Shown one piece after another: positions 1 through 64,000 of a stretch of 64,000 nucleotides of DNA. Positions within the stretch are counted from its first letter, which is position 1, and each line of letters begins with the position of its first letter. Source of the stretch: Chitinophaga horti (GTDB lineage Bacteria; Bacteroidota; Bacteroidia; Chitinophagales; Chitinophagaceae); NCBI RefSeq assembly GCF_022867795.2, contig NZ_CP107006.1, positions 1,922,001-1,986,000 on the forward strand, given 5' to 3'. The position numbers were made by a program, and so were the translations under genes. The notes beneath the pieces are model-generated. The model saw only the letters and a list, made by a program, of their open reading frames with translations. It made no database searches and was not told the origin of the DNA.

Positions 1-74
1 TTACGCACGAACAGCTGATGCGTTCTATTGAGCTGATCGGCTCCAAAGTCATCCCACAAATCAATCAATCATGA
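1..74 (+). CDS. C-terminal end of a luciferase-like (LLM) flavin oxidoreductase, partial
   Basis: Only the last 23 codons are inside the window, read in the frame starting at base 3 and ending with TGA at 72-74. The tail reads THEQLMRSIELIGSKVIPQI, which resembles the C-terminal helix of FMN-dependent luciferase-like monooxygenases. The stop overlaps the ATG of the pirin gene (ATGA at 71-74), so the two are probably translationally coupled. The catalytic barrel lies outside the window, so the family call rests on a short tail and on memory of similar proteins. Confidence 0.5.
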   Translation, partial: THEQLMRSIELIGSKVIPQINQS

Positions 75-948
75 AAAAGAGTAGTAGTTTTTCCACCCAC
101 GGCAAACGGGCAGATATTGGCGACCTCGAAATATACCGCCTGTTACCGAACAGGTACGCAAACGCCGTAGGCCCTTCGTATTCCTCGACCACGTTGCGCC
201 CAAGGTTCAGGAGAAGATCAATAAGAGAGGTACCGGCGCGCACCCGCACCGCGGCATCGCCACTTTAACTTACGTGCTGAATGGTGAGGACGAGCATTTT
301 GATAGTGCCGGCAACTACGCCATGGTACATTCCGGCGGCGTACAGTGGATGAAGGCCGGCAACGGCATCATTCACGACGAAACCCTGAATTACGACTCGC
401 AAACCAATTCTAAATTGATCCACGCTTTCCAGTTCTGGATCAACCTGCCTTCGAAAATCAAAGCCGAATCTCCGGGGTATCTGGCGATCGAAGGCAATGA
501 AGTACCGTTTAAAACACTGCCCGATGCGAACGGCTGGATCAAAGTAATCGTGGGTACGTTCGAAGAGTTGAAATCGGCCATCCCCGACTATTCCGGGCAG
601 TTCCTGTATCATATCCATCTCGAAGCAGGCGCAGTTTTCAACATCGGGTTTGAGGAACAAATCGAAGTAGCCGCATATCTGCCGACCGCGTCCGCAACGA
701 TCAATGACGAAAGTTTCAATGCAGGTGACTTTGTAGAATTTGACAGGAAGGAGGGAAGTATGGAGATCCGGAACCTTAACAGTGATGCTTGTGATGTGCT
801 GTTGTTTGGTGGTGAGCGTTACAGCGAGCCCATTGTGGCAGAAGGCCCTTTCGTGATGAACGCCGAGATCGAAATCGGAGAGGCTTACCGGGATTTTTAT
901 GGCGGGAAGTATGGGAAGATTGATTATGAGGGGCAGCGGGCGAAATAA
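71..948 (+). pseudogene. Pirin family protein, interrupted by a single-base frameshift
   Basis: The first frame (ATG at 71) gives a pirin-like start with RADIGDLEIYRLLPNRYA, then loses sense after base 174. The frame one base over carries the rest of a cupin-fold pirin: PFVFLDHVAP, the HPHRG metal-binding motif (about 241-255), YVLNGEDEHFDS, and a normal C-terminus ending at 948. Adding one C in the CCC run at 172-174 gives a continuous product of 292 residues, about the usual family length. Pirins are iron-binding cupins, some with quercetinase activity; the role here is unknown. It overlaps the preceding oxidoreductase by 4 bases. The deletion may be a sequencing error or a true mutation. 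Confidence 0.85.
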
Positions 949-1039
949 ACGAAAGCGCACGGTTACACGTAAACTTATCTTCCTCAAGATTGTCACCGTG
1001 CGCCCATTTTTTGTTAGCTTTAGGGAAATATCACGTTAT

Positions 1040-2200
1040 ATGTTCCGCATCACTTTCCTGCTCCTTTTATCATCTGCATCCGCATTCGCCCAACAACCTT
1101 ATACTATCGAAGGCACGCTTAAAAACGTACCCGATGGTGCCGTGATCTCCCTCATGCGCAACGAGGGCAACCTGCTGAGCGAAATCGCGAAAGATACCGT
1201 AAAAGGCGGAAAGTTTCGCTTCGACGGCTCCGTTGATGCACTCACCTCCCTGGGCCTTTCCGGCCGGTCATCAGGCTTTCCTTCCATGTGGCTCGATCTA
1301 TGGGTGAAACCAGGCAGCCAGGTAAAGGTTACGGGCAATCGCACGCACCTGAAGACCTGGACAGTAAAAAGTGACATCCCCGAACAAAAAGACCAGCAAA
1401 GATTCATGTCCCGCAGTAAAGCACTGCTCGATCAATACCAGGAATTATCCGTGCAGGAAAGTGCCCTGTTTGAAAAACGTGGAAAGGTAGATAAGTCTGA
1501 ACACCCCGCTATCAGGAAAAGTATAGATTCTATACGTAAACTGCAGGAGCCCATCCAGGATGCGATCAACAGGAATGAACTCAGCCTGCTGGAATCCACC
1601 TCACAACATGGCACTTACTGGATGAAGATATTGAAAGAACGCGCCCGCTTCTCTAAATACAGCAGCGATACCACCTTGCTTTTCCGCACCAAGGCCATCT
1701 ACCACGCATTGAGCGAGCAAGAAAAAAGCAGCTATAACGGCGCCGAGATCCGCAATCTTCTCTATCCTCCTACAGTAGTAAAAGTAGGCGAGAAAATAGC
1801 CGACACCGAGCTTAAAGACCTTCAGGGCAACACCCATTCGCTGGCCGAATACAAAGGTAAATACCTGCTCATCGATTTCTGGAGCATCGGTTGCGGCCCC
1901 TGCATCGCCGCTATGCCCGAACTTAAAAAGCTACACGAAAGCGCTCCCGCCAACCTGGCTGTGATCAGCCTCAGTGTAGACGAACGCACCGAGACCTGGA
2001 AAAAAGCCTCCGACAAGTTCCAGTTGAACTGGATCAACCTGAGCGACGGCAAAGGCATGACTGGGCTGGCGGCGAATTATGGTGTGACGGGTATACCGCA
2101 TTATGTAATCATTTCACCGGACGGGGTGCTGCTGGATTCGTGGGTGGGGTATAGTGAGGGGGCGTTGGAGAAGAGAGTGGGGAAGTTTTTGGGGAGATAG
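1040..2200 (+). CDS. Secreted TlpA-like thioredoxin-fold protein with DUF4369-type N-terminus
   Basis: The ATG at 1040 was chosen because it opens a clear signal peptide (MFRITFLLLLSSASAFAQ); an upstream in-frame start at 899 would run through the end of pirin. The 386-residue product has a beta-rich N-terminal part (YTIEGTLKNVPDGAVISLMR) like the DUF4369 domain, a charged helical middle, and a C-terminal AhpC/TSA-thioredoxin domain with WSIGCGPC near residue 283 and the cis-proline segment GIPHYVII. Members of this group are periplasmic thiol-disulfide reductases; the substrate is unknown. A hairpin terminator follows. Confidence 0.85.
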   Translation: MFRITFLLLLSSASAFAQQPYTIEGTLKNVPDGAVISLMRNEGNLLSEIAKDTVKGGKFRFDGSVDALTSLGLSGRSSGFPSMWLDLWVKPGSQVKVTGNRTHLKTWTVKSDIPEQKDQQRFMSRSKALLDQYQELSVQESALFEKRGKVDKSEHPAIRKSIDSIRKLQEPIQDAINRNELSLLESTSQHGTYWMKILKERARFSKYSSDTTLLFRTKAIYHALSEQEKSSYNGAEIRNLLYPPTVVKVGEKIADTELKDLQGNTHSLAEYKGKYLLIDFWSIGCGPCIAAMPELKKLHESAPANLAVISLSVDERTETWKKASDKFQLNWINLSDGKGMTGLAANYGVTGIPHYVIISPDGVLLDSWVGYSEGALEKRVGKFLGR

Positions 2201-2235
2201 GAAAAAGATAGTTGCCTGACGTCAGTTAAAAGAGC

Positions 2236-2265
2236 GAGGCCTGCCGAACAGGAGGCCTCTTTATT
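2236..2265 (+). terminator. Hairpin terminator after the TlpA-like gene
   Basis: GAGGCCT (2236-2242) pairs with AGGCCTC (2253-2259), followed by a T-rich stretch. It lies 35 bases after the stop codon at 2200. Confidence 0.6.
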
Positions 2266-2803
2266 TGTTGACGTGAACGAGTTTTTATATGGTTCGTGTG
2301 ATGCTGCCTGTATTGATCTATTTCCCCCCTCGCCACTACAGATTTTCCCCAGGGTTGTCTCATGTTAGAGATGTTTAATTTAATATGCTTTGATAATGTG
2401 CTCGACAAACGCTTAGCTTTTTTAGTCGTTTAGAAACGGCTATACTTTAATTGAAAAGCATTACTATTGAATACCGATTTACATAATGACAATGAGAATT
2501 CAACACTTGGTTAAAGTGTGACTATGGTGACAAGGGCGTATTAGGCTCCCGGAAAATGACCAACCTTATTCCGATATGCAAAAGTACTCGCTAGGGGTAC
2601 TATTGGGCTCCCCAGTATATGGCTCTTTGAGTGCACTCGTAATACCAATAGTTTTTGGGCTATTCTATAAAATGTAACCTTAATGGACTTACGGCGCTCT
2701 ACTCTTGTTTAGCTTTAGGAATAGTCAATTGTGTTGAATAGATTTTCTTGTCATTTATCCTATGGAAAGTATCCGGATGTTCATCTATAATAAAAGGCAT
2801 TGC
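2266..2803 (+). other. Gene-free AT-rich stretch before the protease pair
   Basis: No convincing reading frame is visible on either strand in these 538 bases. By eye the composition is AT-richer than upstream DNA, matching the following protease genes. A short hairpin-forming sequence (CACTT...AAGTG near 2502-2516) is present. A weak promoter-like TAGATTTT sits at 2739-2746, with TTTAG about 20 bases before it, which would suit the gene at 2804. Nothing else could be recognised. Confidence 0.4.
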
Positions 2804-4207
2804 ATGAAATTTATTTTGACATTGGTACTATCGTTGTTAGTCTGGCGCGCCCAGGGGCAAGATTATGGTTTGGGTGACAAAACAACGCAAGCGGAATTAA
2901 ACAGATTGCCCCTTTCTAAAGAAATTTCAAGTAAGGAGATATTGCCCACTTCTTACACGTTAAAAAGGTATACGCTTCCCCCCGACAACCAAGGGCCTAG
3001 ATCCACTTGTGCGGCCAGGGCGGTAGCTGCAGCCAGATCAATTCTCTACGCCTATGCACGAGGGTTTACAAATAGCGATAGTTTGAGGAAATACAAATTC
3101 TGTCCGGAATATTTATATTATAAGATTAAGAAACCGAACGACAGTGGTTGTATAAAAGGTGCGTCTGTTACGAAAGCGCTGGATGTTGTGAAGAAAACAG
3201 GAATCGTATTGAGAAGCCAGGGCTTAGGTGATTGTCCCCCGTATGTGGATAGTAATTCCGCAAAGCAGGCGGGCCGTTATAAATTAAAAGCGGATTCTCT
3301 CTTAAGCGATAAAGGGGCCGCTTTGAGTGCCACAACGATACTGAAGATAAAAAGGGCGCTTAAGCGAAACAATCCTGTGGTGATTTCAATGAGGTTTTAT
3401 GAATCATTTCGTAAAGTTGGGCGCGATGGATTTTGGGCGTATTCACCTACCGAATCACTCGGTGATACCCTCCACCATGCGATGTGTATTGTTGGGTACG
3501 ACGACTTTAAAAAGAATGGGTCATTTGAGGTGATTAACAGCTGGGGCAGCGGTTGGGGTAACAATGGTTATTGCTGGCTTACCTATGAACAACTGCTGCA
3601 ACATGTGCGCTATGCCATTGAGGTGATCGACTATAACGCTAATGCGGAGATTATTACCGGAAAGATAGAACTGTTATTGCCGGATAATAGTCCGTTAAAT
3701 TTTCGCTTAAAACAGCCGGGCAATAATGAGACGGATACCCGGCTTGGGAATGCCGTTCGATACGAGATGTTAGACACCTTTCCAACCGGGATCACGTTTA
3801 AGATGAAGCTCGGTCTTACCGCTAATGGTTATGTATACCTGTTTTCAAGAAAGAAAGATGATTCTTTTTCGTTGGTTTATCCCTCTCAAAAAACTACGCC
3901 GGCAACATTCAATTCTGCTAACCAATCTTGTACACTGCCTTCTAAAGGAAGCTTTCATGTAAATGAGCATAATAGCGAAGAACTCTGCGTTATATTTTCG
4001 AAGGATATCCTGGATGTAGACCGATTGCTAGATTGCGCTAATACCAACAGGATGGGCCTGCAGGAGGCGCTGCAGGAAATATGTGGTGTTCCGCCAGAGC
4101 AAATTAATGACGCCTTTTTTGACATGCAAAATATGCAGTTTAAAACACCAAAACACCGTCGCTATTTCCTGATTTGTTATTCATTCAATATAAATACGAT
4201 GCTATGA
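2804..4207 (+). CDS. Secreted papain-like (C1) cysteine peptidase with C-terminal DUF4384-like domain
   Basis: The ATG at 2804 opens a signal peptide (MKFILTLVLSLLVWRAQGQ); the in-frame ATG at 2762 would put charged residues ahead of it. Numbered from 2804 (467 residues), all papain-type catalytic positions are visible: Gln63 and Cys69 in DNQGPRSTCAARA, His225 in HHAMCIVGYDD, and Asn245 in VINSWGSGWGNNGY. Residues from about 290 form a beta-rich region (GYVYLFSRKKDDSFSLVYPS) that resembles DUF4384, a domain often found with caspase-like peptidases. The stop overlaps the start of the caspase-like gene (ATGA at 4204-4207), so the two are coupled. The substrate is unknown. Codon use and composition differ from flanking genes. 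Confidence 0.85.
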   Translation: MKFILTLVLSLLVWRAQGQDYGLGDKTTQAELNRLPLSKEISSKEILPTSYTLKRYTLPPDNQGPRSTCAARAVAAARSILYAYARGFTNSDSLRKYKFCPEYLYYKIKKPNDSGCIKGASVTKALDVVKKTGIVLRSQGLGDCPPYVDSNSAKQAGRYKLKADSLLSDKGAALSATTILKIKRALKRNNPVVISMRFYESFRKVGRDGFWAYSPTESLGDTLHHAMCIVGYDDFKKNGSFEVINSWGSGWGNNGYCWLTYEQLLQHVRYAIEVIDYNANAEIITGKIELLLPDNSPLNFRLKQPGNNETDTRLGNAVRYEMLDTFPTGITFKMKLGLTANGYVYLFSRKKDDSFSLVYPSQKTTPATFNSANQSCTLPSKGSFHVNEHNSEELCVIFSKDILDVDRLLDCANTNRMGLQEALQEICGVPPEQINDAFFDMQNMQFKTPKHRRYFLICYSFNINTML

Positions 4208-5844
4208 GGTATTTATTAATCTTATTAACGACACTATTATCTATATCAGTTGCATACGGCCAACCAGTAAAAAATACACCTGAAGTTACCTGGATTAGCC
4301 CTAAGACAGTGCAATCCAACACAACTGCCGATAAGTTGAGTGTAGAGGTCTGCGTTAAAAGCAGTACCAAACTCAAGGATGTAAAACTGTACCTGAACGA
4401 TAAAGAAGTAAAGCCTAAAACGTTAGATACCGTACCGGACGTTGTATCTGTACGTCCCAATAGCTGCAACAAGCTAGTAAAAGAGGTGTTGGTGTTGTCG
4501 AAAGGCGCCAACTACCTTAAATTGGTCGCTACGAATGAAGCTGGTGCTACCACGCAAACCTATACGGTAAGGTATAGCCAGCCGAGGATTAGTGTTGTAG
4601 ACGCACCTAAGCCGGAACGAAGGAAGGCTCTGGTAATCGGCAATGCGCGCTACGCATCCCAGGCGTATATTCCCAATTGTTATAATGATGCCGATTCGAT
4701 TGAACATATCTTTAAGAAATTGAATTTTACAGTGGTCAAAAAGATGGACCTTTCCATGCAATCATTTTTGCAGACCCTCGATTCTTTTTGCGTGGACATT
4801 GATCAATACGACGCCGTAGTCGTCTATTACAGCGGACATGGATTCGAAGTGAACGGGTTTAATTGTATGTTCCCGGTAGATGCCACGGTAGCCGACTTGC
4901 CAAATTTATTAGGTCAGTATAGTATCACCAGCGATCCCAGTAACCCGATCATGCAACGTTTTTTTGCAAATGGCGTAAAAAAGACAATTTTTATTTTGGA
5001 CGCCTGTAGAGACAATCCGTTAAGCGATGCGCTTAAAGATGATGGGTATGGCAAACACCTAAAGTCAGCTCATTTCGATAAAAAGACCTTTTTAATCGAC
5101 AGTAGTGATCGTACGAGGATGCGAATTGAAAAGGACAATGGGGTTAGTGCCCCAGCCGGCTGCCTGATAGCGTATGCGACCGTTGCGGGAATGAAAGCGG
5201 AATCTGTTTCCCGGAATAGCGGACGTAACAGTCCATACACCGCAGCGCTTTTAAAAAATTTGAAACGACAAGGACTGCCAGTCATCGACATGCTGAAAGA
5301 AGTGCAGCGTACGTTGAAAAATACCCGGCTACTTGAACAGGATTGTTCCTTTTATTACAGCCTACCGGAGGATTTTACGTTTAATATGATAGATACCTCC
5401 TTATATGCTAGTAGAAATGGCGTATTGATGAATTATACAGACGAGCGGGATAAAAAGTATTGCGGTGTATACAGGAGCATATCGATAGATACGGAAGCCA
5501 TGGAGGACACCGTAAGTGGCTTGCAATTTCACCTCGATTTTGAAGTGAATGGTATGCGGGGAGATGGGCGTGTGTATATAGAGTTTTATGACGAGCAGGG
5601 GCTACCGCTGAAAGACTTTAATCAGGCCTGGACGGACGGGAATATACGGTTGAGGTCGGAATTTTCCACCAACAACTATAGTTACTCAAATAGTGATCTT
5701 AGCCGCGACCTGTTTTTGTCTTATGCCAGTTTTGATCCGGCGTTGAAGGGGCAAACAGTGCATTATGTTATCACAGCGAGCGCGAATGACTATATAAAAC
5801 TAAAAACGAAATTGCGGCCTTTAGTGTTGCCAGTTTGGAAATAG
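4204..5844 (+). CDS. Secreted caspase-like (C14) peptidase
   Basis: The start at 4204 gives a signal peptide (MRYLLILLTTLLSISVAYGQ) and a 4-base overlap with the papain-like gene. The 546-residue product has an Ig-like N-terminal region (about 25-125, VTWISPKTVQSNTTADKLSV). A caspase-hemoglobinase fold follows: RRKALVIGNARY, a catalytic His212 in YYSGHGFEVNG, and Cys268 in IFILDACRDNP. A beta-rich C-terminal region (about 390-546) is not recognised. The DACRDNP form is common in bacterial caspase homologs (orthocaspase type), which usually cut after Arg or Lys; specificity here is inferred. Export to the periplasm or surface argues against a cytoplasmic cell-death role. Confidence 0.88.
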   Translation: MRYLLILLTTLLSISVAYGQPVKNTPEVTWISPKTVQSNTTADKLSVEVCVKSSTKLKDVKLYLNDKEVKPKTLDTVPDVVSVRPNSCNKLVKEVLVLSKGANYLKLVATNEAGATTQTYTVRYSQPRISVVDAPKPERRKALVIGNARYASQAYIPNCYNDADSIEHIFKKLNFTVVKKMDLSMQSFLQTLDSFCVDIDQYDAVVVYYSGHGFEVNGFNCMFPVDATVADLPNLLGQYSITSDPSNPIMQRFFANGVKKTIFILDACRDNPLSDALKDDGYGKHLKSAHFDKKTFLIDSSDRTRMRIEKDNGVSAPAGCLIAYATVAGMKAESVSRNSGRNSPYTAALLKNLKRQGLPVIDMLKEVQRTLKNTRLLEQDCSFYYSLPEDFTFNMIDTSLYASRNGVLMNYTDERDKKYCGVYRSISIDTEAMEDTVSGLQFHLDFEVNGMRGDGRVYIEFYDEQGLPLKDFNQAWTDGNIRLRSEFSTNNYSYSNSDLSRDLFLSYASFDPALKGQTVHYVITASANDYIKLKTKLRPLVLPVWK

Positions 5845-5897
5845 AAGTTTTGGAATTTAAAGCGTTAATACGGACATCTCCGAAATTTCAATCTAAA

Positions 5898-5942
5898 CAG
5901 AAAGTCAGCCTATTCCGGTTGGCTTTCTGTTTAATTGTTTTA
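5898..5942 (+). terminator. Terminator after the caspase-like gene
   Basis: CAGAAAGTCAGCC (5898-5910) pairs with GGTTGGCTTTCTG (5917-5929) with two G-T wobbles and is followed by TTTAATTGTTTT. It closes the papain/caspase transcription unit. Confidence 0.75.
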
Positions 5943-6290
5943 ATCCCTCTACTAGGCGTCAGCTCTTTGTTTAAATAAACAAGTCGCCCATGCCACCCTC
6001 ATGAGCAGATATTGAGACTCGAAATACACCGCCGGATACTTCCCTCAATAGCAGGCGGGTGGTCAGCATAAGATCATCCCCCATGTGGATGGCCGAAGTT
6101 CTTTAGTTTTTTGGTTTCCCATATTTTTCGGCGGCCAGGGCTGATGGGGATGATGTATATGGGGTGCGCGGGTGGCATCTCCTTGCCCTTTGAAAAGTCG
6201 TATTTTCCTTATTCGAGTTGCACGTATCAGGTTTTTGATTTATATTCGACATAAAGGAATTTACCCCACTTTGCCGCCTCAATACCTGTT
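5943..6290 (+). other. Gene-free stretch carrying a degraded pirin-like fragment
   Basis: No intact frame is visible. Bases 6005-6033 closely match the early coding part of the pirin gene (109-139), sharing GCAGATATTG, then CTCGAAATA and ACCGCC, with two small gaps and two substitutions. The rest is not recognised. The last bases before 6291 may hold a promoter for the small membrane protein gene, but no clear -33/-7 pair can be assigned. Confidence 0.45.
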
Positions 6291-6509
6291 ATGAAAGGAT
6301 TTGTATCCACACTCAGCACATTCGTAGTCTTATACTGTGTATTAATTGGGATACTTTACGCGATTCCTGAATTGCAGCCAGGTTTAAATTTCCAACGCTC
6401 GCTTTTACGCGGAGAGGTGTTGGTACCTGTAACCGCTATTTACATACTGTTATTTTATCTTGTTTCTTACTACCTAAAAAAGCAGAAGTATGATAAAAAG
6501 AAGTCTTAG
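6291..6509 (+). CDS. Small membrane protein with two transmembrane segments, unknown function
   Basis: This 72-residue product has two hydrophobic stretches, about residues 5-25 (TLSTFVVLYCVLIGILYAIP) and 42-62 (VLVPVTAIYILLFYLVSYYL), joined by a short loop and ending in a lysine-rich tail (KKQKYDKKKS). The arrangement suggests a helical hairpin in the inner membrane with a cytoplasmic tail. It overlaps the next gene by 20 bases, which suggests coupling and joint function. No known family is recognised. Composition resembles the preceding protease genes. Confidence 0.6.
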   Translation: MKGFVSTLSTFVVLYCVLIGILYAIPELQPGLNFQRSLLRGEVLVPVTAIYILLFYLVSYYLKKQKYDKKKS

Positions 6510-7056
6510 CACTATCATATTATCGCTACTTTTCCTAGCTAGGCCAGCTGCCGCTCAGGGCATAATGGATGAAATGATGGCTGTCCCTGGAACAGTTGTT
6601 TCATTTTTTTCGGGCTTAATAAAAAAGGGAGAAAGTCTCGCCACGTATCAGGATAAGAAAAGCTTCCTGAAGATTAGTTCTTCCATTTATTCAAAAACAG
6701 GCAAAGTGATTAAACGGAAACAACAAGTGCTGGCGGCGTTGAAAGACTCATCTGCCACACGCCAGCAGCTTACGCGGGATGTTGACAAATGGATGTCAAC
6801 TATGCGTGATCTTATAGAGATAGTTGATAAGAGCAACGATATCGGCGAATCGGTAGGGACAGATGCCATTAATCAGTTAAATCAATTAACGGCCGATCTA
6901 AATGGGAAAATGGCCTATCTGGAGTCTGGAAAGCTTGTTAACCATACCGACCGTGCTGAGGCTGCAGTGAAATTGCAAGAAAGTATAGATGTTCTTTCGA
7001 AAGGGCATAGTCAATTGAAGGTGTTTATTGATAGTTTGAGGAAGAGTATTGAATAG
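6490..7056 (+). CDS. Secreted, mostly helical protein of unknown function
   Basis: The start at 6490 lies inside the preceding gene and opens a signal peptide (MIKRSLSTIILSLLFLARPAAAQ). The remaining residues of the 188 are charged and helix-rich, with coiled-coil-like patterns (STMRDLIEIVDKSND, AAVKLQESIDVLSKG) and no cysteines or catalytic motifs. It probably acts in the periplasm, perhaps against the two-TM partner encoded just before it. No family is recognised. Confidence 0.6.
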   Translation: MIKRSLSTIILSLLFLARPAAAQGIMDEMMAVPGTVVSFFSGLIKKGESLATYQDKKSFLKISSSIYSKTGKVIKRKQQVLAALKDSSATRQQLTRDVDKWMSTMRDLIEIVDKSNDIGESVGTDAINQLNQLTADLNGKMAYLESGKLVNHTDRAEAAVKLQESIDVLSKGHSQLKVFIDSLRKSIE

Positions 7057-7075
7057 AGAAGGCGACATGCCCCCC

Positions 7076-7654
7076 TCAATGAAACCTCTCCCCCCGCTCC
7101 AGCTTCCCAATAATCACCAACATCCTCTTCTCCCGCGTCTCCGCCTTCTTCGCCGTCTGCAACCGCCAGTTAATCGCAAAAAGATTGGTCTTATTCAGCG
7201 TCTTAAAAAAGGCGTAAGCCACCTTGTTCTTCTTTAACAGCGCAATAAAATCAGCAGGCGTCTCGCTGCTGGACGGTGGGTCGTAGGCAGCAGCCCAGCG
7301 GCCGTCTGCCTTGGCTTCTTCGATGGCTTTGTGCCCGGCGGCCTGCATCCTCCCGGCTTCGGTCAGCCGGGCTACATGATCAATGTTGACTTTCGACCAA
7401 AGGCTTTTGGGGCGGCGGGGGCAGAAGCGCTGCAGGTATGACTGATCATCATGTTTATTGGCCTGTCCGTCGATCCAGCCGTAACAGAGGGCTACGTCCA
7501 ATGCGCCGGCGCGGTCCAGGGATTTAACGCCGGAATCTTTCTTATAGAGTTGCAGCCAAACGCCCGATACTTCCTGGTTTTTCTTTAACCAGGTTTCGAA
7601 TGCTTTTGCTGTCGTAAAAAACTTTATTTCCTCTCCGTTTTTTGCTGTTGCCAT
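7076..7654 (-). CDS. YdeI/OmpD-associated family protein
   Basis: The 192-residue product reads as a member of the YdeI/OmdA-like family: FFTTAKAFETWLKKN at the start, GVWLQLYKKDSG, then ALDVALCYGWIDGQ and FCPRRPKSLWSKVN, with a C-terminal helical part containing ADFIALLKKNKVAYAFF. Family members have been linked to bacteriocin or antimicrobial-peptide protection, but the biochemical role is not established. It is cytoplasmic, with no signal peptide, and is divergent from the NIF3-like gene. Confidence 0.85.
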   Translation of the reverse strand: MATAKNGEEIKFFTTAKAFETWLKKNQEVSGVWLQLYKKDSGVKSLDRAGALDVALCYGWIDGQANKHDDQSYLQRFCPRRPKSLWSKVNIDHVARLTEAGRMQAAGHKAIEEAKADGRWAAAYDPPSSSETPADFIALLKKNKVAYAFFKTLNKTNLFAINWRLQTAKKAETREKRMLVIIGKLERGERFH

Positions 7655-7697
7655 AAGGTAAATTTAATGAATTATCTTACGGGTACAATCAATTCAC

Positions 7698-8588
7698 ATG
7701 TACCCTGAATTCAACCACTCAATTCCACGGAGAAAGTTCATTGGTGACCTCAGCAAAACTGCAGCGGGACTGGCAGTCCTGGGCTGGCAGCCGGGGCATT
7801 TATCGCTAACAGTACAGCAGGTGATGGACCTGGTCCTGAAAGAAGGCAACCTCTCACGAATCGCCGACACGGTCGATACGCTGAAAACCGGGCACGCCGC
7901 GCAGCCTGTCACGGGTATCATCACCACGATGTTCCCCACGATCAATGTCATACAGGAAGCGATTAAACATAAGGCAAACTTCATCATCGCGCATGAACCT
8001 GCGTTTTACAACCATAAAGACGATAAAGGGTGGGTGAAGGACAACGGGGTGCTCCGGCAAAAGCTGGCGATGATCGACAAACACCAGATAGTTATCTGGC
8101 GCTTCCATGACTACTGTCACGCTTTACAGCCAGATGCGGTGAGCTATGGTGTGGCCCGAAAGGCAGGGTGGGAGCGGTACTACAAAACAGGACAACTGTC
8201 GCTGACAATCCCTGCTATCTCCTTAAAGCAATTGGCGCAGCACCTTAAAACGTCATTAGGTATCTCGCAGGTCCGGGTTATTGGCGACCTGGCCCAGTCT
8301 TGTACACGTATTGCTTTGATGCCGGGCGCCTGGGGCGGACAGCGGCAGGTTAATGCGGTGGAAACGGAAAAGCCGGATGTCCTGATCGTCGGCGAATTGT
8401 CAGAATGGGAAACGGCCGAGTATATCCGCGACGCTAACCTGCTGGGGCAAAAGAAAGGGCTGATCGTTCTGGGGCATAGTGTAAGCGAGGAGCCGGGCAT
8501 GGAATATTTCGCGGAGTGGCTGCGGCCTAAACTGCCTGGTATCAAGGTTACACATGTCTCCTCTAATGATCCTTTCACCTGGTTGTAA
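7698..8588 (+). CDS. NIF3-like dinuclear metal centre protein with Tat-like N-terminus
   Basis: The 296-residue product starts with PRRKFIGDLSKTAAGLAVL, resembling a twin-arginine signal, followed by a NIF3-like domain. Visible family features include TGIITTMFPTINVIQEAI, NFIIAHEPAFYNH (metal-binding His), HDYCHA, and the C-terminal VLIVGELSEWETAEY with LGHSVSEEPGME. NIF3 proteins bind two metal ions and form hexameric rings; their reaction is mostly unknown. An exported NIF3-like protein is unusual for the superfamily as a whole. The ATG at 7698 lies within an inverted repeat GGGTAC...GTACCC (7681-7686, 7700-7705). Confidence 0.8.
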   Translation: MYPEFNHSIPRRKFIGDLSKTAAGLAVLGWQPGHLSLTVQQVMDLVLKEGNLSRIADTVDTLKTGHAAQPVTGIITTMFPTINVIQEAIKHKANFIIAHEPAFYNHKDDKGWVKDNGVLRQKLAMIDKHQIVIWRFHDYCHALQPDAVSYGVARKAGWERYYKTGQLSLTIPAISLKQLAQHLKTSLGISQVRVIGDLAQSCTRIALMPGAWGGQRQVNAVETEKPDVLIVGELSEWETAEYIRDANLLGQKKGLIVLGHSVSEEPGMEYFAEWLRPKLPGIKVTHVSSNDPFTWL

Positions 8589-8597
8589 CAACATAAC

Positions 8598-8922
8598 ATG
8601 TCAAATAGAACTTTCGACCCTTTTCCTTTGCTAACGACGCAAAGACTTACGCTCAGGCAGCTCCGCATTGATGATGACACGGCAATTTTCACATTGCGTG
8701 CGGATGAGGAAGTAGGGAAATACCTCAACCGGCAACCAGCCACCACTATTCATGATGCAAGAAATTTCATAAGCAGGATCAACGAAAACGCAGCTAAGGG
8801 CAACGCTGTACATTGGGCGATTACGTTGACTTAAACAGACTTGTTGATCGGCACCATTTGTCTGTTCAACTTTTCTGACAACAACGAAAAGTGCGAGATC
8901 GGCTACGAACTGCTGCCAGGTT
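8598..8922 (+). pseudogene. GNAT N-acetyltransferase remnant, stopped and 3'-truncated
   Basis: The frame begins like a ribosomal-protein-type GNAT (FPLLTTQRLTLRQLRIDDD, then DEEVGKYLNRQPATT) but meets TAA at 8832-8834. The same frame continues in sense after it (TDLLIGTICLFNFSDNNE, then CEIGYELLP) until about 8922, where the sequence becomes the 3' end of the opposite-strand cheB gene. The acetyl-CoA-binding half is missing. A nonsense change plus loss of the 3' end indicates a true pseudogene rather than a single read error. It lies 9 bases after the NIF3-like gene. Confidence 0.8.
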
Positions 8923-9493
8923 CCCTGACCTTCTCCACGATCTTTCTGCGGATGTCGCCGGGCTTCAATACATAATCGGGATGATCATTGGCGATCAGCG
9001 TATGAGGCATCCTCGGAAATGCCGCTGTTTCCGGGTCCTGGACGATAACAATGCCACCGGCTTTCTCTATGGCGTAGGCGCCTGAAAGTCCGTCGGTGCC
9101 GGAACCGGAAAGGATAATGCCGATAGACTTTTCTTTCGCATGCTCCGCAAGACTGTGGAATAGTACATCTATACTATGGTTCACGATATCTTCCGGTGAC
9201 CGTTCTTCGATCATCACCAGCCGGTCCCTGACTTTCAGTTGGTGGCCGTAAGCCGGTACGTATACAGTCCCGGGTTCCAGGTACTCCGTGGTTTCCACTG
9301 CCACAACCTTGATATCTGCCCGCCGTTCCAGGATATGCGCCAGGTTACTTTCTACATTCCTGAGGATGTGATGCATCACAATAATCGCTGCCGGCAAATC
9401 TTTAGGTAGCTGGCTGATGATTTCCACCAAGGGCTCCAGGCCACCGGCAGAGCAGCCGATAGCAATCACATAAAAGTCTGACTCGTTGATCAT
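8903..9493 (-). CDS. Stand-alone CheB-type protein-glutamate methylesterase domain
   Basis: The 196-residue product is only the catalytic domain of CheB, with no receiver domain. Residues matching the catalytic triad are visible: Ser15 in IGCSAGG, His41 in IVMHHI and Asp134 in ILSGSGTDGLSGA. Such single-domain esterases are common in Bacteroidota and are often tied to stress or hybrid sensor systems rather than classic chemotaxis; no chemotaxis genes are nearby. Its last codons (PGSSS) lie in DNA shared with the GNAT remnant, so the original C-terminus may have been replaced at the junction near 8920. Confidence 0.88.
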   Translation of the reverse strand: MINESDFYVIAIGCSAGGLEPLVEIISQLPKDLPAAIIVMHHILRNVESNLAHILERRADIKVVAVETTEYLEPGTVYVPAYGHQLKVRDRLVMIEERSPEDIVNHSIDVLFHSLAEHAKEKSIGIILSGSGTDGLSGAYAIEKAGGIVIVQDPETAAFPRMPHTLIANDHPDYVLKPGDIRRKIVEKVREPGSSS

Positions 9494-9597
9494 AAAAAGT
9501 ACGGGTTCCTTACAATCCAGGGAATTGACAACATGTATGCCACTCGCATGTATGGCTGGGCACGTTATTTGGAATACTGAAGCCTCAAATCCTTTTT

Positions 9598-11319
9598 GTG
9601 TATAAAGATCACACCCCGAATTTGGCGATCATCGGTGGAGGGCCTGGTGGCCTGTTCATGTTTAAACGACTACTGGAGCAAGATGAAAAGAATTGGACGA
9701 TTACCATTTTCGAAAAGAATGACTGCCTGGGTGCAGGAATGCCTTACAGTAAAGACGGCGCCTGCCTGGAGCATGTGACCAACGTATCCGGCAACGAGAT
9801 CCCGGAAATCGTAGTAGGGTTGGCAGATTGGGTCAAAACACAGCCTGCCGCATTCCTGAAAAGTTACGGTATAGACGCAGATAAGTTTCACGAATACAAG
9901 GTCGTGCCACGGCTGCTGTTTGGCGCTTATCTCAGCGACCAGTTTAAACGCCTGAAACAACGTGCCGTCGATGCAGGCATCAAGGTGACTTGCCACTTCG
10001 GGACGGAGGTGACGGACATTATCGACGAGCCGGAAGGCCGCACAGTTACGGTTTGTACGGCGGATAAGTCTTATACGTTTGACAGTGTCATTATTGCTAC
10101 AGGGCATTTCTGGCCGCGGATACATGAAAACGAGGTAAAGGGATACTTCGACTCACCGTATCCGCCTTCCAAGCTCGATTTTACGGTGAATGGCCCGGTG
10201 GCGATCAAAGGTGCGTCGCTCACCGCTATAGATGCTATTCGTACGTTGGCCCGCAACCACGGACACTTCCAATCCAATGATGACGGCCGGTTGCAGTATA
10301 CGCTGAAAACGGATCATCCGGACTTTAATATCGTTATGCATTCGCGCAATGGCTTGTTACCTGCGGTACGGTTTCACCTGGAAGATAGTACGATGGGACG
10401 GAGTACGGTGTTGACGCGCGACGAGGTGGTGGCCAACCAGGAAGAAAACGGTGGTTTTCTGTCGCTGGACTATGTCTTCGAAAAGACCTTCAAAGCGCCA
10501 CTCCGTGAGCGCCATCCGGCGTTTTACCAGGAAATCCACGATATGGGGATCGAAGCATTTGTCGACAGGATGATGACGATGCGCGAAAATATTCCTCCGT
10601 TCGATCTGTTTAAGGCGGAATATGTGGAGGCGGAAAAATCCATCCGCAGGCAACAACCCGTACACTGGAAGGAAATGCTGGCGGTACTGAGCTTTACGAT
10701 GAACTTCCCCGCTAAATATTTTTCGGCAGAAGATATGTTACGCCTGCAAAAAACACTGATGCCGCTCATCTCATTGGTGATCGCTTTTGTACCACAAAGT
10801 TCAGCTGCCGAAATGATCGCACTTTATGAGGCAGGAATATTGCAGTTACAAAGTGTCGGTGATAATAGCCACGTAGAACCGCAGCAGGAGGGAGGTGTTA
10901 TTTACTCCATTTGGGATGATGCGGGCGAAGAACGCAACACTTCGTACCCGTATTTCATCGATTGTACAGGCCAGCCGCATCTGAAATTCGAGGACTTTCC
11001 GTTCAAAGGTCTTCACAGTGGCAGTATCAGTCCTGCAAAAGTGAAGTTTGCGGACCAGGCAAAAGGCGAAGCGGCGTATAAGGATGGGGATCCCAGGGTG
11101 AGTAAGGATGCCGCAGGCAATTACTACCTCAGTGTGGGTGGGATCGCGATCAACGATCATTTCCAGATTGTGGATCAGTATAATGCTTATAACGAGCGCA
11201 TTTACGTGATGGCTGTACCCTTTATGAGCGGATTTAACCCGGACTACTCAGGACTCGATTTTTGTGAAGCCGCGTCGGCAGCCATTGCAACAGCGCTGTG
11301 TATATCCGCGACAAAGTAA
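9598..11319 (+). CDS. FAD/NAD(P)-binding protein
   Basis: The start is GTG at 9598; no in-frame ATG lies close upstream. The 573-residue product opens with a dinucleotide-binding motif (LAIIGGGPGGLFMFKRLLE), followed by ITIFEKNDCLGAGMPYS and a second conserved segment SVIIATGHFWPRI, as in the FAD-NAD(P)-binding family (NAD_binding_9 type). The C-terminal part has YFIDCTGQP and VMAVPFMSGFNPDYSGLDFC. The substrate is unknown. It is 30 bases ahead of the DUF2383 gene, so the two probably form an operon, and it is divergent from cheB. Confidence 0.8.
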   Translation: MYKDHTPNLAIIGGGPGGLFMFKRLLEQDEKNWTITIFEKNDCLGAGMPYSKDGACLEHVTNVSGNEIPEIVVGLADWVKTQPAAFLKSYGIDADKFHEYKVVPRLLFGAYLSDQFKRLKQRAVDAGIKVTCHFGTEVTDIIDEPEGRTVTVCTADKSYTFDSVIIATGHFWPRIHENEVKGYFDSPYPPSKLDFTVNGPVAIKGASLTAIDAIRTLARNHGHFQSNDDGRLQYTLKTDHPDFNIVMHSRNGLLPAVRFHLEDSTMGRSTVLTRDEVVANQEENGGFLSLDYVFEKTFKAPLRERHPAFYQEIHDMGIEAFVDRMMTMRENIPPFDLFKAEYVEAEKSIRRQQPVHWKEMLAVLSFTMNFPAKYFSAEDMLRLQKTLMPLISLVIAFVPQSSAAEMIALYEAGILQLQSVGDNSHVEPQQEGGVIYSIWDDAGEERNTSYPYFIDCTGQPHLKFEDFPFKGLHSGSISPAKVKFADQAKGEAAYKDGDPRVSKDAAGNYYLSVGGIAINDHFQIVDQYNAYNERIYVMAVPFMSGFNPDYSGLDFCEAASAAIATALCISATK

Positions 11320-11349
11320 TTTTTCCATTAACCATATAACAAAACAATC

Positions 11350-11805
11350 ATGAGTATTACATCCAAAACAATCGGAACCCTGAATGATCTCATCGAACTG
11401 AATAATGACCGCATCGCCGGTTTTGAAAAAGCGATGTCAGACATTAACCAGGAAAATGTGGACCTGAAAGAGTTATTTCAAAAGTTTGCCGCTGACAGCC
11501 GCAAATTCTCACAGGAACTGACAGCCATTGTTGCTACCCAGGGTGGCGAGCCTGAAACGGGCAATTCTGCGTCCGGCACCTTACACCGTGTGTGGATCGA
11601 CGTAAAGGCGATCTTCGGTGGCTCCGACCGCAAAAGTATTCTCGCCGAAGCAGAGCGTGGTGAAGACGCGATTAAAAAGGCTTACCAGGATGCGTTGATC
11701 GACGGCGAATTGTCCGGAAATGCATTAGAAACGGTGCGGGAGCAATCCACTGCCATCACTGCAGGCCACGATGCGATCAAGGCGCTGCGGGATGCGCATA
11801 AATAA
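11350..11805 (+). CDS. PA2169-type four-helix bundle protein (DUF2383)
   Basis: The 151-residue product is entirely helical and starts with TIGTLNDLIELNNDRIAGFE, typical of DUF2383/PA2169 ferritin-like proteins. It continues with NVDLKELFQKFAADS and a central GTLHRVWIDVKAIFGGSDR segment. Its length fits the family. Function is unknown; genes of this type are often linked to stress. It follows the FAD-binding gene closely and is closed by a hairpin terminator. Confidence 0.88.
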   Translation: MSITSKTIGTLNDLIELNNDRIAGFEKAMSDINQENVDLKELFQKFAADSRKFSQELTAIVATQGGEPETGNSASGTLHRVWIDVKAIFGGSDRKSILAEAERGEDAIKKAYQDALIDGELSGNALETVREQSTAITAGHDAIKALRDAHK

Positions 11806-11855
11806 GTCTGCGACACATGACATCCGGGCTCCTAAGCCTGGGAACTATTTAAATG

Positions 11856-11890
11856 ACGAAAGGGGCAGTGTTGTACGCTGCCCTTTTCGT
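11856..11890 (+). terminator. Hairpin terminator after the DUF2383 gene
   Basis: ACGAAAGGGGCAG (11856-11868) pairs with CTGCCCTTTTCGT (11878-11890), 13 base pairs with one G-T wobble. There is no long T-run after it, so termination may be partial. Confidence 0.6.
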
Positions 11891-12030
11891 TATTGGGGCC
11901 TGGCTGATTGCCGGCTTCCAGGTTAAAGGTGAATAACCCGTGGTTAAACCCCGACTTTCAGCAACATACCAGCTGTACTAAATTCCTGCCCCGGTTAAAA
12001 AAACACTATATTCGATCTACAAAATCACCT

Positions 12031-13089
12031 ATGTTAAAAACCACGGCCGTTTTCCTTATACTGCTGCTCTTTTCTGCAACCAGCTACGTTTCAGCCCAAT
12101 CTCACATTGGTACCACCGGTTCTTTCTGCAGGTATGCCAAAAATAGTCTTCGGGATAGAAATATCTACAGGGAGGGCCATACCCAATGCCCCGCCTGTGA
12201 TCTGGAAGACGAAAAAGAAGAGGTTGCCAGAAGAGCGGAGGATAAACGCCGGCAGGATGTGAAAAATGCTGCAATCGCCGCACAGCGGCTGGCAGAAAAA
12301 AAGGCACAGGAAGAACTTCTGAAAAAGAAGCGGGAAGCAGATAAGGGCGTAACTGAAGTCGCTGTAACCATGCCCGCTGATAAAAAAACGGTAAATAATG
12401 CTGTAGCTGCCAGTCCTGCAGTGGGGGACGGGATGTTAGCCGGTTACTTTTATGACGAAGCAGCCACAAATAACCAGTCGCTCGGCCACATGATCTTCCA
12501 TATAAACCAGGGCGAAAGAAACAACCAGACGTATAAATTATACAGTGATGTCAATTATTTCGTACTGAACAACAAACGGATACTCGATAACAATGAATTT
12601 AAAGCGTGCATAGGGGTCAGGAGGTTGTCGGATAAAGACCAGGGTAATGCGTATCAATTTCCAGCCGGCGTCGGTATCGTTATTTTAAATGAAATCAACG
12701 GGGAGCACGTGATTGCAGACCTGGTAGACGTTACGGGAAAGAGGTTGCTGAAAGACGACAATATATCCACGATCGTTCATTTTTACGGCGACTACTTTAT
12801 CCTGCTGGAAGGGAAGGTTTTTACCCCCGGCAGTTATCCTCATGCTTCTTTCCAGTTTGACGATGGCGTGATATATAATTATAAAACAAAACAACGGCAT
12901 CCACTGGCCCGGTACAGTGAAACCCGGGTGAGCGTTGGATGGCATGTGAATGCGACTTATCTCCCCAAAAACAAACTCCGTGATAAATCTACTTATAACG
13001 CCTTTTTGGAAGTGCACACAGGCTGGAATACCTCTTCGATATATTATATCACCAATGAGGGCAAAGTAGCATCCGATGCTATTCATTAG
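12031..13089 (+). CDS. Secreted protein of unknown function with charged coiled-coil segment
   Basis: The ATG at 12031 starts a signal peptide (MLKTTAVFLILLLFSATS, cleaved near VSAQ); the frame opens further upstream at 11908 but without signal features. The 352-residue product has a cysteine pair (QCPACDLEDE) followed by a strongly charged helical stretch rich in Lys, Glu and Ala (about 65-115). A beta-rich C-terminal half includes GVGIVILNEINGEHVIADLV. It overlaps the next gene by 14 bases. No family is recognised; the CxxC could bind metal or form a disulfide in the periplasm. Confidence 0.7.
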   Translation: MLKTTAVFLILLLFSATSYVSAQSHIGTTGSFCRYAKNSLRDRNIYREGHTQCPACDLEDEKEEVARRAEDKRRQDVKNAAIAAQRLAEKKAQEELLKKKREADKGVTEVAVTMPADKKTVNNAVAASPAVGDGMLAGYFYDEAATNNQSLGHMIFHINQGERNNQTYKLYSDVNYFVLNNKRILDNNEFKACIGVRRLSDKDQGNAYQFPAGVGIVILNEINGEHVIADLVDVTGKRLLKDDNISTIVHFYGDYFILLEGKVFTPGSYPHASFQFDDGVIYNYKTKQRHPLARYSETRVSVGWHVNATYLPKNKLRDKSTYNAFLEVHTGWNTSSIYYITNEGKVASDAIH

Positions 13090-13771
13090 AAATTTAAAAC
13101 ACGGAAAGTTGAAACATTTTCTTTTTCTCCCGATACTGCTGATCAATATTGTTACCGTACAGGCGCAAAAGTTAGCCTACGAGCGGGCAGACTATTACTC
13201 AAAGGCGTTAAGCGGCTATCAGCTGGCGGGCAGCAACGGCTCTTATACGATCCAGGGTGTGAAGTATTCATTCGCCTTTCCTGAAGCCAGTTTCAGGATC
13301 ACCTTCTATAACCAGATGGCTGCGCTCGCCACTTACTATAGTACGGGAAATAAGGAGATGCTTGTCCTTGTTGATAGCATCGACATGGCCAAAGTAAAAG
13401 GAATTACCTACCATAAAGTGGGCGACGAAGTGGTGGACGTCAGACTACACTTAAAAGGCAGCGCGCCGGCTTTCTTCCGGGAGATTTTAGATGGGAAGGA
13501 AATATCCCGCACAAAAGTGGATGTAGTTCATAGCTATGTGAAGAAAGGTCCTGCATTAAGTGAATTTGTTACCACACTTTACAAGCTGTGTTTCGAAATG
13601 CAGGTAGCACAGGGTTTAATTACGCAGGCAGAAGCGGATGCACAAAACCGGGACCGGAACATAACGCCGGAAACTTTTATTACCAGGTATCCAAACTCTA
13701 TTTTCAACATGGAGGCAAAACAGTTGATAGAAGCGAGGGCAAGGGCGGCAGGAAATAATCGCAATAACTGA
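13076..13771 (+). CDS. Secreted protein of unknown function, paired with the preceding gene
   Basis: The start at 13076 lies 14 bases inside the preceding gene. The 231-residue product has a basic start and a hydrophobic stretch (HFLFLPILLINIVTVQAQ) fitting a signal peptide. The rest is mixed alpha/beta, with an internal GDEVVDVRLHLKGSAPAFF segment and a C-terminal helical part rich in Ala, Arg and Asn. No family is recognised. The overlap points to coupled translation with 12031-13089 and a shared task outside the cytoplasm. Confidence 0.65.
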   Translation: MLFIRNLKHGKLKHFLFLPILLINIVTVQAQKLAYERADYYSKALSGYQLAGSNGSYTIQGVKYSFAFPEASFRITFYNQMAALATYYSTGNKEMLVLVDSIDMAKVKGITYHKVGDEVVDVRLHLKGSAPAFFREILDGKEISRTKVDVVHSYVKKGPALSEFVTTLYKLCFEMQVAQGLITQAEADAQNRDRNITPETFITRYPNSIFNMEAKQLIEARARAAGNNRNN

Positions 13772-13927
13772 TTAAATAGCGAAGGACCAGGTTTTACGGC
13801 CTTTTCACCACTTAGCTGATGCCAGTTCCTTCAAAAACGGGAGCGAGGTTTATTTGATATGCCGAAATTACTTTGGTATCTTTCTACCCGGTATTGCATG
13901 TAAACTTTCTAATTAATCCTTGATATT

Positions 13928-14878
13928 ATGCGACTGCGGCAAAATCCCCTCTCCGGAAAACGCAAGTACCTGTTCGGGTCTTTGCTATGCCTGTTTGTGG
14001 CTGTCATCTGCGTGGCTTTCACGATGGAAAGCGATGATGATTTTGGTATCGCCAGGAGAGAGGTGTTACTTCGCAGGATCGGGCACGAACTGCTTCTGCT
14101 TTCCGGGGACAGCACCTCCAGGGTGCTCCCGGTAGAAAAGATCGCGGAAAATGAGTACCAGGTAAAGTTTGAAAACGCGTTTACATTCGCACCCGCATCC
14201 CTGATAAGCACCACCCGCCGCGTACTGGCCCAGGACCCGCTGACCGGTAATTACGTTGTTAACGTCCTCAATGCTGGCACTTCCAGCGTCACCTACGCAT
14301 ATGCTGTTTCCAGGAATGAGAAGAATGATATTGTAACGTGTGTAGGCAGGCAGCAACCCCGGGCACATTATATGATCAACTTTAAGTTTGAGCCTACGAC
14401 CACAAATACCGCCAAAACCGGATTCTTACTGGGCAGCCTGCCGTTCCTGGCGCTCGTTGGATTTGTCTTTTTGCGTCCCGATAAGCCACGAAGAGATTTA
14501 CCCGGGGAGCAGGAGCCTGTAGCCGCTTTACCTGTGGATAGCGCACCTGTACCCGCAGACATTCCACAAACAAGTGGGATCACCTTAGGCTCAGTACTGT
14601 TTGACGCCAACGGCCGCAAGCTGTTAGTAGATGAAAAGACAATAGACCTCACACTAACCGAAACCCGTGTCCTGGCGATTTTTGCATCGGCTCCCAATGA
14701 AATTATCGAGAGAAGCCGGCTGCAGAAAGAGATTTGGGAGGATGAAGGGGTGATTGTCGGCCGCAGCCTGGATATGTTTATCTCCAAACTGAGGAAAAAA
14801 CTGGAGGCCGACCCGGCCATCAGGATTGTGGTGGTACGTGGGAAAGGGTATAGGCTTGAAATTGGCGCTGTGAAATAA
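13928..14878 (+). CDS. Membrane-anchored winged-helix transcription regulator (ToxR-like, reversed order)
   Basis: The 316-residue product has a TM segment at about 14-34 (LFGSLLCLFVAVICVAF), an extracytoplasmic domain of some 120 residues, and a second TM segment at about 158-178 (FLLGSLPFLALVGFVFL). A proline-rich linker leads to a C-terminal OmpR/PhoB-type winged helix (LTLTETRVLAIFASAPNEII, then RSLDMFISKLRKKLEADP and VRGKGYRLEIG). ToxR and CadC carry the DNA-binding domain at the N-terminus; here it is at the C-terminus. It probably senses a periplasmic signal and binds DNA from the membrane. Targets are unknown; it converges on the next gene. Confidence 0.82.
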   Translation: MRLRQNPLSGKRKYLFGSLLCLFVAVICVAFTMESDDDFGIARREVLLRRIGHELLLLSGDSTSRVLPVEKIAENEYQVKFENAFTFAPASLISTTRRVLAQDPLTGNYVVNVLNAGTSSVTYAYAVSRNEKNDIVTCVGRQQPRAHYMINFKFEPTTTNTAKTGFLLGSLPFLALVGFVFLRPDKPRRDLPGEQEPVAALPVDSAPVPADIPQTSGITLGSVLFDANGRKLLVDEKTIDLTLTETRVLAIFASAPNEIIERSRLQKEIWEDEGVIVGRSLDMFISKLRKKLEADPAIRIVVVRGKGYRLEIGAVK

Positions 14879-14886
14879 TTAGTAAG

Positions 14887-15339
14887 CTATTCCTTTGGGA
14901 CCCTCATCGGAAAGATAAACAACTTCCCCTTCTTACGATACTCCCTCATCGTATTCAGTAGCCATTTAGAGTGGTGAGCGAAGTCTGCGTCGTTATACCG
15001 GGAATAAAGTTCAAATCCCTGCCCGCCTTTGTCTACGATCACATAGGAGTAAACATCACCTTTTTTACCCGTTCCCCATAACAGGCTATCCCTCGTCTGA
15101 TAAAACGGAAACCCAAAGTAATCAGCAACATGTTTTTTGAATTGATCATCCTTCCAGATATCATCTTCGAAGGGCCTGAAGAGGGGATAGGTCGCAAAAA
15201 CATATTTCCCGTTCGAATATCTGTCATCTTCCCCCGTCAGATTGTCGCCCGCTATTAACTTAAATCCCTTGGGAAAAGATATTTGTCCAAATGTATTCGC
15301 AGTATAAAACAGGAAAAGAAAGCAGAAAAGGTATTTCAT
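14887..15339 (-). CDS. Secreted protein of unknown function
   Basis: The 150-residue product starts with a signal peptide (MKYLFCFLFLFYTANTFGQ) and then a small soluble domain containing FPKGFKLIAGDNLTGEDDR, VADYFGFPFYQTRDSLLWG and QGFELYSRYNDADFAHHSK. No cysteines remain after cleavage and no catalytic motif is seen. It ends 8 bases after the convergent winged-helix gene. No family is recognised. Confidence 0.65.
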   Translation of the reverse strand: MKYLFCFLFLFYTANTFGQISFPKGFKLIAGDNLTGEDDRYSNGKYVFATYPLFRPFEDDIWKDDQFKKHVADYFGFPFYQTRDSLLWGTGKKGDVYSYVIVDKGGQGFELYSRYNDADFAHHSKWLLNTMREYRKKGKLFIFPMRVPKE

Positions 15340-15523
15340 CGGGAAGTTTGATAGGTGAAGGCGAATGTAGAAAGAATATTTCAGTACATGGCTCAGCAGA
15401 GTAAGGATTTTGCTATGATGCAGATTGTCAATAGTTTATTTACAATGTTTACATAGAAAAATTACAATCCTTTTGCTTCAGGCTGAAAGGATCAGGGTAG
15501 ATTGCTGTATCAAACTTTAAACT

Positions 15524-16051
15524 ATGAAAAAAGTTATCTATCCACTGATTTTGGCGCTGCTCGTAGTCAGCGGCCTCGTGTTCGCCAATCGCGAAACAGA
15601 AAAAGAAGCACCTAAAAAGGCAGCTGCACAACCACTTACGGAAGCCGAACTGAGGGCAGCCAGGCAACAATGGGAGGCTACCCCCGGTGGTATAGCCTAC
15701 AAAAATTGGAAAGCATCTCCCGAAGGTAAAAAAGTGCTCGCTGCTTCCGCGAAGATCCAGCGGTGTAATAAGGGGTATTCCGATCTGGAGGCGGTGATCA
15801 CCTCACTTTCTCTGCCGGCGGGCTCACGCTTAGGTTTCGGGGTAATGGCCAGCATTGATGGTGAAGATTATATCCTGAGGTTTGACGATGATCCCCAGCA
15901 GCTACGTAGCCTGAAAGTGAATGACGTAATCATGATAAAACCACACAGCGTATCGCATGCGCCTAAGTATGCCTATCCGATAGTAGCGGGTGAACAGGTG
16001 GAACGGGATGGAAAAATCCTTTATAAGCATCTCCCCTGGAAAGGTTGTTAA
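15524..16051 (+). CDS. Secreted protein of unknown function
   Basis: The 175-residue product begins with MKKVIYPLILALLVVSGLVF, a signal peptide or N-terminal anchor, then a Lys/Ala-rich helical part (AQPLTEAELRAARQQWEATP). A beta-rich C-terminal domain contains GFGVMASIDGEDYILRFDDD and two cysteines, one at the very end (LPWKGC). The cysteines could form a disulfide. It is convergent with the MocR gene, 10 bases apart. No family is recognised. Confidence 0.65.
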   Translation: MKKVIYPLILALLVVSGLVFANRETEKEAPKKAAAQPLTEAELRAARQQWEATPGGIAYKNWKASPEGKKVLAASAKIQRCNKGYSDLEAVITSLSLPAGSRLGFGVMASIDGEDYILRFDDDPQQLRSLKVNDVIMIKPHSVSHAPKYAYPIVAGEQVERDGKILYKHLPWKGC

Positions 16052-16061
16052 TAGCGTAATG

Positions 16062-17501
16062 TTATGATGGGAGGGAGTTTAGAAATTTGTTTATCTCCCC
16101 AAAATTCAGCGACGCAAACCCAAGCCGCATATGGTTCAAATCGCCCTCATCAAACAGCATATGACGATGAAAGGAAATCCCCTGCTGCTGCAGCCGCTCG
16201 CCGATAGCGCGCACCGGAAGCAGTTCCGGAAATTTCATCCATACCGACATGCCGCCGTCTGGCACCCGGTACGAGATGATGTTGCCCAGGTGCTGGTCTA
16301 GCAGCCGGCAGAGGTAGTCCCGCCGCTCCTTGTACAACTTATTCGCTTTCCGGGTATGCCGGGCGATTTCGCCCTGCTCGAATAAGTTAGCCACGGCGTT
16401 TTCCAGCAGGATGTCGCTGCGGATGTCGACCATCTTACGGAAGTGTTGTACAGCGCCGATCAGGTCCTCCGTACCGGCGATAAATCCCAGTCGCAGGGAG
16501 GCTGACAGGCTCTTGGACAGGCTGCCGATATACACCACGCGGCCCTGGTGATGGTAGCTGGCCATTGGCAGATGCGGGGCGGAGGCGTAATGATAATCGT
16601 AGTCGTAATCATCTTCTATGATGATGAAATTATATTGCTCCGACAAGGCCAGCAGCTTCATGCGCCTTTCCGGCGAAAGGGTCACCGTGGTAGGGTAGTG
16701 GTGATGCGGGATCACGTACACCGCTTTCACTTTTTTTCGTTTGCAGATGGCGCCGATCTTATCTACGTTGATGCCATGTTCATCCACCGGTACTGTTGTC
16801 ACGCGCGCCCCGTTGGACGTGAAGGCCTGGTTTGCCAGGCTGTATCCCGGGGCGCCTGCCAGTACTACATCGCCGGGGGAGAGTAAGGCTTTACTCACTA
16901 AATAGATGCCCATCTGCCCACCGTTTGTTACGTAAATATTGGGTGCTGACAAATGTATACCTCTCGAATCTGCCAGGTGTGCGGCCAACGCGCGGGCCAG
17001 TCTCGATGAGCCTGCGGAGGTTCCATGATTTAACTTTTTCAGTTGATGCGGGCGGTCGGTCAGCGCCCGTAACTCGCGCAACAGGGGCTTGTATGGAGCG
17101 ATGCGCGGATCTGGCAGGCCATCGTCCAGGAAGAGACCCTGTAACTTCCCTGCAGGCGGCAGGATGTTTGAAAAATGCAGCGGTACCGGCAACTTTGCCG
17201 GGTATTTGGGTGCGGTGGCTTTTTTAACGGCAACCTTTGTGATGGGCATGTCCGGGTTCACATAGTAGCCGCTTTTATTCTTTGAAGAGATCCATCCCTG
17301 GTGGATCAGCTCTTCGTAGGCCGCAGTCACCGTTTTGCGATGCAGTTGCAGCAGTTCCGCCAGCAAACGCGAGCTGGGTAGTTTGGTGCCGGGCGGTATC
17401 AAACCTTTGTTGATCAGGTGGTGTAAACCGGCAGCAAGTTGCTCGTAGCGTGGCTTTTTACCCTTCGCATCGATTTTGAGGAGCGATTTGTATGGCAGCA
17501 T
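16062..17501 (-). CDS. MocR-type regulator (GntR winged helix fused to PLP aminotransferase fold)
   Basis: The start at 17501 was chosen because the GntR domain begins directly (MLPYKSLLKIDAKG, then YEQLAAGLHHLINKGLIPPG); the frame opens at 17663 but would run into the divergent gene. The 479-residue product has a winged helix at about 15-80 (TKLPSSRLLAELLQLHRKTV) and a fold-type I aminotransferase domain with EDDYDYDYHY and the PLP lysine in SLSKSLSASLRLGF. MocR proteins bind PLP or amines and control a neighbouring gene, here most likely the divergent CMD-family gene at 17579. A paralog lies at 20226. Confidence 0.9.
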   Translation of the reverse strand: MLPYKSLLKIDAKGKKPRYEQLAAGLHHLINKGLIPPGTKLPSSRLLAELLQLHRKTVTAAYEELIHQGWISSKNKSGYYVNPDMPITKVAVKKATAPKYPAKLPVPLHFSNILPPAGKLQGLFLDDGLPDPRIAPYKPLLRELRALTDRPHQLKKLNHGTSAGSSRLARALAAHLADSRGIHLSAPNIYVTNGGQMGIYLVSKALLSPGDVVLAGAPGYSLANQAFTSNGARVTTVPVDEHGINVDKIGAICKRKKVKAVYVIPHHHYPTTVTLSPERRMKLLALSEQYNFIIIEDDYDYDYHYASAPHLPMASYHHQGRVVYIGSLSKSLSASLRLGFIAGTEDLIGAVQHFRKMVDIRSDILLENAVANLFEQGEIARHTRKANKLYKERRDYLCRLLDQHLGNIISYRVPDGGMSVWMKFPELLPVRAIGERLQQQGISFHRHMLFDEGDLNHMRLGFASLNFGEINKFLNSLPS

Positions 17502-17502
17502 C

Positions 17503-17545
17503 TGGACTATTTGTGATCTGGTATCTGGTCCCCTAAAGTAGTCCA
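17503..17545. promoter_or_regulatory. Possible MocR operator between divergent genes
   Basis: TGGACTA (17503-17509) and TAGTCCA (17539-17545) form an inverted repeat, and ATCTGGT occurs twice in tandem between them (17516-17529). MocR regulators often bind repeated half-sites between themselves and their target gene. The assignment is inferred from position and symmetry only. Confidence 0.35.
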
Positions 17546-17578
17546 ATTCCTGTTTACATTCGCCTAAAAAGATAGCAG

Positions 17579-18016
17579 ATGACGAAACGGAAATTATTGG
17601 GAGATACGGATCCCGCAGCCTACGACACCATGCTCGCATTTGAACGGTACCTGGCGAAAACATCTTTAAGTAAGATACATGCAGAGCTGATTAAAATCCG
17701 TGTATCGCAGATCAACGGCTGCTCGTTCTGCATCGACAAGCACGTAAAGGACGCCCTGAAGATCGGGGAAGATCCGCGTCGCTTGTTTGTGTTATCAGCC
17801 TGGAAAGAAACTCCCTTCTTTTCAAAGGAAGAACGTGCCATTCTCGCCTTAGCGGACGCGATGACGCTGATCGCACAGCAGGGCGTGCCGGACGAAATCT
17901 ACAACAACGCGCTCGACGTACTTGGACAAACTTACCTTACCGAAGTAATGATGGCCATCGTGGCCATGAACGCCTGGAACCGCATAGGCATCACCACCGG
18001 TCGCGAACCCCAATAA
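17579..18016 (+). CDS. Carboxymuconolactone decarboxylase family protein (AhpD-like)
   Basis: The 145-residue product is all-helical with the CMD/AhpD signature: NGCSFCIDKHVKDAL, giving Cys48, Cys51 and His55, then LFVLSAWKETPFFS and LALADAMTLIAQQGVP. AhpD-like proteins with a CxxC-x3-His motif use the cysteines as a peroxidase-linked redox pair; those in MocR-linked operons are less studied. It lies 77 bases from the divergent MocR gene, its likely regulator, and 6 bases before the GNAT gene. Confidence 0.9.
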   Translation: MTKRKLLGDTDPAAYDTMLAFERYLAKTSLSKIHAELIKIRVSQINGCSFCIDKHVKDALKIGEDPRRLFVLSAWKETPFFSKEERAILALADAMTLIAQQGVPDEIYNNALDVLGQTYLTEVMMAIVAMNAWNRIGITTGREPQ

Positions 18017-18022
18017 AAGCAT

Positions 18023-18427
18023 ATGAACACCAACATCATTTACAAAACAGGCGTATTTCCCACCATCCATCAAATCATCGACCTATATGCAAATGCCGGT
18101 CTAAAAAGGCCCGTAGCCGACATCGCCAGGATGGAAAAGATGTACGCTCATTCCAACCTTATAGTTACCGCCTTGGACAACGACGTGCTGGTGGGCATTT
18201 CCAGGGCTATGACGGATTATAGTTACTGGTGTTACCTGGCAGACCTGGCCGTGAATACCCGCTATCAGAAACGGGGAATAGGCAGGCAGCTCATCGCGCA
18301 CACGAAGGCGGCCGCCGGGGAGGAGTGTATGTTGCTGCTATTGTCGGCACCGACGGCCATGACTTACTATCCGCAGATAGGATTGCGGCATTTGCAGAAT
18401 GCGTTTGGGGTCGATAGAGAAAAATAG
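18023..18427 (+). CDS. GNAT family N-acetyltransferase
   Basis: The 134-residue product has the GNAT core: LVGISRAMTDYSYWCYLADL, then NTRYQKRGIGRQLIAHTKAA, where QKRGIGRQL is the acetyl-CoA pyrophosphate loop. The size fits a single-domain acetyltransferase. It follows the CMD gene by 6 bases and probably shares its MocR control. The substrate is unknown. It converges with the HxlR gene. Confidence 0.85.
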   Translation: MNTNIIYKTGVFPTIHQIIDLYANAGLKRPVADIARMEKMYAHSNLIVTALDNDVLVGISRAMTDYSYWCYLADLAVNTRYQKRGIGRQLIAHTKAAAGEECMLLLLSAPTAMTYYPQIGLRHLQNAFGVDREK

Positions 18428-18431
18428 GGCA

Positions 18432-18785
18432 TTACAACTGCTTATGCTTCTCCCCCCATATTTCCAACTGCTGGATCACCGGCTTCAGATCATACCCGAT
18501 CTCCGTGAGTTCATACTCCACCCGCGGCGGCACCTCCGCATATACCGTACGTTTCACGATCTTGCTCTCCTCCAGCTTTCGCAGTTGTAACGTAAGCATA
18601 CGCTCCGTAATGGTCGGTAACAACTTCCGCAGTTCGCCAAACCTAAGCTTGCCATTCATGAGCCAGGAACAGATCACCAGCGACCATTGCCCGCCAATGA
18701 TATTGGATGCATATACCTCCGGGCACTCGTCCATCAGTGCCTGTTTGTTCGCGAAGTTGGTAGAGCTTTCCTTTATTTTAGACAT
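18432..18785 (-). CDS. HxlR family winged-helix regulator
   Basis: The 117-residue product matches the HxlR family: CPEVYASNIIGGQWSLVICS, then LRFGELRKLLPTITERMLTL, LRKLEESKIVKRTVYAEVPP and RVEYELTEIGYDLKPVI. HxlR proteins are dimeric repressors or activators that often respond to reactive electrophiles. It is divergent from the NAD(P)H-dependent oxidoreductase at 18875, a common pairing, and probably controls it. Confidence 0.92.
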   Translation of the reverse strand: MSKIKESSTNFANKQALMDECPEVYASNIIGGQWSLVICSWLMNGKLRFGELRKLLPTITERMLTLQLRKLEESKIVKRTVYAEVPPRVEYELTEIGYDLKPVIQQLEIWGEKHKQL

Positions 18786-18874
18786 TACTTACATTTTTTA
18801 TAGTACCCTACAATCGGTAGCTAATGTACCAAATAAACGGTGGCCCCTTTAATTTTGTTGTTAAAACAGGTAAG

Positions 18875-19405
18875 ATGAAAACATTGGTGATTGTAGCACA
18901 TCCGGATATCGAAAATTCAACCGTTAATAAAAGATGGGTAGCAGCACTGCAGCAGTACCCCGACCTATATACCGTGCATCCCCTCTACCAGGTGTACCCG
19001 GACGAAAAGATAGACGTACTGGCAGAGCAACAACTGGTCGAGCAACACGATCGTATCGTCTTTCAATTTCCGTATTATTGGTTTAATTGTCCCCCCTTAC
19101 TAAAGAAGTGGCTGGAGGATGTGATGTTACACGGCTGGGCATACGGCAGTAAAAGCGGCTACAAAATGGGCGGAAAGAAGATTGCATTGGCCGTGTCCGC
19201 TGGCGTTGACGAGGAAGAATATCAGCATGGAGAAAAGTATAAATACACCCTGGAAGAACTTTTACGCCCATTCGAGTTGACCTTCGAATATGTAAAGGCG
19301 GATTACCGGCCCTTTTTCGCCTTTTACGGACTGGAGTTTAATGTTTCGGAGGAATATGTGGAGCAGAGCGTACCGAAGTATTTGGCGTTTTTACAGTCGT
19401 TCTGA
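18875..19405 (+). CDS. NAD(P)H-dependent flavodoxin-fold oxidoreductase (quinone reductase-like)
   Basis: The ATG at 18875 begins directly with the first strand of the flavodoxin fold (MKTLVIVAHPDIENSTVNKR). The 176-residue product has QFPYYWFNCPPLLKKWLEDV, then GWAYGSKSGYKMGGKKIALA and VSAGVDEEEY, matching the KefF/MdaB/NQO1-like group. These FMN or FAD proteins reduce quinones and other electrophiles in the cytoplasm. It is next to the divergent HxlR regulator; a -7-like TAATTTTG sits at 18850-18857. Confidence 0.9.
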   Translation: MKTLVIVAHPDIENSTVNKRWVAALQQYPDLYTVHPLYQVYPDEKIDVLAEQQLVEQHDRIVFQFPYYWFNCPPLLKKWLEDVMLHGWAYGSKSGYKMGGKKIALAVSAGVDEEEYQHGEKYKYTLEELLRPFELTFEYVKADYRPFFAFYGLEFNVSEEYVEQSVPKYLAFLQSF

Positions 19406-19414
19406 CAATACGAC

Positions 19415-19458
19415 CCGACCGTCACGCAACCGTCACCCGACCATCACTGAACCATCGG
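19415..19458 (+). repeat. Four imperfect 11-bp tandem repeats
   Basis: Units are CCGACCGTCAC, GCAACCGTCAC, CCGACCATCAC and TGAACCATCGG at 19415, 19426, 19437 and 19448. The shared core is ACC(G/A)TC. The period of 11 is about one helical turn, so each core would face the same side of the DNA. They lie between the flavoprotein stop and the gene at 19573. Confidence 0.55.
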
Positions 19459-19572
19459 ATGGGTAATCTGACCCTTCCCGAAATCCAACTTTGCCCGAAA
19501 GTGTATCTTTTCTGCGCGAAAAGGTCTCATTGATCCGCCGTTTTGACCCTCATATTTGCAGGAAAAAAGCAT

Positions 19573-20166
19573 ATGATCCAGGAACAATTTAACGCCATCT
19601 GCTCCGGTGCCCGCGGCAAGTTCGGCAAACAGATCGTGTCCTATTTCCGGTACGGGAGGCAAATCATCGCAAAGGCCCCGCGCAAACGTCCTGGCAGGGG
19701 CACCGACGCGCAGGAACGTACGAAGGCAAACTTCCGGGACGGGGCCGTATGGTCTGCCAGGGTACGCAAGTCGCAGGAGCTGCATGCCATTTATAAAGCC
19801 GGCAGGCATGGCGCCCTGAACGCGCATAATCTCGCTATTTCCGACTTCCTGCAAGCCCCTGTGATCCATCACGTGGAGATCGGGGATACGGGCATCGTGG
19901 TAACGGCTACGGATAACTTTAGAGTGGCGGGTGTGACCGTGCAGCTGTACAATCGTAACGGGCAGTTGATAGAAAGTGGGAAAGCCCTGGCCAGTGGAAA
20001 TGATACCTGGTTGTACGAGCCTGTTAAGGAGCAGCTGGATGGCTGTCGTATTGTGGTGTCCGTAAAGGATTTGCCGGGCAACGAGGCGGTGAGGGAGATG
20101 GTGTGGAGGGGGAGAAGGTGGAGTATGAAGTGGCGGGGGATATGCCGTTGGAAGCGTGCAACGTAG
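19573..20166 (+). CDS. Protein of unknown function, probably frameshifted near its end
   Basis: The ATG at 19573 was chosen because a clear domain starts there (MIQEQFNAICSGARGKFGKQ) and an -ATATTTGC- promoter-like stretch lies just upstream. The product has a basic N-terminal part (RKRPGRGTDAQERTKANFRD) and a beta-rich part with VEIGDTGIVVTATDNFRVAG. The last 20 or so residues become Trp/Arg-rich (VWRGRRWSMKWRG). The next frame instead reads EGEKVEYEVAGDMPLEACN and ends at 20216, so one G appears to be missing near 20103-20106. No known family is recognised; similar Bacteroidota proteins of unknown role exist. Confidence 0.6.
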   Translation: MIQEQFNAICSGARGKFGKQIVSYFRYGRQIIAKAPRKRPGRGTDAQERTKANFRDGAVWSARVRKSQELHAIYKAGRHGALNAHNLAISDFLQAPVIHHVEIGDTGIVVTATDNFRVAGVTVQLYNRNGQLIESGKALASGNDTWLYEPVKEQLDGCRIVVSVKDLPGNEAVREMVWRGRRWSMKWRGICRWKRAT

Positions 20167-20225
20167 CTAAAGACTGCATTCAGAAAAAAATTGTAAACTT
20201 ACGCCTGACAACCTAGCATATTATC

Positions 20226-21698
20226 ATGGGAGTACAGGCATTGCCATACGGAAGTTTGATTGAAATAGACAGGCATTCCGATGTTCCCGTTTTTAAGCAG
20301 TTAGCGAAGGGAATTGTCTTGCTGATAAAAGACGGCAAGTTGAAACCGGGATATCAGCTGCCTGCCAGTCGCGACATGGCGTCAATGATGGAGATTAACC
20401 GTACAACGGTGGTATCGGCCTATGAAGACCTCCAGGTGGAAGGATGGCTCGAAGGGATAGCACGGAAAGGAAACTTTGTGGCCAAACAGCTCCCGGAAAT
20501 ACATCCTAAATCTTTCGGAGCTGCCCAGGGGTCGGGCTTGCAGGAAGATCATGGCTTCTACAAACAGGTGGCCATAAGATCTGCTGCGAAGAGGGTATTG
20601 GGCGCGCATCAATTGATGATTAACGACGGTTATCCCGATGTGAGGCTGGCACCCCTGGATGCTATTTATGACCGGTACAGGTTCTTATCAAAAAGGGTTC
20701 ACCTCCATAGCAGGCTTTTAAACGACAGTGCTGCCGGAAGTGTATCGTTGAGAAATGAGCTGGCACTTTTTCTATCTAAAACCAGGGCACTCGATATCGG
20801 ACCGCAGCATGTAATGGTTACGCATGGCGCGCAACTCGCCATTTTTGTAGCGGCCAGCATGACGCTGCGGCCTGGCAGTACGGTCATCGTCGGCGACTTG
20901 AATTATGTGCTTGCGGACAAACTCTTTGAACAGATGGGCGCAAAACTGGTCAAAGTAAAAGTTGACGAAAATGGGATGGATGTGGACGAAATAGCGCGCA
21001 TCTGCAAAAAGTCACCGCCTGATCTGCTGTATATCATCCCGCACCATCATCACCCGACAACCGTGACGCTCAGTAAAGAGCGGAGGTTACAGCTTTTGGA
21101 AATCATCCGCCAGTATCGGTTCCCGGTTATCGAGGACGATTATGATTATGACTATCATTATGAAAACGCTCCCATACTGCCGCTAGCCAGTGCGGATCAT
21201 CGCGGCTATGTAATTTACATTGGCTCTGTCTCAAAGACGTTAGCGCCCTCTACCAGGTTAGGCTATCTGATCGCAGGGGATGATTTCATATACCAGGCTT
21301 CCATGTTCAAACGATTGGTCGAAATCCGCGGCGACGTATTGTTTGAGGAATCAGTCGCGCATCTTTTTAAAACAGGAGAGATGCAACGGCATTTACGAAA
21401 GTCGGTGAAGCTGTATAAAGAACGCCGGGATACTTTCTGCGAGCTTCTTCATTCCTGCGTAGGAGATATCAGCCATTTTAGCCTGCCGAAAGGCGGGATG
21501 GCTGTCTGGACCACCTTTGCCCCGGAGTATTCGATACCCGACCTCGCCGGTCGCCTGGCAAAGAACGGTATTTACATGAATGAAGGCAGCATTTACCAAT
21601 ATAACGATAACGTCAACGGAATCAGGGTGGGATTTGCTTCGCTGAATCCAGACGAAATGCAGCAGTTTTTCAAGGCACTGAAAGCATGTAAGGAGTGA
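20226..21698 (+). CDS. Second MocR-type regulator (GntR winged helix plus PLP aminotransferase fold)
   Basis: The 490-residue product has a GntR winged helix at about 20-85 (FKQLAKGIVLLIKDGKLKPG, then LPASRDMASMMEINRTTVVS). An aminotransferase-fold domain follows, with YIIPHHHHPTTVTLSKERR, EDDYDYDYHYENAP and the PLP lysine in SVSKTLAPSTRLGY. It resembles the MocR protein at 16062 in these segments. Its target is not obvious: the upstream gene is an unknown and the NmrA-like gene converges on it. It probably responds to an amine or PLP-linked signal. Confidence 0.9.
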   Translation: MGVQALPYGSLIEIDRHSDVPVFKQLAKGIVLLIKDGKLKPGYQLPASRDMASMMEINRTTVVSAYEDLQVEGWLEGIARKGNFVAKQLPEIHPKSFGAAQGSGLQEDHGFYKQVAIRSAAKRVLGAHQLMINDGYPDVRLAPLDAIYDRYRFLSKRVHLHSRLLNDSAAGSVSLRNELALFLSKTRALDIGPQHVMVTHGAQLAIFVAASMTLRPGSTVIVGDLNYVLADKLFEQMGAKLVKVKVDENGMDVDEIARICKKSPPDLLYIIPHHHHPTTVTLSKERRLQLLEIIRQYRFPVIEDDYDYDYHYENAPILPLASADHRGYVIYIGSVSKTLAPSTRLGYLIAGDDFIYQASMFKRLVEIRGDVLFEESVAHLFKTGEMQRHLRKSVKLYKERRDTFCELLHSCVGDISHFSLPKGGMAVWTTFAPEYSIPDLAGRLAKNGIYMNEGSIYQYNDNVNGIRVGFASLNPDEMQQFFKALKACKE

Positions 21699-21704
21699 TA
21701 AGGG

Positions 21705-21738
21705 ATGCGCAGCAGGAAACAATCATCCTGCTGCGCAT
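21705..21738. terminator. Bidirectional hairpin between convergent genes
   Basis: ATGCGCAGCAGGA (21705-21717) and TCCTGCTGCGCAT (21726-21738) form a perfect 13-bp stem with an 8-base loop between the convergent MocR and NmrA-like genes. No long T-run follows on either side. Confidence 0.6.
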
Positions 21739-21743
21739 GACTG

Positions 21744-22487
21744 TTATGACGACTTATTCCAATCATCAAACCTGATTGCTCCCGGGTAAAAATCGCCGGC
21801 AGGCACTAACGCCGATTTGGGGATATCGAAGAACATGTATTTATTGTCATCGTTAGCTATCACTATCTTGTCTTCACGCTTTTCGTCCAGGTACTTTTGC
21901 ACAAATTCATTCATCGGACCACGATCGGGGCCGGCTATCTCAACGATGGCGTTTTTCGGTTCCTCCAAAGCAAATTTCACAACATAGTTTACGACATCTG
22001 CCACGGCGATCGGTTGATAGTCGACTGTAGACACATGTACTTCTTTGCCATCTCCCTGCACCGCAATGATCGTAGATGTATGTTCATGAAATTGCGTCGA
22101 ACGGATGATCGTATAAGGGAGCCCGGAAGTGATGATCGTGTCCTCCTGCTGCTGCTTGGCTTGTAAATAGCCGATATGTTGAGCCAGCGGCGTTCCAACG
22201 ATAGACAGTACCAGGTGATGTTTCACACTGGAAGTTTTCTCGGCTGTTACCAGGTTGTTGCCCGCGGTACGGAAAAAATTCAGTGCCGTTTCTCCATCCG
22301 GGGATGAGGAGTTAGACAGGTCAATCACAATACCAGTTCCGGCCAGTGCTGCTGCGAGGCCTTGCCCCGTCAGGATATCCACGCCTGCGCTGGGCGATCC
22401 GACAACCACATCATGACCCATACTTTCCAGCTTTTTACATACGCCTTTGCCGATGAGGCCCGTTCCTCCGATGACTAAAATCTTCAT
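21744..22487 (-). CDS. NmrA-like / atypical SDR NAD(P)-binding protein
   Basis: The 247-residue product starts with a Rossmann motif, ILVIGGTGLIGKGVCKKLES, then VDILTGQGLAAALAGTGIVI, and has a YLQAKQQQEDTI segment where classical SDRs have their Tyr-x3-Lys. GLPYTIIRSTQFHEH and QPIAVADVVNYVVKF fit NmrA-like/atypical SDR proteins. These bind NAD(P) and act as redox sensors or reductases; the substrate is unknown. It converges on the second MocR gene. Confidence 0.85.
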   Translation of the reverse strand: MKILVIGGTGLIGKGVCKKLESMGHDVVVGSPSAGVDILTGQGLAAALAGTGIVIDLSNSSSPDGETALNFFRTAGNNLVTAEKTSSVKHHLVLSIVGTPLAQHIGYLQAKQQQEDTIITSGLPYTIIRSTQFHEHTSTIIAVQGDGKEVHVSTVDYQPIAVADVVNYVVKFALEEPKNAIVEIAGPDRGPMNEFVQKYLDEKREDKIVIANDDNKYMFFDIPKSALVPAGDFYPGAIRFDDWNKSS

Positions 22488-22789
22488 ATCAAATTACTTT
22501 TTGAAATACAGAATGGAACCCCGGTAACCCTCAGGATGGCCGGCTTATGTACACGGACATGAGCTGTCATTCATTCGCCATCTGAAGCACCTGGTTTCCC
22601 GACAAAGTAATCGATTAAGTAGATGTAAGCAGCCATCCAGGATTTGTTTTCATGGCAGTCCAGGCTCTTTCTAACCAACGGTCACGGGAAACCGCTCTAC
22701 GGCCCACCGCCCGCCACACAAATCCATATCACGCCACTTTACATTTTCTTAATATCCGGCCAGCGTACTGTATTTTACTTTTGCAGGTA
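22488..22789 (+). other. Gene-free stretch upstream of the sigma-factor gene
   Basis: This 302-base intergenic segment separates the divergent NmrA-like and sigma genes. No coding frame of note is visible. The clearest element is a -7-like box at its right end (22776-22783), described separately. No RNA element was recognised. Confidence 0.45.
22776..22783 (+). promoter_or_regulatory. Possible Bacteroidota -7 promoter element before the sigma gene
   Basis: TACTTTTG fits the TAnnTTTG consensus and ends 6 bases before the ATG at 22790, which would leave almost no leader. No matching -33 box was found at the usual spacing. Confidence 0.3.
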
Positions 22790-23371
22790 ATGAAAGTACT
22801 TCCGGATAATAATACGATCATTGCGGCACTCGCCGAAGGCGATGAGCAGCTTTTCGGGCAGTTGTATGACTATTACAGTCAAGCGCTGTTCCGAAACATC
22901 TACAAATTATTACCTGACACCCAGGAAGCTGAAGATGTATTGCAAACTGTTTTCCTGAAGTTATGGGAGCAACGGCACTCCCTTAACAGTAAGCAGTCTG
23001 TGGCAGGGTGGTTGTTTACCACCAGCTTTTATATGACGATGACCTGCGTGCGGAAAAAGGTGAAAACCAGGATGCAGGCGCTGGCGGAAACATCGCTTGA
23101 AGTGAAGCAGGAGGAGTGGGAGCATGATGATCGTTATGAAAAAAAGACCGCTTTCTTAAGAGAAGCCATTGATTCGTTGCCCGAAAGAAAACGCCTGGCC
23201 TTTGAATTGTACAAAATACAGGGCAAATCCTACAAAGAAGTAGCCGAAACCTTAGGTATCAAGGAAGAAACGGTTAAAGAATACGTGAAATCCGCCCTCC
23301 AGATGCTGCGGCAAATGGCCGCTAAAAGCGATGTTGCTCTATATACGCTCTTCGTATTTTTTATCGCCTGA
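22790..23371 (+). CDS. ECF RNA polymerase sigma factor (FecI-like)
   Basis: The ATG at 22790 was preferred over the longer frame from 22652 because it leads directly into region 2 (AALAEGDEQLFGQLYDYYSQ). The 193-residue product has region 2 (AEDVLQTVFLKLWEQR, then GWLFTTSFYMTMTCVRKK) and region 4 (LPERKRLAFELYKIQGKSYK, then EVAETLGIKEETVKEYVKSA). It ends with a short hydrophobic tail (LYTLFVFFIA) common in Bacteroidota sigma factors. It should direct expression of the downstream FecR/SusC/SusD genes under anti-sigma control. Confidence 0.92.
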   Translation: MKVLPDNNTIIAALAEGDEQLFGQLYDYYSQALFRNIYKLLPDTQEAEDVLQTVFLKLWEQRHSLNSKQSVAGWLFTTSFYMTMTCVRKKVKTRMQALAETSLEVKQEEWEHDDRYEKKTAFLREAIDSLPERKRLAFELYKIQGKSYKEVAETLGIKEETVKEYVKSALQMLRQMAAKSDVALYTLFVFFIA

Positions 23372-23430
23372 GTTTGTTAACAATTGCGTAATACAGCAGG
23401 CACCCCCTTCTTTTTACTTTTTTACATTTT

Positions 23431-24477
23431 ATGTTGAAGATGCGAAACTTATCATCACTTATCAATAAATACCAGGATGGAACTGCTTCCGTGGATGAGC
23501 TGTATGCGTTATTGAACCTGCTAGATGAGCAGGAACAGGAGCTTTACAAAGAATGGGAGTCCGCTATCAGGAATAACATTGCCTCCCTGTCAGCGCCGGT
23601 TACCGGGTTTGACCAGGAGAAGAATAAGGCGGCCATTCTGAGTAAGCTGCGAACAATGCCTGAACAGCGTCCGGATGTTAAGATAAGACGGCTGTTCAGC
23701 AGGAATAGTGCGATAGCAGCCGCTTGTACGGGCCTGGTGGTCTTACTCTCCGTTCTCTATTGGCATAACCAGCCGGGCGGTAAAAAGGAAGCGGCGATTA
23801 TGGCTGCTGCCAATGCAACAACGGTGATTCATGCACCCACAGCGCAAAAAACGATTTGGCTTGAAGATAGCAGTGAGGTGTTTTTGTACGCGGGAAGTAC
23901 ATTGGGATATGACAGCAGTTATAATATGCTATCACGAAAGCTGGTGTTAAACGGAAGTGCCAGGTTTACGGTGAAGAAAGATAAAAACAGGCCTTTTGTC
24001 GTATACACAAAGAACAATATGACCACCGCTTTAGGTACGGTATTCGAAGTAACAGCCACAGGGGATAGTACGATTGTGTACCTGCTGGAAGGCGCGGTGA
24101 AAGTACAGGCGCTGAATGGGGGAAACAAAGAGCAGGTAATCCTCGCCCCGCAGCAACGGGCTTTGACCTATAACAGGCAAACAACGGTGATGCGTGATGG
24201 TGGCGAGAAATTGCTGGCATCGTCATCCAAAAGAAGCAAGGCGGCGGGGAAAACGGGCAACCTGACTTTTAAACAGGTAACGCTGGTAAAGGTATTAACG
24301 ACACTGGAACATAAATATAAAGTCAACATCGAGTTCGATAAAGCGGAGCTGGCCGGCATGTTATTTACCGGCACTTTCCAGGAGCACGAGGAATTGCAAA
24401 GTATCCTGGAAATCATCGCGAAGATCAATAATCTGACGATCACCACAAATAATCAGGGTTTCAGCATAACTAAATAA
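23431..24477 (+). CDS. FecR family anti-sigma factor with DUF4974 C-terminus
   Basis: The 348-residue product has a cytoplasmic N-terminal part, a TM segment at about 90-107 (AIAAACTGLVVLLSVLYW), and a FecR periplasmic domain (KTIWLEDSSEVFLYAGSTLG, then VVYTKNNMTTALGTVFEV). The C-terminal DUF4974/STN-like domain includes LTFKQVTLVKVLTTLEHKY. It would hold the adjacent sigma factor at the membrane until the SusC transporter binds its substrate. It lies 59 bases after the sigma gene. Confidence 0.92.
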   Translation: MLKMRNLSSLINKYQDGTASVDELYALLNLLDEQEQELYKEWESAIRNNIASLSAPVTGFDQEKNKAAILSKLRTMPEQRPDVKIRRLFSRNSAIAAACTGLVVLLSVLYWHNQPGGKKEAAIMAAANATTVIHAPTAQKTIWLEDSSEVFLYAGSTLGYDSSYNMLSRKLVLNGSARFTVKKDKNRPFVVYTKNNMTTALGTVFEVTATGDSTIVYLLEGAVKVQALNGGNKEQVILAPQQRALTYNRQTTVMRDGGEKLLASSSKRSKAAGKTGNLTFKQVTLVKVLTTLEHKYKVNIEFDKAELAGMLFTGTFQEHEELQSILEIIAKINNLTITTNNQGFSITK

Positions 24478-24549
24478 TCATTGAATCAACACGATGTACA
24501 TTACACACCCGGGCGTGTACAGGGATCGTGTTGCCTAAAAAAAATAAAA

Positions 24550-27500
24550 ATGAAATATTGTAAACAGCTAAAAGCGGCTTGTATGCTGCTGATCGTAATA
24601 CTCTGTTGTCACGCACAGGGGAAGGCCCAGTCCGGGGGAATTAAGGGCATCGTGATGGATGCTGATAATGAACCGGTGTTTGGTGTAAGTATTGAATGTA
24701 AGCCACAAGCAAAGAATGAAAAAAGCATCTCTACTTTCAGCAACGAAAAAGGCGAATTTTCTTTTACCGGTTTAAAAGACGGTAGTAAATACGACCTGTT
24801 TTTCTCGCACTTGAATTATACCAGGCACAGTATTGCTGACCTGCTCATCAAAGAGGGCGATAACAATTCTTTGCTGGTGAAGCTGAAAGCGGTAGACAAT
24901 AGCCTGAATGAAGTCATTGTTACTTCCCTGGGTATCACCAAAGAAAAAAAGCGCCTGGGTTACGCAGTGCAGGAAGTGAAAGGGGCTGATCTCAATACGG
25001 CTAAAGGCGGTAACATGTTAAGCGGTCTGCAAGGTAAAGTAGCCGGTTTAAATATGACGCAGGTGTCGGGCGGATTGGCAGGCTCTAACAGGATTGTGCT
25101 GCGTGGAGAATCGTCACTCAATCTCAATAAGAATATCGCCATGGTGGTGGTAGATGGTGTGCCCATTAACAACAACCTGGGCACCGGGGCTTCCAGCGAC
25201 TTATCTATTGATTACGGCAGCGGTGGTGCTGAAATTAACCCGGATGATATAGCCTCCATCAGTATCATGAAAGGCCCGAATGCAGCAGCGTTGTATGGCA
25301 GCCGGGCGGCCAATGGTGTCATCATTATCAAAACAAAAAGGGCCGCTGAGGGAAAAAGACTGGGCGTGTCCGTGACCAGTAACACCAGCTTTGACAGGGT
25401 GTTGCAAACGCCGGAGTTTCAGAATGAATATGGTGGCGGTACAGGTGTGGGTTTAAACTATTATTCCTATGGCGACGGTCCCGATGGTCCTAATACTTCT
25501 AACTCAGGACACAACTGGGGCGCTAAATTCAACGGACAGAATTTTATCCAGTATGGTTCCCCCATCGGGCCCGATGGCAAAAGAATCGCCAGTCCCTGGA
25601 GGGCACATCCTGACAATGTGAAAGATTTTTATGTGACGGGCATCACTTACATGAACGGACTCTCCGTACAAAAGTCAGCAGATGTAGCGAATTTCCGTGC
25701 CTCATATAACCATTACAGGCAAACGGGTATCATGCCCAATACGGAACTGAACCGCCACCAGTTTAATACGAACAGTACCATTAAGCTGTCTTCCAAATTG
25801 AGCTTCAATGCGAACGTAAATTATATCAACAGCTTCAGCGACAACCTGCCTGTGATGGGATATGGCGGGGCTTCTCCGACCTATAATTTTATCTGGACAG
25901 AAAGAAATGCTTCCATGGACTGGTTCCGGAATTACTGGCAAAAGGGCCAGGAAGGAATTAAGCAGGATTATTATTTTACCTGGGGCGACAACCCTTATAT
26001 GACGATGTATGAGCAGTTAAATGGCATGGACCGTAACAGGTTGTTTGGTAATGTACACTTTAACTACTCGATCCTGCCTGATTTAACGTTGATGGTGCGT
26101 ACCGGCCTGGATTATTCCGGTGAAAGACGATCGTCTCAAAGACCCAAAAGTTCTGTGGTAGCTATCAATGGTTTGTACAGGCGGCAGGACCTGGATTACC
26201 TGGAAAGGAACTCCGATTTCTTACTGTCATATACGGCGCCTAAAATGGGTAAGTTTAACCTCTCTGCATCGGCCGGTGGTAACAACCTGCAGATCAATAC
26301 CAGCAGCAATACGGTTACGGCCAATGGTCTCGTCATTCCCGGCGTCTATAACCTGGGCAATGCTTCCGGAAGGCCGATCGTAGAGGAATTCAACTCACAG
26401 AAAATAGTCAACAGTTTATACGGGGTTGCAGACCTGGACTACGATAACACGTTCTTCCTGCAGCTGACGGCCAGGAATGACTGGTCATCTACCCTGCCAA
26501 GAAACAATAATTCGTACTTCTATTCTTCTGCATCGCTGAGTGCTTTGATGACAGAAGCCTTGAACATCAAATCCGACGTACTGAATTACTGGAAATTGCG
26601 GGCATCTTATGCGCAGGTAGGTAATGATACCGATCCTTATCAAACGAGCGCTTACTACGAATACAACACACTTCCCGGCACCGTAGGCCTCCCTGCTGCC
26701 ATCCCTAATACCAACCTGAAACCGGAAATCACGGGATCGTTTGAAATAGGCACGGAATTGAAACTGCTGAACAACCGCGTTAGCCTGGACGCAAGCTGGT
26801 ATTCCGCTACCAGTAAGAACCAGATATTAAGAAGCCCCCTGTCGCAGGCCACCTATTACGGATCGAAAGTGATGAACGCCGGGGAAATCAGCAACAAAGG
26901 CTGGGAAATGGTACTGGGCGTAACACCCGTTAAGAAAAAACTGGTATGGGATATCTTCTTCACGGCTTCGGCTAACAGGAGCAAAGTGGTGGAGCTGGCA
27001 GACGGCGTAGAAAGCTACGTAATGGCATCTGCACAAGGTGCTACCATTGAAGCCCGCGTGGGCGGCAGAATGGGAGATATTTACGGAGTAGGTTTATTAA
27101 GGAACGAAGCAGGAAAAGTAATCTACAAAGGAGGCGTACCCGTGTTTACCAGTAACACCCTCCGGTTAGGCAACTATAACCCGGACTGGCTGGGCGGTAT
27201 AAGAAACAGCCTGCGTTACAAAGACTGGTCCATGAGCGTGTTGCTGGATGGTAAGTTTGGCGGTAAAATTTATTCCTTCACCCATGTTACCGGCACAGAA
27301 GCAGGCAGCCTGGCCAATACACTACCTGGCAGAGAAGGTGGCATAATCGGAGACGGGGTAGTGCTGAACGGCGATGGTTCTTATTCACCGAATACAGAGC
27401 GCGTGGCTGCCTACACCTACTATCGTGGTTACTACAAAAGACCCAATGTGGAGTCCAGCACTTTTGATGCGAGCTTCGTGAAATTGAGGGAGGTGATATT

Positions 27501-27714
27501 AGGTTACCGTTTACCGGCCAGGTTCCTGAAAGATAAATTAGTGCAGTCGTTAGATTGCAGCCTGACAGGAAGAAATCTGTTACTCTTCACAAAAGTACCC
27601 GGTGTAGATCCCGAAACTTCATTTGTATCCGGCGGTACGGTAGTGCCGGGTATCGAAAATGCACAAATACCTTCCACCAGGAGCCTCGGTATTGATATTA
27701 AAATTACTTTCTAA
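24550..27714 (+). CDS. SusC/RagA family TonB-dependent outer-membrane transporter
   Basis: The ATG at 24550 gives a signal peptide (MKYCKQLKAACMLLIVILCC); a TTG-initiated frame opens earlier. The 1054-residue product has a carboxypeptidase-D regulatory-like domain (GIKGIVMDADNEPVFGVSIE), a TonB plug (SLNEVIVTSLGITKEKKRLG, then PNAAALYGSRAANGVIIIKT) and a beta-barrel ending in GIDIKITF. No STN signalling domain is visible before the plug. It imports an oligomeric nutrient with its SusD partner at 27726; the substrate is unknown and no polysaccharide lyase or glycosidase is adjacent. Confidence 0.95.
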   Translation: MKYCKQLKAACMLLIVILCCHAQGKAQSGGIKGIVMDADNEPVFGVSIECKPQAKNEKSISTFSNEKGEFSFTGLKDGSKYDLFFSHLNYTRHSIADLLIKEGDNNSLLVKLKAVDNSLNEVIVTSLGITKEKKRLGYAVQEVKGADLNTAKGGNMLSGLQGKVAGLNMTQVSGGLAGSNRIVLRGESSLNLNKNIAMVVVDGVPINNNLGTGASSDLSIDYGSGGAEINPDDIASISIMKGPNAAALYGSRAANGVIIIKTKRAAEGKRLGVSVTSNTSFDRVLQTPEFQNEYGGGTGVGLNYYSYGDGPDGPNTSNSGHNWGAKFNGQNFIQYGSPIGPDGKRIASPWRAHPDNVKDFYVTGITYMNGLSVQKSADVANFRASYNHYRQTGIMPNTELNRHQFNTNSTIKLSSKLSFNANVNYINSFSDNLPVMGYGGASPTYNFIWTERNASMDWFRNYWQKGQEGIKQDYYFTWGDNPYMTMYEQLNGMDRNRLFGNVHFNYSILPDLTLMVRTGLDYSGERRSSQRPKSSVVAINGLYRRQDLDYLERNSDFLLSYTAPKMGKFNLSASAGGNNLQINTSSNTVTANGLVIPGVYNLGNASGRPIVEEFNSQKIVNSLYGVADLDYDNTFFLQLTARNDWSSTLPRNNNSYFYSSASLSALMTEALNIKSDVLNYWKLRASYAQVGNDTDPYQTSAYYEYNTLPGTVGLPAAIPNTNLKPEITGSFEIGTELKLLNNRVSLDASWYSATSKNQILRSPLSQATYYGSKVMNAGEISNKGWEMVLGVTPVKKKLVWDIFFTASANRSKVVELADGVESYVMASAQGATIEARVGGRMGDIYGVGLLRNEAGKVIYKGGVPVFTSNTLRLGNYNPDWLGGIRNSLRYKDWSMSVLLDGKFGGKIYSFTHVTGTEAGSLANTLPGREGGIIGDGVVLNGDGSYSPNTERVAAYTYYRGYYKRPNVESSTFDASFVKLREVILGYRLPARFLKDKLVQSLDCSLTGRNLLLFTKVPGVDPETSFVSGGTVVPGIENAQIPSTRSLGIDIKITF

Positions 27715-27725
27715 ACATAGCTGAC

Positions 27726-29165
27726 ATGCGAATTTTAAAAATAGGGCTGTTCATGCTGGCAGCAGGTTTTTCTGCCTGCACCAAAATGGATAATACCAAT
27801 CCTAACGTTCCATCTACGGTAAACCCGGGCGTTATCCTGCCGCAGGTAATTTACAATACTTCCAATACACTGGTGGGCAATGCTTTTGAATTGAATAATG
27901 AATTGATTCAGTATACCTGCATGAACAATACCTTCACGGAAGTGCAACGGTTTAAACTACTGCCCTCCAACTCCAACGGGTTATGGGCCATGTACAGCCG
28001 GATGCGTGATTTGAATGATATTATCGCCATGGGAGATAAAACAACGGACATGGCGAACTATAAAGCCATCGCGATCATCGTTCAGACTTACATTTATGCT
28101 GTACTCACGGATACCTATGGTGATATACCTTTTTCAGAAGCGGGCCTGGGTACCACGGGGAACATATACATGCCTAAATATGATAAGCAGGAAGACATCT
28201 ATGTTAAAATGCTCGAAAACCTGCGCACGGCGGCGGACATGTTAAAGGGTGCCAGCCCGCTTTTATATGGCGGCGATCCCGTTTACAATGGCAACCTGGT
28301 GCGCTGGCAAAAATTCGCCAACAGTCTGCGTCTGCGTTTACTGATGCGGTCCTCCGGTAAACTGTCCACTGCTGTATCGGACATAAAAACCCTGTTATCC
28401 GATCCCCAGCAGTACCCGGTAATGGAAAGCAACGACGATAACTTCGTATACCGCTACAGCGGAAGCCTGCCGGATGCCAGTCCTTTATCATTGAATTATG
28501 TGCGCGATTTTGACTTTAAATACAAATCGGTGAGCGCTTTTATTGTGGACTCTTTAAAAAAGCTGAACGACAGCCGCCTGTTCCAGTACGCAAGGCCTAC
28601 CAATGCATCTGCCGGTACCGCCAATCCACAGTATGTAGGCTTACCCAATGCCTTACCCGTAACCGAGTCTGCCAACTACAACGGAGGATACAACTTTCAG
28701 TCCTACCTGGGCACACGTTTTCAATCCAACACAGAGCCAGCCATCTGGATGGGCTTTTCCGAACTGTTGTTCTTAAAAGCGGAGGCGGCACAAAAAGGAT
28801 ATTTCAATGGTCAGCCGAAAGAGCTGTATGAAGCAGCCATCAGAGCATCTTTCGCCTATTGGGGCGCACCCTTTACGGAAAGCTACCTGTCGCAGCCAGG
28901 CGTTTTTTATGACGGCAGCCTGAGCAAAATATACCTGCAAAAATTCTATGCTTTGTTTTTCAGCGGCATGGAAGCATGGAACGAATACCGCCGCACCGGC
29001 TACCCCGTGCTGGTACCGGGACCCACCAATATAAACGACGGCAAAGTACCGAACCGCATTCCTTATCCATTAAGTGAACAGTCGTTGAACAGGACCAACT
29101 ACAACGATGCCGCTAAAAGAATGGGGAATGATAATATGAACCACAAGATGTGGTGGCAGCCTTAA
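27726..29165 (+). CDS. SusD/RagB family nutrient-binding lipoprotein (SusD-like_2 type)
   Basis: The 479-residue product has a lipoprotein signal with lipobox FSAC (cysteine near residue 18), then a helical TPR-like body: SRMRDLNDIIAMGDKTTDMA, TYIYAVLTDTYGDIPFSEAG, and LVRWQKFANSLRLRLLMRSS. The C-terminal EAWNEYRRTGYPVLVPG is typical of SusD-like_2. It lies 11 bases after SusC and forms the surface lid of the transporter. A strong terminator follows. Confidence 0.93.
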   Translation: MRILKIGLFMLAAGFSACTKMDNTNPNVPSTVNPGVILPQVIYNTSNTLVGNAFELNNELIQYTCMNNTFTEVQRFKLLPSNSNGLWAMYSRMRDLNDIIAMGDKTTDMANYKAIAIIVQTYIYAVLTDTYGDIPFSEAGLGTTGNIYMPKYDKQEDIYVKMLENLRTAADMLKGASPLLYGGDPVYNGNLVRWQKFANSLRLRLLMRSSGKLSTAVSDIKTLLSDPQQYPVMESNDDNFVYRYSGSLPDASPLSLNYVRDFDFKYKSVSAFIVDSLKKLNDSRLFQYARPTNASAGTANPQYVGLPNALPVTESANYNGGYNFQSYLGTRFQSNTEPAIWMGFSELLFLKAEAAQKGYFNGQPKELYEAAIRASFAYWGAPFTESYLSQPGVFYDGSLSKIYLQKFYALFFSGMEAWNEYRRTGYPVLVPGPTNINDGKVPNRIPYPLSEQSLNRTNYNDAAKRMGNDNMNHKMWWQP

Positions 29166-29178
29166 TTTTTAACAGCCA

Positions 29179-29221
29179 CTCCCGTGAAATAGTGTGCATC
29201 ATTGTTTCACGGGAGCTTTTT
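29179..29221 (+). terminator. Strong terminator after SusD
   Basis: CTCCCGTGAAA (29179-29189) pairs perfectly with TTTCACGGGAG (29205-29215), followed by CTTTTT. It separates the SusCD unit from the propeller gene, whose start lies only 11 bases further on, so some read-through may feed that gene. Confidence 0.85.
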
Positions 29222-29231
29222 AAAAGAATAT

Positions 29232-31343
29232 ATGATGAGAAGATGTTGGTTATTGATACTGTTGTCCTTCACGGCGTTTAGCACCGTAACGGCACAATCA
29301 GGTGAAGATTCATTGCGGACCTATTTCAGTAAATGGTCAGTTACCCAGCTGGCGGAAGGGGGTAGGATAGATGCGATCCGTCAACTCGATAAAGAAGCAG
29401 TGTTATGTGCCGCCCGGGGACCGAATAAAGGAAAACTATTCATCAGCGAAGACAAGGGCCTGAGCTGGCGTTTCCTGGCCCAACCGGTAACAGCAGACAT
29501 CACCTGTATTGCAGAAACCGGCCGGCGTAATGAATTTTACATCCTGACCGGCACTGCCGAAGTATGGGGCACCACCGATGGCGGCAAAACATGGACACAC
29601 CTGAAGACCTTATTGCCCCACAATCGTAACCGTCAACAATATGCAGCATCCTACGCGATCATGTACACCCACCAGGGCACGCTGCTGGTAACGGATACAG
29701 ATTCGGAAGGCGGCCACATTTATCGCTCCGCCGATAAAGGGAAAACCTGGCAAGACATAGGGGCCATTTCTCATAACTCATTGTACCGTTTGGAGAGGAC
29801 CGGTAACGGTATTGTGGTGAACGGCTGGCAAGGTGCCGTTTACAAAAGCATTGATGATGGCATTACCTGGAATAAAATGCAGCAACTAACCGATACCGCC
29901 CTGTTCGCCACAGAGTACATGGGCATGAGCGTCGTGTTACAGGCCGACCAGTCCGGCAAGATCTTTCGTAGCCGTAACCTGGGCTATGAATGGGATTCCG
30001 TGGCTCATTTAACAGGTTCCGCAGATGACTTCGTGAACATCGGCTACGGAGCCGCCTATTACAGTACCTACACCGAAAAAAAGGAAGTCTACCTCACCAC
30101 CGACTATGGCAAAACCTGGCGCTCCCTGGGAAAAATACCCACCGTTGAAAACGATTGGCTCGACCATGGCGTGCGGCTCGAAACCGCCGATTCCATTATT
30201 ACCTTATCCGGCACCCACAAAGGCTTTATGCTACGAACCGCCTTTCACAAAAGCAGCCTAGCCCGGGACCTGGACCAATGGAATAACAACCAGACACACA
30301 TTGCCCCTTCAAAACGCACGGATATCCCGCAGGAAGCGATTGCAGGACAGCTGGTAGACGTAGAAGCCCTGAACGAACCGGAAGACATTTTGGTGCATCG
30401 GAACTTTGCGTACATCCCTTGCCGTGATGGTAATAATGTCGCCATCATTGATGTAAGGAACCCCGTAAAGCCCTTGTTAGCATTTAATCTAAAAGACCCG
30501 GATATCCTGGATGCATTTAGCGTCGCCATTGAAAACGACCACCTTTTCGTACTTTCTATGACCAACGCAATGGTGTCCGTTTACCGGATCAGCGATCCCC
30601 GTAAACCTAAAAAAGTCGCAGCCATAAAAGTGGGAGGCGAGGGGTCTTACCTCCAGATGTACCGGTCTAACTATACCCGGCTGCGTAAAATCGTAGTACA
30701 GGACGGCTATGCCTACGTCACCCACAGCTCCGAAAGCAAAGTATACATCCTGGACGTAAAACGCCCCGCAGCACCCGTTATCGTCAGTAGTTTTCATACC
30801 GGCGACGGTGCTTTCGCTGCCTTAGTGCATCAAAATACCCTATACCTCGCCGGTTATGGCCCCGGTTCATCCCTGATCACTGTGGACATCCGCGATAAGA
30901 AAAATCCCGTCATTACCGATAGAATATACGACCCCGTAAAATTAAAAGGCACCTGCGCTTTGGCGAAACGAGGGGAGTACCTGTATGTAACAGCATATAA
31001 TGCCGAAACCGTATGGAGCTTTAGTATACAGGACCCATTGCATCCGAAAGTGGTACAGATGCTTAGTGATACCGACATGCGCGGGCCGGGGCGTATTGCG
31101 TTTTATAAGGATAGGGGGTTTGTGTTGAATTCGGTGAATAACTCCGTGGCGGTTATTCATACTGATGACGGAGGGAGAATGAAAATTGAGACGTTTCTTC
31201 AGCATCCTTTGTTGAAGCGGGTGTATGGGATTGCTGTTGTTGATCACTGGGTGATGTTGGCGGGAAGGGAGGCGAAGAGTTTTATAGTGGTGGATATTGA
31301 TAAGTTGGGGCGGTGGTTAGAAGCGCGCAGCAGGCGGGAATAG
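29232..31343 (+). CDS. Secreted double beta-propeller protein (BNR-type plus LVIVD repeats)
   Basis: The ATG at 29232 starts a signal peptide (MMRRCWLLILLSFTAFSTVT). The 704-residue product has an N-terminal half with BNR/Ycf48-like blades (GKLFISEDKGLSWRFLAQPV, GTTDGGKTWTHLKT, IYRSADKGKTWQDIGAIS). The C-terminal half has LVIVD-type repeats (FAYIPCRDGNNVAIIDVRNP, YAYVTHSSESKVYILDVKRP). It is probably periplasmic or surface-exposed, and its position suggests a binding or scaffold role with the SusCD pair. No catalytic residues can be assigned. Confidence 0.8.
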   Translation: MMRRCWLLILLSFTAFSTVTAQSGEDSLRTYFSKWSVTQLAEGGRIDAIRQLDKEAVLCAARGPNKGKLFISEDKGLSWRFLAQPVTADITCIAETGRRNEFYILTGTAEVWGTTDGGKTWTHLKTLLPHNRNRQQYAASYAIMYTHQGTLLVTDTDSEGGHIYRSADKGKTWQDIGAISHNSLYRLERTGNGIVVNGWQGAVYKSIDDGITWNKMQQLTDTALFATEYMGMSVVLQADQSGKIFRSRNLGYEWDSVAHLTGSADDFVNIGYGAAYYSTYTEKKEVYLTTDYGKTWRSLGKIPTVENDWLDHGVRLETADSIITLSGTHKGFMLRTAFHKSSLARDLDQWNNNQTHIAPSKRTDIPQEAIAGQLVDVEALNEPEDILVHRNFAYIPCRDGNNVAIIDVRNPVKPLLAFNLKDPDILDAFSVAIENDHLFVLSMTNAMVSVYRISDPRKPKKVAAIKVGGEGSYLQMYRSNYTRLRKIVVQDGYAYVTHSSESKVYILDVKRPAAPVIVSSFHTGDGAFAALVHQNTLYLAGYGPGSSLITVDIRDKKNPVITDRIYDPVKLKGTCALAKRGEYLYVTAYNAETVWSFSIQDPLHPKVVQMLSDTDMRGPGRIAFYKDRGFVLNSVNNSVAVIHTDDGGRMKIETFLQHPLLKRVYGIAVVDHWVMLAGREAKSFIVVDIDKLGRWLEARSRRE

Positions 31344-31590
31344 TCTTCCACATGGATGTTGCGGGTGTCCATCACCCATTCTCCATCGGCCGGTACCCTC
31401 GGCAGCCCCGGTGGATAAACATGCCGTTTACGATCCTGGAACTGGCGACGGGCTTCCAGTTAAAGTGCCCGGCAGCGGAATGTTTTCGAACCAGTTTGTA
31501 GAGATAATCAATATATTATCATCCTTCCAGACTTGAAAAATGTAGCCAGAAAAAAATATATAAATTAACTGGGTTTCACATAAGTCGGTT
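31344..31590. other. Non-coding or decayed stretch
   Basis: No intact gene is seen. On the minus strand, bases between about 31320 and 31470 read sensibly in one frame (VYPPGLPRVPADGEWVMDTR), and a second minus-strand frame gives AAGHFNWKPVASSRIVNGMF. Both are short and interrupted, so this may be a degraded gene or chance. The segment is AT-rich from about 31500 to 31590. Confidence 0.3.
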
Positions 31591-32178
31591 ATGCCTATTT
31601 ATGAAGATAAAGCTGGCATTATTTGGCTTGGCACTGGAGGTGGAGTGAGCCGTTATGATGGGAAATCGTTTCGAAATTTTACAACCCGGGATGGCCTGAC
31701 CAATAATGATGTTCATGCTATCGTTCAAGACGAAACAGGGAAAATTTGGTTTGGCACACGGGGGGATATCACCATTTATGATGGAAAAACATTTACCACT
31801 CTTACCGATAAGGACGGCAAAACTTTCAGGAACGTATGGGCTATGATAAAAGACAAAAAAGACAATATCTGGTTCGGCGCCGATGGTCTTGGGCGTTATG
31901 ACGGCAGTGCCTTTACCCAAATTGATCAGATGGGTGCTGGTGTTATAATCCAAGATAAAAAGGGAAATGTCCTGACTAGTATAGGTGGTCCCATTTTCCT
32001 TTATGATGAACAGTCATTATCTGATAAAAAGCCACATGTAACAGTAATAAAGACAAAATATGAAGGGCGTAGAAATCTGCCTTTTGGGATGTTAAGGGCT
32101 AATGATGGAAGTATTTGGATTGGAGTTGACCGTTATAGTTATGATGGAAAGACCCTCACGCCGTCAATTTTAAGATAA
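31591..32178 (+). pseudogene. Two-component-regulator-propeller protein, 5'-truncated
   Basis: The 195-residue frame contains Reg_prop blades (IIWLGTGGGVSRYDGKSF, GKIWFGTRGDITIYDGKTF, NIWFGADGLGRYDGSAF). It starts in the middle of a blade (MPIYEDKAGIIWLG), with stop codons directly upstream and no signal peptide or lipobox, which related proteins carry. It is therefore likely a remnant whose exported N-terminus is lost. Its 3' end is intact and is followed by a terminator 166 bases on. Confidence 0.6.
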
Positions 32179-32344
32179 AATTATCCTTAAGACGGTGTAT
32201 TTTTTCGGCATCGCCTACTCTTCGTACGTTGTACACTTCGTTGCAACACCTCCTAAATGTATTCCTCAGGACCCACGCCTGGAATCGACTATTCCTCCAG
32301 AGCGATTTGAATATTGGGTATTCAAAAAAGAAAAAGTGATTCAA

Positions 32345-32391
32345 ACTAAAAAGGCTTCAAGTCCAATGACTTAAAGCCTTTTTAGTTTTTT
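32345..32391. terminator. Bidirectional terminator next to tRNA-Leu
   Basis: ACTAAAAAGGCTT (32345-32357) pairs perfectly with AAGCCTTTTTAGT (32374-32386), followed on the plus strand by TTTTT. It sits just downstream of the minus-strand tRNA-Leu and can end transcription from both sides. Confidence 0.8.
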
Positions 32392-32392
32392 G

Positions 32393-32476
32393 TGCCCAGA
32401 ACAGGAATCGAACCTGCACTCCGTTTCCGAAACAAGATTTTGAGTCTAGCGCGTCTACCAATTCCGCCATCTGGGC
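32393..32476 (-). tRNA. tRNA-Leu (anticodon CAA)
   Basis: Read on the minus strand, GCCCAGA at the 5' end pairs with TCTGGGC at the 3' end, leaving A as the discriminator. The D-arm contains TTGGTAGACGCG, the anticodon loop is CTCAAAA giving CAA, a long variable arm follows, and the T-arm is GCAGGTTCGATTCCTGT. The gene is 84 nt long without an encoded CCA, as expected for a class II leucine tRNA. Confidence 0.95.
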
Positions 32477-32538
32477 AATGCCTTTCGCATTGTGGGATGC
32501 AAATGTATGGAATAGATATTTAATTTGCAATATTTTTT

Positions 32539-32883
32539 TTACTTCACCGCCAAACCTGCTTCCTGCAAGGCTTTATAGTCCTCCCGTACCGGGGTAAAGA
32601 TATCAAACAGCTTGCAAGCCGTCAGCGCAACGCCGCCATGTTCCACCATCGAAGGGATCACTACGACCATGCCCTTGGTGTACACCTGGGTCACGGCGTC
32701 AACAGTAAGTTCAAATGAACCTTCTTCTACCTGGGTAATCTGTTCATGCAGGTGTTTGTGGACGGGCAGCCGGGAGCCCGGCAATATATCCCAGTATGCG
32801 AGGGTAACGGTATCCGTATGTACGAAGCGGGCGGTAAAGCCGGGTATTACCGCCACGGGAGCAATGTCTTTAATCGTTATCAT
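32539..32883 (-). CDS. Cupin domain protein
   Basis: The start at 32883 (MITIKDIAPVAVIPG) was preferred over 32916, which adds a poorly conserved stretch. The 114-residue product has the two cupin motifs: LPVHKHLHEQITQVEEGSFE with the metal-binding histidines and glutamate, then VVVIPSMVEHGGVALTACK. It is a single-domain cytoplasmic cupin; substrate and activity are unknown. Directly upstream on the same strand is the tail of a lost propeller gene. Confidence 0.85.
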   Translation of the reverse strand: MITIKDIAPVAVIPGFTARFVHTDTVTLAYWDILPGSRLPVHKHLHEQITQVEEGSFELTVDAVTQVYTKGMVVVIPSMVEHGGVALTACKLFDIFTPVREDYKALQEAGLAVK

Positions 32884-32925
32884 AGAAGGCAAAGCTAGTG
32901 ATTCTGATCGCGCCAACAGCTACGA

Positions 32926-33030
32926 CTAACGGAGCTTTTCGTAGGTGATCACGCCCTGGCCTTCGGTGCCTGTCCAGATCATTCGACTGCCGCTGAAAGT
33001 AACGGTGTATAACTGGCTTACGGCGAAGTT
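32926..33030 (-). pseudogene. C-terminal remnant of a sensor-propeller gene
   Basis: On the minus strand, bases 33030 to 32926 read AVSQLYTVTFSGSRMIWTGT, then EGQGVITYEKLR and a stop, which fits the last blade of a two-component-regulator-type propeller. Upstream of about 33027 the sequence instead encodes a histidine kinase on the opposite strand, so the rest of this gene is missing. Confidence 0.5.
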
Positions 33031-33601
33031 GGTGATCAACTTCCTGCACCTGCGTAAAAATGAAGGCGCGCTGTTGTCGCCGGAGCAGGTATCTAAGCAT
33101 GAACAGGAACTGGCCGAATCTGCGAACGCACTGCTCGAAAATATGGAAACGATCCTGCTCTGGAGCAAAAGCCAGATGGATGCACTCCGCCCGCAACTCA
33201 CCAGCGTGTACGCACATGAGTTATTCGACTTTCTCCGTAAACAGTTCGACAAACAGGCTGACATCCGCTTTGCCGGCAATGCCACGTTCGTGACGGACGA
33301 AAACTGTATCCGCACGATCGCTTACAACCTCACGAGCAACGCCATCAAAGCTTCCACGCAAATCGAGTGGACGGCCGGCGTAGAAAACAGGCGGCCATAT
33401 CTCACGATTGAAGATAATGGCCCCGGCCTTGACGCGAAGCTGTTCCAAGACGATGCCTTACGCGGTACATCAGCCACCAGCGTGAAGTCCGGACTAGGTT
33501 TATCGATCGTAAAAGACCTCGCACACGCTATCGGCGCCACCATCCAGCTTGAAAAGGTAAAAGAAGGCACCTGCATAAGGATCAACTTTCCACAGGTATA
33601 A
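33027..33601 (+). pseudogene. Histidine kinase remnant (end of HisKA plus HATPase_c)
   Basis: From about 33027 the plus strand reads KLVINFLHLRKNEGALLSPE, then LLENMETILLWSKSQMDALR, the second dimerisation helix of a histidine kinase. HATPase_c motifs follow: an N-box (TIAYNLTSNAIKAST), a G1 box (TIEDNGPGL) and a G2 box (SGLGLSIVKDLA). The sensor part and the phospho-accepting histidine are absent, and an open frame back to 32945 reads through antisense propeller DNA. It is thus a headless fragment; as a protein it could at most bind ATP. Confidence 0.7.
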
Positions 33602-33663
33602 TTTTATCTCCGATTGAAGAGATTTTAAATACATTCGTCGCTGAGTAAAACAAATTCATCAGC

Positions 33664-34314
33664 ATGAAAAAATTATTCGCAGGCTTCCTCTGCCTGTCGC
33701 TAGCCCAGGCCGTATCGGCGCAGACTTTAGACAAGATGCAATGGTTTAATGAACCGGCTAAATGGGAGATCAAAGACAAATCGCTCAGCATGTTCGTAAC
33801 CCCGCAAAGTGACTACTGGCGTATTTCTCACTATGGCTTTACGGTGGATGACGCCCCGTTTATGTATACGACTTATGGCGGCGAATTTGAAGCGAAGGTG
33901 AAGATTACAGGCGAATACAAAGCACGTTTCGATCAGATGGGGCTGATGCTGCGTATCGACCAGGAAAACTATATTAAAGCGGGCATCGAGTTCGTGGATG
34001 GAAAATATAACCTCAGCACAGTGGTAACGCATCACACCAGTGATTGGAGTGTAATTACGCTCGATAAAACGCCGCCTTTCGTATGGATCAAGGCGGTACG
34101 CAGGCTGGATGCGGTAGAGGTATTCTACTCGTTCGACGACAAAACGTATGTAATGATGCGTAACGCGCACCTCAAAGATAATACGCCGGTAATGGTGGGC
34201 CTCATGGCCGCCTGTCCCGACGGTAACGGCTTTAACGCTAAGTTCGAGCAGTTCAGTGTAAAACATCTGCCCGACCAGCGTCGGCTGGAGTGGCTCAGCA
34301 AACACAAGGACTAA
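33664..34314 (+). CDS. Secreted DUF1349 family protein
   Basis: The 216-residue product has a signal peptide (MKKLFAGFLCLSLAQAVSAQ) and a concanavalin-like DUF1349 domain: WFNEPAKWEIKDKSLSMFVT, GGEFEAKVKITGEYKARFDQ, then MGLMLRIDQENYIKAGIEFV. The C-terminal MVGLMAACPDGNGFNAKFEQ is typical. Family members are thought to bind carbohydrate; yeast relatives were linked to enolase regulation by name only. It converges on the second SusD gene with a shared terminator. Confidence 0.9.
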   Translation: MKKLFAGFLCLSLAQAVSAQTLDKMQWFNEPAKWEIKDKSLSMFVTPQSDYWRISHYGFTVDDAPFMYTTYGGEFEAKVKITGEYKARFDQMGLMLRIDQENYIKAGIEFVDGKYNLSTVVTHHTSDWSVITLDKTPPFVWIKAVRRLDAVEVFYSFDDKTYVMMRNAHLKDNTPVMVGLMAACPDGNGFNAKFEQFSVKHLPDQRRLEWLSKHKD

Positions 34315-34318
34315 AATG

Positions 34319-34358
34319 AAAAAAGCAGTTTTGAACGCAATGTCAAAACTGCTTTTTT
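34319..34358. terminator. Bidirectional terminator between convergent genes
   Basis: AAAAAAGCAGTTTTGA (34319-34334) and TCAAAACTGCTTTTTT (34343-34358) form a perfect 16-bp stem with A- and T-runs on both sides, serving the DUF1349 gene and the minus-strand SusD gene. Confidence 0.88.
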
Positions 34359-34376
34359 CTTTATCAGATCAAAATA

Positions 34377-36146
34377 CTATTGCGGGTATTTAAAGTTCTG
34401 TGTAAACACATCGGAAGCATCCATCGCCGACTGCGGGATGGGGAACACCCTGCGGTATGGCTCTGATGGCGCTTTGCCGGCGCAACCAGCTTCGAACTTG
34501 CCGAAACGGATCATCTGTTTACGGCGATTCATTTCCCAATACATTTCATAGCCAATCTCGTTGTACAATACCTGCTCGGTAATGCTGGTCAACGCTACGC
34601 CCGGGGTGCTGCCGTAGTAAGCCTCGCGGGTCCTGGAGGTACGCAGCATGTTGATGTCATCCATCGCAGGGCCGGTGAGACCTTTACGGAAGTTGGCTTC
34701 TGCACGCATACAGTAGATGCCACCTAAACGATACAAGGGCACGTCTACGTTGCTGGAGCTGTTATCTCTCTCCGGGTCAAATTCCCATTTAAACACGCGC
34801 ACACCCCGGTTTACCTGTTGCTGGGTAAGGATGGCCTGTGTAGGGTTGTCGAAGTTCAGCTCAGGCGTAAAGTCCATGGCCTGTGCTGGTGTTTTCTCGC
34901 AGAACAGTTTAGATACTTTGATACGGCCGTCTGCTGTGCGCTCCAGGGTGCCGTTCGGTAACAGGATAGGGCCATATTGCTGGCCAACCTGTAAACCACG
35001 GTTAAAGTGGAACCAGGGCAGCTGCGCGCTGTTCGGAACAATGCTCGTAGCCGGCACGCTGATGTCGGTACCGTCGTTCTTGAACCAGGTAAGGTCAGCA
35101 TACTGGTACTTGCGGGAGAAACGCGGATCGTCGAAGTTGCCATTCCAGGTGTTGTAGAACTCAGGGGTAATGCAAGATGCATTGGTGCCCCTGTTGTTGG
35201 ACGAAGGCTTCTGGTTACGCTCCATCGACATATACGCAAAGTCGTTGTCGCTGCTGCGCAGGGTGTTGATAGATTGCTGTACGACAAAGATCAATTCCGG
35301 ACGGCCACCATTGTCGATATCGAAGTTGCGGAAGTAATTGCTTTCGAGTTTGAAACGGGCATCGTTGATCAGCAGGCTGGTGTAGTAGATCACTTTGTCC
35401 ATATCAGTGCCGTTGTTGTCTACCGCAGGTTCAGTGAATTTAAAGGTAGCTGCGTAACGGTCTTTCAGCACGGCACGGTTCAGGTACATGTCTGCCAGCA
35501 GGCCATACGCCGCCTGTTTGGTGAAACGGCCGTTGTGGGTGTTCTGCTCTTTCAGGTTAGCCAGATCGGGGATCAGGGCTTCCACTTCTTTGATCAGCTC
35601 ATCGATCGCTACGTCAGCCTTTCTTACCTGCACTGGAGGATTGATCTGCAGCGGGTCTACGTAAGGAGCCTGGCCGTAAAGGTCGAGTGTGTGATAAGTA
35701 TAAAGGGCCAGCATGCCTTTCGCTTCGGCCATGAACATTGCCTTGTTCGGGAAGTTGGACGCATTGTTGATCGCGGTGATGGCGGTCAGCGACTTGGTAA
35801 TACCTTTGTTCAGGTTGTTCCAGGTGTTGGTGAGTACAGAGTTGTCGGCACCCCAGGTAAACTCATGGATCGCACGCCAAACGCCACCGTCGCCCCAGTC
35901 GCTGCCACGTTGTGGCAGCAGGGCTTCGTCGGTAGAGTATTCCTGTAAGGCAAACACGTTACCATGGTCCACGAAGGTAGCATCGCCCATCTGGCCGTAG
36001 GCGGCAGACAATACGTTCTCCGGGTTAGAGTTGTTGGAACCCAGTACTTCGTCTATTACTTCTTCTTTCAGGTCGGTACATCCCGCCAGGCTGGCTGCGA
36101 GCAGGAGGCAGGTGAGTTTATTGATCGGTAAGAATTTCTTCATCAT
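34377..36146 (-). CDS. SusD/RagB family nutrient-binding lipoprotein
   Basis: The 589-residue product starts with a lipoprotein signal (lipobox LAGC), then ENVLSAAYGQMGDATFVDHG, a SusD TPR core (AMFMAEAKGMLALYTYHTLD, then LYGQAPYVDPLQINPPVQVR), TKQAAYGLLADMYLNRAVLK and a C-terminal EVLYNEIGYEMYWEMNRRKQ-like segment. It is the second gene of a two-gene unit after SusC with 5 bases between them. It forms the surface-exposed substrate-binding lid. Confidence 0.94.
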   Translation of the reverse strand: MMKKFLPINKLTCLLLAASLAGCTDLKEEVIDEVLGSNNSNPENVLSAAYGQMGDATFVDHGNVFALQEYSTDEALLPQRGSDWGDGGVWRAIHEFTWGADNSVLTNTWNNLNKGITKSLTAITAINNASNFPNKAMFMAEAKGMLALYTYHTLDLYGQAPYVDPLQINPPVQVRKADVAIDELIKEVEALIPDLANLKEQNTHNGRFTKQAAYGLLADMYLNRAVLKDRYAATFKFTEPAVDNNGTDMDKVIYYTSLLINDARFKLESNYFRNFDIDNGGRPELIFVVQQSINTLRSSDNDFAYMSMERNQKPSSNNRGTNASCITPEFYNTWNGNFDDPRFSRKYQYADLTWFKNDGTDISVPATSIVPNSAQLPWFHFNRGLQVGQQYGPILLPNGTLERTADGRIKVSKLFCEKTPAQAMDFTPELNFDNPTQAILTQQQVNRGVRVFKWEFDPERDNSSSNVDVPLYRLGGIYCMRAEANFRKGLTGPAMDDINMLRTSRTREAYYGSTPGVALTSITEQVLYNEIGYEMYWEMNRRKQMIRFGKFEAGCAGKAPSEPYRRVFPIPQSAMDASDVFTQNFKYPQ

Positions 36147-36151
36147 AAGTC

Positions 36152-39100
36152 TTAGAATTTAATGGTTGCGCCTAACTGGAATGTTTTTGCTGCAGGATAG
36201 GTAGCGTAATCGATACCCAGTGACTGGTTACCGTCTACGGTCTTAGTGGTGTTCACCATCGGATCATAACCGGAGTAGTCGGAGATGGTCACCAGGTTCT
36301 GTGCGGCTACATAAAGGTTGCAGGAGCGCAGCCAGGATACTTTCTCCAGTGGCAGGGTATAACCCAGGCGCAGGTTGTTCAGGCGTACCATGTCCGATTT
36401 CTCGAGGAACAGGGTAGACACTACTACCTGGTTACCCGACCATGCTTTGGCGTCGTAGTATTTCTTCAATACGTTACGGTCCGATTCAATGCCGTTTATG
36501 CTGAGGTCCAGCGCGGTGTTGTTAAACAGGTAACCGCCCATCTGGCCAATGATCGCGAAGGAGAAGTCGAAGTGTTTATAACGCATCTGGCTGTTCAACC
36601 CAAAATTGAAGTTCGGGATCGCACCTTCGAAGATCTGCCTGTCAGCCGTGTTGATCACGCCATCACCGGTTTTATCTTCAAAAATGTCTTTACCGTCTTT
36701 GTCATAACCCAGGTGCTTCAGCATAAAGAAGGAACCCGCTTCGTAACCGTTTTTGTAAATGTTGGCGTTCACACCGGAAAGGCCGGGGCCGGAAATGCTG
36801 CCGGAATACAGTTCAGATACTGGCAGGTCTTTGATCACGTTCGACAGGGTGGCGCCGTTTACGTCCATGGTCCAGGAGAAGTCTTTGGTACGTACCAGGT
36901 TAGAACCAAGCATGAATTCAAAACCTTTGTTCACCAGCGTTGCATCTACGTTCTTCCAGATGGTAGTGGTAGGGCTCAGCGGACCGGAAGGAATGTTCAG
37001 GATCGGGTCTTTCGTCGTCTTGTTGAAGTACTCCAATGAACCGTATAATTTGCCTTTGAACAGGTCGAAGTCGGCGCCGATATTAAACTGTTCTACCAGT
37101 TCCCACTTCAGGTTGGGGTTAGCAGTACGGTTTACCAGTACGCCATTGATAAGCGTGCCGTTGTCGTACAGGTAGTAACCGGCAGAAGAAGCGAGGGAAT
37201 AACTAGGCTGCGTGATCTTGTTCGGTACTTCCTGGTTACCGGTCTGACCCCAGCTGGCGCGCAGTTTCAGGTCGGAGATCTCAGTCACGTCTTTCAGGAA
37301 ATTCTCACGGGAGAGCGTCCAGCCGATTGCAGCTGATGGGAAGTAACCGTATTTATTGTTTTCGCCGAAACGGGTAGATCCGTCTGCACGTAAAGAGGCG
37401 GTTACCATGTAGCGGTCGTCGTAGTTGTAGTTTACGCGGCCAAAGAATGATTGCAGCTCATTTTCCTGCGCAAAGCCCTGTGGTGCGACAGGCGTGCCGG
37501 AGTAGCCGGGATTGTACTCCGGCGCTACGCCCTGGCCTTGTTTGGTAATGCCTTGCAGACCGTAAGTGGTGCCGGAATATTTAAATTGTTGGTAAGAGAA
37601 ACCTGCCAGTGCTTCCACACGGTGCTTCTGCACGGTGAGGTTGTAGGTGAGGTAGTGTTCCAGCAAAGTGGTGAGGGAAGACAAGTTATTCTGTGAGTAA
37701 GCGCCCAGCGGTGTACGATCCGTTACATTCGGGTACATGGTGGTGTTACGCTCGGAGTTGGATTTGTCGATACCGAAGTTCACGCGGTAGTTCAAACCGT
37801 TCACGATGCGCAGGGCGGCTTCTACGTTACCCAATGCGCGGAAGGTATTGGTTTTATCGTCGTAGATGCTCAGCAGGTAAGCAGGGTTGTACAGCTGGTT
37901 CTTATTGAAGTTAGTGAAGCTGCTGTCTGCGGCGCGAACATTCCACGTCGGGTTCGACATCAGCGCGTGAATGAGTACCTGTCCGTCGGAACCGGCAGTG
38001 TTACCGTTCGGGATGCCGGTTTCGTTGATGTCGCTCGCGGTCAGGTTCATCTTCACCACGAGGCGTTTGTTATCGAAGAAAGACTCCTCTGCATTCAACC
38101 TGGCAGTCGTCCTTTTAAAGCTGCTGTTCAGCACAATACCTTCCTGGTCCATGTGGGAGAGGGAGGCTATGTAGCTGCCGGAAGGGGTGTTTTTAGCAAA
38201 TGAAACGTTGTGGTTCTGCACGAACGCATTGCGGAAAATCACATCCTGCCAGTCGGTGTTGCCACCATGATCGAAAGCCGGGTTGGCCACCGCTTTACGG
38301 TATTCGTCGGCATTCATCACGTCCAGCTTTTTAATCACTTTAGACGTACCTACATAGGTGTCGTATGTAAGCGTGGCAGCACCTTTGCTACCGCGTTTGG
38401 TGGTGATGAGCACCACACCGTTGGAGCCTCTTGCGCCGTAAATAGCAGCGGCAGAAGCGTCTTTCAGGATGGTGATGGTTTCAATATCGCTGGTGTTCAG
38501 AAAGTTCAACGGGTTTTTAGGCTCGGAAGTACCCAAACCTACGTTCGGGCTGCCTGCGCTTACGTTATCGTTGCTCAGCGGAACACCGTCTACCACGAAC
38601 AAAGGCGTGCTACCGCTACGGATAGAGCCTACGCCGCGGATAAATACGTCTACACCTGCTCCAGGCTCGCCGCTCGATTGTGCAATACGTACGCCGGATA
38701 CTTTACCCTGCAGCATATTGTCTACGGAGATGTTTACGCCCTGTTTTATGTTATCTGCTTTCAGTTGTGTTAAAGCGCCCGTTACGTCGGCTTTGGTCTG
38801 GTTACCATAACCTACTACCACGATCTCACCCAGCTGGCTGCTGCTTTCGGTGAGCGTTAAACGCATGGGCGTGGTGGTGGCGGCTACTTCGAGCTGCGTA
38901 TATCCCATGAATGTGATCACGAGTTTTTCACCTGCGGCCGCGTCGATGGTGAATTCGCCACGTTCGTTGGTGGTGGCGCCTTTTTTCGTGGAAAGGGATT
39001 TAACCGTTGCCCCGGGAATTGGTGTACCGTCGGCGGCTACCACGACGCCTTTTACAGGCACCTGTTGGGCGGCCTGTGCGTACATTCGGGAAACTGGCGC

Positions 39101-39166
39101 ATTGGCCATCGCTGGTCCGGTGGCAGAAAGCCACGCTGCTACCATTACGAGAAACTGTCTGTTCAT
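36152..39166 (-). CDS. SusC/RagA family TonB-dependent outer-membrane transporter
   Basis: The ATG at 39166 was chosen over a TTG two codons upstream. The 1004-residue product has a signal peptide, a carboxypeptidase-D-like domain (VPVKGVVVAADGTPIPGATV), the SusC box and plug (LGEIVVVGYGNQTKADVTGA, then ILKDASAAAIYGARGSNGVV) and a long beta-barrel ending in FQLGATIKF. No STN domain and no sigma/anti-sigma pair is adjacent, so control differs from the first SusC locus. The substrate is unknown. Confidence 0.95.
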   Translation of the reverse strand: MNRQFLVMVAAWLSATGPAMANAPVSRMYAQAAQQVPVKGVVVAADGTPIPGATVKSLSTKKGATTNERGEFTIDAAAGEKLVITFMGYTQLEVAATTTPMRLTLTESSSQLGEIVVVGYGNQTKADVTGALTQLKADNIKQGVNISVDNMLQGKVSGVRIAQSSGEPGAGVDVFIRGVGSIRSGSTPLFVVDGVPLSNDNVSAGSPNVGLGTSEPKNPLNFLNTSDIETITILKDASAAAIYGARGSNGVVLITTKRGSKGAATLTYDTYVGTSKVIKKLDVMNADEYRKAVANPAFDHGGNTDWQDVIFRNAFVQNHNVSFAKNTPSGSYIASLSHMDQEGIVLNSSFKRTTARLNAEESFFDNKRLVVKMNLTASDINETGIPNGNTAGSDGQVLIHALMSNPTWNVRAADSSFTNFNKNQLYNPAYLLSIYDDKTNTFRALGNVEAALRIVNGLNYRVNFGIDKSNSERNTTMYPNVTDRTPLGAYSQNNLSSLTTLLEHYLTYNLTVQKHRVEALAGFSYQQFKYSGTTYGLQGITKQGQGVAPEYNPGYSGTPVAPQGFAQENELQSFFGRVNYNYDDRYMVTASLRADGSTRFGENNKYGYFPSAAIGWTLSRENFLKDVTEISDLKLRASWGQTGNQEVPNKITQPSYSLASSAGYYLYDNGTLINGVLVNRTANPNLKWELVEQFNIGADFDLFKGKLYGSLEYFNKTTKDPILNIPSGPLSPTTTIWKNVDATLVNKGFEFMLGSNLVRTKDFSWTMDVNGATLSNVIKDLPVSELYSGSISGPGLSGVNANIYKNGYEAGSFFMLKHLGYDKDGKDIFEDKTGDGVINTADRQIFEGAIPNFNFGLNSQMRYKHFDFSFAIIGQMGGYLFNNTALDLSINGIESDRNVLKKYYDAKAWSGNQVVVSTLFLEKSDMVRLNNLRLGYTLPLEKVSWLRSCNLYVAAQNLVTISDYSGYDPMVNTTKTVDGNQSLGIDYATYPAAKTFQLGATIKF

Positions 39167-39499
39167 TGGCAAGCTACTATTGTTAAGAAAAGAATGATAA
39201 TTCGTGGCCCTAAAAGGACTTTACGAAATGGTTGAGCAGTGTTGATTCGATGTCAGGTTCTTCTGCGATACTTACAGTACTGTTCCGGAAAGGCACGGGC
39301 AGAAGATGGCAGTGATTTGTTGCGTAATTACATTTGATTGTTGCTGAATAGCTAATTCGGATGCAATGATAGAACGCTTTCGGAAATCCCCTGTTAAGCC
39401 AAGGTTACGTTTATCTTACTAAAATGTTTCCTGCTGTTGGATGATGGCTGCGCGATAGTGGTGATGCCTGACTTGGATGGGCTTTTCAGGGATATTTAA
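39167..39499 (-). other. Upstream region of the second SusC gene
   Basis: No gene is visible in this stretch. It should hold the promoter and a long leader for the minus-strand SusC gene. One -7-like box, TATCATTG, occurs on the minus strand at 39364-39371 with one mismatch to consensus; no matching -33 box is clear. Confidence 0.4.
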
Positions 39500-39521
39500 G
39501 GGAGGCCCGTGAAGGCCTCCC
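39500..39521 (-). terminator. Hairpin terminator after the YD-like lipoprotein gene
   Basis: GGGAGGCC (39500-39507) and GGCCTCCC (39514-39521) form a perfect 8-bp stem 7 bases after the end of the minus-strand gene, followed on that strand by TTAAATAT. Confidence 0.6.
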
Positions 39522-39527
39522 GGATGT

Positions 39528-40328
39528 TTAGTGCACTTTTTTATAAGTAATATTCATCTCGCCACTGTAATCATTGAAGTCGAAGAAGAGTCCAAACGTA
39601 TAAGGATCGTTCGCCTTGGTAAATTTCGTCGGGTAGCCTGCCTGGTTTACGGTCACTACCGGCTGCCTGCTGTTCACACTGAAGTCCATGGATAACAGCT
39701 GCCATACAGGATGGGTGCTGAACAGGCTTTTGGCGGAGCCGTAGGTGTAGTTGTACTCCACCGGACCGTGAGGCCTGTCTGTATGGATCAACTTGTACAG
39801 GTTGCCCGCCTGGTTGTACTTGAATTCGTACAGGCGGCTGTCGTGGTACACTTCCTCCAGGCGCGTAATACGGCCTTTAAAGTCATACTGCATGTTCCAT
39901 ACAATGTTGAGGAACAACGAGTCCTGGCCCTCTGGTACCTGTGGCGTCCAGTCGGGGCCAATGAAACCGAGACTGTACACGGTGTCGGTACTCGGTAGTT
40001 GCTGGAAGCCTTTGTAACTGTAACGGTGCCAGGTGTTGAACCAGTTTTCGCCTTTCCAGTAATACACGGCATCGGTAAGGCGGCCAAAGTGGTCGTACTT
40101 GAGGTGTACCTGGGTTTGTTCGTAATAATTGAGGTTACGGGTTACATCTACCGGCAGACCGCGATGGTCATAATGGTACACAAGGGTGTCATACCCTACA
40201 CCCGTAAAATTGCCCCAGATCTTGTCGATCTGTTTGCTTTTGTGGAAGGGGTTCGGCTCTTTGCCGCAGGAACTGATGGCTGCCAAACATACGGCAGCAG
40301 CGAACATCCTGAGAAATGTTTGTTTCAT
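39528..40328 (-). CDS. Lipoprotein with YD-like beta repeats, unknown function
   Basis: The ATG at 40328 starts a lipoprotein signal with lipobox near ISSC. The 266-residue product contains short aromatic repeats (LVYHYDHRGLPVDVTRN, HLKYDHFGRLTDAVYYW, YDFKGRITRLEEVYHDSRLY, YEFKYNQAGNLYKLIHTD) resembling YD/RHS-type strands. Such repeats form beta-strand spirals at the cell surface. No toxin or peptidase domain is attached and the gene stands alone, so it is not an Rhs toxin. Function is unknown. Confidence 0.7.
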   Translation of the reverse strand: MKQTFLRMFAAAVCLAAISSCGKEPNPFHKSKQIDKIWGNFTGVGYDTLVYHYDHRGLPVDVTRNLNYYEQTQVHLKYDHFGRLTDAVYYWKGENWFNTWHRYSYKGFQQLPSTDTVYSLGFIGPDWTPQVPEGQDSLFLNIVWNMQYDFKGRITRLEEVYHDSRLYEFKYNQAGNLYKLIHTDRPHGPVEYNYTYGSAKSLFSTHPVWQLLSMDFSVNSRQPVVTVNQAGYPTKFTKANDPYTFGLFFDFNDYSGEMNITYKKVH

Positions 40329-40630
40329 TTGCAATTTGGGTTTAAATGGTAAAGCATGGATTGATGAATTATATAGCTGTCGCGGGCGTTAGCTTTGGGG
40401 TAACGGGCACAACAGGGAACAATGACGACAAATACGATGATGCGCTTACTCAGGGTCCTATCAATAAATTTCAGGCAAAATTTGGAGGCAGATGTATCGG
40501 GTGTTAACGCAAATAAAGATAGAGAAAGAAATAACAAATGCAAATAATATTTGGCCGAAATGCCAGTTTTTGAGGGGAAATAGGGCTTTACAGGATTAAG
40601 CGTTAATTTTGCAGATAAACCTGAACGATT
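40329..40630. other. Gene-free stretch between divergent genes
   Basis: No coding frame of note is seen in these 302 bases. AT-rich sequence at 40520-40560 may hold the promoter of the minus-strand lipoprotein. A -7-like box lies near the right end and is listed separately. Confidence 0.4.
40604..40611 (+). promoter_or_regulatory. Possible -7 element before the radical SAM gene
   Basis: TAATTTTG fits TAnnTTTG and lies 19 bases before the TTG start at 40631. No -33 box is seen at the usual distance. Confidence 0.3.
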
Positions 40631-42826
40631 TTGAGTGCGTCCGTTTTCCTGATCACACCGCCTTTTACGCAGCTGAATACGCCTTACCCGGCAACAGCTT
40701 ACCTGAAAGGCTTCCTGAATACTAAAAATGTTTCCTCCTTTCAGGCGGACCTCGGTATAGAGGTAACGCTTGCGCTTTTTTCCCGCAAGGGACTGGAGGC
40801 GCTGTTCGCACGCATTCAACCACGCGAAGGTATCACTGATAATGCCGCCCGCATCCTGGCCTTGCAGGATGATTATATTCATACGATCGACGATGTGATC
40901 CTGTTCCTGCAGGGTAAAAATCCCACGCTGGCACACCGCATCTGTAAACGTGACTTCCTCCCGGAAGCGTCCCGCTTTGCGCAGTTAGAAGATCTTGACT
41001 GGGCTTTCGGCTCGATGGGCACGCAGGATAAGGGTAAACACCTGGCTACGATGTACCTCGAGGATTTGTCCGACCTGATCATGGAATGTGTGGACGAGCA
41101 TTTTGGTTTCAGCCGCTATGCCGAACGTCTCGCGCGTTCTGCCAATAGTTTCGATGAATTGTACGCAGCGCTGCAAAAGGAATACACGTTTGTAGACGAG
41201 CTGATGATGCAATTGCTGGAAGAAAAGATGCAACGGGTGCAGCCGCAACTGGTGGCTATTTCCGTTCCGTTCCCGGGTAATTTATATGCCTCGCTGCGTT
41301 GCGGACAATGGATCAAACGTCACTTCCCGCAAACCAGGGTAGTGATGGGCGGCGGTTTCGCGAACACGGAACTGCGTTCGCTTTCCGACGCCCGTGTGTT
41401 CGAGTTTTATGATTTCATCACGCTCGACGATGGCGAAGCGCCGATCGAAAACCTGTTGAAACACGTACAGGGCGGAGCAGGGCAGGAGTTGCTGAAACGC
41501 ACGTTCGCGCTGGTCAATGGCGAAGTCACGTACTTCAACAATGCTTCCTGCGCCGATTACAAACAAGGCCAGGTCGGTACGCCCGATTACCGCGACTTGT
41601 TACTGGATCAATACATATCTGCGATAGAAGTCGTAAACCCCATGCACCGCATGTGGAGTGATGGCCGCTGGAACAAGCTGACCATGGCGCACGGCTGCTA
41701 TTGGGGCAAATGTACTTTCTGCGATATCTCTCTCGATTACATCCGCGTATATGAACCCATTGCGGCTTCGTTGTTATGCGACCGCATGGAGGAAATTATC
41801 GCCCAAACCGGGCAAAATGGTTTTCACTTCGTGGATGAAGCCGCCCCGCCTGCACTGATGCGCGCCCTGGCATTGGAAATCATCCGCAGGAAACTAAATG
41901 TCAGCTGGTGGACGAACGTGCGCTTTGAAAAAAGCTTTACCCGCGACCTTTGCCTGTTGCTGAAAAAATCGGGCTGCATCGCCGTTTCCGGTGGACTCGA
42001 AGTAGCCTCCGACCGCCTGCTGGAACTGATCCAGAAAGGGATCACTGTTGCGCAGGTCGCGCAGGTGAACCGTAACTTTACTGAGGCTGGCATTATGGTG
42101 CACGCCTACCTGATGTACGGCTTTCCGACGCAAACCGAGCAGGAAACGATCGACTCGATGGAGATGGTGAGGCAGATGTTCAAAACGGGCATCCTGCAAT
42201 CTGCCTTCTGGCATTTGTTTACGATGACGGCACACAGCCCGGTGGGCATGGATCCAGCCAGGTATAAGGTGAAAAAGGAAACGGAACTGATAGGCGCTTT
42301 CGCTAACAACGATATCGTACACGTCGATGAAACCGGCGCAGATCATGAAGCATTTGGTTTCGGTTTGAAGAAGTCGCTGTTCAACTACATGCACGGCCTC
42401 TGCCTCGACGATCCCTTGCAGAAGTGGTTTGAGTTTAAAGTACCCAAAACCAAAGTAGCAACGGACTACATCGAAAAGAGCCTGGTAGAGGACATTTACG
42501 TAGCTCCGAAACCTACTACCAAAGTGGTTTGGCTGGGCAAGAAGCCGGGCGTAGAACACTTTACGAAATCAAAGAAGGGCCAGAGCTGGGAAATGACCTC
42601 ACTCACCTTCCAGGACCGTAAAGAGAAAGCCAACATCAGCGTGAGCCAGCCGCAGGGCATATGGCTGGCGGAAATGCTGGAGAAGTTATCTGTCAATAAC
42701 CCCAAAACCTACACCCTGCAGGAAGTAAAAGACAGTTACGCCGCCGCCGGTTTCGACGACTTTGAATTGTTTTGGGACAATAAGCCGGTGAGCACGTTGT
42801 ATAAATTTGGTTTGTTAAAATTATGA
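40631..42826 (+). CDS. B12-binding-type radical SAM protein
   Basis: Translation probably starts at TTG 40631, because the typical N-terminus VFLITPPFTQLNTPYPATAY follows at once and no ATG is near. The 731-residue product has an N-terminal cobalamin-binding-like domain (LVAISVPFPGNLYASLRCGQ, then TRVVMGGGFANTEL). The radical SAM core has the iron-sulfur cysteines in GCYWGKCTFCD, with CX4CX2C spacing as read, then FVDEAAPPALMRALALEIIR and VSGGLEVASDRLLELIQKGI. It is cytoplasmic and oxygen-sensitive; the substrate is unknown. It overlaps the next gene by 4 bases. Confidence 0.88.
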   Translation: MSASVFLITPPFTQLNTPYPATAYLKGFLNTKNVSSFQADLGIEVTLALFSRKGLEALFARIQPREGITDNAARILALQDDYIHTIDDVILFLQGKNPTLAHRICKRDFLPEASRFAQLEDLDWAFGSMGTQDKGKHLATMYLEDLSDLIMECVDEHFGFSRYAERLARSANSFDELYAALQKEYTFVDELMMQLLEEKMQRVQPQLVAISVPFPGNLYASLRCGQWIKRHFPQTRVVMGGGFANTELRSLSDARVFEFYDFITLDDGEAPIENLLKHVQGGAGQELLKRTFALVNGEVTYFNNASCADYKQGQVGTPDYRDLLLDQYISAIEVVNPMHRMWSDGRWNKLTMAHGCYWGKCTFCDISLDYIRVYEPIAASLLCDRMEEIIAQTGQNGFHFVDEAAPPALMRALALEIIRRKLNVSWWTNVRFEKSFTRDLCLLLKKSGCIAVSGGLEVASDRLLELIQKGITVAQVAQVNRNFTEAGIMVHAYLMYGFPTQTEQETIDSMEMVRQMFKTGILQSAFWHLFTMTAHSPVGMDPARYKVKKETELIGAFANNDIVHVDETGADHEAFGFGLKKSLFNYMHGLCLDDPLQKWFEFKVPKTKVATDYIEKSLVEDIYVAPKPTTKVVWLGKKPGVEHFTKSKKGQSWEMTSLTFQDRKEKANISVSQPQGIWLAEMLEKLSVNNPKTYTLQEVKDSYAAAGFDDFELFWDNKPVSTLYKFGLLKL

Positions 42827-43329
42827 GGATCAATAGGTACGCGCAGGAAGGTAAATCCGACAACTACCAGCATGCAGAAGCCCGCGGCCTCCTGAAGGCC
42901 GGAGAAGCCGCCGCGTTGCTGACAAAACGTTTCGGTACAAAGATCGCCGCCGCCGAGCTGACCGTCTTTTCCAAAGAATGGCACCACGCCGGTGTATTCA
43001 GCGGAAAGGGTGGGAGCGTGAAAGGTCGCCGCGTGTACTTCTTTTCCCCGGAACAGCTGGAACAGATCTCCCTGAACGCTATTCTCGCTAACCGCCTGAA
43101 AACGAAGCCCGAGCCCGACAACGAGATCGTGCAGGGATGGTACATCCAGTTCTTCAAAATGACGGATCCTGCTACGTATAAGCGGTATTCCAAACCGTTC
43201 GTCGGCATCTACAAAGGCCCGGCCAGTAAGAAGCCGAAAGGATTCAGACCCCTGTCGGACGAAGCGTTCGAAATTGCGTTGAAGCAGCGGGGCAAGGCGT
43301 TGTTGCCGGGTGAAGTGCCGAAGTTTTAG
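42823..43329 (+). CDS. Protein of unknown function coupled to the radical SAM gene
   Basis: The start ATGA at 42823 overlaps the stop of the radical SAM gene. The 168-residue product is basic, with HAEARGLLKAGEAAALLTKR, FSKEWHHAGVFSGKGGSVKG, VYFFSPEQLEQISLNAILAN and a proline/lysine-rich end (KGPASKKPKGFRPLSDEAFE). There is no signal peptide and no known motif. Coupling suggests it is a partner or substrate of the radical SAM enzyme. No family is recognised. Confidence 0.65.
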   Translation: MRINRYAQEGKSDNYQHAEARGLLKAGEAAALLTKRFGTKIAAAELTVFSKEWHHAGVFSGKGGSVKGRRVYFFSPEQLEQISLNAILANRLKTKPEPDNEIVQGWYIQFFKMTDPATYKRYSKPFVGIYKGPASKKPKGFRPLSDEAFEIALKQRGKALLPGEVPKF

Positions 43330-43776
43330 GTGGTTTCGCGAAGGCAGCGCACGAGGTTTGAAGACATTCGCTCGTCGTCATTATAACCGCAGGGAAGCAA
43401 ATATCCGCTTCAGTCTTCGCGTTTCGAACAAGGGGTGACGACTCGCGGCTCGATCGTCCTAATCGTCGTTACCGCTCCGGTCTCCACGAATGCCTACCGT
43501 AGATCTAACACACGAGGGTGGCTTCACTGCGTTCGCCATGACGAATGATGGCGAGAGCGTGATTTAGTCCCCCCATAAGCCACTCCATCCAGCCGCTCGT
43601 CAAATAATCCTATTTTCTGAGCAAAATTTGTAACAGACACTTGCTAAAGTGTCGCATACCGTTTAGCCCCACGCCACCACTATATTTTCCGGGATCACCA
43701 GTAGAAAATCGGTTTAGCAGCGGATTAAGTGTTTAGTTGCCGATATAAAAATACGACCACTCATCAGGATTAATTC
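43330..43776. other. Gene-free stretch with a REP-like hairpin
   Basis: No reading frame of note is visible in these 447 bases. The left part is rich in TCGT/CGTC runs; a REP-like hairpin lies at 43516-43560. The right end carries the likely promoter of the DUF1080 gene. Confidence 0.4.
43516..43560. repeat. REP-like palindromic element
   Basis: GGGTGGCTTCACTGCGTTCG leads into TCGCCAT (43533-43539), paired with ATGGCGA (43548-43554). The form, a GC-rich palindrome after a CTTC...GCGTTCG stretch in intergenic DNA, recalls dispersed bacterial intergenic repeats. No second copy was seen in this window. Confidence 0.3.
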
Positions 43777-43804
43777 TTGTTACAGGAAGAGTATATTTAT
43801 TTTG
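43777..43804 (+). promoter_or_regulatory. Possible Bacteroidota promoter before the DUF1080 gene
   Basis: TTG (43777-43779), an 18-base spacer and TATTTTG (43798-43804) resemble the TTTG/TAnnTTTG pair. The ATG follows 6 bases later, leaving a very short leader. Confidence 0.4.
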
Positions 43805-43810
43805 CCGTCT

Positions 43811-45628
43811 ATGGTACTAAGATCGAAAAACAATTTTATTGGCCGATCGCTCCGGATCGGCTTTTTATGTGCATGCGGCGCAGGCTTCGCTTTTTCGCAG
43901 GCCAGTGCGCAAAGCCAGTTGCCGCTGCAGGATTTTTCCTCTTTCAAAAATGCCGGTAAAAGCTGGCAGATTGTGGGCGATGTGAATACAGAGCAGGGAA
44001 AAGAGAACAGCTTCAAAACCACCGGCGGAACCGGTATCCTCGTTAATCAGCCTACAAAAAAGGCACATGGTGAAGACTTGTTCTTCAACCTGGAACATGG
44101 CGACATCGACCTGGAACTGGAGTATATGATGGCGGCAGGTGCCAACTCCGGTATTTACCTCCAGGGCCGTTACGAACTGCAGCTGCTCGACAGCTGGGGT
44201 ACAGTGGCTCCCAAACCCGGCGACAACGGCGGTATCTACGAACGTTGGGACGATAGCAAACCAGAAGGTCAGAAAGGTTACCAGGGCTACGCTCCCCGCC
44301 AGAACGCCAGCAAGGCGCCCGGCCTGTGGCAGAAACTGAGAGTGTCTTTCCAGGCGCCGCGTTTCGACGCTTCCGGTAAAAAAATAAGCAACGCCAAAAT
44401 GCTCCGCGTAGAGCTGAACGGTGTGCTGATCCACGAAAACATCGAACTGTCTGGCCCCACCCGTGGCGCTGTTGGCGGTAACGAAGTAGCTGCCGGCCCG
44501 CTCCGCATCCAGGGCGACCATGGTGCCGTTGCGTTCAGGAACATTATTATCAAACAATACGATAAAGCCCGTCCGGAACTGTCGGCCCTGCAATACAAGG
44601 CTTACAAAGGCCGTTACAGCCGCGACACGGACTACAGCAAAGCAAAAGCGGAAGCAACAGGTACATCTAACCTGCTCACCGCCAATGCTTCTCATCTTTC
44701 CCAGGAATACACCCTCGTTTACAAAGGCACACTCAACGTGAAAGAAGCCGGTGAATACCAGCTGGAAATGGCGGTGCAGGGTGGTAACGGTTTCATCATC
44801 GTTGATGGTAAACCGGTGCGTAACAGGGTTACATTGCCTGCAGGCAACGTTCCGGTGGAAATTATCTACTCCCGCACCGGTGACTGGGGTAACCCGACAC
44901 TGGGGCTGAACATCGCTGGTCCGGGTGTACGCTCGTTCTACATCGGTGATGTGATTACGCCGGACGATACCGATCCGATAATCTTATCTGCCAATACCAA
45001 CACGATCCTGAGAAGCTTCATCGACGTACCGGGTTCGCAAAAGATCACCCACGCCGTTTCTGTAGGCAGCCCGCTGAAGGTAAACTACACGTACGACCTC
45101 GATCACGGTATGCTGGTGCAGGTGTGGAGAGGCGAGTTCCTCGAAACTACGCCGATGTGGCACGAACGCGGTAACGGTACTTCCCGCCCGATGGGGGCAC
45201 TGCAGCGTTTAGGTAAACCGTTCTTCCAGCTGGGTAAACTGGCAGGTGAACAGGCTGCCTGGACCGCCGACTCCACCGGCAGCGGCTATCGCCCTAAAGG
45301 TTATGTACTCGACGAGCAGGACAGGCCTACGTTCAAATACCAGGTATATGGCGCTTCGGTAAATGACCAGGTGCGTGTATCGGAAGATGGCCATGGCATC
45401 GTACGCGAAATCAGCGTAACAAACGCTCCATCCGACCTGTACGCTAAACTGGCAGAAGGCGCACAAATTGAATCCATAGGAAAGGACCTCTACCTGGTGG
45501 ACGGTAAAGCTTACTTCCTGCAGGTGCAGGACGCAGGCGGCGCTAAACCACTGGTACGCGAATCCGCAGGCGTAAAGGAACTGATCGTTCCGGTACGCGG
45601 CAAACTGAGCTACTCCATCCTTTTCTAA
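43811..45628 (+). CDS. Secreted DUF1080 (3-keto-disaccharide hydrolase-like) protein with PA14-like domain
   Basis: The ATG at 43811 starts a signal peptide ending near SQASAQS; a TTG at 43802 is in frame but less likely. The 605-residue product has a DUF1080 concanavalin-like domain (LEYMMAAGANSGIYLQGRYE, then LLDSWGTVAPKPGDNGGIYE, LRIQGDHGAVAFRN). A PA14-like segment follows (VYKGTLNVKEAGEYQLEMAV, then GGNGFIIVDGKPV). Some DUF1080 proteins hydrolyse 3-keto-glycosides. It lies 22 bases before the dehydrogenase/cytochrome gene, so the two likely act together in the periplasm. Confidence 0.88.
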   Translation: MVLRSKNNFIGRSLRIGFLCACGAGFAFSQASAQSQLPLQDFSSFKNAGKSWQIVGDVNTEQGKENSFKTTGGTGILVNQPTKKAHGEDLFFNLEHGDIDLELEYMMAAGANSGIYLQGRYELQLLDSWGTVAPKPGDNGGIYERWDDSKPEGQKGYQGYAPRQNASKAPGLWQKLRVSFQAPRFDASGKKISNAKMLRVELNGVLIHENIELSGPTRGAVGGNEVAAGPLRIQGDHGAVAFRNIIIKQYDKARPELSALQYKAYKGRYSRDTDYSKAKAEATGTSNLLTANASHLSQEYTLVYKGTLNVKEAGEYQLEMAVQGGNGFIIVDGKPVRNRVTLPAGNVPVEIIYSRTGDWGNPTLGLNIAGPGVRSFYIGDVITPDDTDPIILSANTNTILRSFIDVPGSQKITHAVSVGSPLKVNYTYDLDHGMLVQVWRGEFLETTPMWHERGNGTSRPMGALQRLGKPFFQLGKLAGEQAAWTADSTGSGYRPKGYVLDEQDRPTFKYQVYGASVNDQVRVSEDGHGIVREISVTNAPSDLYAKLAEGAQIESIGKDLYLVDGKAYFLQVQDAGGAKPLVRESAGVKELIVPVRGKLSYSILF

Positions 45629-45650
45629 CTTTTAAGACCGAATCAACATA

Positions 45651-47606
45651 ATGAAAAATATAATCAGGAAAGCAGCCTGTTTCTTATTGCCACTCGCTGC
45701 CACCCTTACACAACTGCCTGCCTTTGCACAGGAAACGCCGAAGGAAGAAGACTATTTCAGGATCATGAAGCTGAGCGCACCCGAAGGCATTTTGCTGGAA
45801 GTGGGCGGTCTCACCGTTCTGCCTGGTGGTGAACTGGGCGTGGCTACCCGCCGCGGCGATGTTTACATCGTTGAAAACCCGACGAGCAATCGTCCGTTCT
45901 TCCGCAAGTTCGCAAGCGGCCTGCACGAAATCCTCGGCCTGGCCTGGAAAGACGGTGCACTGTACTGCGCACAGCGTGGTGAGCTCACCAAACTGGTGGA
46001 TTCTAATATGGACGGCAAAGCCGACATTTTCGAAACCGTATATGCCTGGCCGTTATCCGGTCACTACCACGAGTATAGCTTCGGCCCGAGACTGGCCCCC
46101 GATGGCTCTTTCTTCGTGAGTGGCAACGTAGCTTTCGGTAACGAAGAGTGGTGGCGTGGTGAAAGCCGCGTTCCATGGCGTGGTTGGATGATGCACATTT
46201 CCGCAGACGGCAATATGGAGCCTTGGGCTACCGGTATGCGCTCTCCCTGCGGTTTGGGCATGATCGACGGTGAACTGTTTTACTCAGAGAACCAGGGCGA
46301 CTACATGGGCTCCGGTGGTGTTTGGCATGTAACTAAAGGCGCCTTCGTAGGCCACCCTGCAGGTTTACGCTGGACCGGTATGGCAAACTCCCCGCTGAAA
46401 CTGACTGCGGAGAAGTTCAACTCCATCGTGGACGAACGTAAAGTGAAAAACGAACAAGGTCGCTATATCAAACCAGAGAACGTACAGAACGAAAAGTTCC
46501 AGATGATGTTCGAAGTAAAAAGCCAGGTGCCAGAACTGCGCACGCCAGCTGTATGGCTGCCGCACGGTATCCTGGGTATCTCCAACTCCGAGATCCTGCC
46601 TATCCCCGAAGGTAACTTCGGTCCGTTCGGCGGACAGGTACTCGTAGGCGACCAGGGCCAGAGTAAGATCATGCGTGTGGTAATGGAAAAAGTAAACGGC
46701 GAATACCAGGGCGTAGCATTCGACTTCCGCCAGGGCTTCCAGTCGGGCGTACTGCGTATGGCATGGGCTCCGGACGGCTCCCTGTTCGTTGGTGAAACTA
46801 ACCGTGGCTGGGGCTCTGCCGGCGACGCGAACGAAGGTTTGCAGCGCCTGGCCTGGAACAACCGCATCCCGTTCGAAATGAAAACCGTAAAGGCCATGCC
46901 TGATGGTTTCGAGATCGAGTTCACCCTGCCGGTTGATAAAAAATCAGCACAGGACCTCGCATCTTACGCGGTAGAAAGCTTCTCTTACAAATACCACCCG
47001 GTATATGGCAGCCCGACTGTAAATACCGAGAAATGTGAAGTGAAAGGTGTGAAAGTATCCGAAGACGGCCTCAAAGCCCGCATCATCGTTGATAACCTGC
47101 GCCAGTACTACATTCACGCGATCACCCTGAATGGCGTACGTGCGGAAGACCTGTACTATTCACTGGTACACCCAACCGGTTACTACACACTGAACAACAT
47201 CCCAGCCGGCGCTAAACTGTCGATGGCTGGCGTAAGCACCCGCAACTCCGAGAAGGAAGCTGCTGCTAAGGCTAAAGCCTCCGAAGCTGCAAAACCTAAA
47301 ACAACGCCTGCTAAAACGGATGCCGCTGCTAAACCAGCTGCCCCGGTAGCTTACACCTACGAGCAGGTAAAACCGCTGCTGGCCAAATACACTTGCGCCG
47401 CTTGTCACAATGCTGATAAAAAGCAGGTAGGTCCATCTTTCCGCGACATCGCCAAAAGAAAGTATAGCAACGAAACGATCGTAAAACTGATCTACAATCC
47501 TAAGCCTGAAAACTGGCCTGGCTACGCGACAGAAATGCCGCCAATGCCGCAGGTCCCTAAAGCCGATGCATTGAAGATCGCGAGCTATATCAACTCTTTG
47601 AAATAG
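45651..47606 (+). CDS. Secreted sorbosone-dehydrogenase-like propeller fused to cytochrome c
   Basis: The 651-residue product has a signal peptide (MKNIIRKAACFLLPLAATLT, cleaved near AFAQ) and a glucose/sorbosone-dehydrogenase-type propeller (EVGGLTVLPGGELGVATRRG, then GWMMHISADGNMEPWATGMR, SPCGLGMIDGELFYSENQGD). An Ala/Lys/Pro-rich linker (about 540-570) leads to a C-terminal class I cytochrome c with CAACH and a distal methionine candidate in EMPPMPQV. Fusion implies that electrons from a sugar substrate pass to the haem. The cofactor of the propeller is not proven. It follows the DUF1080 gene. Confidence 0.88.
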   Translation: MKNIIRKAACFLLPLAATLTQLPAFAQETPKEEDYFRIMKLSAPEGILLEVGGLTVLPGGELGVATRRGDVYIVENPTSNRPFFRKFASGLHEILGLAWKDGALYCAQRGELTKLVDSNMDGKADIFETVYAWPLSGHYHEYSFGPRLAPDGSFFVSGNVAFGNEEWWRGESRVPWRGWMMHISADGNMEPWATGMRSPCGLGMIDGELFYSENQGDYMGSGGVWHVTKGAFVGHPAGLRWTGMANSPLKLTAEKFNSIVDERKVKNEQGRYIKPENVQNEKFQMMFEVKSQVPELRTPAVWLPHGILGISNSEILPIPEGNFGPFGGQVLVGDQGQSKIMRVVMEKVNGEYQGVAFDFRQGFQSGVLRMAWAPDGSLFVGETNRGWGSAGDANEGLQRLAWNNRIPFEMKTVKAMPDGFEIEFTLPVDKKSAQDLASYAVESFSYKYHPVYGSPTVNTEKCEVKGVKVSEDGLKARIIVDNLRQYYIHAITLNGVRAEDLYYSLVHPTGYYTLNNIPAGAKLSMAGVSTRNSEKEAAAKAKASEAAKPKTTPAKTDAAAKPAAPVAYTYEQVKPLLAKYTCAACHNADKKQVGPSFRDIAKRKYSNETIVKLIYNPKPENWPGYATEMPPMPQVPKADALKIASYINSLK

Positions 47607-47626
47607 ATCGCTGGTATCCAGATATT

Positions 47627-47660
47627 AGAAAGCCCCGCGCGTTTGCGCGGGGCTTTCTTT
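47627..47660. terminator. Bidirectional terminator
   Basis: AGAAAGCCCCGCGC (47627-47640) and GCGCGGGGCTTTCT (47645-47658) form a perfect 14-bp stem with a 4-base loop, followed by TT. It lies between the cytochrome gene and the convergent SMP-30-like gene. Confidence 0.9.
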
Positions 47661-47676
47661 AACGGCGAAGGTAAAG

Positions 47677-48492
47677 CTACTTCAACTTATAAGCCGCCAC
47701 CGTCTTCGCATTAAACGTCGGTACATACACGATCCGTTTCTTCGCATCATACCCGATATCCGCCGCATTGATCTTCTCCGCAGATGTATTCAGCAGCGTT
47801 TCCACTTTACCATTGGCATGCACGTAAAATATCCAGCCGCTCCAGGATGTAACGAGGTAATCGCCTTTACCAACAGGCTCGATGCCGTCGCCGCCTTGTG
47901 GTAACGATGCGATGTTGGTGATCTTTTTATCTTTATCAGCTTTCACGAAAGACTTGCCGGCAGCGATGATCAGGTCGGTGCCTGCCGCTTTGAGGCCGTT
48001 AAGACCTTCGAGGTTTTCGAGGTAAAGTGTCGGATTATCGTTCTCAATGCGCCATACCTTGCCGGACTTGGAGTCGGACACGTATACGATGCCGTCAGCA
48101 TCCACCGTGAGGTCGTTCAGGCCCTGCGCTTCTTCCCAGGCAATGTTTTTCTCGATCGCACCTTTCTTCAGATCTACTACGACCACCGCGTGTACATCAG
48201 CCACATACAGGCGGTCGCCAAAGATGGCCAGGCCTTTTGGAGAGTGTAAACCGGTAATGAAAGTAGAGTCGTAGCCAGTACCATCGGGCTTTAAACGGGC
48301 AACGCCGCCGGTAGCATCGAGCGCCCATGGCGAACCATTAATCAGGGAAACGTATAAAGTGCCTTTGCCATCGTCCAGCACAGATTCAGGTACGGCGATG
48401 ATGGGCTTCGTTTCCCATATTTTTTCAAGTTTGTGCTGGGCAGTCGCAGAAAGGGAGAAGGTACTTAGCAATAAGAGTAATGTCTTGTTCAT
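47677..48492 (-). CDS. Secreted SMP-30/gluconolactonase-like propeller protein
   Basis: The ATG at 48492 starts a signal peptide (MNKTLLLLLSTFSLSATAQ); the frame opens further out at 48558. The 271-residue product has ESVLDDGKGTLYVSLINGSP, SPKGLAIFGDRLYVADVHAV, LNDLTVDADGIVYVSDSKSG and EPVGKGDYLVTSWSGWIFYV, a six-bladed propeller of the SMP-30/NHL type. A lactonase role would suit the nearby sugar-oxidising genes, but the metal-binding residues cannot be confirmed by eye. Confidence 0.78.
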   Translation of the reverse strand: MNKTLLLLLSTFSLSATAQHKLEKIWETKPIIAVPESVLDDGKGTLYVSLINGSPWALDATGGVARLKPDGTGYDSTFITGLHSPKGLAIFGDRLYVADVHAVVVVDLKKGAIEKNIAWEEAQGLNDLTVDADGIVYVSDSKSGKVWRIENDNPTLYLENLEGLNGLKAAGTDLIIAAGKSFVKADKDKKITNIASLPQGGDGIEPVGKGDYLVTSWSGWIFYVHANGKVETLLNTSAEKINAADIGYDAKKRIVYVPTFNAKTVAAYKLK

Positions 48493-48606
48493 AACGCAGA
48501 TGAGGTTTACCGGTAAGATAAGCTTTCTGCCGCTTAACCGCAAGCATTGCGCCAGCATTGCATATATGATTCGTGCGCGTTATATTACAGTATTCAAATC
48601 CTCGTT

Positions 48607-49875
48607 ATGACCAATACGGTTAACCTTCGCCCCTGGACCTACGGAGAAATGTTCGCCCTGCGTTTTTGCACGGTGTTTTTTGTTTTCTATATCATCCCGT
48701 TCCCGCTGGATATCATTCCTGGGGTGGAAGTGCTCTGGGAAACTATCATGCAACACCTGGTTCCCTGGGTGGCCCAGGCAGTGCTGCATGTGGAGATCAC
48801 GGTTTTCGAAAATGGCAGTGGAGACACCACTTATAACTATGTAGAAATATTACTCATGTTTTCTACCGCGCTGATCGCTGCGAGCTTATGGTCGCTGCTG
48901 GACAGGCGGCGCTGGAGTTATCATGCGCTGCATTACTGGCTGCGTGTGCTGGTACGGTATTACCTCGCCTACAATATGTTCCGTTATGGCTTTATCAAGG
49001 TGTTTCACCTGCAGATGGGCACGCCTTACCTCACGCAGTTGATCCAACCTTTCGGGGATAAGTCTCCCATGGGACTGGCCTGGTCGTACATGGGTTTTTC
49101 CCCTGGTTTCAGCGCATTTACGGGTTGGGCGGAAGTACTGGCCGGGGCGTTGTTATTGTACCGTCGCACGGTAACGATCGGTGCAATGGTGGGCATTGTG
49201 GTAACGATCAATATCATGGCCGTGAACTACTTTTTCGATGTGCCGGTAAAGCTGTTTTCCACCACGTTGTTCCTCATGTCGGTGTTCCTGCTGGTGCCGG
49301 ACCTGCAGCGGCTCGCCAATATGCTGCTGTTCAACAAACCGGTTGAACCTAAGGTGTTTCAAACCCATATAAAACAACAATGGTTAAAGGTGGTGTTGAT
49401 GACGTGCAAAGGGCTTTACATCAGCTTCGGCATATTTATGCTGCTGGAAATGGGGGCAAGTGGGGTGCGCAAGTATGGCGACAGGCGCACCAAACCGCCG
49501 CTATGGGGTATTTACGATGCATATCTCGTGGTGCGTAACGGCGATACCATACCGCCGCTTCGTACAGATTATACCCGTTGGAACCGTATTGTACTTGATT
49601 TTAATGATTGGGCCACGGTGTATTTTACCAACGATAGTATGAAAGGTTTTTCTTTTGAGGTAGATACATTGAAGCATACCGCGGTCGTATACACGCCGGA
49701 TGCGCCGGATTATAAGTCGACGTTGCATTACATAGCGAAGGGCGACAGTCTTACGTTAACGGGTAAGTACTTTAATGATTCGATTTTGATTAGTTTTACA
49801 AGACGCGATCATCGCTCTTTCCAGTTGATGAACCGCGGCTTTCACTGGATCAATGAATATCCGTATAACCGATGA
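48607..49875 (+). CDS. DoxX-like multi-pass membrane protein
   Basis: The ATG at 48607 was chosen over the longer frame from 48547. The 422-residue product has several hydrophobic segments (FALRFCTVFFVFYIIPFPLD, ILLMFSTALIAASLWSLLDR, TIGAMVGIVVTINIMAVNYF, STTLFLMSVFLLVPDLQRL) with DoxX-like FRYGFIKVFHLQM and GWAEVLAGALLLYRR. A soluble C-terminal part of about 120 residues follows. Function is unknown; DoxX-like proteins can take part in redox or sulfur chemistry. The stop overlaps the next start by 4 bases (ATGA at 49872). Confidence 0.75.
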   Translation: MTNTVNLRPWTYGEMFALRFCTVFFVFYIIPFPLDIIPGVEVLWETIMQHLVPWVAQAVLHVEITVFENGSGDTTYNYVEILLMFSTALIAASLWSLLDRRRWSYHALHYWLRVLVRYYLAYNMFRYGFIKVFHLQMGTPYLTQLIQPFGDKSPMGLAWSYMGFSPGFSAFTGWAEVLAGALLLYRRTVTIGAMVGIVVTINIMAVNYFFDVPVKLFSTTLFLMSVFLLVPDLQRLANMLLFNKPVEPKVFQTHIKQQWLKVVLMTCKGLYISFGIFMLLEMGASGVRKYGDRRTKPPLWGIYDAYLVVRNGDTIPPLRTDYTRWNRIVLDFNDWATVYFTNDSMKGFSFEVDTLKHTAVVYTPDAPDYKSTLHYIAKGDSLTLTGKYFNDSILISFTRRDHRSFQLMNRGFHWINEYPYNR

Positions 49876-51311
49876 CGCAGGAGCACACAGAATATGATGC
49901 AATTATTGTAGGTGCAGGGCCTAACGGCTTGTCCGCCGCCATTACCATGCAGCGGCAGGGACTGCGTACGCTATTGCTCGAAGCCAAAGAAACCATTGGC
50001 GGCGGTGCCCGTAGTGCGGAACTTACGCTACCCGGCTTCGTACACGACATCTGTTCCGCTGTGCATCCACTGGCTGCGGGTTCGCCGTTCTTCCGGCAAT
50101 TGGACCTGGAGCAGTTCGGTCTCGAATATATTCGCCCGCCTGTACTGGCCGCCCATCCGCTGGATGATGGCTCCGCAGGCGCCTTATACCGCTCGTTCGA
50201 TGAAACTGCCACAGGCTTCGGTGCGGACGAGCAGGCCTACCGCGACTTATTTGCGGATATGAACGAATACTGGCCATCTATTGCAGGGGATGTGTTAGGC
50301 CCGCTGTCCATACCCCGCCACCCGTTACAGATGGCGAAGTTTGGGTTAACGGCTTTACGCAGCGCGGCGAACGTGGTGAAACGTTTTAAAACACCACAGG
50401 CACGGGGCTGGTGGGCGGGTGTTACCGGGCACTCAATGTTGCCTTTGTCTGCCGCCACTACGGCCGCCGTAGGCAGCGTACTGGCCATGGCGGGTCATCA
50501 TTATGGCTGGCCGGTGCCGAAGGGCGGTTCGCAAAGCATCGCTAACGCGCTGGCTGCCTGTTACACCGCGCTGGGTGGCGTCATCGAAACCAATGTGAAG
50601 GTGAACAGCATTACGCAACTGCCTTCTTCCAAAACGGTGTTCTTCGACCTTTCGCCCAAACAGGTATTGTCGATCGCAGGCCCGAAATTATCGGCTTTGT
50701 ATCAGCAACAACTAAAGCGCTACCGCTACGGCATGGGCGTGTTCAAGATCGACTGGGCATTGGATGGACCGGTGCCTTTTACATCGGAAGTATGCCGCAA
50801 CGCGGGAACGGTGCACCTGGGCAATACTTTCGAAGAGATCTCAGCCGCAGAGCAGGCAGTGTGGAACGGGCATTACACGGAAAAGCCTTTTGTACTGCTC
50901 GCCCAGCAAAGCCTGTTCGATACGGGCCGCGTGCCGGCCGGGAAGCAGGCGGTATGGGCCTATTGCCACGTTCCCAATGGCTCCGCGCGCAACATGACGA
51001 CGGAGATTGAAGCGCAGGTAGAACGTTTCGCACCGGGCTTTCGCGATCGTATTTTACGCCGGCATACGATGAACGCACCACAAATGGAAGCCTACAATGC
51101 CAACTACATCGGGGGAGATATTAACGGCGGTGTACTGGACATCACGCAGCTGTTCACCCGACCGGCTTTAAGATTATCACCTTACCGCACAAGTGCTAAA
51201 GGATTGTATATTTGTTCGGCTTCCACACCGCCCGGCGGAGGGGTGCATGGCCTTTGTGGTTACCATGCTGCCAAAAGGGCTTTGAAAGATATTTTTAATA
51301 CAGTTTTATAA
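49872..51311 (+). CDS. FAD-dependent oxidoreductase of the phytoene-desaturase-like group
   Basis: The 479-residue product opens with a Rossmann motif (YDAIIVGAGPNGLSAAITMQ) and a second conserved segment (LLLEAKETIGGGARSAELTL), then HHYGWPVPKGGSQSIANALA and a C-terminal FAD segment (GLYICSASTPPGGGVHGLCG). This is typical of phytoene-desaturase-like and carotenoid-type oxidoreductases. No carotenoid genes are nearby, so the substrate is unknown. It is coupled to the DoxX-like gene by a 4-base overlap. Confidence 0.88.
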   Translation: MTQEHTEYDAIIVGAGPNGLSAAITMQRQGLRTLLLEAKETIGGGARSAELTLPGFVHDICSAVHPLAAGSPFFRQLDLEQFGLEYIRPPVLAAHPLDDGSAGALYRSFDETATGFGADEQAYRDLFADMNEYWPSIAGDVLGPLSIPRHPLQMAKFGLTALRSAANVVKRFKTPQARGWWAGVTGHSMLPLSAATTAAVGSVLAMAGHHYGWPVPKGGSQSIANALAACYTALGGVIETNVKVNSITQLPSSKTVFFDLSPKQVLSIAGPKLSALYQQQLKRYRYGMGVFKIDWALDGPVPFTSEVCRNAGTVHLGNTFEEISAAEQAVWNGHYTEKPFVLLAQQSLFDTGRVPAGKQAVWAYCHVPNGSARNMTTEIEAQVERFAPGFRDRILRRHTMNAPQMEAYNANYIGGDINGGVLDITQLFTRPALRLSPYRTSAKGLYICSASTPPGGGVHGLCGYHAAKRALKDIFNTVL

Positions 51312-51327
51312 CCACGCTTGACTACTC

Positions 51328-52359
51328 ATGAAACGACTACTCGCCAGCATTGCTGCGCTATTCCTGTGCACGACAGTTTTTGCACAAACCGAAACCTTTA
51401 CCAATCCATTATTGCCCGGTGGGGCCGATCCTTATGCGTTTTACAAGGACGGATTTTATTACTACACGCATACGACGGGCAATCGTATCATCATTAAAAA
51501 AACAGATAATCTCGCCCGGCTGAAAGATGCGGAACAGGTAACGGCGTACACTCCGCCAACCGGAACGATGTATTCCAAAAACCTCTGGGCGCCGGAAATC
51601 CTTTTCCTGGAAGGGAAGTGGTACATCTACTTTGCGGCAGATAATGGCAGGAACGAAAACCACCGCATGTACGCCCTGGAAAACAGCAGCGCCGACCCGA
51701 TGAAAGGCACCTGGACGTTCAAAGGTAAAGTAGCGGATGCCACCGACAAATGGGCCATCGACGGCGATGTGTTCAAATGGAAGGGACAACTGTACATGAT
51801 CTGGTCCGGATGGGAGGGTGATACCAACGGGCAGCAGAACATTTATCTCGCTAAAATGAAAAACCCCTGGACTATCACGGGTAAAAGGGTAAAGATAGGG
51901 GAGCCTACTTACGATTGGGAAAAACATGGCGACCTGAATGCAAAGGACGACGTGCCGCATGTGAACGTAAATGAAGGCCCGCAGGCGCTGGAACATAACG
52001 GCCGCCTGTTCATCGTATTCTCCGCCAGCGGCTGCTGGACTGACTACTACGCGCTCGGTGTCATGAGCCTAAGCGGCAAGAACCTCACCGACGCGAAATC
52101 CTGGAAGAAATCACCACAACCTTACTTCAAGCAAAACAAAGAGAACGGTGTATATGCGCCGGGTCACAACTCCTTCTTTAAATCGCCCGATGGTAAGCAG
52201 GACTGGATCCTGTACCATGCTAACGATGAACCGGGGCAGGGTTGTGGCAGGCATCGCTCACCGCGTATGCAGCAATTCACCTGGGATAAGAACGGCTTTC
52301 CCGTATTTGGTGAGCCGGTAAAAAGGGGCGTGGTGCTACCCATTCCCACGGGTAACTAA
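51328..52359 (+). CDS. Secreted glycoside hydrolase family 43 protein
   Basis: The 343-residue product has a signal peptide (MKRLLASIAALFLCTTVFAQ) and the five-bladed GH43 propeller. Likely catalytic residues are Asp34 in GGADPYAFY (base), Asp145 in WAIDGDVFKW (pKa modulator) and Glu216 in VNEGPQALEHNG (acid). Other family segments are KNLWAPEILFLEGKWYIYFA and APGHNSFFKSPDGKQDWILY. GH43 enzymes remove arabinose, xylose or galactose residues. It follows the phytoene-desaturase-like gene by 16 bases and is the only clear glycosidase in the window. Confidence 0.93.
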   Translation: MKRLLASIAALFLCTTVFAQTETFTNPLLPGGADPYAFYKDGFYYYTHTTGNRIIIKKTDNLARLKDAEQVTAYTPPTGTMYSKNLWAPEILFLEGKWYIYFAADNGRNENHRMYALENSSADPMKGTWTFKGKVADATDKWAIDGDVFKWKGQLYMIWSGWEGDTNGQQNIYLAKMKNPWTITGKRVKIGEPTYDWEKHGDLNAKDDVPHVNVNEGPQALEHNGRLFIVFSASGCWTDYYALGVMSLSGKNLTDAKSWKKSPQPYFKQNKENGVYAPGHNSFFKSPDGKQDWILYHANDEPGQGCGRHRSPRMQQFTWDKNGFPVFGEPVKRGVVLPIPTGN

Positions 52360-52401
52360 GCTACCCTGAATTTGACAAGTGATGCCTTGATCCGGTCAAA
52401 A

Positions 52402-52428
52402 TTGGCGCGGAGGGGAGATGTACTTTTG
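52402..52428 (+). promoter_or_regulatory. Possible promoter before the alpha/beta hydrolase gene
   Basis: TTG at 52402-52404 and TACTTTTG at 52421-52428 (16-base spacing) resemble the Bacteroidota promoter pair; the start codon is at 52480. Confidence 0.35.
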
Positions 52429-52479
52429 TGAGGTGAACACCCGGTTTTGTGTAATACTGACCATCATCAAATTAATTGT

Positions 52480-53262
52480 ATGTCTTCTATCCAGTCAAAA
52501 ACCATTTTGTTCGTAACCGGCTGCTTTGTAAGTCACCATTGCTGGGACAACTGGGCCGCATTTTTCGAGAGCAGCGGGTATAAAACCGTGTTGCCTGCCT
52601 GGCCGAATAAAGAAGGCGAACCTGCCTCGCTCCGTAACAGTATGCCTGCTCATTCCATCGCTGGTTTGCGCATGACGCAGGTAGTGGAACACTATGCCGC
52701 CATTGCCCGCCAGCTGCCGGAAAAACCGATTATCATCGGGCATTCGTTTGGTGGGTTGATGACGCAGATCCTGATCAATAAAGGCCTGGGCGCTGCAGGC
52801 ATCGCTATTCACTCGGTGCCGCCACAGGGCGTGCTGCCGATCGAATTTAGTTTTTTGAAATCGACATTCGGTGCCCTCGGGTTGTTCACGCCATTGAACA
52901 ATGCCTACCTGATGAGCAGGAGCACCTGGAAATACGCGTTCACGAACGGCATGCCGCCGGAAGTGCAGCAGTCCACGTACGACGCGCTCACCATCCCGGA
53001 ATCGAAACGGCTGGCCCGCGACGGTTTAACTAGTGCTGCGCACGTAGATTTCAAGAAGCCGCATGCCCCGCTGCTGATCCAGGCCGGCTCAAAAGATCAT
53101 TGTATACCGGCATCGTTAAACAGGCGCAATTTTAATAAATATAACACCCCCGGCTCCGTAACCGAGTTCGTAGTGAAGGAAGGCAGGAATCACTTTGTAC
53201 TGGGGCAATCCACCTGGAAAGAAGACGCCGCGTACATACTGAATTGGATTAAAAAACATTAG
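52480..53262 (+). CDS. Alpha/beta hydrolase
   Basis: The ATG at 52480 leads into TILFVTGCFVSHHCWDNWAA. The 260-residue product has the nucleophile elbow GHSFGG, then LLIQAGSKDHCIPASLNRRN with the acid residue, and the catalytic histidine in EGRNHFVLGQ. This is a cytoplasmic hydrolase of the lipase/thioesterase-like group; substrate unknown. It stands alone with its own promoter-like sequence and a terminator. Confidence 0.88.
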   Translation: MSSIQSKTILFVTGCFVSHHCWDNWAAFFESSGYKTVLPAWPNKEGEPASLRNSMPAHSIAGLRMTQVVEHYAAIARQLPEKPIIIGHSFGGLMTQILINKGLGAAGIAIHSVPPQGVLPIEFSFLKSTFGALGLFTPLNNAYLMSRSTWKYAFTNGMPPEVQQSTYDALTIPESKRLARDGLTSAAHVDFKKPHAPLLIQAGSKDHCIPASLNRRNFNKYNTPGSVTEFVVKEGRNHFVLGQSTWKEDAAYILNWIKKH

Positions 53263-53279
53263 TTGGTGAGGAAGTAAAA

Positions 53280-53309
53280 AGGGCTGACCAAAAAGTATTG
53301 GTCAGCCCT
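53280..53309 (+). terminator. Hairpin terminator after the hydrolase gene
   Basis: AGGGCTGACCAA (53280-53291) pairs perfectly with TTGGTCAGCCCT (53298-53309), followed by GATTTATT. The tail is only weakly T-rich. Confidence 0.65.
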
Positions 53310-53394
53310 GATTTATTCGGATACCTGATGGAGACATGTCATCGCTAAGCGGTGCACAAAGCCTTCATTTTACTTTTGGTCAGGGCCTGATAGG

Positions 53395-54582
53395 TTAGAA
53401 ATCGCCCGTAGCGCCACCGCCAACACCAGAGCCGCCACCAAAGTTCCAGGGCTTTTCCGGTGTAGTGGTCGTACTCATGGTTTGTGCAATGACGAGCGAT
53501 TCGAGGTGTAGTTTCTCCATTTGTTCCGAAGCATCGTCTTCTTCTTTTGTAAAGCCGTGTCTAGGCGTTTTCAGGTAACGGATGGCGCCCAATGCAATAA
53601 CAACAAGGCAAATGCCGGATAGCAGCATGACCGTTTCGATCGGCATGATCTCATGATAGTAGCGTACCGTATAAACCGCAGCGGCTACGAGCAGCATGCC
53701 GGCACCGAGCATTACGCGGTTTTTGTTGCGGAGTCCGAGCAATAAGTATATAGCAGGGATGGCAATTGTTGTGATCCAGAAAAGCCAGGCCAGTGGCGGT
53801 ACATATGCCGATTGGCTGCCGCCGGTTGCGACCTCGTACGCGGCTGCGTTGTAGTAATCATCGCGGGCCAGTTCGGTGACGATGAAGTAATTCAGGCTGC
53901 CGTACAGCGACAATAATGCGCAAAGCTGTAATAACAGTAAACAATTACGATAATGCCTGAAGCGCCATGGGCGGGATAACCGGTGGAAGAGCAGATAAGC
54001 ACCCAGTGATACGATAGCGATGATAAATGGCGCGAAAGCGCTTAATACGGCGCTTGTATCCAGCGAAAAATATACTGTCGCAATGAGTGCTGCGTAAGCA
54101 ATGACGCTCATCGGGAGGTCTGCAAAACGCAGGGCCAGGTAGGCCGCGCCGATCATAATCACTGCACTTATCTGTGATTCGCTGTTTGCAATTTCCTGTG
54201 CAAAAAAGAAGGTGACGAAGGCCAGGCCCGCGCCCCACATCAGCGCTGTATCTACGCCTGATTTATGATGCTTGGTTCCGCGGATGAAAAATTCACAGGC
54301 GGCATACAATGCGATGGTCAGAAAGATGCAGAAATTGGCCACGCTGTTCGCGCTGCGAACGATGTCCATCAACAACATCAGTCCAACAGCAGCCAGTATG
54401 GCCACTGCGGTAACAATAAACAGCCCCGCGCGGATAAAGATGTGGGGACTGTAAAAATCGTCAGGATACGCAGCGTTAACGGCATTACGTTCCCCGGCGG
54501 TGATCAGGCGTTTTTTGTAGGCGCGTTCCACTTCGGAACGCATCAGTACCTGGTCGAGTGTTTGATGGTTATATGCGATCAT
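53395..54582 (-). CDS. Multi-pass membrane protein with glycine-rich tail, next to a DUF2157 protein
   Basis: The 395-residue product has about ten hydrophobic segments (FIVTAVAILAAVGLMLLMDI, FAPFIIAIVSLGAYLLFHRL, LAWLFWITTIAIPAIYLLLG, ETVMLLSGICLVVIALGAIR). A soluble C-terminal tail ends in GGGSGVGGGATGDF, similar to the glycine-rich tail of YgcG/TPM-domain proteins. It overlaps the start of the upstream DUF2157 gene's 3' end by 14 bases. Function is unknown. Confidence 0.75.
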   Translation of the reverse strand: MIAYNHQTLDQVLMRSEVERAYKKRLITAGERNAVNAAYPDDFYSPHIFIRAGLFIVTAVAILAAVGLMLLMDIVRSANSVANFCIFLTIALYAACEFFIRGTKHHKSGVDTALMWGAGLAFVTFFFAQEIANSESQISAVIMIGAAYLALRFADLPMSVIAYAALIATVYFSLDTSAVLSAFAPFIIAIVSLGAYLLFHRLSRPWRFRHYRNCLLLLQLCALLSLYGSLNYFIVTELARDDYYNAAAYEVATGGSQSAYVPPLAWLFWITTIAIPAIYLLLGLRNKNRVMLGAGMLLVAAAVYTVRYYHEIMPIETVMLLSGICLVVIALGAIRYLKTPRHGFTKEEDDASEQMEKLHLESLVIAQTMSTTTTPEKPWNFGGGSGVGGGATGDF

Positions 54583-55543
54583 GTAATTTCAAACGTTTAT
54601 GTTCTCCCATCAGCCAGGCAATACAGCCGATACCGGAAAAAAGGAAATAGAAGAGGATGGCGAGCACGTCCCAGTCCATGTACCTGCCAATGGACATCAG
54701 GATGGTGATGGTTAGCGCAACATAGGAGTAGAGAATCGTTATCAGGACGAAATAAAACGACCGCTCTTTACGCGCCTGTAACAGGAAAAACACTGTCAAA
54801 GCCACAAGAGGCAAAAACCACAGCATGTTCTCAAAATACAGTTCAGCCGCTATCAATGCGATAAACATAATGTGTACGCCGAAGTTAGCATACGTAAACG
54901 AGAAATGCTGTTTCAGATCGCGTTCGCGGCTCAGGTAGGAGAGGGCCAGTAGTAAGGCCCCCAGTATAATGCCTGTAAAGATCAGCTGCTGGTCACCGAA
55001 ATTATTGGCATTCAGTATATCCAATGGCGTTAGTGCGATGCCCATCCACGAACCCAGCGTAGTAATGGCCAGGCTTAGCACGCCGAGGTGATCGAAGTAA
55101 TAGGCCGCAAAGAACAATATCACCATCGGGATGAAGGTGGAGGCACTGTAACCATAACCGAATACCGTGTACTGGGCCTGCAAGTACGTAATGAACGTGA
55201 TCATGGTTAAGCAGCCCAGCAGCAGGATGTAGTCGAAAAATACGTTCGGCGACAATACTTTATGCCAGGAGAAGGGACGCTTCTGCCGGAAACAATAAAA
55301 GAAACATCCCGCGCTGATAACCGCAATCAGGAAGATGATCGCCAGGTGGCCAATGGTGTCGATGTTTTTGTAAATAAGCGTGCCCAGTCCGCCGCTTAAT
55401 AGCAGCACGCCCAGGTACAGGAGGGTTTTTAGCTCCCAATGCAGGGAAAACAAGCGGTGCTTTTCTGCCGTTTTCACGTTTTGCAAAGAGGCGTCAGACA
55501 AATGTCCTTCGCGGTGGAGCCTTTCGAAAAGGTGCAGTTCCAT
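54569..55543 (-). CDS. DUF2157 family membrane protein
   Basis: The 324-residue product starts with a soluble helix (RLHREGHLSDASLQNVKTAE) and then eight or more TM segments (TLLYLGVLLLSGGLGTLIYK, LAIIFLIAVISAGCFFYCFR, LAILFYFLFSGIGCIAWLMG), fitting DUF2157. It is followed by the gene at 53395 with a 14-base overlap, so both likely form one complex in the inner membrane. Function is unknown. Confidence 0.82.
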   Translation of the reverse strand: MELHLFERLHREGHLSDASLQNVKTAEKHRLFSLHWELKTLLYLGVLLLSGGLGTLIYKNIDTIGHLAIIFLIAVISAGCFFYCFRQKRPFSWHKVLSPNVFFDYILLLGCLTMITFITYLQAQYTVFGYGYSASTFIPMVILFFAAYYFDHLGVLSLAITTLGSWMGIALTPLDILNANNFGDQQLIFTGIILGALLLALSYLSRERDLKQHFSFTYANFGVHIMFIALIAAELYFENMLWFLPLVALTVFFLLQARKERSFYFVLITILYSYVALTITILMSIGRYMDWDVLAILFYFLFSGIGCIAWLMGEHKRLKLHDRI

Positions 55544-55568
55544 AAGGGCGAATATATAGAACTTTATC

Positions 55569-56480
55569 TTAACCCATACATTTATAAGGCTTCACTCGTG
55601 CTGCTAAAGACAGTGAGCTGCCGGTGAAGGATGTCGGCATTGACGGTATATACTTTGCCCAGGTATTCGCCATCCAACTGGAAGTGCGCTTTTTCTTCGT
55701 GTGGATGGATACCTGCCTGGCCGATATGATCTCCGTTTTGGCCGGGTCGAATGGGCGGTGGCGAAACAACATTTTGAGCAGTTCCAGCACGGATATCTTT
55801 TTGATCAGCACCACTTCGAAAATGCCGTCGCTCAGGTCGCCATCCGGATTGATAAAGGCGCCCGTACCATACTGCCGCGCGTTGCCAAAAACGACCATAA
55901 ATGCTTGTCGCTCCAGTTTTTCCGTACCATTATCGATGGAAATGTCCAGCAGTTGCTGGTGATACAGCGCCTTCAGGGCTACGCGGGCATAGCCGATTTG
56001 CCCACGGATGCCCGAGCGTTCAAAGTACTTTACCATCAACGCGTTAAGGCCGATGTCGCCCAGGTGAACGCAGTATTGGTCCTTATCCACCCTCACGACG
56101 TCTATCTTTTGGGTAATTCTTTTCACAATCACCTCCAGCGCTTCGGGCATGGTAAGCGGGAGCGACAGTTCGCGGGCCATACCATTGGCCGAGCCGGCAG
56201 GCAGTATACCCAGGGGGATGTCTGTACCGATCAACACTGTCGCTACACTACGCACGGTACCGTCGCCACCAACGGCTACTACGCCGTCTGGCTGCAGATC
56301 TCGCACCACTTGTTGCAGCGATAAACCTTTTTTACGGGCGGTGTGTAAATTAAAGAAGTGCAGGTCATAGGGTTTGTCCTGGAAAAAAGTGTGGATCAGA
56401 TTTTGAGGATCATCTTTTCCACGGCCCGATTTCGGGTTGATGACAAATAGTAATTTTAACTTTTTGGCGCTTTCCATCAA
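55569..56480 (-). CDS. Diacylglycerol/lipid kinase family protein, frameshifted near the end
   Basis: The product has the DAGK catalytic features: LLFVINPKSGRGKDDPQNLI, then VVAVGGDGTVRSVATVLIGT and LGILPAGSANGMARELSLPL, plus GTGAFINPDGDLSDGIFEVV. The last 38 residues as read (RTSSWMANTWAKYIPSM) make no sense, while the next frame reads KAHFQLDGEYLGKVYTVNAD, then ILHRQLTVFSSTSEAL and stops at 55582. One A is therefore missing in the run at 55690-55694; the corrected product is 299 residues, a normal length. It would phosphorylate a lipid at the membrane. Confidence 0.9.
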   Translation of the reverse strand: MMESAKKLKLLFVINPKSGRGKDDPQNLIHTFFQDKPYDLHFFNLHTARKKGLSLQQVVRDLQPDGVVAVGGDGTVRSVATVLIGTDIPLGILPAGSANGMARELSLPLTMPEALEVIVKRITQKIDVVRVDKDQYCVHLGDIGLNALMVKYFERSGIRGQIGYARVALKALYHQQLLDISIDNGTEKLERQAFMVVFGNARQYGTGAFINPDGDLSDGIFEVVLIKKISVLELLKMLFRHRPFDPAKTEIISARQVSIHTKKKRTSSWMANTWAKYIPSMPTSFTGSSLSLAARVKPYKCMG

Positions 56481-56513
56481 AGTGGTTTAGGTATTGAATA
56501 GCTGGTTTTGCGT

Positions 56514-57590
56514 ATGCAAATAAACAATGGATCAGATAATATCAAATTTAAAGCCGTAAAAAAAACGTTCCGGGAACGGCTGTTCGACTGGCTGCGATTA
56601 ACCAGCCGCACCACGGTGCGTGTGTACCGGGGCTATGGCCGCGACGGACAACTGCAACTGTTCGGCCATGTGCTGGAACTGGGGCCGGTGCCGCCTAAAC
56701 GTTACTCCCGCAACATTATCCGCAACTTTTTCGGCCTGATCCGCCTCTTTATTGTGCGCCCCAAGCCTAACGCCCGCGTGCAGCTGGTGTGGCAGCAAAA
56801 AACGATCAAGGCCGTAACTGCCGCCGATGGTTTCTTCCACTTTCAATGGACGCCCGAAATGCCCACCGATGCGGGCTGGCACGAGGTGAAAGTCGACCAT
56901 ATATCGGCCACCGGCAATACCGTGCTGGCTTCGGCGACCGGCAGCATTTTCATCCCGCACCGCACACAGTACGGCTGCATTTCCGATATTGATGATACCT
57001 TCCTGATCTCTCATTCTTCCCGCCTCGGCAAACGCCTGTTCGTGTTATTTACGCACAACGCCCGTACCCGTAAGCCCTTCGCAGGTGTGGTAGAGCACTA
57101 CCGGATGCTGAGTTATGCGGGCAGCCATGAGGATACGCCTAATCCGTTCTTTTACGTGAGCAGCAGCGAATGGAACCTGTTCGATTACATCGTGGAGTTT
57201 ACCCGTACGCACAAGCTGCCCAACGGTGTATTGTTGCTCAGCCAGCTCAAACACTGGTACCAGCTCCTGAAAACGGGCCAGAATAAGCACGGTACCAAGT
57301 TTACCCGTATCGCCCGTATCCTGGAGAGTTACCCAAACATGCGTTTTGTGCTGCTCGGCGACGATTCCCAGGAAGACCCCAATATATATAATGCCATCGT
57401 GAAACACTTTGGCAGCCAGATCATCTGCGTATATCTTCGCAACGTACGCAAGGCCAGTCGCCCGCACGTGGAAAACGTGAAAAAGGAAATCGAGACTGCC
57501 GGCGTTCACTGCTGCTATTTCCAGCATAGCGAAGAGGCCATAGATCACTCTCTCAGCATTGGCCTGGCGGAAAAACAAGTCAGTATTTAA
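56514..57590 (+). CDS. App1-like phosphatase (DUF2183)
   Basis: The ATG at 56514 was preferred to a TTG two codons upstream. The 358-residue product has an N-terminal beta domain (TTVRVYRGYGRDGQLQLFGH) and a HAD-like App1 domain with CISDIDDTFLISHSS (DxDxT-like motif), then FFYVSSSEWNLFDYIVEF and MRFVLLGDDSQEDPNIYNAI. Yeast App1 is a phosphatidate phosphatase. It starts 33 bases from the divergent lipid kinase gene, suggesting opposed lipid reactions under shared control. Confidence 0.9.
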   Translation: MQINNGSDNIKFKAVKKTFRERLFDWLRLTSRTTVRVYRGYGRDGQLQLFGHVLELGPVPPKRYSRNIIRNFFGLIRLFIVRPKPNARVQLVWQQKTIKAVTAADGFFHFQWTPEMPTDAGWHEVKVDHISATGNTVLASATGSIFIPHRTQYGCISDIDDTFLISHSSRLGKRLFVLFTHNARTRKPFAGVVEHYRMLSYAGSHEDTPNPFFYVSSSEWNLFDYIVEFTRTHKLPNGVLLLSQLKHWYQLLKTGQNKHGTKFTRIARILESYPNMRFVLLGDDSQEDPNIYNAIVKHFGSQIICVYLRNVRKASRPHVENVKKEIETAGVHCCYFQHSEEAIDHSLSIGLAEKQVSI

Positions 57591-58513
57591 AAAGGCAGGT
57601 AAACCAGCCTGGTAACCGGGTGCTGATCGGTAATGAGCAAGGCGCCTTGCCGGTATTGCAGCATACCTTCCCAGTTGTCGCAGTTGAACGTGAACGGCGC
57701 TATGGGCTTCACTTTGATGCCATTTGTCTGTACTTCCAGCTGGATGATGCGGGCCACGCAGTCCTTGTCCCAGTCTGCATATTTACCGTTCGGTTTCATC
57801 AGCTTTTCCGCTGGTTCATATTCTTCAAACTCGCCGTGGTAGTTGTAGTTGATGCCATATAATCGGCCATCCTTTTCATGCATATCGGTGATGCGGAAGT
57901 CGAAAGGCTGTACCGGAATGGTTTTCACGGTGGTCAGTGCTGTATCGATCAGCCAGCCAGTGCTTTTCTCCGCGAAATGGTTGAACTCGAACATGACGAG
58001 CAGTTTGTTTTGTTCCGGCAGATAGGTGATACTTTCATGGCCGGCTTCCGATAAGGGTTTGCCCTGCGCCTTCTTCAATTTGGGAAGGGCAATGATATGG
58101 GTAGTATCCATCCAGATCTTCTTCCCGCGGATGTGCCCTTTGATGACATAACCGCTGTCGTTGAACTCCGTTTCCACGGTCATGAACAGCTGATCGCGCA
58201 CCACTACGCAGCCTTCCACGCCCTGGTAGCCTTTCAGCCTGGCGAGTACGGGGTAAAGGTTCTCAAACCGCAGTTCGTACAGGGTGTCCTTTGGTGTACG
58301 GCCGTCGAGCACGTCATTAATATAGGCTGTGTCGATCGCATAAATGTAGCGCGCGGGGTACTGCGGCATGAGGATGATACGGTCGCGGTAGGCAGCCATG
58401 CCTGAATATTCATGGTTGCGGTGAGCAATGGCACAGGGAAGCGGGATGTCTTTCAGCGACTTCTGCGCCGAGGCGGCGGAGCTGAGGAGCAGCAAAAACA
58501 GCAGGTATCTCAT
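57587..58513 (-). CDS. Secreted protein of unknown function, propeller-like
   Basis: The ATG at 58513 starts a signal peptide (MRYLLFLLLLSSAASAQKSL). The 308-residue product has repeated strand patterns (CAIAHRNHEYSGMAAYRDRI, CVVVRDQLFMTVETEFNDSG, HESITYLPEQNKLLVMFEFN, QYRQGALLITDQHPVTRLVY) that suggest a beta-propeller. It overlaps the convergent App1-like gene by 4 bases at the stops. No family is confidently recognised. Confidence 0.7.
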   Translation of the reverse strand: MRYLLFLLLLSSAASAQKSLKDIPLPCAIAHRNHEYSGMAAYRDRIILMPQYPARYIYAIDTAYINDVLDGRTPKDTLYELRFENLYPVLARLKGYQGVEGCVVVRDQLFMTVETEFNDSGYVIKGHIRGKKIWMDTTHIIALPKLKKAQGKPLSEAGHESITYLPEQNKLLVMFEFNHFAEKSTGWLIDTALTTVKTIPVQPFDFRITDMHEKDGRLYGINYNYHGEFEEYEPAEKLMKPNGKYADWDKDCVARIIQLEVQTNGIKVKPIAPFTFNCDNWEGMLQYRQGALLITDQHPVTRLVYLPF

Positions 58514-58639
58514 CCCGCCAAAATACACAATTCGCCCATCAACCGCATTCGTTTGTACCGTAGCCGATGTTAATTTAGTATAACCATTTTCGCTGCAATG
58601 ACTCTTCAGTGGCGCTCGCGGGTGAAGGAATAAAAAAAA

Positions 58640-58666
58640 TTGTTTACATGGAAAGTATTTATATTG
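58640..58666 (+). promoter_or_regulatory. Possible promoter before the second sigma gene
   Basis: TTG (58640-58642), a 17-base spacer and TATATTG (58660-58666) resemble a Bacteroidota -33/-7 pair; the TTG start codon is at 58690. Confidence 0.35.
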
Positions 58667-58689
58667 CGGCAGAATACTCCCTGTAAATT

Positions 58690-59202
58690 TTGACGAAAGT
58701 TCCGGTACATATTAGCGAAGACTATCTGGTAGCACAACTGGTGGCGGGCGATCAGGAAGCCCGGCAGTTTGTCTATGATAAGTACTCGCCAGCTCTGTAC
58801 GGGGTGATCCTCCAGGTGATCCCGGAAGAGAAGTTAGCCAACGATGTACTGGTTAGATTATTTGTTCATGTTTTTAAAAATGCAAAACTCTATACGACCT
58901 CCGGCCATTTTACCCTATTTGGCTGGTTAATGAAAGTTACCAGGGAATTTGTCACACAGGCCATTCCACCATCCATTAGTACGTCAGTGAACACCCAGAG
59001 CCCTATACTACGGCCGAAAGAAAATTCGTTAATTCAGTTCATGCGAAATCTGCCACCCGACGCCCAACGTATATTTGAATTATGCTACCGTAAAGGACTT
59101 TCGCAAGCTGCGGCAGCCAACGTGGTAGGGCTATCGGAAGAGGAAGTCTCTGTACTGTTACGATCGGCAATGGTGGAACTAAGAAAATTCATGCAAAAAT
59201 AA
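58690..59202 (+). CDS. ECF-like RNA polymerase sigma factor
   Basis: The start is TTG at 58690, because the sigma fold begins at once (EDYLVAQLVAGDQEARQFVY). The 170-residue product has region 2 (YDKYSPALYGVILQVIPEEK, then LFGWLMKVTREFVTQAI) and region 4 (LPPDAQRIFELCYRKGLSQA, then VVGLSEEEVSVLLRSAMVEL). Region 2 is more divergent than in the first sigma gene. It directly adjoins the anti-sigma gene at 59203, its probable regulator. Confidence 0.85.
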   Translation: MTKVPVHISEDYLVAQLVAGDQEARQFVYDKYSPALYGVILQVIPEEKLANDVLVRLFVHVFKNAKLYTTSGHFTLFGWLMKVTREFVTQAIPPSISTSVNTQSPILRPKENSLIQFMRNLPPDAQRIFELCYRKGLSQAAAANVVGLSEEEVSVLLRSAMVELRKFMQK

Positions 59203-59670
59203 TTGGAAATCAAGGAATACATAGAGAGTGGGATCATCGAAAGTTTCCTGCTTGGACTAGCCACCCCCGATGAAGAGGTGGAGTTGCAGCAATTGAGAAG
59301 GGTATTCCCCGAACTTAATGTGGAAATAGCGATGGCAGAGCGTAGGTTAGAAAAACTCGCCTTCGAAGACGCCGTAGAACCGCCGGCAGTCGCCTGGGAT
59401 AATATTCTCCAGCGCGTAAACTGGGAGGAAGATAACCGCGACTTCAAAAAGAAGACAAAAGATCAGCACAATTACTATATCAATGTGGAACCCCGTAAGG
59501 ATGAACTCATTACGGTGCATAAATATTGGAAGTACGCGTTCGTTACCATTTTTATTCTTTCTAAAATATTCCTGCTCGGGGCCATCATCTACGGCCTGAA
59601 ATATTATCGCGAGGTGAATGAAAACAGCCGTAAGCAACCCGCACCTGCACAAATAGAGCGAACAAGATAA
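59203..59670 (+). CDS. RskA-type anti-sigma factor
   Basis: Translation probably starts at TTG 59203, immediately after the sigma stop, because the expected anti-sigma N-terminus follows (IESGIIESFLLGLATPDEEV). The 155-residue product has a short cytoplasmic part, one TM segment at about 113-131 (YAFVTIFILSKIFLLGAIIY) and a very short outer tail. RskA-like proteins bind the sigma factor on the inside; the small periplasmic part leaves little room for sensing. Confidence 0.82.
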   Translation: MEIKEYIESGIIESFLLGLATPDEEVELQQLRRVFPELNVEIAMAERRLEKLAFEDAVEPPAVAWDNILQRVNWEEDNRDFKKKTKDQHNYYINVEPRKDELITVHKYWKYAFVTIFILSKIFLLGAIIYGLKYYREVNENSRKQPAPAQIERTR

Positions 59671-59677
59671 CTTTTAC

Positions 59678-59908
59678 TTACAGCCAGCTTTCAATACCCG
59701 CTGCAATCTTTTGCAATAGCGGTACATCCGGATTTTTATATTCCGGCGGCACAATCACGCGCAGGCTGTTTTCCTCGTCTGGCTCAAATGTGACCCTTAT
59801 TCCATCAATATTTACATAGAAATGTGCGGTATAACCCACTAAAGATGGTTGTACCTCAAACTGTTGTTCGCTGCCTTTGTGGGTGATGGTGAGCATAAAC
59901 GGGTCCAT
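59678..59908 (-). CDS. Small protein of unknown function
   Basis: The 76-residue product is predicted to be mostly beta (MLTITHKGSEQQFEVQPSLV, then AHFYVNIDGIRVTFEPDEEN) with a short C-terminal helix (DVPLLQKIAAGIESWL). No signal peptide, cysteine or known motif is present. It lies 12 bases after the DinB gene on the same strand, so both may form a unit. Confidence 0.65.
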   Translation of the reverse strand: MDPFMLTITHKGSEQQFEVQPSLVGYTAHFYVNIDGIRVTFEPDEENSLRVIVPPEYKNPDVPLLQKIAAGIESWL

Positions 59909-59920
59909 ACGGCAAATATA

Positions 59921-60388
59921 CTACGCTGTGGCATATTTGTGCAGTAACACGATTTGCCCCAGGTGATAGGCCGCATGTTCCACCACGCCCTGCATGTAAT
60001 AGTAGGAGCTGTGTTGCGTGTTGGGCACGAGTCCGTACAACTTTTCCTCCGGGTAATTCCGCATGGCGTCGGCCATCAGCTGAACAGAATGTTCCAGCCG
60101 TTTCAGGGTGTTTTGCCAGTTTTCTTCATTAGTATTCTCCGGCAGGTAAAAATCGGGCAGGTCGCCTTCCTGGTCCGGATTTTCGCCCCGCAACTTACGC
60201 ATCACGTTCTGGTGCCAGAATATCAGGTGGTTCACAATTTCCCAGGTGTTGTTGCAGCCGTTCAACCGACGCAGTGCCTGTTCCGGCGTAATCGACTGTA
60301 AATGTTCGAGCAGGGTTACGTCCAGCCAGGGCTGACCACTATATAAATGTTCAATTGCTTCCGCCAGTACAATAGTGTGTGATGACAT
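59921..60388 (-). CDS. DinB family protein
   Basis: The 155-residue product is a four-helix bundle of the DinB/YfiT group. The metal-binding histidines are visible in NTWEIVNHLIFWHQNVMRKL and in the C-terminal VVEHAAYHLGQIVLLHKY. Members bind a divalent metal; some are thiol transferases, but most are uncharacterised. It is divergent from the carboxyltransferase gene. Confidence 0.88.
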   Translation of the reverse strand: MSSHTIVLAEAIEHLYSGQPWLDVTLLEHLQSITPEQALRRLNGCNNTWEIVNHLIFWHQNVMRKLRGENPDQEGDLPDFYLPENTNEENWQNTLKRLEHSVQLMADAMRNYPEEKLYGLVPNTQHSSYYYMQGVVEHAAYHLGQIVLLHKYATA

Positions 60389-60468
60389 AAAAGGGTTTTT
60401 TTATTCATCGGTTGATCCAACAATTAAGCCATAATTACACTAAATTGAGAAAAATAACCAACTACGTT

Positions 60469-62105
60469 ATGGAGCATCAGCAACTGGAAATCAACAAGAA
60501 CGAAGACCAAATGCGTTTGATGGTAAGCGCCATGAAGCAGCGACTCGCCGTCATAGAACTGGGCGGCGGTAAAAAGAACCTCGAAAAAGTAAAGCAGCGC
60601 GGCAAGCTCAATGCCCGCGAACGTATCCAGTACCTGGTTGACCAGGACAGTCCATTTACCGAAATAGGCGCTTTTGCGGCTTATGAAATGTATGCCGAAC
60701 ATGGTGGTTGCGCAGCAGCAGGTACGGTTGCGGGCATCGGTTATGTAAGTGGCCGCCAGTGCATGATCGTGGCGAACGACATGACCGTAAAAGCGGGGGC
60801 CTGGTTCCCGATGACAGGCAAAAAGAACCTACGCTTGCAGGAAATCGCCATGGAGAACAGGCTGCCTGTTATTTACCTGGTCGACAGTGCCGGTGTGTAC
60901 CTGCCCATGCAGGACGAAATATTCCCGGATAAAGAACACTTCGGCCGCATTTTCCGCAACAACGCGCGTATGAGTGCAATGGGTATTACCCAGATCGCCG
61001 CCGTAATGGGCAGCTGCGTGGCCGGTGGGGCGTACCTGCCGATTATGAGCGACGAGGTGTTAATGGTAGAAGGCAACGGCTCCATCTTCCTCGCGGGCCC
61101 ATACCTTGTAAAAGCAGCGATCGGGGAAGATGTTGATGCCGAAACACTCGGCGGCGCGGTTACGCATACCGAAATATCCGGCATTGCCGATTACAAGTTT
61201 AAAACCGACGAGGAATGCCTCGATCATATTAAAAAGATTGTCAGCAAACTGGGTAAGCCGGAAGATGCAGGCTTTGATCGCATTAAACCGGTAGCTCCCA
61301 CGAAACCAGCCGCAGACATTTACAGTGTATTGCCGCGCGATGGCAGCAAACCTTACGACATGAAAGACCTGATCGCACAGCTCACCGATGGGTCGGAGTT
61401 CGATCAGTATAAAGAAGATTACGGCAAAAGCATTTTATGTGGTTACGCCCGCATCGACGGTTGGGCGGTGGGTATTGTGGCTAACCAGCGCAAGATCGTA
61501 AAAGCCGCAAAGGTGAAATGCAGATGGGTGGTGTAATCTATAATGATAGTGCCGATAAAGCCGCCCGTTTCATCATGAACTGTAATCAAAAGAAAATACC
61601 ACTCGTGTTCTTGCAGGATGTAACCGGCTTTATGGTCGGCAGCCGCAGCGAACACGCGGGCATTATTAAAGACGGGGCCAAGTTGGTAAACGCCGTCGCT
61701 AATTCCGTGGTGCCGAAAATTACGATCATCGTGGGCAACTCCTACGGCGCGGGCAATTACGCCATGTGTGGCAAGGCCTACGATCCACGGTTCATCTACG
61801 CCTGGCCCAGCGCGAAAATTGCGGTAATGGGCGGGGAGCAGGCGGCTAAAACCCTGCTGCAAATACAGGTCGCCGGACTGAAGGCCAGAAACGAAACCAT
61901 TTCTCCGGAAGAGGAAGCGCGTTTGCTGAAAGAGATTACGGATAAATACAACGCACAAACCACTCCCTATTATGCCGCTGCGCGGTTGTGGGTAGATGCG
62001 ATCATTGATCCGGCGGAAACGCGCAGTATCATATCCGAATCGCTGAAAGCCGCGAACCAGGCACCGGTGGAAGAGCCGTTTCGTACAGGCGTGATACAGG
62101 TATAG
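60469..62105 (+). pseudogene. Acyl-CoA carboxylase carboxyltransferase (beta) subunit, single-base frameshift
   Basis: The ATG at 60469 leads into KNEDQMRLMVSAMKQRLAVI, then GKLNARERIQYLVDQDSPFT, the start of a biotin-dependent carboxyltransferase. The first frame stops at 61536 after losing sense (AAKVKCRWVV); the next frame carries on in register (GEMQMGGVIYNDSADKAARF, GFMVGSRSEHAGIIKDGAKL, IIVGNSYGAGNYAMCGKAYD, VMGGEQAAKTLLQIQV) to 62105. One G is missing near 61512-61513; corrected length is 545 residues, normal for propionyl- or methylcrotonyl-CoA-type subunits. It transfers carboxyl from biotin to an acyl-CoA. No biotin-carboxylase partner is adjacent. Confidence 0.92.
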
Positions 62106-62151
62106 CACGTTCCGTATTTTTGGCTATTTTTGCCCGCTTAACTCAGGAAAT

Positions 62152-62622
62152 TTGGCAAACCAGCAATTAGTTATTTATACAGATGGATCCTCCAGGGGAA
62201 ACCCGGGACCGGGTGGTTATGGCGTAGTATTATTATGGGGCAGCATCCGTAAGGAAATGGCCCAGGGCTACCGCAAAACCACCAACAACCGCATGGAGCT
62301 GCTCGCCGTGATCGTTGCACTCGAAGCATTGAAAAAGGATGGGCAGGATATCATCATTTACACGGATAGCCAGTATGTCGTGAACTCGGTAGAAAAGGGC
62401 TGGATATGGGGCTGGGTGAAAACTGGTTTCAAAGACAAAAAGAACAAAGACCTGTGGCAGCGTTTTATCCCATTGTACCGCAAGCATAAAGTAAAATTTG
62501 TGTGGGTAAAAGGCCACGCCACCAATGCCGAAAATAATCGTTGCGACATACTGGCCACCGAAGCGGCCGACGGAGGTAATCACCTCGTAGATGTCGGCTA
62601 CGAAAGCGGCGAAGCCAATTGA
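62152..62622 (+). CDS. rnhA: Ribonuclease HI
   Basis: The start is TTG at 62152, with AGGAAA just upstream; no ATG precedes the first strand. The 156-residue product has the acidic active site: Asp11 in IYTDGSSRGNPGPG, Glu49 in NNRMELLAV, Asp72 in IYTDSQYVVNSV and Asp132 in NNRCDILATEAA, with VWVKGHATNAEN carrying the conserved histidine. It degrades RNA in RNA-DNA hybrids. A -7-like TATTTTTG lies at 62125-62132. Confidence 0.95.
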   Translation: MANQQLVIYTDGSSRGNPGPGGYGVVLLWGSIRKEMAQGYRKTTNNRMELLAVIVALEALKKDGQDIIIYTDSQYVVNSVEKGWIWGWVKTGFKDKKNKDLWQRFIPLYRKHKVKFVWVKGHATNAENNRCDILATEAADGGNHLVDVGYESGEAN

Positions 62623-62640
62623 TCGTTTAGCATACAGCAT

Positions 62641-63666
62641 ATGGACCGTAAGCATTTCTTATCAGCCCTTGTTACTGCCGGCGCGGCCATGCCAGCCTTT
62701 GGCGCCGTGGCTACTTTGTCTGACGAGCGCCCGACGCAGGTGCCGCCTTACCTGAAGGCTGGCAGCACGGTGGGTATTACTTCTCCCGCCGGCCACATTA
62801 CCCGCGACGAAATAGCGCCTTCGGTAAAGCTGATGGAAAGCTGGGGATTTAAAGTAGTGATAGGCGATACGATCGGCAAAAGCGACTTCAGTTTCGGCGG
62901 TACCGACGAAGAACGTTACCGCGATCTGCAAAGGATGCTCGATGATCCGCAGATCGATGCGATCATGTGTGCCCGCGGCGGTTATGGCAGCGCGCGCATC
63001 GTCGACCGGCTTAGCCTGGAGAAGTTTAAGAAACACCCCAAATGGGTCATTGGTTTCAGTGATATTACGGTTTTACATAGCCACATTGCGAAACAGTGCA
63101 GCATCGCCACGCTGCACTCTAAAATGTGTAACAGTTTCCCGATCGACTTTTCCGCGGCAGACAGCATGGTGCAGGATACGATCCTTTCCATTCGGGATGC
63201 GTTAACCGGTAAAGCGATGCGTTACAACGCCGCTGCCGATCCAAACAACCGGATTGGCAAAGCAGATGGGGTGCTCGTAGGCGGTAACCTTTCCATGCTG
63301 GTGAGCGTGGCCGGCACCCGCTCCGAAATGGACACCAAAGGCAAAATACTATTCCTGGAAGAGGTGGGAGAGTACCTGTACAGCCTCGATCGTATGATGG
63401 GTAACCTCCAACGCTCCGGCAAACTCGATCAGCTGGCAGGGCTCATTATCGGTGGTTTCAACCGCATTAAACCGGATGATCCGGGTGAGGAGTTTGGTCG
63501 TACTTTGTACGACATTGTTTATGAGAAAGTAAAAGACTATAAATATCCTATTTGCTTCAACTTCCCGGTTGGCCACCAGCGTAACAACTACGCGTTGAAG
63601 TGCGGCGTGCGTCATCGCCTCGACGTAACGGCCGGTGGCGTGAAGTTGGAAGAAGTAAAACGCTAA
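62641..63666 (+). CDS. LD-carboxypeptidase (S66 family), probably exported
   Basis: The 341-residue product starts with MDRKHFLSALVTAGAAMPAF, resembling a signal or Tat-like region, then LKAGSTVGITSPAGHITRDE. Probable catalytic residues are Ser140 in VIGFSDITVLHSH, Glu240 or Glu241 in ILFLEEVGEYL and His312 in FPVGHQRNNYALK, fitting the Ser-Glu-His triad of peptidase family S66. These enzymes trim the terminal D-Ala of peptidoglycan tetrapeptides during cell-wall recycling; an exported member may act on the wall. It converges with the M28 gene, 3 bases apart. Confidence 0.92.
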   Translation: MDRKHFLSALVTAGAAMPAFGAVATLSDERPTQVPPYLKAGSTVGITSPAGHITRDEIAPSVKLMESWGFKVVIGDTIGKSDFSFGGTDEERYRDLQRMLDDPQIDAIMCARGGYGSARIVDRLSLEKFKKHPKWVIGFSDITVLHSHIAKQCSIATLHSKMCNSFPIDFSAADSMVQDTILSIRDALTGKAMRYNAAADPNNRIGKADGVLVGGNLSMLVSVAGTRSEMDTKGKILFLEEVGEYLYSLDRMMGNLQRSGKLDQLAGLIIGGFNRIKPDDPGEEFGRTLYDIVYEKVKDYKYPICFNFPVGHQRNNYALKCGVRHRLDVTAGGVKLEEVKR

Positions 63667-63669
63667 CCG

Positions 63670-64000
63670 TTACTTAGTTCCCTGCGGCAGCGGTTTACGC
63701 GGCAGTTTTTCCTCCCTTTGCGCGGTGTTGTATACAAACGCGGCCACAATCACAGCAGCTTGTTTCAGGTCATCGGCCACCAGGTGGTCATACGTATCCA
63801 TATTACTATGGTGCGTACGTGTATTGTATTCTATCGGGTCCTGTATAAACTGGAAGCCGGGCAGGTTAATTCCGTCAAAAGCCTGGTGGTCGGTACCGCC
63901 GGTATTGTTGATGGTAACGGTGCCGGCACCCAGGTCCTTAAACGGTTCCAGCCAGGCGGAAAAGATCGGGCCGCAGTCTTTGTTTTGCTGCAGGTAGATG
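63670..64000 (-). CDS. M28 family metallopeptidase, C-terminal part
   Basis: The minus strand is open from the window edge to a stop at 63670. The 109 residues visible read [20 protein letters not shown], then [20 protein letters not shown] and [20 protein letters not shown], followed by [20 protein letters not shown]. The DHQAFDG and [12 protein letters not shown] segments match the C-terminal part of M28-type aminopeptidases, with a zinc-binding histidine in the latter. The start lies outside the window, which is why it has no start codon here. Confidence 0.88.

Follow-up and report, generated by a model that had tools for sequence, protein, structure and literature searches.

We analyzed a 64,000-nt window of the Chitinophaga horti (Bacteroidota) genome (GCF_022867795.2, NZ_CP107006.1, positions 1,922,001-1,986,000, forward strand), in which two cysteine peptidase genes lie back to back. 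The features of the locus, numbered by window position, are as follows.

2804..4207, + strand: gene 1, 467-aa cysteine peptidase of the papain family (C1), with DUF4384 at its C-terminus (ATG 2804, stop 4205-4207)
2804..2860, + strand: predicted gene 1 signal peptide, residues 1 to about 19 (hydrophobicity heuristic; helix 2-16 in the model)
2861..2941, + strand: short pro-segment of gene 1, residues 20-46, with two SKEI repeats (placed by its position before Leu-Pro at 47-48)
2942..3637, + strand: C1 catalytic domain, residues 47-278 (residue table; VIA-align range 19-278)
3779..3964, + strand: DUF4384 region, residues 326-387 (PF14326, E 1.7e-5)
4204..4207, + strand: start/stop overlap of genes 1 and 2, ATGA (read from the sequence)
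4204..5844, + strand: gene 2, 546-aa peptidase of the caspase family (C14) (ATG 4204, stop 5842-5844; PF00656, E 2.8e-33)
4204..4263, + strand: predicted gene 2 signal peptide, residues 1 to about 20 (hydrophobicity heuristic; helix 2-17 in the model)
4279..4575, + strand: beta region of Ig-like type, residues 26-124 (modelled strands span 27-124; weak matches to Big_7, E 0.013, and to Cadherin-like, E 0.016)
4606..5397, + strand: caspase domain, residues 135-398, with His212 and Cys268, and with Asp162 and Asp266 as a predicted basic S1 pocket
5050..5127, + strand: low-confidence loop rich in Lys/Arg that follows the active-site Cys, residues 283-308 (pLDDT <50 at 283-291 and 297-308)
5464..5841, + strand: C-terminal beta-rich region, residues 421-546 (strands 421-541, pLDDT blocks mostly 83-92), without a confident Pfam family
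5894..5933, + strand: terminator-like hairpin 3' of the gene pair (17-pair stem, loop of 6, T-rich tail)

A sequence-only reading had described a papain-like and a caspase-like peptidase that keep all catalytic residues, overlap by 4 bases, and both carry signal peptides, the papain-like one ending in a DUF4384-like region; our results agree with it on each of these points. Gene 1 matched PF00112 in Pfam (E 1.7e-14, 54.9 bits against a cut-off of 20.7) and retained Gln63, Cys69, His225, and Asn245, which places it in papain family C1. Its DUF4384 match lay around the 27-bit cut-off, below it in Pfam (25.3 bits) and just above it in the genome scan (27.5 bits). The long inhibitory I29 propeptide is common in eukaryotic papain-family members, though not universal. 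No I29 match was detected in gene 1 by Pfam down to E 1, and about 27 residues separate its signal peptide from the mature domain. In both predicted signal peptides, Lys/Arg and a hydrophobic run are accompanied by a small-x-small cleavage site. The same reading had counted one terminator, and the hairpin at 5894-5933 fits this, but it is weak taken alone, as the region yielded 6 terminator-like matches against 4.1 in shuffles. Its Ig-like and beta domains in the caspase held up in part: the model has strands at 27-124 and 421-541, but the Ig call is weak by sequence.

Gene 2 scored over the PF00656 cut-off and has the His212/Cys268 dyad and a caspase fold, which places it in caspase family C14. 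Fold searches covered residues 132-397 of gene 2 (caspase domain) and 4-278 of gene 1 (C1 domain), and the nearest solved relative of the gene 2 caspase was MALT1, by sequence and by fold. Asp162 and Asp266 align with the MALT1 residues that we take to be Asp365 and Asp462. This acidic S1 pair is kept in 30/30 paired caspases, which on sequence grounds would make them basic-specific C14B enzymes; at the position of the third MALT1 S1 residue the alignment shows no conservation, with Glu in 3/30. The excerpted text of PMC4357240 describes the roles of the MALT1 Asp pair in the S1 pocket. PF00047, PF13895, and PF13927 gave no match in gene 2 at E 1, and we call the protein paracaspase-like without classing it as a paracaspase. 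It also falls outside the EACC1-associated caspases (NF047832), with 35.4 bits against a curated cut-off of 140. From its appearance in the model, loop 283-308 is a possible processing linker.

Profile scans of the whole C. horti genome gave one DUF4384 match, which is gene 1, and two PF00656 matches, gene 2 (118 bits) and one at 22.8 bits, while C1 matches numbered five in three open frames. With so few copies, the adjacency of genes 1 and 2 is not a by-product of copy number. By Pfam, the neighbours of the pair are a redoxin gene at about 899-2200 and a frame at 6490-7056 without a confident family. We also searched 36 genomes for an empty insertion site. The gene at 7079-7654 was found in eight of them, C. 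horti included (1e-30), and the gene at about 899-2200 only in C. horti itself (1e-60); none but C. horti had both flanks, so no such site was shown.

The pair recurs well beyond C. horti. Searching by C1 sequence gave 79 related genes (L231, which has no C1 frame, was left out); in 28 cases a caspase gene lay directly beside C1 on the same strand, compared with 20 of 703 other nearby, non-adjacent genes. Without the two loci that seeded the query, the count was 26/77 (binomial p 4e-14). Adjacency followed similarity in C1, with 17/20, 10/20, 1/20, and 0/19 from the top rank down, and the median intergenic gap was 25.5 bases. These counts used a wide caspase profile, as a narrower one misses the divergent partner at L037; PF00656 in Pfam detected 27 of 30 paired caspases at E 0.001. 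In a sample of 395 genomes of the phylum, the C1 family was patchy (matches in 23), and 11 of the 12 strongest matches outside C. horti had a caspase no more than two genes away. Recurrence beyond close relatives, which the sequence-only reading had set as its test, was thus borne out, and the pair occurs in many genera. Gene order varies: of the 28 adjacent pairs, 20 have C1 first and 8 the caspase.

Pairing is not universal on either side. No caspase was found within the stretch examined for the pair-clade C1s at L181, L197, and L216, and many caspases have no adjoining C1, including some in branches with paired caspases. Genome contigs searched with the gene 2 caspase as the sole query gave no relative. 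The C1-alignment scan of viral contigs gave 18 loci (L241-L258), none with a caspase by profile. In some loci a gene for a CHASE2-type membrane protein lies nearby, and in another a histidine kinase gene; such neighbours fit signalling rather than nutrition.

We then compared the histories of the two partners. On the C1 tree, which leaves out L237 (>900 aa), the paired state required 9 changes against 24.2 in shuffles, and paired C1s therefore cluster; in the 25-row clade containing gene 1, 20 of the 21 classifiable rows were paired. The caspase tree, which labels L037 unpaired although its caspase adjoins a C1 gene, required 16 changes, at least 10 of them forced by starred branches, against 27.6 in shuffles, so that clustering is still evident. 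A single clade of gene-2-type caspases and the caspases of gene 1's C1 sisters was rejected (AU test p 3e-51, dlnL 100); the group tested also holds P0018-P0020, whose neighbours are not visible, and the second caspase of L192. Hence, the caspase partner changed in gene 1's lineage while the pairing was kept, and this makes functional coupling of C1 and caspase likely. Distances in the two trees correlated across 30 pairs (r 0.50, reached in 0/5000 permutations). The paired caspases form several lineages whose accessory parts are Ig-like, TPR, WD40, or MORN, and His and Cys are intact in 30/30 of them. On the C1 side, DUF4384 was present in 29/30 paired proteins at E 0.01, and the catalytic set was intact in 28/30 (one has Ser for Cys and one is truncated).

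Export was predicted for 26/30 C1 proteins and 27/30 caspases by a hydrophobicity heuristic (floor 1.9) rather than SignalP, with two C1 proteins and one caspase cut by contig ends. The periplasm or cell surface is accordingly where we infer that the pair acts. It had been argued from the two C. horti proteins that export speaks against an intracellular suicide role; the predictions across pairs extend this and argue against a suicide role confined to the cytoplasm.

We looked for a cut-site signal in the C1 pro-segment. In the last nine residues, Lys/Arg followed by D/E/S/A/G occurred in 36/40 pair-clade C1s and 5/41 others, and in a later sample in 7/11 and 2/14; for Arg at any position the values were 29/40 and 8/41, then 8/11 and 0/14, both patterns having been picked after both sample sets were known. 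Any Lys/Arg in this stretch did not separate the groups in the later sample (9/11 vs 8/14). All pro-segment patterns were set after the sequences had been inspected, the related sequences are not independent, and L192, which has no pro-segment, was left out. A stricter motif, [KR][DEASGN][FYLIM], was rejected: it occurred in 29/40 pair-clade pro-segments and 2/41 others, but in 1/11 and 1/14 of the later sample, and its background was 21% in shuffled pro-segments and 147/1353 in other windows of the same proteins. In gene 1, the last nine residues contain Lys and no Arg, and Lys39 and Lys44, by their position before Leu-Pro at 47-48, are candidate caspase cut sites. The paired C1 at L184, which has no catalytic Cys, has no Lys/Arg in this stretch.

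Our main reading, to which we give a probability of roughly 0.45, is a relay of two steps that runs outside the cytoplasm: the caspase would cut the C1 pro-segment after a basic residue and so switch C1 on. The sequence-only reading had likewise proposed that one enzyme activates the other; support for such a cascade is indirect and consists of the S1 Asp pair in 30/30 paired caspases and the basic residue in the C1 pro-segment. The variable part of the caspase would sense or dock a signal, and the caspase, cutting after Lys/Arg, would cleave its papain-like partner in the pro-segment. The constant C1-DUF4384 protein, now active, would be the downstream executor. Alternatively, C1 could process itself at the basic pro-segment site, or a different protease could cut there. 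Although bacterial caspases are plentiful, partners or substrates are known for few of them; a neighbour that stays constant across caspase lineages is probably the direct partner of a group of exported caspases. The stretch around Lys39 and Lys44 is one defined place where the relay is testable, and if it is true, regulated caspase proteolysis occurs outside the bacterial cytoplasm. More tentatively, the pairs may represent a widespread, undescribed extracytoplasmic cascade, in which a constant papain-DUF4384 zymogen is combined with a plug-in sensor caspase of the Ig, TPR, WD40, MORN, or PEGA type. Such a cascade would parallel, in the envelope, the initiator and executioner caspases, and would be built from two peptidase clans.

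The direction of the relay might be the reverse, with exported C1 cutting the caspase at its long basic loop and activating it, so that the caspase would be the executor. Loop 283-308 is long, rich in Lys/Arg, and of low confidence in the model, like an inter-subunit linker, and the C1 gene comes first in 20/28 adjacent pairs. We nevertheless regard this direction as unlikely, because the variable, repeat-bearing partner, which resembles the sensor side, is the caspase, and because the cut-site signal that we found sits in the C1 pro-segment. It is about as improbable that the two are merely co-regulated secreted proteases with separate targets, serving scavenging or surface turnover without mutual action. 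The predicted export of both, in a host group noted for using polymers, speaks for this, but enzymes of the caspase family are specific and not digestive. The TPR, WD40, MORN, and Ig-like parts and the CHASE2 or histidine kinase neighbours fit signalling instead, and pairing retained despite partner exchange suggests dependence.

A role in envelope defence or competition, with a caspase that detects phage or contact damage and a C1 enzyme that kills or disarms, seems less probable again. In its favor, bacterial caspase loci include conflict systems, the excerpted account of Canu has a MALT1-like caspase activating a pro-enzyme (PMC12799240), and the C1 family is patchy in the phylum. With PADLOC models we scanned 79 flanking proteins of 120-900 aa, drawn from the two genes on each side of the 28 adjacent pairs, and the matches were scattered, with no model in more than two of the 79; the best were AbiLii (1e-26, one protein) and mad2 (1.2e-18, two proteins). 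The PADLOC caspase model fits gene 2 weakly (22.4 bits), and export argues against cytoplasmic suicide. That the genes are chance neighbours or hitch-hikers, as the common C1 relatives of 520-540 aa without a caspase neighbour might suggest, is very hard to reconcile with a pair that recurs across many genera while its partners change, and with an adjacency count far above background.

We know of no caspase partner for xylellain. This bacterial papain-family protease (3ois) is a 291-residue chain, too short for a DUF4384 tail. Gene 2 resembles MALT1 in having an Ig-like region, a caspase, a C-terminal beta region, and the same S1 Asp pair; unlike MALT1, it is bacterial and has a predicted signal peptide. 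Among the matches listed from open-licence papers, none described a papain-caspase pair. The excerpts of PMC6426788 define a paracaspase by a Pfam Ig ahead of p20 and state that no prokaryotic sequence meets this definition. As far as the excerpted surveys go (PMC3501461, PMC6426788, PMC7475262), bacterial orthocaspases and metacaspase operons belong to the same peptidase family as gene 2 and have varied accessory domains, including WD40 and DUF4384, with a proteolysis domain in 23/217 operons; neither papain nor Peptidase_C1 came up in a word search of PMC3501461. In those excerpts DUF4384 lies within the caspase protein, whereas here a second protein, the papain-family partner, carries it. 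In the excerpt of PMC3482391, polymorphic toxins have their releasing peptidases as domains of the toxin to be released; the two proteins here stand alone, and Pfam found no toxin domain in gene 1 or gene 2.

A close parallel is Canu (KaeCanABC), an antiphage system in which, according to the excerpted text, a MALT1-like caspase with an Ig-like fold activates an MBL-fold pro-nuclease, and whose loci contain TPR and Ig parts (PMC12799240). Neither gene flanking the C. horti pair is an MBL gene by Pfam. Both systems, as far as that excerpt describes Canu, encode a MALT1-like caspase with an Ig-like part beside a partner enzyme, but the partner in Canu is an MBL-fold nuclease, whereas here it is a papain-family protease that is predicted to be exported.

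Two protease genes lie back to back in the window:

2804-4207, + strand: gene 1, papain-family (C1) protein, 467 residues (Pfam PF00112, 1.7e-14)
4204-5844, + strand: gene 2, caspase-family protein, 546 residues (Pfam PF00656, 2.8e-33)

As the sequence-only reading had described, the two overlap by 4 bases, the ATGA being common to the end of gene 1 and the start of gene 2. Further claims of that reading also held: all catalytic residues are present in both, both N-termini resemble signal peptides by a heuristic, and the C-terminus of gene 1 matches DUF4384 (Pfam, 1.7e-5, at the edge of the cut-off). This DUF4384 match is the only one in the genome, where C1 hits fall in three open frames and PF00656 has two hits, the window caspase being the only strong one. 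After the pair's hairpin lies a 188-aa protein (6490-7056) whose N-terminus resembles a signal peptide and which Pfam assigns to no family with confidence.

The pair recurs elsewhere. The query was an alignment of five C1 proteins, two of them taken from loci whose pairing was known beforehand. Of 126 named genome loci the 80 best were fetched, and 79 of these were counted, L231 being without a C1 frame. In 28 of the 79, a caspase gene on the same strand directly adjoined the C1 gene. This rate followed C1 similarity (17/20, 10/20, 1/20 and 0/19 from most to least similar), against a background of 20 caspases among 703 other nearby genes. Without the two query-seeding loci, 26 of 77 were adjacent (p 4e-14). 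The caspase came after the C1 gene in 20 pairs and before it in 8, with a median gap of 25.5 bases. Named carriers include Ferruginibacter, Flavihumibacter, Solitalea, Dysgonomonas, Arcicella, Flectobacillus, Pedobacter, Chitinophaga and Aureispira; by record label, one pair locus (L165) is Chlorobi and the rest are Bacteroidota. Protein searches also returned a C1 protein (P0002) and a caspase (P0017), each 56% identical to its window counterpart and each on a 16,946-base JGI contig, probably one and the same.

A second sample, which may share some species with the first set (genome G128 does, being locus L174), gave 27 C1 matches at 1e-20 in 23 of 395 phylum genomes, our own included. Among the 26 non-own matches, a caspase was directly adjacent on the same strand in five, separated by one gene in five, separated by two genes in one and adjoining on the opposite strand in one; the fetched stretch held no caspase in the other 14. 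The 12 strongest had a caspase separated by no more than two genes in 11 cases, and the 14 weaker had one in a single case, on the opposite strand.

Pairing also followed C1 phylogeny. A phylogeny of 87 C1 proteins required 9 changes of pairing status, compared with 24.2 in shuffles. The 25-row clade holding the window C1 had 20 paired among 21 classifiable rows; in the lone unpaired one (L186, Spirochaetaceae), the caspase adjoins another, weak C1 match. A wider 44-row clade had 29 of 40 classifiable rows paired and the remaining tree 1 of 40. No pair occurred in the separate clade of common 520-540 aa relatives (e.g. L193, L199, L203, L206-L209, L211, L224). DUF4384 was detected in 29 of the 30 paired C1 proteins, window and P0002 included, at E 0.01, where some matches may fall below Pfam's own cut-off. 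One cluster (L270:5793-12660) has two C1 genes in tandem together with two caspase genes. An FGE-sulfatase (FGS) protein follows a pair-type C1 gene in L181 (10350-11708), whose fetched stretch has no caspase, and in L272 (7755-8918), where the caspase lies beyond it.

A phylogeny of 120 caspase domains required 16 such changes of pairing status versus 27.6 in shuffles, and starred branches forced at least 10 of them; single placements are unsure because several long branches meet. The window C1's sisters are those of L161, L162, L163 and L192, and their caspase partners belong to a DACF[SA]G lineage; the one in L131, whose contig matches that of L161 in length, carries TPR. The window caspase sits in a different, starred lineage, and grouping it with its C1 sisters' caspases was rejected (dlnL 100, p 3e-51). 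Over the 30 pairs, C1 and caspase tree distances correlated (r 0.50, matched by 0 of 5000 permutations). The trees indicate that pairs are mostly co-inherited, with the caspase partner swapped on occasion. Accessory parts of the 30 paired caspases included TPR (7), WD40 (6), Glucodextran_B-type Ig-like domains (6) and MORN (4); a PEGA part occurs in L270, and L037 bears WG repeats. Four short caspases (277-296 aa) share one locus in a same-genus genome (L152 in G021, 5155-12927), and in L155 (G030, 4026-10425) two 1060-aa proteins encoded in tandem have near-identical caspase domains.

Among other neighbors, a protein cluster of CHASE2-type, with two to four hydrophobic stretches, lay near the pair in seven loci. 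Pfam scans of the members from six loci found CHASE2 in L168, L179 and L187/L034 and, below cut-off, in L183, and gave no hit in L162 and L188; the seventh locus, L170, has a piece of such a protein. In L201, genes for a TPR histidine kinase and a LuxR-type response regulator come after the C1 gene, and a 1099-aa caspase protein is encoded farther along; L174 has similar-length genes at the corresponding position. PADLOC matches were scattered among 79 flanking proteins.

Gln-Cys-His-Asn was kept in 28 of 30 paired C1 proteins (L192 is truncated and L184 has Ser for Cys), and the caspase His and Cys in all 30. The L184 protein (8998-10284), caspase-adjacent and with a pro-segment lacking a basic residue, is possibly a dead partner retained as a scaffold; an unpaired relative (L039:8041-9507) likewise has Ser for the catalytic Cys. 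In the alignment, all 30 paired caspases have two Asp residues where MALT1 has Asp365 and Asp462, and a preference for basic P1 residues is therefore predicted; a third acidic S1 residue was not conserved across the 30. The role of the two MALT1 residues is covered in a section of PMC4357240.

A Lys or Arg, then a small or acidic residue, preceded Leu-Pro in 36 of 40 pair-clade C1 proteins versus 5 of 41 others, and in 7 of 11 versus 2 of 14 in the second sample, although such patterns were settled after both sets had been inspected and a first motif failed to replicate in the second. This Leu-Pro aligns with the mature papain N-terminus. The window pro-segment reads SKEISSKEILP, with Lys39 and Lys44. 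The basic pattern is a lead that may point to activation of C1 by the caspase.

The pair is real and conserved, and functional coupling of C1 and caspase is highly probable (about 0.9). A relay in which either protease activates the other is a reasonably likely form of it; one in which the caspase acts first is a tentative proposal, at slightly worse than even odds.

Of the 217 caspase operons in a 2012 survey, 23 had proteolysis domains (PMC3501461), and a word search of that survey returned neither "papain" nor "Peptidase_C1". DUF4384 is known inside caspase proteins themselves, according to passages of PMC7475262 and PMC6426788, and passages of two conflict-system papers give caspases different partners, alpha/beta-hydrolases among them (PMC8195603, PMC7159879). 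The matches listed from the open-licence literature included no description of a papain-caspase pair. Going by the excerpted text of PMC12799240, the nearest known mechanism to the pair is that of Canu.
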